From the IMG/VR virus record IMGVR_UViG_3300034073_002899, positions 1-28,293 of that record: a stretch of 28,293 nucleotides of DNA; one strand, written 5' to 3'. The stretch is from a virus. The number at the start of each line of letters is the position of its first letter. Within the stretch, counting starts at the first letter, position 1. The notes under the pieces are model-generated. The model had not been told where the DNA came from and did no database searches. It worked only from the letters and a program-made list of their open reading frames with translations. The position numbers were made by a program, and so were the translations under genes. Positions 1 to 28,293 of the stretch are shown one piece after another.

Positions 1-120
1 CCCACTCCCCCCCCCCCCCCCACCCCCGTCGACCGGCGCTACACGCGCGACACGCCCACCCCAACCCAACCCGACCCGACCCGGCCCGACGACGACGACC
101 CACTCGCCCTCTTCGACTAA
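1..120 (+). CDS. 3' end of a gene entering from the left edge (probably the C-terminus of the prim-pol/DUF3987 protein)
   Basis: The frame is open from base 1 to a TAA at 118-120. It encodes 39 residues rich in Pro and Thr, with a second VD dipeptide, a basic patch and an acidic end DDDDPLALFD that recalls the acidic tips of replication proteins such as SSB. No start codon lies inside the window. The gene open at the right edge is in the same frame (the window length is divisible by three) and also ends in Pro/Thr-rich sequence with a VD dipeptide, so I infer that this is its C-terminus read across a circular junction. The joined protein would be about 945 residues. The alternative, an unrelated gene tail, cannot be excluded. 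Confidence 0.7.
   Translation, partial: PTPPPPPTPVDRRYTRDTPTPTQPDPTRPDDDDPLALFD
7..21. repeat. 15-base poly-C run at the left edge
   Basis: Positions 7-21 are an unbroken C homopolymer, flanked by further C-rich sequence (1-33). With the pyrimidine-rich right end (28240-28280) it would form a strongly strand-biased tract. It is in frame as Pro codons. Such a run is prone to slippage and sequencing error, and is a natural place for an assembly to break. Confidence 0.9.
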
Positions 121-132
121 CCGGGAGACCCC

Positions 133-579
133 ATGCCCACCCCACGCCACACCACCCACCACCTCCGCACCATCACCACCATCCTCACCAACGCCCTCAC
201 CGACTACCCCACCTGGCACCGGTGGATCACCAGCACCCTCCCCGACGGCTACCCCACCGCCGGCGACGGCACCGGCACCCACACCAGCGACATCTCCGAC
301 CCCACCGGCCGCACCGCCCTCCAACGCCACCGCCACAGCCGCCTCATCACCGACGCCGAACACACCGTCCACCAACTCCTCGAACACGCCATGCGCCTCG
401 AAGCGCTCCTCGCCGCCGGCCCCGCCCGCCACGACACCGCCGCCGCCGCCCGCGCATCCCGCTGCGCCGGCAGCGTCGACCCCACCTGCACCCGCCTCGC
501 CGACGGACGCCGCCACAAGTCCGGGCTCTGCGACCGGTGCTGGCAGATCCGCTACCGCGACGAACGGCGCGCCTCATGA
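133..579 (+). CDS. hypothetical protein with C-terminal zinc-ribbon-like cysteines (148 aa)
   Basis: Not recognised as a named family. The ATG lies 12 bases after the preceding stop, with GGGAGA just upstream. The N-terminal two thirds is helical, rich in His, Thr and Ala. The C-terminus carries four cysteines, C111, C119, C133 and C136, the last two as a CDRC pair, followed by a basic tail, which suggests a small zinc knuckle. Its stop overlaps the next start as ATGA, so translation is probably coupled. It lies between the replication gene and the packaging genes; a nucleic-acid-binding accessory role is inference only. Third positions are almost all C, as in the replication gene. Confidence 0.75.
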   Translation: MPTPRHTTHHLRTITTILTNALTDYPTWHRWITSTLPDGYPTAGDGTGTHTSDISDPTGRTALQRHRHSRLITDAEHTVHQLLEHAMRLEALLAAGPARHDTAAAARASRCAGSVDPTCTRLADGRRHKSGLCDRCWQIRYRDERRAS

Positions 580-758
580 CCATCGACATCGCCCGCCGGC
601 TCCGCATCAACGCCCAATCCGCCGACGCCGTCGGCGACACCATGTGGGCCGCCGACATGACCGAGGCCGCCGACACCATCGGCGAGTTACGCCAACTCGT
701 CGTCGAGCTGCGGGCCGAGATCCAGCACCTGCAGACCGGGCTCCGGGAGCGCTGGTGA
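576..758 (+). CDS. small hypothetical protein, helical (60 aa)
   Basis: The ATG overlaps the preceding stop by four bases (ATGA) and the gene ends in TGA at 756-758, overlapping a possible GTG start of the next frame. The product is Ala-, Glu- and Leu-rich with heptad-like spacing in its second half (residues about 30-57), consistent with a short coiled coil ending in RERW. No conserved domain is recognised. The tight coupling to its neighbour and phage-like codon use support it as real; its function is unknown. Confidence 0.7.
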   Translation: MTIDIARRLRINAQSADAVGDTMWAADMTEAADTIGELRQLVVELRAEIQHLQTGLRERW

Positions 759-934
759 AACACGCAGGTCAACCCCGGAAACGCAACACCGTCGAGGTAT
801 CATCCGGTAGTGGGTTGAGGACTGTCCCGACGGGGGCGGTCCTCTCGCATTTCGAGGCCCCCCACCTCGCCGGCCGGTCGACACGAAAACTGTCGCCCCC
901 ACCCCCCGAAAAAAACGAGGGGGGTGCCCGTTGA
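755..934 (+). CDS. possible small basic protein (59 aa), doubtful
   Basis: A GTG start overlaps the previous stop (GTGA) and the frame ends with TGA at 932-934, which overlaps the HNH start (TTGA). The overlaps at both ends argue for a gene. Against it, codon use is less biased than in the neighbours, the product is low-complexity (basic N-terminus, Pro-rich end), and the DNA holds two hairpins (817-844 and 900-926) and a TATCAT -10-like hexamer at 798-803. The stretch may instead be a noncoding leader or packaging-site region. No family is recognised. Confidence 0.4.
   Translation: MKHAGQPRKRNTVEVSSGSGLRTVPTGAVLSHFEAPHLAGRSTRKLSPPPPEKNEGGAR
817..844. other. hairpin upstream of the HNH gene
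   Basis: GAGGAC at 817-822 pairs with GTCCTC at 839-844, and the C and G runs inside the loop can extend the structure. It lies just downstream of a TATCAT hexamer (798-803), so it could be a 5' leader element. No T run follows it, so a simple terminator is unlikely. Confidence 0.5.
900..926. other. hairpin overlapping the ribosome-binding region of the HNH gene
   Basis: CACCCCCC at 900-907 pairs perfectly with GGGGGGTG at 919-926 around an A-rich 11-base loop. The right arm is also the only purine-rich Shine-Dalgarno-like stretch before the TTG start at 931, so folding would hide the ribosome-binding site. It may be a translational control element or part of a packaging site. Confidence 0.55.
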
Positions 935-1212
935 AGCGCCGGCCCTACGACTCCCGCTGGCAGAGGGTCCGCCCCCTGATCCTGCAGCGCGACGGATTCC
1001 GCTGTCAGATCAACGGACCGAACTGCACGAGAACGGCGACCGAGGTCGACCACATCGTTTCGATCCGGGAGGGCGGCGCCCTCCTCGATCCGGCGAACCT
1101 CCGAGCGTCGTGCAAGACATGCAACGTGGGTCGTGCCAACCGGCACCGGGCCCGTCTGGCGAACCTGGCCTTGGAGGGTCGGGACACGCCGCCGCCGTCT
1201 CGCACCTGGTGA
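931..1212 (+). CDS. HNH endonuclease (93 aa), packaging-associated
   Basis: Small HNH nuclease of the kind found next to terminase genes in cos-type phages, where it assists cleavage of concatemers with the terminase. The domain fills the protein: zinc-ligand cysteines C25, C32, C61 and C64, the DH pair D40-H41, N57 in DPANL, and a basic stretch after CNVGRANR. The start is a TTG at 931 overlapping the previous TGA. The next gene is a small-terminase candidate, which fits a packaging role. A free-standing homing nuclease is possible but less likely given the position and size. Confidence 0.9.
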   Translation: MKRRPYDSRWQRVRPLILQRDGFRCQINGPNCTRTATEVDHIVSIREGGALLDPANLRASCKTCNVGRANRHRARLANLALEGRDTPPPSRTW

Positions 1213-1345
1213 CCGTGCCCCTCGGGGCCGGCCCGGGGTGGGGGAGGGGTGGCACCCCCGGGGGCGCGTTTTCTGCCGTGGCGGGGCTCGGCGCAAGACC
1301 TGCGGAGTCATTTTCTCCCCGACCCGAAACGAAACGGGGCCCGCC
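1213..1345. other. noncoding gap between HNH and small terminase genes
   Basis: No convincing gene in 133 bases. It holds G-rich runs followed by C-rich runs (about 1230-1265), a short stem CCCCG/CGGGG (1317-1321 with 1335-1339) just before the small-terminase start, and two short T runs. Between an HNH nuclease and a terminase this is a plausible place for a cos/packaging site or a late promoter, but no consensus is visible. Confidence 0.5.
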
Positions 1346-1699
1346 ATGACCGGACGGAACCGCAAGGCGGTCGACGCCACCATCGCCACGCTGCGTTCCC
1401 TCGGCCGGCTCGAAGCCGTCGACGAGGCGCTGGTGACTGCGGCGCAGACCCTAGCGGACGCCGTCGACGCCGAACCGGGTCACGCCTCGTTGTGGCGTGA
1501 GTACCGGTCGGCGCTGAACGACCTGCGAGGTGTCGGTGGCAGCGATGACGATGACGAGTTCTCGAAGGTCCTCGCCGCTCTGCGCCCCGAGGTGGGCGAC
1601 GTCGAGGAACCCAAGGCGGCGAAGCCTCGGGCCAAGCGTGGCGGCGGTGGCCGAAGCGCTCGGGCAGCCGCTGATGCCGTGGCAGACCCTGATTGCTGA
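1346..1699 (+). CDS. terminase small subunit, probable (117 aa)
   Basis: DNA-recognition subunit of the packaging motor. It is called from its position directly before the large subunit and from the pattern seen in actinophage small terminases: a helical N-terminal half with GRLEAVDEALV, LADAVDAEP and ASLWREYRSAL, then an acidic linker and a Lys/Arg/Gly-rich tail. The chosen ATG at 1346 follows a GGGG stretch. Its 3' end overlaps the proposed large-subunit start by about 60 bases in another frame. No HTH can be assigned by eye, so the family call rests on pattern and context. Confidence 0.75.
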   Translation: MTGRNRKAVDATIATLRSLGRLEAVDEALVTAAQTLADAVDAEPGHASLWREYRSALNDLRGVGGSDDDDEFSKVLAALRPEVGDVEEPKAAKPRAKRGGGGRSARAAADAVADPDC

Positions 1700-2978
1700 G
1701 GTCGGCACCGAGCTGCTCGACGACGGCCGGCCCGCTTACCGCGAGATCGTGGTGACGGTTCCTCGCCAGTCCGGCAAGACGACGCTGACGCTGGCGTTGG
1801 AGGTGCAGCGGGCGTTGGCGTGGGATGTGCCGCAGCGGATTGCGTACACGGCGCAGACCGGTGCTGATGCCCGTAAGAAACTGCTCGACGACCAGGTGCC
1901 GATCCTGATGGGGTCGCCGTTGCGGAAGGCGGTCGCCCGGGTGCATCGGGCGCAGGGCAACGAGTCGATCACGTTCACCGGCGGGTCCCGCATCGACGTG
2001 TTGGCGTCGTCGGAGTCCGCTGGTCACGGCAAGACCCTCGACCTCGGGGTGATCGACGAGGCGTTCGCCGACATCGACGACCGTCGTGAGCAGGCGATCC
2101 TGCCGGCGATGGCGACCAGGGCGAACGCCCAGATCGTCGTCGTGTCGACGGCCGGCACCGAGACCTCGGCCTATCTGCGCCGCAAGGTCGAGTCGGGCCG
2201 CTCGGCGGTGGGCGCCGGCGCTGACACGGGGATCGCCTACTTCGAGTGGTGCGCCGAGGAGGACGCCGACCCGGATGATCCGGCGACGTGGTGGTCGTGT
2301 ATGCCGGCGCTCGGTCACACGATCTCCGAGGACGTGGTGCGTCACGCCCGCCAGACCATGTCCGACGGCGACTTCCGTCGGTCGATGTTGAACCAGTGGA
2401 CGGTGACCACCGAGCGGCTGATCCCGGCGACGGTGTGGGATGCGGCGTGCCGGCCGGATGCGGCGCCGGACGGGAAGTTGTTCTTCGCCCTCGACGTGAA
2501 CCCGGAACGCTCCGCTGCGGCGATCGCCGTGGCGGGCCAGGCCGGCGGGGTCGAGGTGATCGAGCACCGGGCCGGGGTCGGCTGGTGTGTGCAACGTGTC
2601 GCCGAGATCGCCGCCGCCCACGGCGGGACGGTCACGGTCGACGCCAGGGGGCCGGCGTCGTCGCTGGTCCCTGATCTGGAGCAGGCCGGTGTCCGGCTCG
2701 TCCTGGTGCAGCCGGGCGAGGTGGCGTCGTCCTGCATGTCGTTCTTCGATGCGCTCGCGGACGGGACGGTGGCGGTGCGCCGCCATCCCGGTCTCGATGC
2801 GGCTGCGGCTGCGGTGACCCGGCAGGTGTCGGGTGACTCGTGGCGGTGGGCGCGTCGCGACGGCAGCGACATCACCCCTCTGATGGCCGTGACGCTCGCC
2901 GCGTGGTCGGCGACGAAACGGCAGCCGGCGTCGGTGACGCCGGGGATCGTGGACCCTTGGAGCCTCACTGATGCGTGA
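1638..2978 (+). CDS. terL: terminase large subunit (about 446 aa)
   Basis: ATP-driven packaging motor and headful/cos nuclease. Counting from GTG 1638: Q-motif-like MPWQ at 13-16, Walker A PRQSGKT at 42-48, Walker B LGVIDEA ending D140-E141, coupling motif ST at 170-171, and nuclease-domain acidic residues D286 (ALDVNP), D335 (TVDARG) and D411 (DITPLMA). The start is uncertain: the frame stays open upstream to ATG 1530, but that part lies over the small-terminase coding sequence and is Arg/Ser-rich; GTG 1638 or GTG 1647 gives a start just before the conserved region. The stop overlaps the next gene by 8 bases. Confidence 0.95.
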   Translation: MAAVAEALGQPLMPWQTLIAEVGTELLDDGRPAYREIVVTVPRQSGKTTLTLALEVQRALAWDVPQRIAYTAQTGADARKKLLDDQVPILMGSPLRKAVARVHRAQGNESITFTGGSRIDVLASSESAGHGKTLDLGVIDEAFADIDDRREQAILPAMATRANAQIVVVSTAGTETSAYLRRKVESGRSAVGAGADTGIAYFEWCAEEDADPDDPATWWSCMPALGHTISEDVVRHARQTMSDGDFRRSMLNQWTVTTERLIPATVWDAACRPDAAPDGKLFFALDVNPERSAAAIAVAGQAGGVEVIEHRAGVGWCVQRVAEIAAAHGGTVTVDARGPASSLVPDLEQAGVRLVLVQPGEVASSCMSFFDALADGTVAVRRHPGLDAAAAAVTRQVSGDSWRWARRDGSDITPLMAVTLAAWSATKRQPASVTPGIVDPWSLTDA

Positions 2979-3111
2979 CTATCTCACCACCGCAATGGAG
3001 GCCGCCGGGGCGACGTCTGTCGCCGTGGGTCTCGGCATGATCTACGCCCCGCTCGGTGTGATCGCCGGCGGCGTGTTCCTCACCGTCGCCGGCTGGCTGG
3101 TGGCCCGATGA
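2971..3111 (+). CDS. small membrane protein between terminase and portal (46 aa)
   Basis: The ATG overlaps the terminase stop by 8 bases (ATGCGTGA) and the gene's own TGA overlaps the portal start as ATGA. After a short charged N-terminus the product is Gly-, Ala- and Val-rich with one long or two short hydrophobic segments (about residues 12-44) ending in Arg, so a membrane location is likely. Tiny hydrophobic proteins are common at this position in actinophage packaging operons; their function is not known to me. Confidence 0.75.
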   Translation: MRDYLTTAMEAAGATSVAVGLGMIYAPLGVIAGGVFLTVAGWLVAR

Positions 3112-4283
3112 GTCTGCTGGCCCGCCTGGAGCGGCGCGAGTTCGCCCCGCTGCAGAACACCGGGTTCTCGAACCTGACGAACTGGTCGGGTGAGACGGTG
3201 AACGAGACGACGGCGCTGCAGGTGTCGGCGGTGATGGCGTGCGTCGGTCTGATCGCCGACAGCGTGGCGTCGCTCCCGATCCGTGCGGTGCGCCGCATCG
3301 GGGACCGCAACGTGCCGCAGCCGACGCCGCGCCTGTTCGTCGCCCCGTCGACCACCGTCACCGCCTACGAACTGGTGCACCAGACCGTGTCGAGCCTGGC
3401 GTTGCACGGCAACGCCTACGTCTTCGTCGACCGGGCCGCGAACGGTGACCCGGTCGGGCTCACCCCGATCCACCCGAACAACGTCGAGGTCACCTCGTCC
3501 GGGTCGGCCCGGGAGCGGACCTACACCGTGTCGGGCACCCCGGTGCCGGCCGACAACATCTTGCACCTGCGCTGGTGGACACCGCCGCAGGCGCTGAAGG
3601 GCCTGTCGCCGATCGAGGAGCAGAAGACCACGATCGGGCTCGCCCTCGCGATGGAGCGGCACCTGTCGCAGTTCTACGCCGACGGTGGCACCCCGTCGTC
3701 GGTGCTGGAGACCGACGGCGACCTGACCGCCAACCAGGCGAAGGTGCTGCAGGAGACGTGGTTCACGCAGCACAACCGGCGGCGCCGCCCCGCGGTTCTC
3801 GTCGGCGGGATGCGCTGGAAGCCGGTGACCGCGTCGGCGGCCGACATGGAGTTGAACACGTCGCGCGAGTTGCAGATAGCGCAGATCGCCCGGATCTTCC
3901 GGGTGCCCGCCTACCTGATCGGCGCCAAGGGCGACTCGCAGACCTACAGCAACGCCGAGATGGCCGGCCAGCACTTCGTCACCTACAGCCTGCTGCCGTG
4001 GCTGCGCCGCATCGAGGAAGCGTTCACGACGCTCCTGGCGCCGCCCGAGATCGTCCGGTTCGACGTCGACGGGTTCCTGCGGGCCGACACGATCACCCGG
4101 CTGCGCGCCTACCAGATCGCCGTCTCCACCGGCATCAAGACCCCGAACGAGTGCCGGGCCGCTGAAGGGCTCGAACCGTACGCCGGCGGTGACGACTTCG
4201 TGATGGCGCTCCCGGGCGCCCCGATGGCCGGCCCCGGCACCGAGCCGGCACCGGTCGGTGTCGACGAGGAACCGCCGCTCTGA
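3108..4283 (+). CDS. phage portal protein, HK97-like (391 aa)
   Basis: Forms the dodecameric ring at the packaging vertex. Family signs: early segment TTALQVSAVMACVGLIADSV, the PTPRLFVAPSTTVTAYEL stretch followed by the LALHGNAYVF core, IHPNNVEV, the LHLRWW/LKGLSPIE segment, and late ISR-type sequence ELQIAQIARIFRVP with IGAKGDSQTYSN. Length is normal for the family. It starts at an ATG overlapping the preceding TGA and is followed with a one-base overlap by the protease gene, giving the usual terminase-portal-protease-capsid order. The C-terminus is acidic and Pro-rich. Confidence 0.95.
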   Translation: MSLLARLERREFAPLQNTGFSNLTNWSGETVNETTALQVSAVMACVGLIADSVASLPIRAVRRIGDRNVPQPTPRLFVAPSTTVTAYELVHQTVSSLALHGNAYVFVDRAANGDPVGLTPIHPNNVEVTSSGSARERTYTVSGTPVPADNILHLRWWTPPQALKGLSPIEEQKTTIGLALAMERHLSQFYADGGTPSSVLETDGDLTANQAKVLQETWFTQHNRRRRPAVLVGGMRWKPVTASAADMELNTSRELQIAQIARIFRVPAYLIGAKGDSQTYSNAEMAGQHFVTYSLLPWLRRIEEAFTTLLAPPEIVRFDVDGFLRADTITRLRAYQIAVSTGIKTPNECRAAEGLEPYAGGDDFVMALPGAPMAGPGTEPAPVGVDEEPPL

Positions 4284-5311
4284 TGTTCGCCCCGACCGAC
4301 GACATGGTCGCCGAAGCCCGGCAGGGGTTGGAGTGGCGTCGAGAGTACGGGAGGGGCGGGACCCTGGTCGGTGTGGCCCGGGCCCGTGACATCGTCAACG
4401 GGCGAGACCTGCCGCTCGCGACCGTGAAGCGGATGCTCGCCTTCTTCACCCGGCACCGAGGGAACCTCGACGCGCCGGCCAACAACGACCCAGACCATCC
4501 CGGCTACCCGGGCGCCGGTCTGATCGCTTGGAAGTTGTGGGGCGGTGACCCCGGCTACCGGTGGTCGCTGGCGATCGTGCAGGAGGCAGCCGAAAACGAC
4601 AGGAGCACCTCTATGGGAGACCAGCCCGAGGTCGGCCGTCTCGTGTTCGCCGAGACCCGCCGAGTGAACGGACGCGAAGTCGAGTACCGGACCGTGACGG
4701 TCGGCGGACTCGAACTCGACGTCGAGGACGACGTCGACGACGACGCGATGCCGATGCGGTTCCGTGGCTATGCGGCCGTGTTCGACTCGCCGTCGGAACC
4801 GTTGCCGTTCGTGGAGACGATCCGGGCGGGCGCGTTCCGCCGGTCGTTGGCGTCCGGCCGTGAGGTGCGGATGTTCCTGAACCACAACTCCGACCAGGTG
4901 CTCGGCTCCACCCGGTCCGGGACGCTCACCCTCGTCGAGGACGAGCGTGGCCTGAAAGTCGAGGCCGAGTTGCCGCCGACCACCGTCGGCCGTGACCTGT
5001 CGATCCTGATGCAACGCGGCGACGTCCACTCGATGTCGTTCGGGTTCTCCGTCCCGCGAGGCGGCGACGCCTGGTCCGAGGACCGCGAGTCGCGTGAGCT
5101 TCGCGAGATCATCCTCCACGAGGTGTCGGTCGTGACCGGGTTCCCCGCCTACCCGGCGACCTCTGGTGCCACTGTTCGCAGCGTCGACGACGACGCCGAG
5201 GCTGACGAGTCCGCCGAGCAGCGGACCGAGCCCGCCGTCGACGACGCCCCTGATGTCGGGATGCCCGCTGCGCTGGCCGCCCGCTACCTCGCTCTGAGCG
5301 CCCGCCGCTGA
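4283..5311 (+). CDS. prohead protease (HK97 type) with extra N-terminal domain (342 aa)
   Basis: The C-terminal two thirds (about residues 155-300) is the capsid maturation protease: MRFRGYAAVFDS opening, catalytic His in NHN at H201, catalytic Ser in MSFGF at S252, and a following EVSVVTGFPAYP segment. It processes the scaffold or delta part of the capsid before expansion. Residues 1-100 form a separate domain with GLEWRREYGRGGT, VARARDIVNGRDL and IAWKLWGGDPGY, a module I recall from phage head operons, sometimes as a stand-alone protein, without a firm function. An in-frame ATG at 4613 (M111), with AGGAG 8 bases upstream, could give the protease alone. Confidence 0.92.
   Translation: MFAPTDDMVAEARQGLEWRREYGRGGTLVGVARARDIVNGRDLPLATVKRMLAFFTRHRGNLDAPANNDPDHPGYPGAGLIAWKLWGGDPGYRWSLAIVQEAAENDRSTSMGDQPEVGRLVFAETRRVNGREVEYRTVTVGGLELDVEDDVDDDAMPMRFRGYAAVFDSPSEPLPFVETIRAGAFRRSLASGREVRMFLNHNSDQVLGSTRSGTLTLVEDERGLKVEAELPPTTVGRDLSILMQRGDVHSMSFGFSVPRGGDAWSEDRESRELREIILHEVSVVTGFPAYPATSGATVRSVDDDAEADESAEQRTEPAVDDAPDVGMPAALAARYLALSARR
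4601..4615 (+). promoter_or_regulatory. internal ribosome-binding site and ATG inside the protease gene
   Basis: AGGAG at 4601-4605 lies 7-8 bases before an in-frame ATG at 4613-4615, exactly at the linker between the N-terminal module and the protease domain. It would produce a 232-residue protein of normal HK97 protease size. It looks either like a retained start after gene fusion or like a working second start. Confidence 0.6.
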
Positions 5312-5420
5312 GAGCACCGCAGCCCGGAACGCCCGCCCGGACCCCGCCAGGGGCACCACCGGCCGTCACCACCTGCACCCCCACAACCCCAACCCCCCAA
5401 CTCCCCGAAGGAGAATCACG
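5312..5420 (+). other. leader of the capsid gene
   Basis: 109 noncoding bases between protease and capsid genes, C-rich with runs of CCCC and CCAACCCC near the end, and a clear Shine-Dalgarno GGAG about 8 bases before the capsid ATG. No strong hairpin or promoter could be picked out by eye. A C-rich, unstructured leader may favour high capsid translation. Confidence 0.6.
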
Positions 5421-6611
5421 ATGAGCGATTTCATCGAGACGCTCTCGGAAGAGCGGGCACGCGCGTGGGAGCAGGCCAAGGGCCTGCTCGACGCGGCCGC
5501 CGCCGAGAAGCGTGACCTGTCCGCCGAAGAGGCCGAGCAGTTCGAGCGCATCAACGCCGACCTCGACTCCAAGGACGCCCGCATCCGGCAGATCCTCGAC
5601 GCCGAGGAGCGCGCCCGTCAGATCGAGGAGTCCCGCGCCCGCCTCGGCGTGCCGGCCAACCTCGGCGGCGAGCACAAGGCCGACGACAGCACCGACGACC
5701 TGACGGTCCGTCGCCTGCTGTCCGGCGAGATCCGTGCGGCCCGCTTCGAGAAGCGTGCGATCACCAAGGGCAGCGCCACCATGGTGCCGACCTCGGTGTA
5801 CGACCAGATCGTCCAGCACCTCGTGCAGGCCAACGTCGTGCGCAACCACGCCACGGTCCTCACGACCGCCACCGGCGAGTCCCTCGCGATCCCGAAGAGC
5901 ACCGCCAACTCGACCGCGTCGATCGTCGGCGAAGGCTCGCAGGCGTCCGCCTCGGACCCGACGCTGGGCACCACCACCCTCGGCGCCTACAAGTACGTCG
6001 TCCTGGTGCAGTTGTCGAACGAACTCGCCGCCGACGCCTCCGTCGACGTCGCCGGGTTCCTCGCCCGCCAGGCCGGCATCGCCATCGGCGCCGCCACCCG
6101 TGGCCACATGACGACCGGTGACGGCTCCTCGAAGCCGAACGGCATCGTCAACCGGTCCTCGGCCGGCGTCACCGGCGGCACCGGCGTCACCGGTGCGTTC
6201 ACCGCGGACAACCTCATCGACCTCCGCTACGCCGTCGGCGCCGCCTACACGGCGCAGCCCGGCAACGGCTGGATGATGAACTCGACCGCGATGGCCGCCG
6301 CCCGCAAGTTGAAGGACCAGAACGACCAGTACCTGTTCGCGCCCGGCCTCGCCGGTGACCCGGACTCGCTGCTCGGCTTCCCGGTCTACATCAACGACTC
6401 GATGGCCAACCCGGCCCTGTCGGCCAAGTCGGTCCTGTTCGGCCACCTGCCGTCGTACTTCATCCGTGAAGTCAACGGCATCGAGGTCGCCGTGTCCGAC
6501 GACTTCGCCTTCGACTACAGCGTCCGCACCTTCCGCGTGACGCTGCGGACCGACGGCGACCTGGTCGACCAGACCGGTGCGGTGAAGCACTTCGTCGGCG
6601 GCGCGAGCTGA
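5421..6611 (+). CDS. major capsid protein, HK97 fold (396 aa)
   Basis: Main shell protein. The N-terminal about 110 residues are a charged coiled coil (EERARAWEQAKGLLDAAAAE and onward), the delta/scaffold domain normally removed by the protease encoded just upstream. The rest shows the HK97 pattern: MVPTSVYDQIVQHL, an E-loop region with GEGSQASASDPTLGTT, LSNELAADASVDVAGFL, GDGSSKPNGIVN, MNSTAMAAARKLKD and a late FREVNGIEVAVSDDFAFDYSVRTFRVT-like stretch. GGAG lies upstream of the ATG. A strong hairpin follows the gene, consistent with separate high-level expression. Confidence 0.96.
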   Translation: MSDFIETLSEERARAWEQAKGLLDAAAAEKRDLSAEEAEQFERINADLDSKDARIRQILDAEERARQIEESRARLGVPANLGGEHKADDSTDDLTVRRLLSGEIRAARFEKRAITKGSATMVPTSVYDQIVQHLVQANVVRNHATVLTTATGESLAIPKSTANSTASIVGEGSQASASDPTLGTTTLGAYKYVVLVQLSNELAADASVDVAGFLARQAGIAIGAATRGHMTTGDGSSKPNGIVNRSSAGVTGGTGVTGAFTADNLIDLRYAVGAAYTAQPGNGWMMNSTAMAAARKLKDQNDQYLFAPGLAGDPDSLLGFPVYINDSMANPALSAKSVLFGHLPSYFIREVNGIEVAVSDDFAFDYSVRTFRVTLRTDGDLVDQTGAVKHFVGGAS

Positions 6612-6635
6612 TCTGACGACCCCCTCTGACGGAAC

Positions 6636-6673
6636 GCCGGCCCGCCTCGCCTGACGTGCGTGGGCGGGCCGGC
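6636..6673 (+). terminator. strong hairpin after the capsid gene
   Basis: An 11-bp perfect stem, GCCGGCCCGCC at 6636-6646 with GGCGGGCCGGC at 6663-6673, around a 16-base loop. No T run follows. It may be a partial terminator or an mRNA-stabilising 3' structure that raises capsid message relative to downstream genes. Confidence 0.65.
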
Positions 6674-6698
6674 CCCGTCACCCCTCTTGGAGGTACCG

Positions 6699-6926
6699 AT
6701 GCGAGTGAAGATGCTCGTGTCGATCTCGGGCACCATCAACGGCCAGGACTGGCCGGTGCGTGGCGGCGAGATCGACGTCCCCGCTCAGGTCGCCGACGAC
6801 CTGATCGTCAACAAGTACGCCGAAGCCGTCGGGGCCGCTCCGACGGTGGAGACCGCCGCCGCTGACCCGGTCGTCGAGACCGCAGCGAAGCCGGCCGGCC
6901 GTCCCCGCAAGACCACGAAGGGCTGA
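6699..6926 (+). CDS. small head protein, function unknown (75 aa)
   Basis: Starts at ATG 6699 with GGAGG 6 bases upstream. The first half (RVKMLVSISGTINGQDWPVRGGEIDVPAQVADDLI, given here in outline) is a compact beta-rich pattern common in small proteins encoded just after actinophage capsids. The second half is an Ala/Val/Thr linker ending in the basic AT-hook-like GRPRKTTKG. Position suggests a head accessory or connector part. A second protein with a similar plan (short folded N-terminus, Pro/Lys-rich tail) is at 7954. No experimental function is known to me. Confidence 0.75.
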   Translation: MRVKMLVSISGTINGQDWPVRGGEIDVPAQVADDLIVNKYAEAVGAAPTVETAAADPVVETAAKPAGRPRKTTKG

Positions 6927-6931
6927 CCGTC

Positions 6932-7534
6932 GTGGCGATCTCGAACGGCTACTGCACGCTCTCCGAGTTGAAGGCGGCGCTGCGGATCACCGACAGCGTC
7001 GACGACGCCCTCCTCGAACGCGCCGTCGAGGCCGCCTCCCGCCGGATCGACGGGGAATGCTCCCGCCGGTTCTACGCCGACGCCACCACCTCGGCCCGTA
7101 CCTACGCCGCCGCCCGCACCGACCTGGTGCCGGTCGACGACATCTCGACGCTCACCGGGCTCGTCGTCAAGATCGACGACGACGCCGACGGCACGTTCGA
7201 GACGACGCTCACCGTCGGCGCCGACTACCAGATCGAACCGGTCAATGCTCTCGCCCAGGGCGAACCGGTGAACCTGCTCCGCTCCCTCGACACCGGCTGG
7301 CCGGTCGCATCGAACGGCCGCACCCTGATCGAGGTGACCGCCACCTGGGGCTGGCCGTCGGTGCCGCACGCCATCCGTGAAGCGACGGTGCTGCTCTCCT
7401 CCCGCCAGTTCAAGCGGCTCGACTCGCCGCTCGGTGTCGCCGGGTTCGGTGACCTCGGAGCGATCGTGGTGCGCCGCATCGACCCGGACGTCGCCGCGAT
7501 GATCGCCCCGTACCGGGTGCCGGTGGTCGCCTGA
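6932..7534 (+). CDS. head-tail connector / adaptor protein (200 aa)
   Basis: Follows the capsid region and matches the pattern of portal-adaptor (gp6/gp15-like) proteins: N-terminal helical part YCTLSELKAALRITDSVDDALLERAVEAAS with RRIDGECSRRFY, a beta-rich middle, and a C-terminal helix EATVLLSSRQFKRLDSP. These proteins bind the portal and close the head after packaging. The start is GTG 6932. The stop shares one base with the next ATG (TGATG), so the two are coupled. Confidence 0.85.
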   Translation: MAISNGYCTLSELKAALRITDSVDDALLERAVEAASRRIDGECSRRFYADATTSARTYAAARTDLVPVDDISTLTGLVVKIDDDADGTFETTLTVGADYQIEPVNALAQGEPVNLLRSLDTGWPVASNGRTLIEVTATWGWPSVPHAIREATVLLSSRQFKRLDSPLGVAGFGDLGAIVVRRIDPDVAAMIAPYRVPVVA

Positions 7535-7941
7535 TGGCTGCGACCGTCTCGCAGATCATGACCGGTCTGCAGGGCCGGCTCGCCACGATCACCGGGCTCC
7601 GCACCTCGGACTTCCTGCCGGACAACATCAACCCGCCGATCGCGATCCCGGCGCTCGACCAGATCAACTACCACCGCGCCTCCGCCGGTGGCGCCGCGGT
7701 GCACGAGATCACCGTCACGGTGATCGTCGGCGCCGCCTCCGAACGCACCGCCCAAGCCCGCCTCGACGGCTACCTGTCGTACTCGGGCCCGTCGTCGATC
7801 CGGGCCGCCATCGAAGCCGACCCGACGCTCGGCGGTGTCGCCTCCACGTCGGTCGTCGACTCGGCCGGCGGGATCACGTTCGTCGAGATCGCCACCACCA
7901 AGTACCTCGTCGCCACGTTCGCGGTGACGGTCTACGCCTGA
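7534..7941 (+). CDS. head-tail joining / tail terminator-like protein (135 aa)
   Basis: An alpha/beta protein of 135 residues encoded between the adaptor and the tail tube, where tail terminator (gpU-like) or tail completion proteins sit. Visible pattern: N-terminal helix SQIMTGLQGRLATI, then strands around HEITVTVIVGAAS, a helix ERTAQARLDGYL, and a final strand YLVATFAVTVYA. The function, capping the tail tube and joining it to the neck, is inferred from position and fold pattern. ATG 7534 overlaps the upstream TGA by one base. Confidence 0.75.
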   Translation: MAATVSQIMTGLQGRLATITGLRTSDFLPDNINPPIAIPALDQINYHRASAGGAAVHEITVTVIVGAASERTAQARLDGYLSYSGPSSIRAAIEADPTLGGVASTSVVDSAGGITFVEIATTKYLVATFAVTVYA

Positions 7942-7953
7942 GGAGGCGCACCT

Positions 7954-8127
7954 GTGAAGACCTTCAAGATCGTCGGCTCGCGTTCCGTGGCCGGCAAGAC
8001 CCCCGGCAGCGTCGTGAGCGCGGACGAACTCGCCGGGTCGAACGTGACCGCCCTCATCGAGGCCGGTCACCTCGCGCCCGCCCCCAACCCCAAGCCCGCC
8101 AAGCCTGACCTCGCAGAGGAGAACTGA
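7954..8127 (+). CDS. small protein with Pro/Lys-rich tail (57 aa)
   Basis: GTG 7954 has GAGGAGG about 8 bases upstream and the gene ends one base before the tail-tube start, inside the late operon. The product has a short ordered N-terminal half (KTFKIVGSRSVAGKTPGSVV and a helix ending IEAGHLAP) and a disordered Pro/Lys/Ala tail. Its plan resembles the 75-residue protein at 6699, with a beta start, an ALIEAGHL-type helix and a basic tail. A role at the head-tail interface is possible, but unproven. Confidence 0.75.
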   Translation: MKTFKIVGSRSVAGKTPGSVVSADELAGSNVTALIEAGHLAPAPNPKPAKPDLAEEN

Positions 8128-8128
8128 C

Positions 8129-8536
8129 ATGGCCCGTATCGTGCTCACCGACGTTTCGGTGACGATCAACTCCGTGGACCTGAGTTCACACATCGCCAGC
8201 GTGACGATCGAGACCAACTTTGATGAGGTCGAGACCACTGCCTTCGGGAACACGGCCCGCACCCGGGTCGCCGGTCTGCAGGACTCGTCGGTGTCGCTCG
8301 ACTTCCACCAGGACTTCGCCGCCTCCGAGGTGGAGGCCACGATCTACCCGCTGCTCGGCACCACGACCGCCGTCGTCATCAAGCCCGACAGCGGCGCCGT
8401 CGCCGCCGACAACCCGTCGTACTCGTTCGACTGTCTCGTGAACCAGTGGACGCCGCTCGGCGGCGGGATCGGTGAACTCGCCACCGCCTCGGTGACGTGG
8501 CCGATCTCGGGTGCGATCACGAAGGCGACGGCCTGA
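8129..8536 (+). CDS. major tail tube protein (135 aa)
   Basis: Tail tube subunit of a siphovirus. The sequence is beta-rich with the usual features: VSVTINSVDLSSHIASVTIE at the start, ETTAFGNTARTRVAGL (the conserved T-FG-T-R-AGL segment), SLDFHQDF, and a late GGIGELATASVTWPI strand pair. Size is short but normal for actinophage tube proteins. AGAGGAG precedes the ATG. It is followed immediately by the tail assembly chaperone pair and tape measure, the standard order. Confidence 0.92.
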   Translation: MARIVLTDVSVTINSVDLSSHIASVTIETNFDEVETTAFGNTARTRVAGLQDSSVSLDFHQDFAASEVEATIYPLLGTTTAVVIKPDSGAVAADNPSYSFDCLVNQWTPLGGGIGELATASVTWPISGAITKATA

Positions 8537-8540
8537 ACCG

Positions 8541-8816
8541 ATGATCGTCTGGCAGCTCACGGTCACCAAGGTCGACGGGTCGGTCAACACCTACACGGTC
8601 GGCCCCCGTCAGATCGTCGCGTTCGAGCGGCAGTGGAAGGTCGGACTCGCGAAAGCCTTTCAGGTCGAGCAGAAGATGGAGCACCTCTTCTGGCTCGCCT
8701 GGGAGGCCGAGCGGGCGTCCGGCTCCACCGTGCCACCGTTCGGCGACGCCTACCTCGACAGTCTCCTGAACGTCGAGATCGACACCGTCGCAAACCCTTC
8801 CGCCGGGACTCCCTGA
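8541..8816 (+). CDS. tail assembly chaperone, short form (91 aa)
   Basis: The upstream member of the G/GT-type chaperone pair that wraps the tape measure during tail assembly. It lies between tube and tape measure genes, and begins at ATG 8541. Pattern: QIVAFERQWKVGLAKAF then HLFWLAWEAERASG and FGDAYLDSLLNVEI, the common duf-type chaperone fold. Near its end the codons GCA-AAC-CCT contain the slippery heptamer AAACCCT (8792-8798), and the -1 frame continues into the second chaperone domain. Without slippage translation ends at 8816. Confidence 0.92.
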   Translation: MIVWQLTVTKVDGSVNTYTVGPRQIVAFERQWKVGLAKAFQVEQKMEHLFWLAWEAERASGSTVPPFGDAYLDSLLNVEIDTVANPSAGTP

Positions 8817-8956
8817 CCTACCTCGTCGCCCAGATCTCGGTCGAGACCGGGATCGCCCCGCAACACCTCCTCGACGCCCCCGACGGCATGTTGGAAGCGA
8901 TCGTCGACGTGTTGAAGCGTCGAGCCGAGGAGTCCCACCGACACGCTCGGAGGTGA
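8541..8956 (+). CDS. tail assembly chaperone, -1 frameshift long form (about 138 aa)
   Basis: The GT-type product made by a -1 ribosomal frameshift at AAACCCT (8792-8798): 86 codons in the first frame, then 52 in the -1 frame to TGA 8954-8956. The extension reads PFRRDSLTYLVAQ, then IAPQHLLDAPDGMLEAIVDVL and a basic tail, a typical second chaperone domain. The -1 frame has no good start of its own near this point, which supports frameshifting over an independent gene. The ratio of short to long form normally sets tail assembly efficiency. Confidence 0.88.
8792..8798 (+). promoter_or_regulatory. -1 frameshift slippery heptamer
   Basis: AAACCCT matches X XXY YYZ in the zero frame (A AAC CCT). 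After a -1 slip both tRNAs can re-pair (AAA, CCC). The stop of the zero frame follows 16-18 bases later and the -1 frame leads directly into the second chaperone domain. Confidence 0.88.
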
Positions 8957-8959
8957 CCC

Positions 8960-9598
8960 GTGGCAGTTATCCGAGGAGCCGACCGGGTCAACGTCGAAGG
9001 TCTCGCCGAACTGCGCCGCGAGATGCGCAAGACCCGCGACCAGTTCGGGACCGCCGGCACCGACGGCCTGAAGGACGTCAACTACAAGGTCGCCGAGTTC
9101 GTCATCAACCGGGCCAAGACGCTCGCCAAGATGCAAGGCGGCCTGCAAGCCCTGGCGGCCGACTCGATGGTGCCGTCCCGGTCCGGTGTCGCCGCCCGCA
9201 TCAACGCCGGCGGCAAGAAGGCCCCGTTCTTCGGTGGCGCCGAGTTCGGCGCCTACCAGAACCGGCGCCGCCTGCAGAAGAACACCGGGGGCCGGGCGAC
9301 GGTGGTGCGGGACAACGAGAACATCAACAAGGTCATCAAGCGGGTCGAGGCGCAGACCGTCGCCTACGACCGGCGTGGTGCACCGACCACGGTGTCTCGG
9401 CGTGAACGCAACCGGGGCGCGACCGCGGTGAAGGTCAAAGGCGTCGTGCTCGGCTGGAACCAGTTCCAGCCGTGGCGCGGGAACGACCGGGGCGCCGGCT
9501 ACTTCCTCTACCCGACGATCCGGGCGAACGTCTCCGAGATCATCGAGATGTACGGCGACGAGATGGAACGTCTCCTCGCTGACGTGTTCCCCGACTAG
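8960..9598 (+). CDS. HK97 gp10-like neck / tail completion protein (212 aa)
   Basis: Pattern of the gp10-like family: N-terminal helices VEGLAELRREMRKTRDQFG and KVAEFVINRAKTLAK, a middle glycine- and phenylalanine-rich part, and a C-terminal YPTIRANVSEIIEMYGDEMERLLADVF helix. Such proteins normally act in the neck between head and tail and are usually encoded before the tube gene; here the gene sits between the chaperones and the tape measure. It is longer than usual, with a basic insertion in the centre. GTG 8960 follows the previous stop by three bases. Confidence 0.7.
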   Translation: MAVIRGADRVNVEGLAELRREMRKTRDQFGTAGTDGLKDVNYKVAEFVINRAKTLAKMQGGLQALAADSMVPSRSGVAARINAGGKKAPFFGGAEFGAYQNRRRLQKNTGGRATVVRDNENINKVIKRVEAQTVAYDRRGAPTTVSRRERNRGATAVKVKGVVLGWNQFQPWRGNDRGAGYFLYPTIRANVSEIIEMYGDEMERLLADVFPD

Positions 9599-9607
9599 GA
9601 GCCTCGA

Positions 9608-11572
9608 ATGGCAGACACCAGGCGTCTCAAAATCGAGGTCCTCGGCGACGCCAAGGGTGCGCTCACGGCGTTCGGGTCGATCGACGACGGGGCCCGGAAA
9701 CTCGGCGGGAAACTCGCCGACCTCGGCACCAAGGCTGCGAAGGCGTTCGCCGTGGTCGGCACCGCGGCGGCCGGTGCCGCTGTCGTGTTCGGCAAGCAGG
9801 CCGTCGACGCCGCCTCCGACCTCGCCGAGGCCACCTCGAAGGTCGGGGTGATCTTCGGTGACTCCGCCGGCGACGTCGAAGCGTTCGCCGCGCAGGCCGC
9901 GACGACGATGGGCCAGTCGAAGCAGGAAGTGCTCGACGCCGCGTCGACGTTCGCCACGTTCGGCAAGGCGGCCGGTCTCGCCGGCGACGACCTGTTCGGG
10001 TTCTCCACCGACTTCGTCGGCCTCGCGTCGGACCTGGCCAGTTTCAACAACACGACGCCGCAGGAAGCGGTGGAGGCCATCGGGGCGGCGCTCCGTGGCG
10101 AGGCCGAGCCCCTTCGCCGTTACGGGGTGCTGCTCGACGACGCCACCCTGAAGCAGGAAGCGCTCGCCCTCGGCATCTGGGACGGCGAAGGTGCGCTGTC
10201 CGCAGCGCAGAAGACCCGCGCCGCCGAGATCGCGATCTACAAGCAGACCACCGACGCGCAGGGCGACTTCCTCCGCACCTCGGACGGTCTCGCCAACTCG
10301 CAGCGCATCCTGCGGGCGCAACTCGCGAACGTGACCGCGCAGATCGGTGAGCAGCTGCTGCCGATCGCTCTGAAACTCACGTCGTTCTTCGCCGACAAGA
10401 TCATGCCGGCGGTGCAGGCCGTCGCCGACGCGTTCTCCGAGAACGGCCTGTCGGGCGTGTTCGCCCTGTTCCGTAACAAGATCTCCGAGGACGGCCCGAA
10501 GGCGATCGACAAGGCGACCGAACTGCTGCAGTCGCTCGGCACATGGATCATGACCACCGGCCTGCCGTGGCTCGGCGAGAAGTTGGGGCAACTCGGTCAG
10601 GCGCTCGTCGACTGGATCGGTCCCCGCATCGACCCGGCGTTGCAGAAGATCCGGGAACTCCTCGAAACGCTCGGCGCCTGGTTCGTCGAGACCGGCCTGC
10701 CGTGGATCTCCGAGAAGTTGGCCGAACTCGGCCAGGCGCTCATCGACTGGATCGGGCCCCGGGTCGGGCCGGCGCTCGAAGCGATCGGCGCTCTGATCGC
10801 CGACGTCGCGAACTGGGTGATCGAGGACGGTCTCCCGTTGCTGCGCGAGAAACTGGTGACGCTCGGCCAGGCGCTGATCGACTGGGTGAAGCCGAACATC
10901 GTCCCGATGCTGTCCGCCCTCGGCGACCTGCTCGTGTCGATCGCCGACTGGATCGTCACCACCGCCGTCCCCCGTCTCGTGAGCGAGGCCGCCAAGTTGG
11001 GCGTCGCGATCATCGGCTGGGCGATCGACATCGCCCCCGACCTCCTGAAGGGGCTCGGCACCCTGCTCGCCAAGGTGGCGACGTGGGTCATCACCGACGG
11101 CGTCCCCACCCTGCTCGGCTTCGGTGTCGACCTCGGCAAGGGACTGATCGACGGGATCGGTGACGGGCTCGGCCGGGCGTTCTCCGCTGCGACGAGCGTC
11201 GCCAAGGACGTCGTCAACGCCATCATCCGGTTCATCAACACCTCGATCATCGACAAGGTCAACGACCTCGTCGAGTTCAAGATCTCGGTGCCGATCGGCC
11301 CCGACATCAACATCAACCCGCCCGACATCCCGCACATCCCGGCGCTCGCCAAGGGCGGCATCGTCACCGGCCCCACCCTCGCCCTGATCGGCGAGGCGGG
11401 ACCCGAAGCGGTGGTGCCGTTGGACCGGGCCGGCGGCATGGTCGGCGGCGGCGGGATCAACGTGACGGTGAATGCCGGCATGGGTGCCGACGGCGCCCAG
11501 ATCGGCGCCCAGATCGTCGACTACATCCGCCGCTACGAACGGTCGAACGGGACGAACTGGCGGGCCGCCTGA
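9608..11572 (+). CDS. tape measure protein (654 aa)
   Basis: Sets tail length and fills the tube lumen. The N-terminus has the usual start (IEVLGDAKGALTAFG, then a hydrophobic Ala/Gly/Val stretch at about 37-62) and a conserved helical domain with FGDSAGDVEAFAAQAA, TMGQSKQEVLDAA, and LASFNNTTPQEAVEAIGAALRGEAEPLRRYGV. Residues 310-534 are five head-to-tail 45-residue repeats. The C-terminal part ends with ALAKGGIVTGPTLALIGEAGPEAVVPL, the typical tape-measure end motif. At about 1.5 angstrom per residue, a tail near 100 nm is expected (inference). AGGAG, containing the upstream stop, precedes ATG 9608. Confidence 0.95.
   Translation: MADTRRLKIEVLGDAKGALTAFGSIDDGARKLGGKLADLGTKAAKAFAVVGTAAAGAAVVFGKQAVDAASDLAEATSKVGVIFGDSAGDVEAFAAQAATTMGQSKQEVLDAASTFATFGKAAGLAGDDLFGFSTDFVGLASDLASFNNTTPQEAVEAIGAALRGEAEPLRRYGVLLDDATLKQEALALGIWDGEGALSAAQKTRAAEIAIYKQTTDAQGDFLRTSDGLANSQRILRAQLANVTAQIGEQLLPIALKLTSFFADKIMPAVQAVADAFSENGLSGVFALFRNKISEDGPKAIDKATELLQSLGTWIMTTGLPWLGEKLGQLGQALVDWIGPRIDPALQKIRELLETLGAWFVETGLPWISEKLAELGQALIDWIGPRVGPALEAIGALIADVANWVIEDGLPLLREKLVTLGQALIDWVKPNIVPMLSALGDLLVSIADWIVTTAVPRLVSEAAKLGVAIIGWAIDIAPDLLKGLGTLLAKVATWVITDGVPTLLGFGVDLGKGLIDGIGDGLGRAFSAATSVAKDVVNAIIRFINTSIIDKVNDLVEFKISVPIGPDININPPDIPHIPALAKGGIVTGPTLALIGEAGPEAVVPLDRAGGMVGGGGINVTVNAGMGADGAQIGAQIVDYIRRYERSNGTNWRAA
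10535..11209 (+). repeat. five tandem 45-codon repeats in the tape measure gene
   Basis: Five consecutive units of exactly 45 codons (135 bp) covering residues 310-534. Each begins with a hydrophobic-Trp start (LGTW, LGAW, VANW, IADW, VATW), has a GLP/AVP/GVP turn at positions 9-11, and LGQALIDW or a degenerate form at 20-27. Units 1 and 2 are the most alike; units 4 and 5 have diverged. Confidence 0.85.
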
Positions 11573-11573
11573 C

Positions 11574-12824
11574 ATGCCAGCGACGCACGTCAACGGCAAC
11601 ACCTACACCGTCGAGATCTCGTTCCCCGCCACCGCCTCGTTCGGTGACGTCCTCACCCTCGACGACCCGGTGAAGGGACTCCTGGAGTCCGCCACCTACC
11701 TGCTCGGCGGTGACATCTGGGCCGACATCACCGACTACGTCACCGACGTGTCGGTGTCCCGTGGCCGATCCCGCCAGTTGGACGCGTTCAACGCCGGCAC
11801 GGCGTCGATCACGCTGCGCAACGAGTCCCGCCTGTTCGACCCGTCGAACACCGCCGGCACCTACTTCGGCGGCATCGTGCCGCGCCGCCCGGTGCGGATC
11901 ACCGTGAACGGCGCCCAGATCTTCAACGGCTACGTCGACGACTACGGGCTGCAGTGGACCACGGACACGACCGGCACCACCACCGTCACCTGCTCCGACG
12001 GTTTCACCCTCCTCGCCGCCACCGCCCTCGACGCCTTCACCCCCTCCACCGAGGGGAGCGGCGCCAGGGTGGCGACGGTGCTGGATCGGCCCGAGATCGC
12101 CTACCCGGCCGGGTCTAGGGCGATCGACACCGGCTCGGGCACGCTCGGCGCCTACCCCGTCGACGCCGGTACGACCGCCCTCGACTACCTGCAAGCCGTC
12201 GCTGTCGCCGAGCAGGGCTACCTGTTCGTCGCCCGTGACGGGGTGCTCACCTTCCGAGGCCGGGCCGACGTGTTGAACCGGACCGGCACGATCGTGTTCT
12301 CCGACACCGGCGCACCTGGCACCGTCCCGTACCGGGGCTACTCGGTGCAGTACGGCACAGAACTGCTCTACAACCGGGTCGTCACCTCCCGGGTCGGCGG
12401 CGGCGAACAGGTCGCCACCGACACCGGGTCGCAGGCCGCCTACCTGACGTCGACGCTGACCCGCACCGGGCTCCTGGTCGACACCGATCAGGCGGCCGTC
12501 GACATCGGCACGTTCCTGCTCGGCAAGTACGCCGAGCCGGAACTGCGGATCGACGAGATCGACGTGACGATCGCCGACGACTCGGCGACGTTCGCGCAGC
12601 TGATGCTTGTCGAGGTCGGTGACGTCGTCACCGTGACCCGCACCTACGGCACCGGGTCACCGTCGACGGTGACGCAGAAGGTGTCGGTCGAGTCGATCGC
12701 CCACCAGATCGGCACCGGTGAGCACCGGGTCCGGTTCCGGTTCGGATCGGTCGACTCGCGCACGTTCCTCGAACTCGACGACGCGACCTTCGGGACGCTC
12801 GACGCCAACCTTCTCGCCTTCTAG
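11574..12824 (+). CDS. minor tail protein, tail-tip/hub candidate (416 aa)
   Basis: Encoded directly after the tape measure, where distal tail and hub proteins lie. It is beta-rich, with DITDYVTDVSVSRGRSRQLDAFNAGTA and SITLRNESRLFDPSN near the N-terminus, a pattern seen in actinophage minor tail proteins, then PRRPVRITVNGAQIFNGYVDDYGL, and a later TALDYLQAVAVAEQGYLFVARDGVLTF segment. This suggests combined Dit-like and hub-like roles in one protein, since no separate Dit or Tal gene is present. ATG 11574 follows the tape-measure stop by one base. The hub role is inference. Confidence 0.8.
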   Translation: MPATHVNGNTYTVEISFPATASFGDVLTLDDPVKGLLESATYLLGGDIWADITDYVTDVSVSRGRSRQLDAFNAGTASITLRNESRLFDPSNTAGTYFGGIVPRRPVRITVNGAQIFNGYVDDYGLQWTTDTTGTTTVTCSDGFTLLAATALDAFTPSTEGSGARVATVLDRPEIAYPAGSRAIDTGSGTLGAYPVDAGTTALDYLQAVAVAEQGYLFVARDGVLTFRGRADVLNRTGTIVFSDTGAPGTVPYRGYSVQYGTELLYNRVVTSRVGGGEQVATDTGSQAAYLTSTLTRTGLLVDTDQAAVDIGTFLLGKYAEPELRIDEIDVTIADDSATFAQLMLVEVGDVVTVTRTYGTGSPSTVTQKVSVESIAHQIGTGEHRVRFRFGSVDSRTFLELDDATFGTLDANLLAF

Positions 12825-12834
12825 GAGGACCCCT

Positions 12835-14097
12835 ATGGCAGGACTCGGACGCCGCACCTGGACAGCCGGCGAAGTAGTCACCGCAGCGAACGTGCAGGGC
12901 TACCTGCAGGACCAGACCGTGATGGTGTTCGCCGACGCCTCGGCGCGTGATGCGGCGATCACGGCCCCGACCGAAGGCATGGTCGCCTACCTGTCGGACT
13001 CGAACACGCTCACCGCCTACACCGGGTCGGCGTGGGTGCCGGCGCCGCTGCTCACCTCGGAACCGTTGGGAAACCGGAACATCGCGTTCAACGGGGCGAT
13101 GCAGGTCGCGCAGCGTGGCACGTCGACGGCGTCGATCACGACCGGCGGCTATTACACGGTCGACCGCTGGGCGCTCGTCTTGGGGGGGCTCGGCACCTGG
13201 ACCATGTCGCAGGAGTCCGACGCTCCGACCGGGTCAGGGTTTGCGAACTCGCTGAAGGTGCTGTGCACCACCGCCGACTCGTCCCCCGCCGCCGGAGACT
13301 TCTTCCACCTCGCCCAAGGGTTCGAGGGCCAAGACCTGCAACGCCTCCGCAAAGGCAGCGCCGACGCCCTGCCGGTCACCGTGTCGTTCTGGGTCAAGTC
13401 GAACGTGACTGGCACCTACATCGTCGAGTTGCGCGACTCCGACAACACGCGCACCATCTCGGCGTCGTACACGGTCAACGCCAGCGCCACCTGGGAGTTC
13501 AAGACCGTTACCTTCGCCGGTGACACCACCGGCGCCCTCGACGACGACAACAACGCGTCACTCGGACTGCACTTCTGGCTGGGCGCCGGGTCGAACTACA
13601 CCGGCGGAACCCTGGCGACGTCGTGGGCGGCGCAGACCGACGCCAACCGGGCCGCCGGCCAGACCAACCTCGCCGCTGCGTCGAGCAACTACTTCCAGAT
13701 CACCGGCGTGCAGTTCGAGACCGGCCGCATTGCGACCCCGTTCGAGCACCGCGCCTACGGCGAGGAGTTGGGGCGCTGCCAGCGCTATTTCCAGCGATAT
13801 TTCATCCCGCTCTTTGTCGGTTCCGGCGACCCGGCATTCTGCCCTTTCACCACCACGGTAGTAACGCAGCACCGATTCTCGGTAGAGATGAGAACTGCGC
13901 CCGTCTTTTCTGCTTACAGCGGATCGTTCGGCATCGACAACTACGGAGCCGCGCTCGGGCTGACGTACAGTTCACAGAGCACCGGAACTAGCGGCGCACA
14001 TGTTGTTTGGACCACGACGGGAGCCACCGCAGGACGCCCATCGTGCCTCATTGGCAACGGCGGGACCACCTCCTACGCCTTGAATGCGGAGTTGTGA
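12835..14097 (+). CDS. receptor-binding / tail fibre protein (420 aa)
   Basis: Likely host-recognition protein. The N-terminal 60 residues resemble a tail-attachment segment (RRTWTAGEVVTAANVQGYL, then SARDAAITAPTEGMVAYLSD and YTGSAWV). The middle has NRNIAFNGAMQVAQRGTS, YYTVDRW and, later, YFQITGVQFETGRIATPFEHRAYGEELGRCQRYF, motifs I know from many environmental phage fibre proteins. From about 13780 the DNA becomes visibly less GC-rich with A/T-ending codons, so the last 100 residues probably came from another source. AGGAGG, with the upstream stop inside it, precedes ATG 12835. Confidence 0.88.
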   Translation: MAGLGRRTWTAGEVVTAANVQGYLQDQTVMVFADASARDAAITAPTEGMVAYLSDSNTLTAYTGSAWVPAPLLTSEPLGNRNIAFNGAMQVAQRGTSTASITTGGYYTVDRWALVLGGLGTWTMSQESDAPTGSGFANSLKVLCTTADSSPAAGDFFHLAQGFEGQDLQRLRKGSADALPVTVSFWVKSNVTGTYIVELRDSDNTRTISASYTVNASATWEFKTVTFAGDTTGALDDDNNASLGLHFWLGAGSNYTGGTLATSWAAQTDANRAAGQTNLAAASSNYFQITGVQFETGRIATPFEHRAYGEELGRCQRYFQRYFIPLFVGSGDPAFCPFTTTVVTQHRFSVEMRTAPVFSAYSGSFGIDNYGAALGLTYSSQSTGTSGAHVVWTTTGATAGRPSCLIGNGGTTSYALNAEL

Positions 14098-14099
14098 CG

Positions 14100-14273
14100 A
14101 TGTGGTACACGATGACATTTGACGGCCGGCCGGCGATCATGTTCTACGACGGCGAGAGCCGCTCTATTCATTTCGCCGACGACGTCGACAATCCGACGCA
14201 CAAAGTCTACGAAGAGTGGGTTGAGGCCGGCAACGAGTCGGAGCCGTGGCAGCCTGAGGCTGTCGCTGGGTGA
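14100..14273 (+). CDS. small fibre-associated protein (57 aa)
   Basis: ATG 14100 follows the fibre stop at once. The product WYTMTFDGRPAIMFYDGES then DDVDNPTHKVYEEWVEAGNESEPWQPE resembles the short C-terminal modules of fibre-assembly or fibre-associated proteins that carry a Y-x-x-W-x-x-x-GN-x-x-x-P signature. Codon use is less GC-biased than that of its neighbours, as in the fibre C-terminus, so both probably travelled together. A fibre chaperone role is inference from position and pattern. Confidence 0.7.
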   Translation: MWYTMTFDGRPAIMFYDGESRSIHFADDVDNPTHKVYEEWVEAGNESEPWQPEAVAG

Positions 14274-14277
14274 CGTC

Positions 14278-14472
14278 GTGCCGACCTGGGCCGCCATCCT
14301 CATCGCCGTCGTCGCCCCCGGCGGCGTGATCGTCACCCTGCTCGAACGCACCCGCCGAGAGAACAACCGGGACCACGCCAAGAACGCCGCGAAGTTGGAC
14401 CGGGTGATCGAGGTCGCCGAGGAAACACGCGACCGCCTGAACGATCACATCGACTGGCACCTGCGCCCCTGA
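14278..14472 (+). CDS. membrane protein, holin-like (64 aa)
   Basis: One N-terminal hydrophobic segment (about residues 3-23, WAAILIAVVAPGGVIVTLL) is followed by a charged helix with RENNRDHAKNAAKLDRVIEVAEE and an end IDWHL. This one-TM plus cytoplasmic coiled helix plan is common in small proteins of actinophage lysis cassettes and lies directly before the endolysin. It may be a second holin, an antiholin or a holin regulator; the r1t-type holin is after the endolysin. GTG 14278 is the first in-frame start, with weak Shine-Dalgarno complementarity. Confidence 0.65.
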   Translation: MPTWAAILIAVVAPGGVIVTLLERTRRENNRDHAKNAAKLDRVIEVAEETRDRLNDHIDWHLRP

Positions 14473-14497
14473 CCCGCCACCGCCGAGGAGGTACCCG

Positions 14498-15304
14498 GTG
14501 ACCCGTCTCCCTGTCGCGCCCGTGCGCCTCCCCGCCGACCTGCGCAACGAACCGAACGGGCAACTCCCCGCCGGCCTCCTCACCGACGTCGCCGCCGGCG
14601 CCCGTCTGCACCACCTCGCCGGACGCGCCTGGGCGGCCCTCGTCGACGCCGCCGCCTCCGCCGGTGTGGCGCTCACGTTCACGCACGGCGGCTGCTACCG
14701 CACCTACCAGCAGCAGGAGACCCTGTTCCTGGAGCGGTACACGACCGACGTCCTCGACCGGCCGTCGAAGATGTGGAACGGGCGCCGCTGGTACCAGCGT
14801 CCCGGTGTTGCCATGGCCGCCGTGCCCGGCACGTCGAACCATGGGCTCGGCCTCGCCGTCGACACCGCCATCGGCACCAGCCCCGACTCGGCCCGCCCCC
14901 TCGACGACGTGGCGCTCGGCTGGCTCCTCTCCAACGCCGCCCGGTTCGGGTGGTCGTGGGAGGCGCAGTCGGAGCCGTGGCACATCCGTTACGTCTCCGG
15001 CGACCTCGTCCCGCCGGCGGTCGTCGACCACGAACAGGAGGAACCCTCGATGATCTGTATCGACTACCGGCCCGGCGAACCCGAATGGGTGGCGCTGGTG
15101 TCCACCGGCACCGAGATCTGCCACATCTGGAACGGTCACGCCGACGGCGTCTACCGGCAGGTGCGGGCGCCGCGGGTCACCGTCGACAAGCACACGTTGT
15201 CGTCGTTGTTGCTCACCTGGCGGGCGGTCGGACCGAACCCGTTCGCCGGCACCGCCGCCCACTCCGACCCGGACCTCGCCGCCCTGTGGACGGTGGACCG
15301 GTGA
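14498..15304 (+). CDS. endolysin, M15/VanY-type peptidase (268 aa)
   Basis: Cleaves peptide crosslinks of the host cell wall at lysis. The catalytic domain fills about residues 40-168 with the M15 signatures: zinc-ligand H115 and D122 in SNHGLGLAVD, and E159 plus H162 in EPWHIRY. A linker (about 170-184) leads to an 84-residue C-terminal domain beginning at M185 (MICIDYRPGEPEW), probably the wall-binding part; its family is not recognised. An in-frame ATG at 15050 with AGGAGG 8 bases before it could make this domain separately. GTG 14498 has GAGGAGG upstream. It is flanked by two membrane proteins. Confidence 0.93.
   Translation: MTRLPVAPVRLPADLRNEPNGQLPAGLLTDVAAGARLHHLAGRAWAALVDAAASAGVALTFTHGGCYRTYQQQETLFLERYTTDVLDRPSKMWNGRRWYQRPGVAMAAVPGTSNHGLGLAVDTAIGTSPDSARPLDDVALGWLLSNAARFGWSWEAQSEPWHIRYVSGDLVPPAVVDHEQEEPSMICIDYRPGEPEWVALVSTGTEICHIWNGHADGVYRQVRAPRVTVDKHTLSSLLLTWRAVGPNPFAGTAAHSDPDLAALWTVDR
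15036..15052 (+). promoter_or_regulatory. internal ribosome-binding site and ATG inside the endolysin gene
   Basis: A perfect AGGAGG at 15036-15041 lies 8 bases before an in-frame ATG (15050-15052, M185), placed at the junction of peptidase and C-terminal domain. It would give an 84-residue C-terminal product. Internal starts that make free binding-domain subunits are known for some endolysins. Confidence 0.65.
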
Positions 15305-15543
15305 GCGTCCTCGTGTCCCGATCGTTCTGGGTTGACGCCGCCGAACGTGCCGTGAAGACCGCAGCGCAGGCCGCACTGTTGGTGCTCGGCCAGGACGCCC
15401 TCGGTTTCGACGTCATGTCGGCCGACTGGTCCGCCGTCATCGGGTTCGCCGCCGGCGGCGCCCTCCTGTCGTTCCTCACCTCGATCGTGTCGGCCGGCCA
15501 GCCCGGTCTGTCGCCGGCGTCGATCGCCCGCCCCAACCCCTGA
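15301..15543 (+). CDS. holin, r1t-type (80 aa)
   Basis: Pattern of the r1t holin family of Gram-positive phages: FWVDAAERAVKTAAQAALLVLGQ as the first helix, then DWSAVIGFAAGGALLSFLTSIVSAG as the second, with a Pro/Ala tail. It forms the membrane lesion that frees the endolysin. GTG 15301 overlaps the endolysin stop (GTGA), so it is translationally coupled to it. Confidence 0.9.
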   Translation: MSVLVSRSFWVDAAERAVKTAAQAALLVLGQDALGFDVMSADWSAVIGFAAGGALLSFLTSIVSAGQPGLSPASIARPNP

Positions 15544-15561
15544 CCCCCAAGGAGGCAGCCC

Positions 15562-15807
15562 TTGGCCCAACTACTCGACGAGATCCGCACCAGCCCGGGG
15601 GCCGTCAAAGGCCCGCCGTGTTCGCTCGGGTCCGCCCTCGACGATCTCGACGGCGCTGATCGTGCCGACCTGATCGCCGCTCTCGAAGACCGGTCGATCT
15701 CCGCCAGGGCGATCGCTGACGCCTTGCAACGCCGCCAGTATCCGGTCGGCATCGGCGCCGTGCAGCGCCACCGACGAGGGGAGTGCCTCTGTGGCCGGGC
15801 TGCGTGA
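15562..15807 (+). CDS. small HTH-like protein (81 aa)
   Basis: TTG 15562 is chosen because GGAGG lies about 7 bases upstream. The C-terminal half, DRSISARAIADALQRRQYPVGIGAVQRHRRGECLC, fits a helix-turn-helix, with ISARAIADAL as first helix and VGIGAVQRHRR as recognition helix, as in small DNA-binding proteins seen in actinophages beside phosphoesterase genes. The Cys pair CLC is near the end. Its 3' end overlaps the phosphoesterase start by 17 bases, so the two are probably a functional pair. Its target is unknown. Confidence 0.75.
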   Translation: MAQLLDEIRTSPGAVKGPPCSLGSALDDLDGADRADLIAALEDRSISARAIADALQRRQYPVGIGAVQRHRRGECLCGRAA

Positions 15808-16873
15808 CGACATCAACGCCGCCGACGCTGCGGCCGGCGACGAGGCGCGTGTCCGTGCCGAGTTGAAGAAGGTGCGCCGGCAACGTGACGCGGCGACCGC
15901 TGAGGCGGCCCGCTGGGTGGCCGAGGTGGAGGAGCTGCGGAACGTGCTCGCCGTCGTCGAGTCCGTCGAGGACGCGTCGATCGACCCGCCGAAGTGGCTG
16001 ACCCCTGCGGCGCCGGCGAAGGGGAAACGGGCGACGCTTGTCCTGATGCTGTCCGACACCCATTTCGACGAGGTGGTCCGGGCCGACGAGGTCGGTGGCC
16101 TGAACGCCTACGACCGTCGCATCGCTGAACTGCGGTTGCAGGCGTGGGCGACGAACTCGGTGAAGTTGGCCCGCCATTACCTCGCCGGCGTCACCTACGA
16201 CGGGGTCGTCGTCCTGTTGGGCGGTGACATCTTCTCCGGTGACATCCACGAGGAACTAAAGGAAACGAACGAGGACACGATCCTCGGGTCGCTCCTGCAC
16301 TGGTCCGAACAGTTGGCCGCCGCCCTCGACCTGCTCGCCGACGAGTTCGGCAAGGTGCACGTCGCTGCGGTGCCCGGCAACCATGGCCGGCTGACCCGGA
16401 AACCTCGGGCGAAGTTGCGGGCCCGCACGAACCTCGACTGGCTGCTCGCCAAGATGATCGAGCGGCACTATCGCAACGACCGCCGGTTCACGTTCCAAGT
16501 CGCCGACTCGGCCGACGTCCACATCGACATCTACGGCTACGGGCACCTGTTGACCCACGGCGACCAGGCGTCCGGTGGTGGCGGGATCGGTGGGATCTGG
16601 CCGCCGATCATGCGGCTCCGTGCCCGCAAGGCGCAGCGGGCGATGGCCACCGACCAGCCGTTCGACACGTTGTGGCTCGGCCACTGGCACCAACTCATCA
16701 TGACCCCCGGCCTCGTCGTGAACGGGTCGCTGAAGTCGGTCGATGAGTACGCGTGGGTGCAGAACTTCGGCTACGAACCGGCGCAGCAGGCGCTCGCCGT
16801 CGTCACCCCGGAGCACAACATCACCTTCCAATGCCCGGTGCTCGTCACGGATCGGAAGCGGGAGAAGTGGTGA
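15791..16873 (+). CDS. metallophosphoesterase, calcineurin-like, with N-terminal coiled coil (360 aa)
   Basis: Residues about 82-310 hold all metal-binding motifs of the family: SDTH (D89, H91), GGD ending D146, GNH (N197, H198), HGD (256-258) and GHWH (297-300). Residues 15-65 are a charged coiled coil. The substrate cannot be read from sequence; phage members may act on DNA or nucleotides. Bxb1 gp47, a recombination directionality factor, belongs to a phosphoesterase-related family, so this gene close to a serine integrase is a candidate for the same task. GTG 15791 overlaps the upstream gene and its stop overlaps the next start (GTGA). Confidence 0.92.
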   Translation: MAGLRDDINAADAAAGDEARVRAELKKVRRQRDAATAEAARWVAEVEELRNVLAVVESVEDASIDPPKWLTPAAPAKGKRATLVLMLSDTHFDEVVRADEVGGLNAYDRRIAELRLQAWATNSVKLARHYLAGVTYDGVVVLLGGDIFSGDIHEELKETNEDTILGSLLHWSEQLAAALDLLADEFGKVHVAAVPGNHGRLTRKPRAKLRARTNLDWLLAKMIERHYRNDRRFTFQVADSADVHIDIYGYGHLLTHGDQASGGGGIGGIWPPIMRLRARKAQRAMATDQPFDTLWLGHWHQLIMTPGLVVNGSLKSVDEYAWVQNFGYEPAQQALAVVTPEHNITFQCPVLVTDRKREKW

Positions 16874-17121
16874 GCGACATCGTGGCGTCGGATCTGGTGA
16901 CAGACACGGTCGCCGCCGAATGGCCCGAGTCGGTCCCGGTGCACGCCGTCGTCATCGTCGACGGGTTGCACAAGTCCGGGAAGCACGCCCTGCAGGTGGT
17001 GCACGACACCGACTGCCCGATGTGGGTCCTGATCGGCATGTTGCGGTCGGTGCTGGTCGACATCGAGACCCGGTGGGCCGGCATCGACTGGTCGGTCGAC
17101 GAGGAGGACGACGATGACTGA
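16870..17121 (+). CDS. hypothetical protein, acidic C-terminus (83 aa)
   Basis: GTG 16870 overlaps the phosphoesterase stop, and the end overlaps the next ATG by 8 bases (ATGACTGA). The product has a beta-like core VPVHAVVIVDGLHKSGKHALQVVHDTD, a hydrophobic helix MWVLIGMLRSVLVDIE, and an end of Asp/Glu residues. No family is recognised. Co-translation with the phosphoesterase suggests a related role. Confidence 0.75.
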   Translation: MSDIVASDLVTDTVAAEWPESVPVHAVVIVDGLHKSGKHALQVVHDTDCPMWVLIGMLRSVLVDIETRWAGIDWSVDEEDDDD

Positions 17122-17398
17122 GCAACTGGTCCGAGTGTTGTGGCGTGACGCTCACGCCGTGTTCGACCAGTGGGGCACCGTCGCCGACATCGACGACGAA
17201 CCGTGCCTCGTCGCCACCGTCGGGTTCCTGGTGCCGAACGTGAAACCGGGGCACGTCGTCGTGGCGCAGTCGATGGTGCTCGGCACCGACGACATCGACC
17301 ACGTCACCGCGATCCCGTCGCCGATGGTGTGCCGCATCGACTCGTTGCACCGGGTGCCGATCATCCCGATCGAACCCGACGCTGACCTCGAACCCTGA
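17114..17398 (+). CDS. hypothetical protein, last gene of the late operon (94 aa)
   Basis: ATG 17114 lies in the 8-base overlap with the upstream gene. The product looks like a compact beta-barrel or alpha/beta fold: RVLWRDAHAVFDQW, then CLVATVGFLV, KPGHVVVAQSMV and a late strand VPIIPIEPDADLEP. The plan of DDEP then TVGFLV and VAQSM resembles small proteins seen at the same location in actinophages. No function is known to me. A strong terminator lies about 60 bases downstream. Confidence 0.75.
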   Translation: MTEQLVRVLWRDAHAVFDQWGTVADIDDEPCLVATVGFLVPNVKPGHVVVAQSMVLGTDDIDHVTAIPSPMVCRIDSLHRVPIIPIEPDADLEP

Positions 17399-17456
17399 CC
17401 CCGGTCACGGTTCCACCTAGATCGTCGCCGCCTGCTGCCCGGCGACACCGTGAAGA

Positions 17457-17489
17457 GCCCCCGCCCGGTCACCTCCGCCGGGCGGGGGC
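17457..17489 (+). terminator. Rho-independent-like terminator of the late operon
   Basis: A 12-bp perfect stem, GCCCCCGCCCGG at 17457-17468 and CCGGGCGGGGGC at 17478-17489, with a 9-base loop, followed by T-containing sequence including TTTT at about 17509. It separates the structural/lysis genes from the integrase. Confidence 0.85.
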
Positions 17490-17567
17490 CTTCCGTCGTT
17501 TTCGGCCCCGGTATCAGGTGACATATGCGAACCCTGCCCACGGGAGCGCTTGCTATTGTTACTCGAC
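17490..17567 (+). promoter_or_regulatory. integrase upstream region: possible extended -10 promoter; possible attP location
   Basis: 78 noncoding bases. TGCTATTGT at 17551-17559 matches an extended -10 (TGn plus TATTGT) ending 8 bases before GTG 17568, which would give a leaderless or nearly leaderless integrase message; no clear -35 is seen. Serine integrase attP sites often lie in such a gap (for example around GGTATCAGGTGACATATGCG, 17511-17530), but no inverted repeat convincing enough to assign attP is visible. Confidence 0.45.
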
Positions 17568-18944
17568 GTGAGGACCGTGATCTACGCCCGTCTGTCGCGT
17601 CGTTCCGACGTGAACGCCCTGAACCTCGACGACCAGATCGTCCGTTGCCGCGAGTACGCCACCCGCCAAGGGTGGACGGTGGTGGCGGAGCGATCCGACT
17701 ACGGCGAGTCGGCGTTCGAGCGTGACGCCATCGAGGACCGGCCCGGGTTCGGCGACGTGCTGACCTTGGTGCGGGACCGGCAGGTCGACGCCGTGCTCGC
17801 CTGGCGGCCGGATCGTCTGTTCCGTGACCCGATCGAGCAGGCCCTGTTCTTCCGGGAATGCCAGCGGCACGGGGTGGCGACGGTGGCGACGGTGGCGGAA
17901 GGTCAGCGGGACCCGGCGAACCCGGGGGATGAGATGGTTGGCACGATCGTCGCTGCCGTGGCCCGCTACGAATCGAACGCGAAGCGGGCCCGCCTGTTGG
18001 CGAAGCACCGCCAGTTGGCCGAGGCCGGGAAGGTGTCTGGTGGCGGCACCCGACCGTTCGGGTTCGAGGACGACCGGGTGACGATCCGCCCGGACGAGGC
18101 CGACGTGATCCGGTGGGCGGCGAAGGAGATCCTCGCCGGCACGTCGCTGCGCACCGTGTGCCGGATGCTCACCGATCGGGGTGTGGCGACGGTGACGGGG
18201 AAGCCGTGGACGTCGACCGTGTTGAAGGGCACCCTGACCCGGGCCCGGATCGCCGGCCTGCGGGAGCATCGCGGCACGGTGACCCGGGCGGTGTGGCCGG
18301 CGATCGTCACACCGGACGATCTGGCGCAGCTGCGTGCGACGCTGCTGGACCCGGCGAGGGCCACCCGGCACGGTCGGGGCCGCGTGTACCTGCTCACCGG
18401 TGGGGTCGCGGTGTGCGGCCATTGCGGGGCGCCGCTCGTGGCCCGCCCGAAGTCCGGCGGACGGCCCGCCTACCACTGCGCCCGGGGCGTGAACTTCACG
18501 GGCTGCGGCAAGATCTCACGGCTGGCGATCCCGGTGGAGGACGAGGTCGCTGCCCGCCTGTTCGCCGCGATCGACGACGGCACCCTCGCCGACGCCGAAC
18601 CGGAACCGGCACCCGAGTTGGACGGTGTCACCCTGGCCGACATCGAGGCCCGCCTCACGGACCTGTCCCGGGACCACTACGTCCTGCGGGTCATCTCCCG
18701 CGCCGAGTTCCTCGCGGCCCGGGACCCGCTGGCGGCCGAAGCGGACCGGCTCCGTGCCCGCCTGTCGACACCTCGGGGGCCGCGCCACCCGTTGCACGGG
18801 TTGCGGGAGGTGTGGCCGGTGTTGTCGATGGGGGAGCGGCGCCAGGTGGTCGCCGAGGTGATCGACCGGGTCGTGTTGTTGCCGGCGTTGAAGGGCCGGA
18901 ACCGGTTCGACCCGTCTCGGATCGAGGTGGTGTGGCGGGTCTAA
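17568..18944 (+). CDS. int: large serine integrase (458 aa)
   Basis: Catalyses attP x attB integration. N-terminal resolvase domain (1-150): VIYARLS with nucleophile S10, DDQIVRC, WRPDRLFRD and TVAEGQRDPANP. Then a recombinase domain with EIL-type helix and TGKPWTSTVLKGTLTRARIAGLREH (about 200-225), a zinc ribbon with CGHCG and paired later cysteines (HCARGVNFTGCG), and a C-terminal coiled-coil part. GTG 17568 is chosen because the protein then starts as RTVIYARLS; a TTG at 17550 would add six residues. Its stop overlaps the converging repressor gene by 3-4 bases. Length is normal. Confidence 0.95.
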   Translation: MRTVIYARLSRRSDVNALNLDDQIVRCREYATRQGWTVVAERSDYGESAFERDAIEDRPGFGDVLTLVRDRQVDAVLAWRPDRLFRDPIEQALFFRECQRHGVATVATVAEGQRDPANPGDEMVGTIVAAVARYESNAKRARLLAKHRQLAEAGKVSGGGTRPFGFEDDRVTIRPDEADVIRWAAKEILAGTSLRTVCRMLTDRGVATVTGKPWTSTVLKGTLTRARIAGLREHRGTVTRAVWPAIVTPDDLAQLRATLLDPARATRHGRGRVYLLTGGVAVCGHCGAPLVARPKSGGRPAYHCARGVNFTGCGKISRLAIPVEDEVAARLFAAIDDGTLADAEPEPAPELDGVTLADIEARLTDLSRDHYVLRVISRAEFLAARDPLAAEADRLRARLSTPRGPRHPLHGLREVWPVLSMGERRQVVAEVIDRVVLLPALKGRNRFDPSRIEVVWRV

Positions 18945-19633
18945 CCCTCCGGCGCCGCTGACTGCTGGTCGGCGAGGAACTTGGCGAGTTCGGCCTCGAC
19001 GTCGACCGAGTCGGGGTCGAACTCGAAGGTGCCCCGCGGCCCCCGCACGATGATCGTGGTGCCGTCGTCGCCTCTCCCGATCAGGACGGCGTCGTCGCCC
19101 TCGGTGGTGAGCGCCTCGGTGACCTTCTCCAGCGTGAGTTCCTGGGTCTCGGTGAGGTCGAGGAAACGCTTCCGGGCCGGCACGAGGTCACCGTAGGACG
19201 CCACGGTGGCGTGCGTGATCGACGTGACGGCGTCACGCAGCCGGGCGATCTCCTGCTGCATCTGCTGCTGGGTGCGCAGCACCTCCTGCGCCCACGGGGC
19301 GATCGCCTGCTGCATGTCGGCGGTCGCCTTCGTGATCTCGGCGATGGCGTGGCCGGTGAGCATCGGCCCCGGGTCGACCGGTTCGGGGGCATCGGCCGGG
19401 TCGACCGGGACGTAGCCGAGGTAGCGGGACAGGTCGCCGGCGTCGAGGGCGAGGATCTCTTCGAGTCGGGCCACCACGTCCCGGGGTGGCTCGGCTTCGC
19501 CGCGTTCGTACACCGACACGACCGTCTGGTCCTTGTCGATCAGGCGGCCGACCTCGGCCTGCGTCCGCCGGCTGCGCTTACGGGCGGCCCGAAGCGCCAG
19601 CCCGAAGCGGCGCCTCTGCTCGGTGCTCTCCAC
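18941..19633 (-). CDS. immunity repressor, XRE-type HTH, no cleavage domain visible (230 aa)
   Basis: The only minus-strand gene. Residues 6-62 form an XRE HTH (FGLALRAARKRSRRTQAEVGRLI then VVSVYERGEAEPP). The middle holds a Gln-rich coiled coil (about 105-140), probably for multimerisation, and the C-terminus a small beta-type domain (IVRGPRGTFEFDPDSVDV). No S24/LexA Ser-Lys dyad is visible, so RecA-stimulated self-cleavage is not expected. GTG start at 19633 with GAGG 7 bases upstream and an in-frame stop just before it. It runs divergently from the Cro-like gene and converges on the integrase; I infer the role of lysogeny repressor. Confidence 0.85.
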   Translation of the reverse strand: MESTEQRRRFGLALRAARKRSRRTQAEVGRLIDKDQTVVSVYERGEAEPPRDVVARLEEILALDAGDLSRYLGYVPVDPADAPEPVDPGPMLTGHAIAEITKATADMQQAIAPWAQEVLRTQQQMQQEIARLRDAVTSITHATVASYGDLVPARKRFLDLTETQELTLEKVTEALTTEGDDAVLIGRGDDGTTIIVRGPRGTFEFDPDSVDVEAELAKFLADQQSAAPEG

Positions 19634-19698
19634 GGTGCTGCCTCATTCCTCCGGCGTTCACCCTACCGACACCACAAGGGTTCGTCTGTCCAGTCGTA

Positions 19699-19728
19699 CC
19701 TATATCTCAGGACATTCATACTTGTCTA
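19699..19728 (-). promoter_or_regulatory. repressor promoter
   Basis: On the minus strand, TAGACA (19723-19728) and TATAGG (19699-19704) form -35 and -10 elements with an 18-base spacer, about 65 bases before the repressor GTG. A CTAG-centred site (19726-19729) overlaps the -35. The stretch is AT-rich compared with the rest of the window. Confidence 0.6.
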
Positions 19729-19740
19729 GTGACCAGGTAC

Positions 19741-19769
19741 TTGCGACCTAGGTCGGCAGACCCTATGGT
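19741..19769 (+). promoter_or_regulatory. cro/early promoter
   Basis: TTGCGA (19741-19746), a 17-base spacer, and TATGGT (19764-19769) match actinobacterial sigma-A elements. Transcription would begin at about 19776-19777, exactly at the cro ATG, so the message is probably leaderless. It is the only good + strand promoter seen and probably serves the whole early operon. Confidence 0.7.
19744..19755. promoter_or_regulatory. palindromic operator candidate
   Basis: CGACCTAGGTCG is a perfect 12-bp palindrome overlapping the -35 and spacer of the early promoter. A second, imperfect CTAG-centred site (TCTAGTGA, 19725-19732) lies 22 bp away, two helical turns, at the -35 of the repressor promoter. 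These are good candidates for repressor/Cro binding sites. Confidence 0.6.
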
Positions 19770-19776
19770 GTCACGC

Positions 19777-19989
19777 ATGACGTTCGTACTCGCCGACCGG
19801 GTCAGAAGGTACCGGCAGGCCGCCGGCCTCACCCAGGCGCAGCTCGCCCGCCGCCTCGAAGTGGAACAGTCCACCGTCTCCGCCTGGGAGAATGGCAGGA
19901 AAACACCGACGATCGCCAACGTGGCCCGCATCGCAGCGGTGCTCGACGTGTCGATCGACGACCTCGTCGGCGGAGTCGCCGCAGCATGA
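19777..19989 (+). CDS. Cro-like XRE regulator (70 aa)
   Basis: An XRE HTH fills the protein: VRRYRQAAGLTQAQLARRLEVEQSTVSAWENGRKTP, then ANVARIAAVLDVSIDDLV. It is divergent from the repressor and first in the early operon, so a Cro-like function (repressing the repressor and favouring lytic growth) is inferred. ATG 19777 coincides with the predicted transcription start; an ATG at 19765 lies inside the -10 and is unlikely. Its stop overlaps the next ATG as ATGA. Confidence 0.88.
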   Translation: MTFVLADRVRRYRQAAGLTQAQLARRLEVEQSTVSAWENGRKTPTIANVARIAAVLDVSIDDLVGGVAAA

Positions 19990-20147
19990 ACGGAACACCT
20001 GCGGACCGGGCCGCCGCCGAACGTGCGGCGCAGGGACACGGTGCGTACGTCGTGGACCCGGTACGCCTGTCCCGGATCGCTGAGATCGTCCGTGCCGCCC
20101 AGGAACGGCAGCAACCCGCCCCCGTCGAGCAGGAGGCCGCGGCGTGA
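19986..20147 (+). CDS. small helical protein (53 aa)
   Basis: ATG overlaps the cro stop (ATGA) and the TGA overlaps a GTG of the next gene (GTGA). The product begins MNGTPADRAAAERAAQGHG, continues with VDPVRLSRIAEIVRAAQERQ and ends in Pro/Glu/Ala. Too short to classify. As the second gene of the early operon of a phage with a serine integrase, it might be a regulator or directionality factor, but nothing in the sequence shows that. Confidence 0.65.
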   Translation: MNGTPADRAAAERAAQGHGAYVVDPVRLSRIAEIVRAAQERQQPAPVEQEAAA

Positions 20148-20278
20148 GCGTCGTCCGCTGCCTGCTGTGCGGGGTCACGTTCCTGCGGCCCGAGACCTAC
20201 CTGCACCCCACCCACCGGTGCTGCAGGTCCACCACGCCGCCGGCGGCGGCCCAACCCATCGCCGGAGGTGCGCGATGA
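20144..20278 (+). CDS. tiny Cys/His protein, zinc-finger-like (44 aa)
   Basis: Both ends overlap neighbours by four bases. The N-terminus has RCLLCGVTF, then YLHPTHRCC, so C-x2-C and H-x3-H/C ligands could form a single zinc finger, followed by an Ala/Pro tail. I do not recognise a family; this size and pattern is common among phage early genes. Confidence 0.6.
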   Translation: MSVVRCLLCGVTFLRPETYLHPTHRCCRSTTPPAAAQPIAGGAR

Positions 20279-21939
20279 CCGACTTCACCCGTGACCGCTG
20301 GGGCCGCCCCATCATCATCCCGGCCGACGGCGGCAAACCGACCCCGTACACCCGGTTCTCGTCCCACGGGCAGGTGCTGGAGGACCGGTTCGGGCTGGAG
20401 AAGTGGAAGATCCGCACCGCCGTCAAAGGACTCACCGAACGCCCCGACCTGTTCGCCCAGGTCGCCGCCTGCCCCGTCGACGACAAGTCCCGCCTCGACA
20501 CCCTCGCCGGGTACGCCCTCGAAGCCGGCGGGTCAACCGTCGGGTCCGGTCTCGGCACCGCCCTCCACGAGTTCACCGAACGCGTCGACCTCGGCCAGAT
20601 CGACCTCGACACGATCCCGGACCCGTGGCGGGCCGACGTCGCCGCCTACCAGACGACCCTCACGGCGCACGGCCTCACCGTGATCGACGGCCTGATCGAG
20701 GTGCCGCTCGTCAACGACGAACTGCGGCTCGCCGGCACCGCCGACCGGTTCCTGCACCACCCCGACGGGCGCACCATCTGCGCCGACCTGAAGACCGGCA
20801 AGGCGATCGGCGACAACCCGCTCGGCTACATCGCCCAACTCGCCGGCTACGCCAACAGCGTCGTCTACGACATCGAAACCGGGGCCCGCACCCCGATCGA
20901 CAACATCGACACGACCGTCGGATACCTGATCCACCTGCCCGCCGGCCGCGCCGAGTGCACGATCTTCGAGGTCGACCTCGTCGCCGGGCTCGAAGCGGCC
21001 CGGCTCGCCGCCGAGGTCCGTGCCTGGCAGAAGCGGCGCGGTCTCGTTGTCAGTCTCTCGGCCCCGACGCACGGCACGCAGTCGGCCGAGACGGTGGCCG
21101 GTGCCGTCGAGCCTTCCCCCACGGCTCCGGCACCGGCCACCACCACCACGATCACGGTGAACATCGACGTGGCCGACGTCGACGCCGTCGTCGCCGCCGT
21201 CACCGAGGTGTTCCCCGGCACGGTGCTGCTCGCGTCCGACGAGCGGCGCACCTGGGCCGCCGGCCGGGTCCGGGCCATCGCCGCCCACTCCGACGACTCC
21301 GCTGGCGCCCTCGCCCGCTACTGGCCCGCCGGTGTCCCCACGTTCAAGGACCCGGACGCCGCCCACACCGACGACCACCTCGACCGGCTCGGCGTCGTGT
21401 TCACCCGTGTCGAGCGCGAGTTCGAGATCCCGTTCGGTGACAGCGATCCCGCCACCGTGCCAGCCGTCGACGAACCGGCACCGCCCGCCCCGGCACCGCT
21501 GCGGCCCACCCTGCCCGACGAAGGCCGCGACGCCACCAAGGCCGAGATCGCCGAGGTCCGTGCCCTCGTCGCCGCCCTCGACGACGACGCCGCCGACACG
21601 GTGCGCCGCATCGTGCTCGAAGCGAAAGCCGCCGACCGGCCGATCTCCGTCGCCGCGTACCCGTCGGAACGTCGCGTCGAGATCGCCCGGTTCCTCGTCG
21701 ACGCCGCCACGTTCACCGACCTCGACATCTGCCGGGCGATCGTCGCCCGGGTCCGACCCGAAGCCGCCGACCCGCACCAGCCGCTCGGCGCGGTGATCGG
21801 CAACTTCACCACCGGCGACGCCATCGAGGCCCGCCGACTGTCCGTAGCGCTCGACCAGGGACATCTCACGTTCCTGTACGGCGACGACGGCGCCCCGCAA
21901 CTGCTGGGCGACCTGCCTGCCTCATCCGAGGCGGCCTGA
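20275..21939 (+). CDS. RecB/Cas4-like PD-(D/E)XK nuclease with long C-terminal extension (554 aa)
   Basis: The N-terminal about 240 residues carry RecB-family motifs: H98 in GTALHEF, D157 in LAGTADRF, D171-L-K173 in DLKTGK, and Q188-x3-Y192 in QLAGYAN. Likely a DNA exonuclease in replication or recombination, acting with the SSB-like protein encoded next. Residues about 275-554 are an unusual Ala/Pro- and Asp-rich extension with several predicted helices (DEGRDATKAEIAEVRALVAAL, ERRVEIARFLVDA, AIVARVRPEAADP) that I do not recognise. ATG 20275 overlaps the upstream TGA. The gene ends before a short CCCAA-repeat gap. Confidence 0.88.
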   Translation: MTDFTRDRWGRPIIIPADGGKPTPYTRFSSHGQVLEDRFGLEKWKIRTAVKGLTERPDLFAQVAACPVDDKSRLDTLAGYALEAGGSTVGSGLGTALHEFTERVDLGQIDLDTIPDPWRADVAAYQTTLTAHGLTVIDGLIEVPLVNDELRLAGTADRFLHHPDGRTICADLKTGKAIGDNPLGYIAQLAGYANSVVYDIETGARTPIDNIDTTVGYLIHLPAGRAECTIFEVDLVAGLEAARLAAEVRAWQKRRGLVVSLSAPTHGTQSAETVAGAVEPSPTAPAPATTTTITVNIDVADVDAVVAAVTEVFPGTVLLASDERRTWAAGRVRAIAAHSDDSAGALARYWPAGVPTFKDPDAAHTDDHLDRLGVVFTRVEREFEIPFGDSDPATVPAVDEPAPPAPAPLRPTLPDEGRDATKAEIAEVRALVAALDDDAADTVRRIVLEAKAADRPISVAAYPSERRVEIARFLVDAATFTDLDICRAIVARVRPEAADPHQPLGAVIGNFTTGDAIEARRLSVALDQGHLTFLYGDDGAPQLLGDLPASSEAA

Positions 21940-21974
21940 CCCAACCCAACCCAACCCGAACCAGGAGGTTCACC
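21940..21974 (+). other. short C-rich gap with CCCAA repeats and a strong ribosome-binding site
   Basis: Three to four CCCAA units followed by CCCGAACC, then AGGAGG 7 bases before GTG 21975. The unit resembles the CCAACCCAACCC seen at 59-70 near the left end. Confidence 0.7.
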
Positions 21975-22328
21975 GTGTCCATTTGGGACGACCCCACCAT
22001 CCGACCCGCCGGCGACTACGTCAAGTTCGACGAGCCGGGCGACGCCATCGTCGGCGAGATCCTCGCCGTCGCCGTCCACACCTTCGAGGACGGGAAGCGT
22101 GCCCCGAAGTTGGTGATCCGCACCGACGACGGAGACGAGCGCACCCTGACCGCCGGCCAGATGCAGTTGTCCGCCAAGTTGGCGGAGCAGCGCCCCGAGG
22201 TCGGCGACCGGATCGCCGTCACCTACATCGGCTCGGAGAAGCGGGCCGGCGGCAAGACGCTGAAGAAGTTCGACGTCGTCGTGAAGCGCGGCGCCCCGTC
22301 GACCGTGTCGGCCGCCGACCTGATCTGA
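21975..22328 (+). CDS. SSB-like / OB-fold protein, predicted (117 aa)
   Basis: A beta-rich protein with GDAIVGEILAVAVHTFEDGKRAPKLVIRTDDGDERTL, then LAEQRPEVGDRIAVTYIGSEKR and TLKKFDVVVKRG, which fits an OB-like barrel. It lies beside the RecB-like nuclease in an early operon, where phages often carry single-stranded DNA-binding proteins. The assignment is inference from pattern and context. GTG 21975 has a perfect AGGAGG. Three hairpins follow. Confidence 0.65.
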   Translation: MSIWDDPTIRPAGDYVKFDEPGDAIVGEILAVAVHTFEDGKRAPKLVIRTDDGDERTLTAGQMQLSAKLAEQRPEVGDRIAVTYIGSEKRAGGKTLKKFDVVVKRGAPSTVSAADLI

Positions 22329-22336
22329 GCCGCCTC

Positions 22337-22425
22337 CTGCCACCCGTCTCGGTGGCAGCCCCCGGCAGGCCGCACCACCACCGTCCCCTCTCCCCTCGCG
22401 GTGGTGGCCCCGTTCGACACGGGGC
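22337..22425 (+). other. three tandem hairpins in an early intergenic region
   Basis: Stem 1: CTGCCACC/GGTGGCAG (22337-22344, 22351-22358). Stem 2: CCACCACCG/CGGTGGTGG (22375-22383, 22399-22407). Stem 3: GCCCCGT/ACGGGGC (22407-22413, 22419-22425). No T run follows any stem. The gap 22329-22435 has no gene. It may be an attenuator, an mRNA-processing site or a small structured RNA. Confidence 0.65.
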
Positions 22426-22435
22426 GGGGGCACTT

Positions 22436-22585
22436 ATGACAACCCACGACCTTCACGTCCTGCGCCGGGTGCTGCGCCACGTCGCCACGTCGGACCCTGC
22501 CCTGCAGGCCGAGGTGCTGCGCCTCGACGGCATCCTCGCCGCCCTGATCCGGTCACGGCAGACCACGGGGACGCCGGCGTCGTGA
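22436..22585 (+). CDS. small helical protein (49 aa)
   Basis: ATG 22436 follows a G-rich stretch (GGGGCGGGGG) that can serve as Shine-Dalgarno; the stop overlaps the WhiB GTG as GTGA. The product TTHDLHVLRRVLRHVATSDP with a second helix LQAEVLRLDGILAALIRSR looks like two short amphipathic helices. Family unknown. It is the first gene after the hairpin region. Confidence 0.65.
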   Translation: MTTHDLHVLRRVLRHVATSDPALQAEVLRLDGILAALIRSRQTTGTPAS

Positions 22586-23064
22586 CCGGTACCTGGCGTT
22601 CGAGGGCCGCCTGCATCGGCGTCCCCATCGACGTGTTCTTCCCGCCGGCCGGTGGCCGTCCCGCCACCATGTACGACGAGGCGCGCGCCATCTGCGCCGC
22701 CTGCCCCGTCGTCCACGAGTGCCTCGACTGGGTGCTCGGCTTCGCCGAACAGGAAGGGTTCGCCGGCGGCAAGACCGCCGCCGAACGGCGCCGCCTGCAA
22801 CTCGCCCGCGGCAACCGGGGCGACGTGTTCCGCTACCTGCGCGACGTCGACAGCCCCCACGGCACCCTCGCCGGCTACTACCTGCACACCCGTCACGGCG
22901 AGTCGCCGTGCCCGCTGTGCGTCGACGCCCGCTCCCGCTGGATGGAGTTCGACGTCGACCACCTGGCGGCCCGCCGGCGCCGTGACGCCGTTGCCCGCCA
23001 CCGGGAACGTGCCGCCAACACCGGCGACGACACGCCGGCGGTCGACGGGGGAGGTGCAGCGTGA
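22582..23064 (+). CDS. WhiB-like iron-sulfur regulator with C-terminal extension (160 aa)
   Basis: Actinobacterial Wbl family transcription factor binding a 4Fe-4S cluster. Cluster ligands C11, C38, C41 and C47 in the order C...CAAC-x5-C, then the turn GFAGGKTAAER (59-69) in place of the usual G[IV]WGG, and a basic region. The C-terminal extension (from about 90) carries HGTLAGYYLHTRHGESPCPLC, a small Cys-pair module also found in the 93-residue protein at 25298, then a basic helix. Phage WhiB proteins can bias host sigma-A transcription or exclude superinfection. GTG 22582 overlaps the previous stop. Confidence 0.92.
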   Translation: MTGTWRSRAACIGVPIDVFFPPAGGRPATMYDEARAICAACPVVHECLDWVLGFAEQEGFAGGKTAAERRRLQLARGNRGDVFRYLRDVDSPHGTLAGYYLHTRHGESPCPLCVDARSRWMEFDVDHLAARRRRDAVARHRERAANTGDDTPAVDGGGAA

Positions 23065-23393
23065 CCAACCCGCAGAAGGCCAAGGGGGACCGGGCCGAGC
23101 GCGAGATCGCTGCGCTCCTGGCCGATCTCCTCGGGTTCGGGGTGCGCCGCAAGTTGGGCGCCGGCCGGGCCGACGACACCGGCGACCTCGACGGGCTGCC
23201 CGACTGCACCGCCCAGGTGAAGAACTACGCCGACCTCGCCCGAGCGATCCGTGAAGGGCTGACAGGTCTCGAAACGCAACAGGTCAACGCCGGCACCACC
23301 CACGGCGTCCTGTTTGTCCGTCGTCCGGGTGGCCGCTGGATCGCGGTGCAGACCGTCGACCAGTGGGCGACCACCTACAGGGAGGCATTGTGA
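23061..23393 (+). CDS. Holliday-junction-resolvase-like PD-(D/E)XK nuclease (110 aa)
   Basis: Small nuclease of Hjc-like plan: KGDRAEREIAALL with E13 in the first helix, then GAGRADDTGDLDGLPDCTAQVKN, where D42 and Q52-V-K54 take the places of the D and (E/Q)-x-K active-site residues, followed by a helix and THGVLFVRRPGGRW. Such enzymes resolve branched DNA before packaging. The Gln in place of Glu is a tolerated variant in the superfamily. Overlaps both neighbours by four bases. Confidence 0.85.
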   Translation: MTNPQKAKGDRAEREIAALLADLLGFGVRRKLGAGRADDTGDLDGLPDCTAQVKNYADLARAIREGLTGLETQQVNAGTTHGVLFVRRPGGRWIAVQTVDQWATTYREAL

Positions 23394-23560
23394 CCACCAA
23401 GACCATCGCCGAAGGGCTCGCCGTCGGCTTCCTGATCTGGGCCGTCGGCAGCCTGCTGCTGATCGCCCTGAAACTGCGGATCTGGCACGACCTGCCGGCC
23501 CGCAAGTGCCGCAACCACACCTGCACGGTGTGCACCCGTCGCCACGGGAGCGGCCGGTGA
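23390..23560 (+). CDS. small membrane protein with cytoplasmic Cys/His tail (56 aa)
   Basis: One transmembrane segment (about residues 8-29, EGLAVGFLIWAVGSLLLIALKL), then a basic tail with CRNHTCTVCTRRH that could bind a metal. GTG 23390 overlaps the previous stop; its own stop overlaps the start of the secreted transglycosylase-like gene. The two may act together at the envelope. Confidence 0.75.
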   Translation: MTTKTIAEGLAVGFLIWAVGSLLLIALKLRIWHDLPARKCRNHTCTVCTRRHGSGR

Positions 23561-24132
23561 TCCGGCTCGCAGCGGCCACCGCCGCCCTGCTCGGCACCAT
23601 GTGGGCCACCGGTGGCGCCGAGGCCGACATCGAGTTCTCGCAGCCGATCCCGATCATCCCGATCACCGCCGCCACCATCCCGGTCACGACGATGACGGTG
23701 CGGCCGGCGGTGCCGGTGTCCACCACCGCCACCGTTGTGCACACCTCCGACACGTTGCCGCCCGTGACGACCCTGCCCGGCCACGACGGCGCCCTGTGCG
23801 GCGCCTGGTGGCCGACCGCCGTCGCCGCCGGCTGGCCCGTCGACGACCTCGGCCACCTCGACGCCGTCATGTGGGCCGAGTCCCGCTGCACCCCCGACAT
23901 CGTGTCCACCTCGGGTGACTGGGGGCTCGCACAGATCAACTGGACCGCCCACGGCGACCGGGTCGAAGCCCTCGGCTACACCCGGGACGACCTGCTGGTG
24001 CCGGCCGTGAACCTGATGGTGGCCCGCCAGGTGTTCGAGGCGGCCGAGGCGGCGTGGTGGTGCGGTTGGGAACCGTGGGCGGCGTCGGTCGACTGGCGCT
24101 CGTTCTGCACCGAGGACGCCGGCGATGAGTGA
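23557..24132 (+). CDS. secreted lytic-transglycosylase-like enzyme in the early operon (191 aa)
   Basis: Signal peptide (about 1-23, IRLAAATAALLGTMWATGGAEA), a Pro/Thr/Val-rich linker (24-75), and a compact lysozyme-like SLT domain (about 80-184): LDAVMWAESRC with probable catalytic E108, then SGDWGLAQIN, VPAVNLMVARQVFEAA, and WWCGWEPWA. Four cysteines (81, 111, 169, 184) could form two disulfides outside the cell. It probably cuts host peptidoglycan. Unlike the endolysin it has its own export signal and is encoded among early genes. GTG 23557 overlaps the upstream stop. Confidence 0.85.
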   Translation: MIRLAAATAALLGTMWATGGAEADIEFSQPIPIIPITAATIPVTTMTVRPAVPVSTTATVVHTSDTLPPVTTLPGHDGALCGAWWPTAVAAGWPVDDLGHLDAVMWAESRCTPDIVSTSGDWGLAQINWTAHGDRVEALGYTRDDLLVPAVNLMVARQVFEAAEAAWWCGWEPWAASVDWRSFCTEDAGDE

Positions 24133-24301
24133 CCGCACGACCCCGTGGGAGACGGACCGGGAACGTCGAGTGTTCGAGAACATGCACCGCTGGCGTCGGG
24201 TCGCCGAGATCGAGCACGCCCGCCACTGCACCGCCCACCACGACTGCGGCGCCGCCGTCGAGCGCCTCTACAACGAGCTGCGGGAGGCCGACCATGGCTG
24301 A
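24125..24301 (+). CDS. small orphan protein (58 aa), first of the 8-nt overlap series
   Basis: ATG 24125 overlaps the previous TGA by 8 bases (ATGAGTGA). Starts MSDRTTPWETDRERRVFENMHRW, then a Cys/His stretch EHARHCTAHHDCGAAVERLY, ending in HG. Could bind a metal. Unrecognised. Confidence 0.65.
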   Translation: MSDRTTPWETDRERRVFENMHRWRRVAEIEHARHCTAHHDCGAAVERLYNELREADHG

Positions 24302-24587
24302 CCGCACGAACGGAAGCGTCCGACCCGCCGGATCGGTAGCGCAGGACCCTGCCGCCGCCCACGAGCGGCTCCGCCTCTACATCGACAACCTGACCGACCG
24401 GCTCCGTCTGCAGGCCGAGTGGCACGCCCGCCATCCCGAGCACCCCGACCCGTACCGGCGTGACATCCCCGACGCCGTGTTCGCCGCCGACCCGTACCCG
24501 TGGACGAACGACACCCTGACGGCGCAACGGTTCGCCGACCTGGTGCTGCTCGTCGTGACCCTCTTCGAGGAGGCCCGCCATGGCTGA
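24294..24587 (+). CDS. small orphan protein (97 aa)
   Basis: ATG 24294 in an 8-base overlap (ATGGCTGA), with GGGAGG upstream. Begins MADRTNGSVRPAGSVAQDP, continues with an amphipathic helix AAAHERLRLYIDNLTDRLRLQAEWHARHP (abridged here by position: about residues 20-48), a Pro-rich middle with DPYPWTNDT, and a C-terminal helix FADLVLLVVTLFEEARHG. It may form dimers through its helices. No family recognised. Confidence 0.7.
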   Translation: MADRTNGSVRPAGSVAQDPAAAHERLRLYIDNLTDRLRLQAEWHARHPEHPDPYRRDIPDAVFAADPYPWTNDTLTAQRFADLVLLVVTLFEEARHG

Positions 24588-24927
24588 CGACATCGTGACC
24601 CGACTCCGGGCGGCGCATCCGCTCCAATACGGAGACCTGAACGGTCGGCTCGTCGAGAACGCTGAGTGCAATGACGACCCGCAGATACGGGACAGGGTGA
24701 ACCGATGCTGGAAATGCCAGCAGTGGTCGCCGTGTGACGTGCGCGAAGCCGCCGACGAGATCGAGCGGCTGCGCGGCGAGGTCGACCTGTTCCGGGAGAT
24801 CTGCTCGGAACTCGCCGAAGCCCTGCATGTCCAGGCATCCCTGCACCGAGTGCCGGTACGGACCCGGGCCTTCTACACCGTGCACGCCCTGCAGGCGCTC
24901 GCACGTTGGGAGGAGAACGATGGCTGA
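24580..24927 (+). CDS. small orphan protein with Cys pair and coiled coil (115 aa)
   Basis: ATG 24580 in an 8-base overlap (ATGGCTGA) with GAGGAGG upstream. The N-terminus MADDIVTRLRAA is a pattern common to phage proteins that end in an IERLR coiled coil; here it is followed by CWKCQQWSPC (three Cys, about 43-52), then DVREAADEIERLRGEVDLFREICSEL (coiled coil, about 53-78). Codons in 24600-24720 are a little less biased. Similar MADDIV...EIERLR proteins occur widely in phages without known function. Confidence 0.72.
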   Translation: MADDIVTRLRAAHPLQYGDLNGRLVENAECNDDPQIRDRVNRCWKCQQWSPCDVREAADEIERLRGEVDLFREICSELAEALHVQASLHRVPVRTRAFYTVHALQALARWEENDG

Positions 24928-25108
24928 CGACATCATCGACCAAGCCGAAGAAGGGATCGCCGCCCTCGACACCTGGATGACCGACGCCGTCGAGGCGATC
25001 GAAGCGATGCACGCCGAGACCCGCTTCAGGTGGAACGCCCTGCTTCACAGGGCGACCTGCACGGCCTTCTTCTGCCCCTACTGCGACACGAGGTCGTCCC
25101 GTGGCTGA
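24920..25108 (+). CDS. small orphan protein, zinc-finger-like end (62 aa)
   Basis: ATG 24920 in an 8-base overlap with AGGAG upstream. Starts MADDIIDQAEEGIAALDTWM, nearly the same five residues as its upstream neighbour, continues with a helix AVEAIEAMHAETRFRWNAL, and ends with HRATCTAFFCPYC, a compact His/Cys cluster. Unrecognised. Confidence 0.68.
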   Translation: MADDIIDQAEEGIAALDTWMTDAVEAIEAMHAETRFRWNALLHRATCTAFFCPYCDTRSSRG

Positions 25109-25301
25109 CCGGCCGGCACGCACCCGGGCCGACATCATCGCCGCCCTCTCACGAGTCACGGCCATCGACCCGTCCCTCATCGGCGACACCATCGCCATGC
25201 TCGAAGGCGACGAAGCAACGATCGTCGACCTCCGCACCCGGGTCCACCACCTGAACGAAGACCTCCTCGACGCCCGGTTCCGGCTCCGGCTCCGCTCGTG
25301 A
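25101..25301 (+). CDS. small orphan helical protein (66 aa)
   Basis: GTG 25101 in an 8-base overlap (GTGGCTGA), again giving MAD at the N-terminus. DIIAALSRVTAIDPSLIGDTIAMLEGDEATIVDLRTRV followed by a basic Arg/Leu end suggests two to three helices. Unknown role. Confidence 0.68.
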   Translation: MADRPARTRADIIAALSRVTAIDPSLIGDTIAMLEGDEATIVDLRTRVHHLNEDLLDARFRLRLRS

Positions 25302-25579
25302 CCTTCGACCACGCCGCCGAACTCGCCCGCGCCCGCCGCCTGTCGGCCGGCCTGCGCCACCAGTTACGTCACGGCCTCGACCTGCTCGACGACAACCACC
25401 CGCTCTGTGAGTGGGACGGGCCGCTGCTGCCGCTCGAACCGGTGGACCTGCCCCCGATCCGGCACGGCACCAACAACGGCTACCAGACCCACCTGCGACG
25501 CGGCATCCCGCCCTGCCCGGCGTGCCGCACCGCCCACCGACACCAACGACGGCAGGAAAGGACCAGCAGCGCAGCATGA
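25298..25579 (+). CDS. small protein with HGT-x2-GY Cys-pair module (93 aa)
   Basis: GTG 25298 overlaps the previous stop and its TGA overlaps the replication gene ATG. The N-terminal half is helical (AAELARARRLSAGLRHQL). Residues 56-76 form HGTNNGYQTHLRRGIPPCPAC, followed by RTAHRHQRR, a small basic Cys-pair module frequent in actinophage proteins and similar to the extension of the WhiB protein. A DNA-binding role is plausible. Confidence 0.75.
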   Translation: MTFDHAAELARARRLSAGLRHQLRHGLDLLDDNHPLCEWDGPLLPLEPVDLPPIRHGTNNGYQTHLRRGIPPCPACRTAHRHQRRQERTSSAA

Positions 25580-28293
25580 CCGCCCAGGCAGCAACCCACG
25601 ACGGCGACAACACCAACCCCCACCAGCACGCCCTGATGCTCGCCGACGCCGGCTACCGGGTGCTCCCGATCCGCCCCGGCGAAAAACGGCCCCCCATGAC
25701 CGCCTGGCAAACCGCCGCCACCACCGACACCACCACCATCAACTCCTGGTGGACCGGCCTCTACCGGGACCACGGCATCGGCATCGCCACCGGCGCCCTC
25801 CCCGACGGCCGCCACCTGTTCGTCGTCGACATCGACGAACACGACCCCACTGCGAGCGGCACCGACACCTGGCACGAACTCCTCGCCCTCTACGGCACCG
25901 ACGAACCCGACACCGTCACCACCCTCACCCCGACCGGCGGACGACACCTCTACTTCACCGCGCCCCACCCCATCCCGAACGACGCCGGCCGCCGCCTCGG
26001 CCCCGGCCTCGACGTGCGCGGCACCGGCGGCCAAGTCCTCGCACCCCCCACGATCCACCCGAACGGCGGCCGATACGAATGGGAGATCGACCACGCCCCC
26101 TGGGTCGTCGAACCCGCCGCCGCACCCGGATGGCTCCTCCACCTCGTCACCCCCACCCAGACGACGCCGACACCGGTGCCGCCGGCGGGCTCGAGGACGG
26201 CGTCCGTGTGGGACGTCATCGCCGACGACGGACCCGCCGCCCGCTACAACGACACCACCACCTGGCACGACCTGCTCACCGGCGACGGCTGGACCCTCAC
26301 CCACATCGACCGCAGCGGCGAACAACACTGGACCCGCCCCGGCAAAGACGGCCGCGACGGCACCTCCGCCACCGTCGGCTGGAACGGCCGCGACATCCTC
26401 CGAGTGTTCACCACCTCGATCCCGTGGCTCCCCGAAGGCGCCTACTCCCGGTTCGGGTACTACGCCTGCCGGCACCACAACGGCAACCGATCCGACGCCG
26501 CCCGCACCCTCCGCAACGCCACCACCAGCACCAGCCCGGAACCTGTCGTCGTGCACCAGGCCGCCGACCCCGGCGAACCCTGGCCCGACCCGATCCCGCT
26601 CCACGACCACACCCGGGCCCCGGCGTTCCCCATGCACACCCTGCCGCGATGGATCGCCGACCACGCCACCGCCGTCGCCAACGACCTCCAAGTCGCCCCC
26701 GACCTGCCCGCCACCCTCGCCCTCGGCGCCCTCTCCGTCGCCACCCTCGGCCGCACCCACATCCGCTACCCCCGCCAGAACTGGCGGCAACCCTGCAACC
26801 TGTACGCCGCCGTCGCTCTCCCACCCTCCGCCGGCAAGTCACCCGCCAAGAACGCCATGTTCGGGCCCCTCGAAGAACTCGAAGTGACCCGGATGCAACA
26901 GGCCGCCGCCGCCCGCATCCGCGCCGAATCCCGGCGCAGCGTCCTCGACAAACGGAAACGGAACCTCGAAGACAAAGCGGCGAAAGGCGGCGACGACGGC
27001 CGGGCCGCCGAGTTCGAGCTGCTCGAACTCGTCGAAGAGATCGCCAACCTCGACCGGGTCCCCACCGGCAGGCTCCTCGCCGACGACGCCACCACCGAAG
27101 CCCTCGGCGTCGCCCTCGCCGACGCCGGCGGCCACATCGCCGTCGTCTCCGCCGAAGGCGGCATCTTCGACCGGATCGCCGGCCTCTACAGCGACGGGGC
27201 GTCCAACTTCGACCTGTACCTCGAAGCCTGGGGCGGCGGCCGATACGTCGTCGACCGCATCAAACGAGACCCGATCTCCATCCCGTCCGCCAACCTCGTC
27301 GTCATCACCACCGTCCAGCCCTCCGTGCTCGACGAGGTCGGCGCCAAACGACAGTTCGCCGGCCGTGGGCTCACCGCCCGCTTCCTGCTCTGCATGCCCG
27401 ACTCGAACGTCGGCACCCGGGACCGGCTGCGAGAATCATCCGGCGACGAGGTGCAGCGCCGCACCTACGCCGCACACCTCGTCGACCTCGCCGACCGGGT
27501 CCACACCGCCCCGATCGAACTGACCGTCACCGGCACCGCGTCCGACCGGTTCGCCCGCTGGGACCAGTCGCTCGAACACCGGCTCGCACCCGGCGACGAC
27601 CTCGAACACCTCGCCGAATGGGTCGGGAAACTCCGAGCCAACACCCTACGGGTCGCCGCCCTCCTCCACCTCGCCCACCAACACCCCGGCACCGACATCG
27701 ACGAGCACACCGTCGGCCAGGCGATCGAGATCGGCGACTATTACCTCGCCCACGCCCAAGCGATCGCCGACCGGTGGGGCACCGACGAACGGGTCGCCAA
27801 GGCCCGCAAACTCGCCGACTGGGTCACCCGCAACGGGCTCACCGAGTTCACCGCCCGCGACATCCTCCGCAACATGCGGCGCACGTTCGCCGACCTCGAC
27901 GCCCTCCGGCCCGCCGTCGAACTCCTCGTCGAACGAGGCTGGATCAGACCCCAGTTCGACGGTCCGTTCGTCGCCCACACCTCCCGAGGGAAACCGTCGC
28001 CCGGGTTCCTGGTGCACCCCGACGCCGGCCGACACCTCGAACCGAGCGTGTCGCGCGTGTCGCCGGCCGATCCGAGCGTGTCGCCGCCCGGGAGCGTGTC
28101 GCGCGTGTCGCCGCCCGGGAGCGTGTCGCGCGTGTCGCCGGCCGAATCGAGCGTGTCGCGCGTGTCGTCGCCCGAAACGCCTGTGGATAACCCGAGCGTG
28201 TCGCGCGTGTCGCGCGTGTCGCGTAGAGGGGGGATTGAACCCCCCACCCCCTCTACCTCTACCTCTACCCCTCCACCCCCGAACCCCGTCGAC
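25576..28293 (+). CDS. bifunctional primase-polymerase / DUF3987 replication protein, runs off the right edge (906 codons seen)
   Basis: Central replication enzyme. N-terminal prim-pol (AEP) domain at about 15-195: GYRVLPIRPGEKRPP, catalytic D85-x-D87 in VVDIDEHD, TPTGGRHLYF, and DVRGTGGQVLAPPTIHPNG. A middle segment follows (about 200-335). Then the DUF3987 ATPase-like domain (about 345-780) with Walker-A-like PPSAGKS (K421), ALADAGGHIAVVSAEGG, and ITTVQPSVL plus KRQFAGRGLTARF. The tail (824 onward) is low-complexity SVSRVSP repeats and Pro/Thr, with no stop before the edge. ATG 25576 overlaps the upstream TGA. The likely end is 1-120 across the junction. Confidence 0.93.
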   Translation, partial: MTAQAATHDGDNTNPHQHALMLADAGYRVLPIRPGEKRPPMTAWQTAATTDTTTINSWWTGLYRDHGIGIATGALPDGRHLFVVDIDEHDPTASGTDTWHELLALYGTDEPDTVTTLTPTGGRHLYFTAPHPIPNDAGRRLGPGLDVRGTGGQVLAPPTIHPNGGRYEWEIDHAPWVVEPAAAPGWLLHLVTPTQTTPTPVPPAGSRTASVWDVIADDGPAARYNDTTTWHDLLTGDGWTLTHIDRSGEQHWTRPGKDGRDGTSATVGWNGRDILRVFTTSIPWLPEGAYSRFGYYACRHHNGNRSDAARTLRNATTSTSPEPVVVHQAADPGEPWPDPIPLHDHTRAPAFPMHTLPRWIADHATAVANDLQVAPDLPATLALGALSVATLGRTHIRYPRQNWRQPCNLYAAVALPPSAGKSPAKNAMFGPLEELEVTRMQQAAAARIRAESRRSVLDKRKRNLEDKAAKGGDDGRAAEFELLELVEEIANLDRVPTGRLLADDATTEALGVALADAGGHIAVVSAEGGIFDRIAGLYSDGASNFDLYLEAWGGGRYVVDRIKRDPISIPSANLVVITTVQPSVLDEVGAKRQFAGRGLTARFLLCMPDSNVGTRDRLRESSGDEVQRRTYAAHLVDLADRVHTAPIELTVTGTASDRFARWDQSLEHRLAPGDDLEHLAEWVGKLRANTLRVAALLHLAHQHPGTDIDEHTVGQAIEIGDYYLAHAQAIADRWGTDERVAKARKLADWVTRNGLTEFTARDILRNMRRTFADLDALRPAVELLVERGWIRPQFDGPFVAHTSRGKPSPGFLVHPDAGRHLEPSVSRVSPADPSVSPPGSVSRVSPPGSVSRVSPAESSVSRVSSPETPVDNPSVSRVSRVSRRGGIEPPTPSTSTSTPPPPNPVD
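28046..28221 (+). repeat. GCGTGTCG iteron-like array (12 direct copies)
   Basis: The octamer GCGTGTCG occurs at 28046, 28055, 28076, 28094, 28103, 28121, 28130, 28151, 28160, 28196, 28205 and 28214, mostly in pairs 9 bases apart with a 27-30 base pitch. The spacer variants CCGGCCGA and CCGCCCGG alternate. It is in frame, coding SVSRVS units. An inverted copy (CGACACGC) lies at 48-55, just across the proposed junction. Confidence 0.92.
28182..28190 (-). promoter_or_regulatory. perfect DnaA box inside the iteron array
   Basis: The + strand reads TGTGGATAA, that is TTATCCACA on the minus strand, the consensus DnaA box. It occupies the one gap in the repeat array (between copies at 28160 and 28196) and is unusually AT-rich for this genome. 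It codes VDN in frame. Confidence 0.65.
28223..28256. other. strong hairpin next to the iteron array
   Basis: GTAGAGGGGG (28223-28232) pairs with CCCCCTCTAC (28247-28256); alternatively GGGGGG (28228-28233) pairs with CCCCCC (28240-28245) around ATTGAA. It is followed by a TCTACC-repeated pyrimidine tract. In coding frame. Confidence 0.75.

Follow-up and report, generated by a model that had tools for sequence, protein, structure and literature searches.

Five small genes of a probable actinophage interlocked by 8-nt overlaps, and a longer boundary box at which related genes appear to be shuffled

Why should five consecutive small genes of one phage each begin eight nucleotides before the preceding gene ends, in a region where the neighboring joints measure four? 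The genes in question lie in a virus record of 28,293 bp with a GC content of 70%, called here the window. It encodes a serine integrase, a repressor, Cro-like genes and WhiB-type genes, and on the strength of these and its GC content is likely to derive from a temperate, high-GC phage with an actinobacterial host. The five genes (hereafter the train) are located in the phage early region, downstream of genes for a WhiB, a RusA/PDDEXK-like protein, a small probable membrane protein and an SLT lysozyme-like protein. The relevant features are as follows.

20275..21939, + strand: phage exonuclease (PHROG 466), a candidate recombination enzyme
23557-24132: SLT lysozyme-like gene, the upstream partner of the first joint, ending in ...DE
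24125..24301, + strand: train gene 1, 58 aa, sharing joint ATGAGTGA with the SLT-domain gene upstream, protein end ...READHG-stop
24294..24587, + strand: train gene 2, 97 aa, beginning at joint ATGGCTGA, protein end ...EEARHG-stop
24567..24612, + strand: extended form of the boundary box where genes 2 and 3 meet, GAGGAGGCCCGCC-ATGGCTGA-CGACATCGTGACCCGACTCC (SD, start, stop, N-box)
24580..24927, + strand: train gene 3, 115 aa, member of the shuffled DDIVTRLR/AADEIERLR family
24748..24774, + strand: internal A-box of gene 3 (AADEIERLR), the second seam of the family
24920..25108, + strand: train gene 4, 62 aa, first 15 nt identical to gene 3 (ATGGCTGACGACATC) and unrelated beyond
25101..25301, + strand: train gene 5, 66 aa, joint GTGGCTGA
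25298..25579, + strand: WhiB-like C-terminal half gene (PHROG 12112), 4-nt joint, downstream of the train
25576..28293, + strand: Prim-Pol/DUF3987 primase-helicase, 4-nt joint, the anchor for finding relatives

Both the sequence and an independent codon-based gene call place five consecutive 8-nt start/stop overlaps at 24125, 24294, 24580, 24920 and 25101, the octamer being ATGAGTGA at the first joint, ATGGCTGA at the next three and GTGGCTGA at the last. Overlap lengths across 22582-25576 read 4-4-4-4-8-8-8-8-8-4-4 nt, with a return to 4-nt joints 3' of the train (GTGA at 25298, ATGA at 25576). The four joints ahead of it (22582-23557) are a second single-type run, all 4-nt GTGA with the starts GTGACC, GTGACC, GTGACC and GTGATC. 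All five train ORFs have coding-like codon usage, with scores of 17.6-31.8 in the independent call. The original prediction had put five 8-nt overlaps at these positions and regarded all five genes as orphans, and both statements were borne out, the second within Pfam, PHROG, NCBIfam and PADLOC; its remark that the upstream proteins end in HG, DG or RG is correct for four genes and fails for the first upstream gene. These endings and the shared MAD/MSD starts exist because of the octamer itself, since xATGGCTGA is read as xAT-GGC-TGA by the upstream gene and as ATG-GCT-GAN by the downstream one.

It is unlikely that this run of five arose by chance. Seven of the 42 same-strand joints in the window are 8-nt joints, and a run of at least five of them appeared in 0.08% of permutations over all overlaps (P 0.0008), or in 1.2% when only tight overlaps were permuted (P 0.012). 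Among 3,114 joints of related loci the 8-nt share is 7.7%, and runs of at least five occur in three loci including the window, against 0.18 expected by within-locus permutation.

Train genes 1-5 gave no Pfam, PHROG, NCBIfam or PADLOC family at a meaningful E-value, and no phage-database match was found for the train region as DNA or for genes 2 and 3 as proteins, the sole two train genes so queried. Searches of PADLOC, Pfam and PHROG matched none of them to anti-defence or defence proteins, and to assign them anti-defence or host-takeover roles would be a guess. The collections searched held no close relative of the window, and the genome contigs no relative by primase; sister phages were found through primase and terminase searches, and their genes come from a simple codon-model caller rather than from curated annotation. 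The body of gene 1 has homologs (38-49% identity) in three of these phages (G004, G007 and G008), outside 8-nt trains. Gene 2 has a homolog at L178:6687-6935 (29% identity, E 9e-5), situated at an 8-nt joint following a DDIVTRLR gene, while gene 5 has none among the fetched loci.

Gene 3 belongs to a family that we define here by two boxes, M[AST]DDIVTRLR at the N-terminus and AADEIERLR in the interior. In gene 3 the former is encoded by [AG]TGNNTGAYGACATYGTGACCCGACT DNA and the latter occupies residues 57-65, followed by a variable helical tail (helix 52-88). The family is absent from Pfam and PHROGs and its motif strings found no match in a literature search; it is a family of phage proteins, hitherto undescribed and varying combinatorially, that goes unrecognised in current family libraries. 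An AF2 model of gene 3 (pLDDT 75) has a predicted short N-helix, variable loop and long helical hairpin, with no significant structural match in PDB or BFVD. When the starts of the window were scored with a PWM of the boundary, the gene 3 start (24580) scored 50.0, the best in the window, and the gene 4 start (24920) came second with a partial match at 18.5; genes 1, 2 and 5 have neither the extended box nor the N-terminal motif. WhiB is present in half of 50 family contigs, which indicates actinobacterial hosts at least for those contigs. Two matches to the DNA box in genome contigs were judged to be chance, one in a 358-aa protein with a fortuitous DDIVTRLR N-terminus beside apparent riboflavin-biosynthesis genes and one inside a flagellin-like gene. 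A second, apparently similar small-gene family, [MV]ADLSPAAQAVLDAF...IAAALRAAADQV, is found at 8-nt joints in L280, L286, L297, L316, L354, L281 and other loci.

Members of the gene-3 family are strongly associated with the 8-nt joint: 61 of 136 family genes (45%) overlap the preceding gene by 8 nt, compared with 146 of 2,032 other genes in the same loci (7%), an excess that persists among tight overlaps (Fisher P 2e-16). The start box is also conserved at synonymous sites, with GTG used in 95% of cases against 28% genome-wide, CGA in 76% against 13% and CTA in 56% against 9%. This codon conservation holds too in members recruited by peptide instead of by DNA pattern, and is weaker in loci with a GC content of at least 60%, the class to which the window itself belongs.

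We could split 131 family members into modules, and pairwise comparison gave 162 pairs in which the tail is shared and the middle differs, 49 in which the middle is shared and the tail differs and 9 sharing both, pair counts that are not equivalent to independent events. Where the middle is shared, upstream DNA is unrelated in 46 of 48 pairs and the break falls at the start codon, around which identity drops from 0.97 to about 0.3; where the tail is shared, the downstream gene differs in 43 of 53 pairs and the break falls at the stop octamer. Identity falls at the start codon, the A-box and the stop, and by these alignments the gene-3 family is evidently mosaic at three seams: the start box, the internal AADEIERLR box and the stop octamer. 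The middle module of gene 3 itself occurs also in L135. On the minus strand of L205, two family genes (2121-2312 and 3236-3439) have an identical tail, RVAGDALHAAVRNHDLTEAHLRAWEEARRG, and different middles. In the family consensus, the start box GATGACATTGTGACCCGACTACGG resembles the internal box GATGAGATTGAACGGCTACGG (24580-24609 and 24748-24774 in the window), and the two seams may recombine with one another.

Exchange of whole genes can be followed in two sister phages. G001, whose primase is the closest to that of the window, also contains four 8-nt joints in succession, each of the form [AG]TGGCTGA; the second, L178 (contig IMGVR_UViG_3300035670_001160), closely related to G001, has nine in a row and a 490-aa exonuclease 93% identical to that of G001. 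In both, an exonuclease gene related to the PHROG 466 gene of the window borders the train, and between the same flanking genes there are four train genes in G001 and seven in L178. The left flanks are 85% identical in DNA up to the last base of [AG]TGGCTGA (5376/5401), and on the right 90% identity restarts at the second base of [AG]TGGCTGAC (6876/6929), the octamer of a 144-aa gene. Within G001, an exact repeat of 37 nt covers two SD-start-octamer boxes, and an exact direct repeat of 26 nt brackets one whole 228-aa gene. In these sister phages repeats at gene joints coincide with the borders of gain and loss. The bracketed gene (L083:8130-8816, minus strand) matches PHROG 21138 (E 2e-35) and has a weak match to a PHROG of Holliday junction resolvases (E 1e-7); its product is weakly endonuclease/resolvase-like.

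We consider it probable that the five genes form a chain of accessory genes, linked by an interlocking connector and recombining at boxes, within the early region of a temperate actinophage. Each gene closes with codons (...CAT/CGT GGC TGA) that hold the start codon of any next gene, and opens with codons ([AG]TG GCT GA) that hold the stop codon of any preceding one; as the SD sits within the end of the gene before, any pair of such genes could be joined and their translation still be coupled. Homologous or annealase recombination between repeated boxes would do the joining, perhaps aided by the phage exonuclease nearby, and the products may be dispensable early proteins that vary under host selection. 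We infer translational coupling and an accessory function for the train genes, and exchange within the train of the window from its sister phages. In those relatives, comparison shows insertion, loss or exchange of whole genes, both borders falling on the connector.

The octamer would not suffice for this. According to the original prediction, the repeated boundary could be a short homology permitting genes to be swapped, in which case relatives should gain or lose entire genes precisely at ATGGCTGA. The gain and loss is found in G001 and L178, where both borders fall on the octamer, and whole-gene exchange at joints is seen there and in the gene-3 family; the idea that the octamer alone supplies the homology does not stand, as the octamer recurs between many unrelated high-GC phage genes. 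The relevant homology is that of the longer box in which it sits. In the window this recombining box is confined to the gene 2/3 joint and, in part, the 3/4 joint, the remaining joints having the octamer alone, and since the octamer links so many unrelated genes, constraint or convergence suffices for genes 1, 2 and 5.

That concession can be extended to the whole train, and the resulting alternative, which we rate as rather unlikely and yet the most serious, is one of ordinary genome compression and convergence: the octamer would recur without homology, and mosaic borders would lie at gene edges since others break genes. With normal start codons, no overlap shorter than 8 nt can be made in this reading phase; an alanine codon (GCT) in second position and aspartate or glutamate in third also suit high-GC phages. 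The genetic code constrains overlap lengths (PMC3887535). A scan with GAGGCCNRCC[AG]TGGCTGAC, meant to find family trains, became the main control on the significance of the octamer, for it returned 106 gene starts of which 94 are 8-nt joints, mostly of unrelated genes. Among the 8-nt overlaps of high-GC loci, [AG]TGGCTGA is the most frequent form (26 of 85). Taken with its SD, the octamer must accordingly be regarded as a convergent optimum too, and the lack of an extended box in genes 1, 2 and 5 fits this explanation, as does the fact that selection against broken genes likewise sets breakpoints at gene edges. Convergence does not, however, readily account for runs clustered above permutation, for exact repeats of 26 and 37 nt, for a box conserved at synonymous sites or for seam breaks that coincide with that box. 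The density of mosaic breakpoints peaks at 8-nt starts (6.7/kb), in favor of the connector, but is also high at 1-nt starts (5.2), which speaks against it; the values are 2.6 at 4-nt starts and 1.6 at random.

It is improbable, in our estimation, that the start box is simply a regulatory element, acting in translation or protein binding and conserved for reasons unconnected with recombination. The box does take in the SD and the start, its synonymous sites are conserved, and Cluster K mycobacteriophages offer a precedent (PMC3203893). Against this, conservation reaches about 24 nt into the coding region, a weaker form of the codon bias is seen again at the internal AADEIERLR box, distant from every start, and the start box has no stable predicted single-strand fold. 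Still more doubtful is tandem duplication, by which the genes would be old paralogs with starts kept alike and bodies diverged: arrays hold up to six DDIVTRLR genes and genes 3 and 4 have 15 nt in common at their starts, but the start boxes are alike at synonymous sites above unrelated bodies, past the start no resemblance to gene 3 is seen in genes 1, 2 and 5, and the same middles and tails are differently combined between phages, reciprocal swaps that weaken a history of duplication. An integron-like cassette array with attC-type hairpins was rejected, three boxes folding no better than shuffles (z 0.3-0.8).

A bolder extension of the connector reading is that environmental actinophages possess a box-delimited assembly maintained by recombination (start box, A-box and stop octamer), continuously building new small proteins and gene orders from shared modules; this would be an integron-like combinatorial reservoir without a dedicated integrase or attC, and we offer it as speculation that is unlikely to hold in full. 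Whether phage mosaicism stems from homology at the borders or from joining at random that selection then filters has long been debated, and to our knowledge most mosaic borders lack shared sequence. The present natural set of over 130 genes, in which the box keeps its synonymous sites at just the points where genes and gene parts are exchanged, allows a direct comparison of the two models.

Known systems share parts of this arrangement. The Start Associated Sequences of Cluster K mycobacteriophages are short DNA repeats at the starts of many unrelated small non-structural genes (PMC3203893), and so resemble the repeated short DNA described here, but they lie upstream of the start only, whereas our repeat covers the SD, the start, the previous stop and about 8 codons. 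Read for such elements, the train starts lack the 13-bp GGGATAGGAGCCC upstream and have an SD of GGAGG type or weaker. Gene 68 of Island3/Brujita was inserted by recombination between repeats of about 50 bp at a gene end, with short conserved boundary sequences (PMC3029335), the same kind of event as suggested by the 26-nt repeat bracketing one gene in G001; that is a single mycobacteriophage case, while the box here is found in more than 130 genes on many contigs and has a second, intragenic seam. Another likeness is the lambda nin region, known as 'a chain of interlinked genes' (Kroger & Hobom 1982, cited through PMC8022706), with its packed, small, mostly nonessential early genes, start/stop overlaps and content that varies between relatives. 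The train likewise is a series of small early genes in which the stop codon of one overlaps the start codon of the next. Lambdoid joints, however, are 4-nt ATGA and those of the train are 8-nt and also fix the protein ends, and therefore the train works like a nin chain without being a member of that class; it differs further in a DNA box conserved past the joint, in intragenic seams and in its phages and hosts. In the related phages the 8-nt joint behaves like a natural connector for the shuffling of accessory genes.

Follow-up and report, generated by a model that had tools for sequence, protein, structure and literature searches.

Iteron array at the 3′ end of the replication gene

The 3′ end of a Prim-Pol/DUF3987 replication gene at the right edge of the window (the whole 28,293-nucleotide stretch of viral DNA analyzed here) contains a repeat array that is very likely the replication origin of this phage, lying inside the gene for its own initiator-helicase-primase. 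The assignment is inferred from sequence, and no replication, binding, or origin-mapping data are available for any member. It is supported by features that were established directly: the layout of the array, its conservation at the DNA level, the turnover of the iterons, the link to DUF3987, the enrichment of DnaA boxes, and the covariation of the iterons with a winged-helix domain. In the literature searched, which was open access only, no paper describing a DUF3987 or primase-polymerase iteron origin was found. To judge from that literature, what is new is the location of a facing-iteron origin within the end of a Prim-Pol/MCM-like gene, together with the turnover of this origin and its link to the winged helix.

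The array consists of twelve GCGTGTCG octamers at positions 28046–28221 on the + strand, a number far above chance. These forward iterons are located at 28046–28053 and 28055–28062 (iterons 1 and 2), 28076–28083 (iteron 3), 28094–28101 and 28103–28110 (iterons 4 and 5), 28121–28128 and 28130–28137 (iterons 6 and 7), 28151–28158 and 28160–28167 (iterons 8 and 9), and 28196–28203, 28205–28212, and 28214–28221 (iterons 10–12). Their start-to-start distances are 9, 18, or 21 bp, except for a single gap of 36 bp. This largest gap holds a perfect DnaA box (TGTGGATAA/TTATCCACA, − strand, 28182–28190), the only one in the window. Elsewhere in the 28 kb, the octamer occurs three times, at scattered single sites on the − strand, of which the copy at 48–55 is part of the feature, as described below. 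When the whole window was scanned, the array was by far the top direct-repeat site, with 302 8-mer pairs compared with a median of 6 and with 31 for the next unrelated site. It is flanked by a hairpin (28223–28256) with perfect 10-bp arms at 28223–28232 and 28247–28256; as single-stranded DNA, this region has a folding z of −3.8, and its GGGGGG segment has a similar counterpart in several relatives. From about 28241 to the contig end at 28293, the + strand is a pyrimidine tract with CTCTAC repeats, which occupies the place of the low-GC tract of the relatives and in which the contig breaks.

Iteron origins are expected to contain regular direct repeats of one short unit and a DnaA box, and the window array has both, the latter as one perfect copy. 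The original prediction had named twelve octamers in 176 bp, a perfect DnaA box in the single gap, a flanking hairpin, and a long pyrimidine tract, all of which held. It had also called the spacing helical-like; the 9-bp step is slightly less than one helical turn. Cumulative GC skew, which it had proposed as a check, showed no clear switch in the window and gave no usable origin signal. Unlike the tracts of the relatives, that of the window is not AT-rich, its lowest 30-mer having 60% GC; either the contig break at this place or a genuine difference in this phage could account for this.

Within the array, all 12 of the 12 Val-Ser pairs are encoded by GTG-TCG, whereas in the gene body only 20% of Val codons are GTG and only 17% of Ser codons are TCG; none of 20,000 synonymous recodings yielded more than 3 octamers. 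This codon use is explained by a constraint at the DNA level. However, recent tandem duplication could also produce it and remains a possible alternative; the relatives therefore weigh more as evidence.

The replication gene and the contig junction

The array-bearing gene is represented by its first 906 codons (25576–28293, + strand) and runs off the contig end. Pfam identified Prim-Pol (PF09250, E 2e-38; residues 19–186, 25630–26133, + strand) and DUF3987 (PF13148, E 9e-88; residues 372–731, 26689–27768, + strand). The original prediction placed the array in the 3′ end of this gene. As a correction, the gene does not end at the right end of the window; it very likely spans the contig ends and continues in frame at positions 1–120 (+ strand), although the exact junction is unproven. 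There, frame 1 reads PTPPPPPTPVDRRYTRDTPTPTQPDPTRPDDDDPLALFD followed by a stop, ending in ...VDRRYTRDTPTPTQPDPTRPDDDDPLALFD, and is open until the TAA at 118–120. This conclusion is based on the open frame, on the presence of CCCCGTCGAC at both contig ends, on the 3′ end of the relative L320 (66% identity), which has the same CACCCCCGTCGAC followed by inverted iterons and a stop, and on the window ORF at 133–579, which resembles the gene following the primase in L321 (62% identity). The contig ends overlap by 10 bp; the frame is likewise preserved when they are simply concatenated, and a short gap between them can therefore not be excluded. Merging at GTCGAC gives a protein of 934 residues, and the ORFs of L320 and L321 have 927 codons when counted from the first start.

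Beyond this inferred junction lie a perfect inverted iteron (CGACACGC on the + strand; 48–55, − strand) and, 9 bp from it, a second one with a single mismatch (CTACACGC; 39–46, − strand), followed by the acidic-hydrophobic C-terminal tip DDDDPLALFD (88–117, + strand). Only through the junction does the window have opposed iteron sets around a central tract. The reading frame is open through the array, as an in-gene origin requires.

The contigs of L355 and L357 end in the array and those of L320 and L356 close by, as is the case for the window. Assembly seems to fail at this origin, and such phages may possibly be listed as incomplete. The window also contains a WhiB-family gene (22582–23064, PF02467), which hints at an actinobacterium as the likely host.

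Conservation of the DNA layout among relatives

Searching viral contigs with the window protein as a single sequence gave no matches, and alignments were needed; a search with an alignment of three sequences retrieved about 19 Prim-Pol + DUF3987 relatives, mostly full length. Each full-length relative tested (37–66% identity) has repeats at the 3′ end of the gene, nearly always within the ORF. In the usual arrangement, 9-bp-spaced iterons face inverted copies across a low-GC microsatellite tract. For most relatives, the 3′ end comprises, in order, forward iterons, sometimes a DnaA box, the low-GC tract, inverted iterons, and the C-terminal tip; many add a G-rich segment before the tract and a C-rich stretch after it. 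Inverted 8-mer pairs at the 3′ end exceeded all 200 dinucleotide shuffles in 18 of 18 relatives, and in most, although not all, they far exceeded those in internal windows of the same gene (L321 and L368 least). Among 16 relatives, most have a 30-mer in the 3′ region whose GC content is below that of every 30-mer in the gene body. As read from the sequences, this lowest-GC 30-mer is typically located between the two iteron sets, but not in L364 or L370.

The iteron itself varies widely. It is GCGTGTCGC in the window and L320, GCGTACCAT in L354, GCGCGCCAT in L356, L357, L362, L366, and L367, GTCGGTCAT in L355, ATGTCATGC in L358, ATGTCGCGC in L359 and L360, GTGGTGTCC in L361, GTTGCGCGG-like in L363, TTCGCGTCA in L364, GTTCTGCGC-like in L365, and GTTGAACGG in L370, where most copies follow the stop codon. 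In L369 and L371, long inverted repeats take the place of a clear 9-bp array. L320 has forward iterons as in the window, retains GCCTGTGGATAACCCGAGCGTGTCG, the DnaA box, unchanged, and continues with three inverted iterons read as TRDTRDT.

The encoded peptides differ between phages and are often unrelated (SVSRVS, ARHARHA, VAYHAYHAY, and NVAHVAH), and the inverted half encodes others again. Within one and the same ORF, iterons can also occupy different frames (4 + 4 in L359, 4 + 3 in L356, and 3 + 3 in L360). Indeed, one DNA iteron of L359 encodes both NVAHVAH and MSRMSR in two frames of one ORF. The C-terminal tips across the family are DDLGLF, DDDDGGLW, PFRPF, LALFD, and similar sequences.

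The spacing is exactly 9 bp in 54 of 65 in-ORF arrays and in 50 of 98 non-coding arrays. Because it occurs in both, it is likely set by protein geometry; as a multiple of three, it also suits coding use. The arrays, 4.9 kb in total, contain 9 DnaA boxes, whereas the 153 kb of flanking DNA contains only 4, a 70-fold enrichment (P 1.6e-11), although a perfect box is missing from half of the family arrays.

Collectively, the start site is maintained as a DNA layout while the iteron sequence and the encoded protein change. The claim of an iteron origin within coding sequence is thus supported by the relatives, its replication activity being inferred. The original prediction regarded the SVSRVS tail as a by-product of DNA-level selection, which holds as the best reading because the relatives keep the DNA layout while iterons and peptide change. 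It would have been refuted by relatives that keep the peptide repeats and not the DNA; the opposite was found. It missed the inverted iterons beyond the tract, the low-GC tract of the relatives, the iteron turnover, the winged helix as probable reader, and the more general class in which the same layout follows Streptomyces and Firmicutes DUF3987 genes.

DUF3987 genes of other elements

The strongest mixed repeat of a DUF3987 locus was found ≤350 nt from the stop codon in 41 of the 72 loci surveyed in Streptomyces, Firmicutes, and others, with about 7% expected by position. These loci are mutually related, and the 41 are not independent events. In Streptomyces and Firmicutes elements, the facing-repeat layout is common just 3′ of the stop codon of DUF3987 genes; in the loci inspected, the facing units are TGACAGAAC, CCGCAGAAA, or GGACAAA. 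In a Tsukamurella plasmid, GGGACAGAAG repeats run across the stop codon.

DUF3987-type genes from actinobacterial genomes (L436, L437, and L438) have facing repeats inside the ORF end (TTCACAAAATTCACAAAA/TTTTGTGAGTTTTGTGAA; CCGCAGAAA-type). Phage genes combining Prim-Pol with AAA_25, a different helicase type (L372–L431), often, but not always, have in-ORF arrays near the stop codon (GGGAACCAC, ACCGCGCC, and GGGACGCG units), with mixed spacing (9–12 bp and longer) and mixed frames.

Predicted structure and candidate iteron reader

The AlphaFold2 model of the window protein has a pLDDT of 88. Its predicted DUF3987 core has an MCM-like AAA+ helicase fold, with a VIA-align Z of 18.5 to the archaeal MCM 6mii; a profile search of PDB sequences found no meaningful relative. 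A C-terminal winged-helix domain (residues 738–822, 27787–28041, + strand) is predicted by the model, based on our reading of its secondary-structure order, H-E-H-H-E-wing-E.

Iteron similarity between family members correlates with winged-helix identity (r 0.53), and the partial correlation given the rest of the protein is 0.45 (p 3e-4), while that for the rest of the protein given the winged helix is −0.03. In this comparison, the iteron units had been picked by eye. An automatic 5-mer iteron profile gave a partial correlation of 0.41 (p 0.0013), which fell to 0.26 (p 0.06) when two near relatives were dropped. When helix 2-3 is taken by itself, the covariation is weaker than for the whole winged helix (partial 0.27, p 0.03), and other stretches of the protein, around residues 340–377, also correlate somewhat with the iterons. 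The winged helix is therefore proposed as the probable iteron reader, an inference from sequence covariation without binding data.

Proposed mechanism and implications

In the proposed mechanism, the C-terminal winged helix of the Prim-Pol/DUF3987 protein would bind the 9-bp-spaced iterons, and the opposed iteron sets would position helicase hexamers face to face on either side of the central tract, with host DnaA assisting where a DnaA box exists. The tract would then be opened by the MCM-like DUF3987 motor, which would load, and priming would be performed by the Prim-Pol domain. Finally, the acidic, usually aromatic-ended C-terminal tip may serve to recruit a partner from the replisome; this would account for the reading frame being maintained through the origin. 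Acidic-aromatic tails that dock replication proteins are known from SSB and T7 gp4, and the tips resemble them; for this protein, such a role is conjecture. Binding, opening, hexamer number, and the role of the tip are all inferred.

A bolder reading, at present slightly more doubtful than probable, is that these arrays belong to a class of dual-coded origins widespread among actinophages. Prim-Pol would be combined with MCM-like DUF3987 or AAA_25, the facing-iteron origin would be kept in the ORF since an essential C-terminal tip lies beyond it, specificity would drift by co-evolution of the winged helix and the 9-bp iteron, and a pair of MCM-like hexamers would be loaded in head-to-head orientation by the facing sets. 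If true, the latter would be a bacterial parallel to MCM double-hexamer loading in archaea and eukaryotes.

For DUF3987 proteins, which are listed by Pfam as of unknown function, the array provides a concrete cis-element together with a candidate domain for reading DNA, and it is relevant to many uncultured phages and mobile elements with unknown origins. Here, a DNA signal and a protein end share the same bases, with the DNA layout conserved and the peptide changing. The many iteron/winged-helix pairs constitute a natural data set for a specificity code, and the putative origins are small candidate replicons for actinobacterial vectors.

Comparison with known origins

The C-terminal domain of the SaPI Rep protein recognizes an iteron origin located immediately downstream of the Rep gene, and Cch2 of SCCmec likewise binds downstream direct repeats (PMC7581432). 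The phage array shares with these systems the iteron origin directly 3′ of, or at the 3′ side of, the helicase gene, the C-terminal reader domain, here a proposed one, and a primase in the module (PMC7581432). The SaPI origin is reported to consist of two opposed iteron sets around an AT-rich region (Ubeda et al. 2007/2012). Both the family and the wider DUF3987 survey show iterons on the 3′ side of helicase genes, and opposed sets flank a central tract in L320 and the relatives. In contrast to SaPI and SCCmec, the phage origin lies inside the ORF, primase and helicase form one protein, the helicase is of the DUF3987 type, the iteron sequences are different, and the host is probably an actinobacterium. 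SaPI Rep homologs are of the DUF927 or D5/Primase_Cterm type; by Pfam alone, the window protein has only DUF3987 and Prim-Pol, and its predicted fold is MCM-like.

In lambda and lambdoid phages, iterons and an AT-rich tract lie inside gene O, and extra iterons add residues to the protein (PMC7466680). The comparison with lambda O made in the original prediction fits for the in-gene placement of the origin. Lambda O is neither a helicase nor a primase and its ori is mid-gene, whereas the iteron sets here are opposed, lie at the 3′ end, and show strong turnover. A lambda-type origin would require an O-protein homolog, and only Prim-Pol + DUF3987 is present.

The pRN1 protein ORF904 combines Prim-Pol, helicase, and winged helix and has a cis element required for replication just 3′ of its gene; a similar arrangement is seen in some bacteriophages (PMC4234260). 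However, that element is a 100-nt non-coding stem-loop rather than iterons, and the helicase belongs to SF3. Actinomycete ICEs encode Prim-Pol proteins beside the putative replication protein RepPP (PMC3218068), and a term search of that paper found no mention of iterons. In Streptomyces DUF3987 loci, the arrays are mostly after the stop codon.

Alternative explanations

The array might be a packaging (pac/cos) site made of terminase small-subunit repeats. In the joined genome, it is followed by a small ORF, an HNH gene (931–1212), and terminase (1530–2978), and an HNH-like gene follows the array in several relatives. However, the layout also occurs 3′ of DUF3987 genes in a Streptomyces plasmid and in chromosomal elements; in the plasmid (L127), HTH and integrase genes follow and no terminase does. 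The iterons track the winged helix of the replication protein, and DnaA boxes and low-GC tracts are not packaging signals, which makes this explanation very unlikely.

It is also very improbable that the repeats are repressor or stoperator operators for early genes. Short phage repeats can be operators, the window has a regulator-like HTH gene (18941–19633) and, judged from sequence only, a second candidate near 19780–19989, and GCGTGTCG is found ahead of a TTGACA box in unrelated phages. Yet the array lies inside a gene end, facing arms in the relatives flank a low-GC tract and carry DnaA boxes, and the iterons covary with the replication protein.

A partition centromere or incompatibility iterons, as opposed to the origin itself, are likewise very unlikely. 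Plasmid iteron arrays are known to serve both purposes. However, no partition gene was recognized among the window ORFs that were looked at, a serine recombinase in the window suggests an integrating phage, and the tract, the DnaA boxes, and the helicase-linked specificity fit an origin. An additional role in copy control is possible and compatible with the origin reading.

Selection for the peptide of a repetitive disordered tail can be all but dismissed: the frame is open through the array in nearly all relatives and a KGGIE-like peptide and the acidic C-terminal tip recur, but the peptides are wholly different between relatives, the inverted half encodes others, codon choice in the array is constrained, and many relatives have comparable arrays in non-coding DNA.

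Occurrence of the octamer in other phages

Matches from an octamer-pattern search were dropped as support for the origin, as they were mostly from unrelated phages with a GCGTGTCG + TGTGGATAAC element, ten of the records having no Prim-Pol match. Those ten come from the two groups described here taken together. The first (L011, L012, L018, L023, L032–L035, L044, L045, L077, L090, L097, L100, L101, L113, L115, and L125) has a mostly non-coding element common to phages unrelated by gene content. It consists of GGCGTGTCGGCTTGACA and, ~100 nt further on, (usually TGTGGATAAC +) GGGCGTGTCGTGGCGTGTCGGGCGTGTCG, with the octamer often beside a DnaA box. The second group (L130–L239) comprises many small phage contigs, several of 15–16 kb, in which a single GCGTGTCG is surrounded by several DnaA boxes, e.g., GTGTCAAGCATGTGGATAAC...GCGTGTCG...CTTATCCACAG. 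Their DnaA-box region is often located inside an open frame of 150–220 codons.
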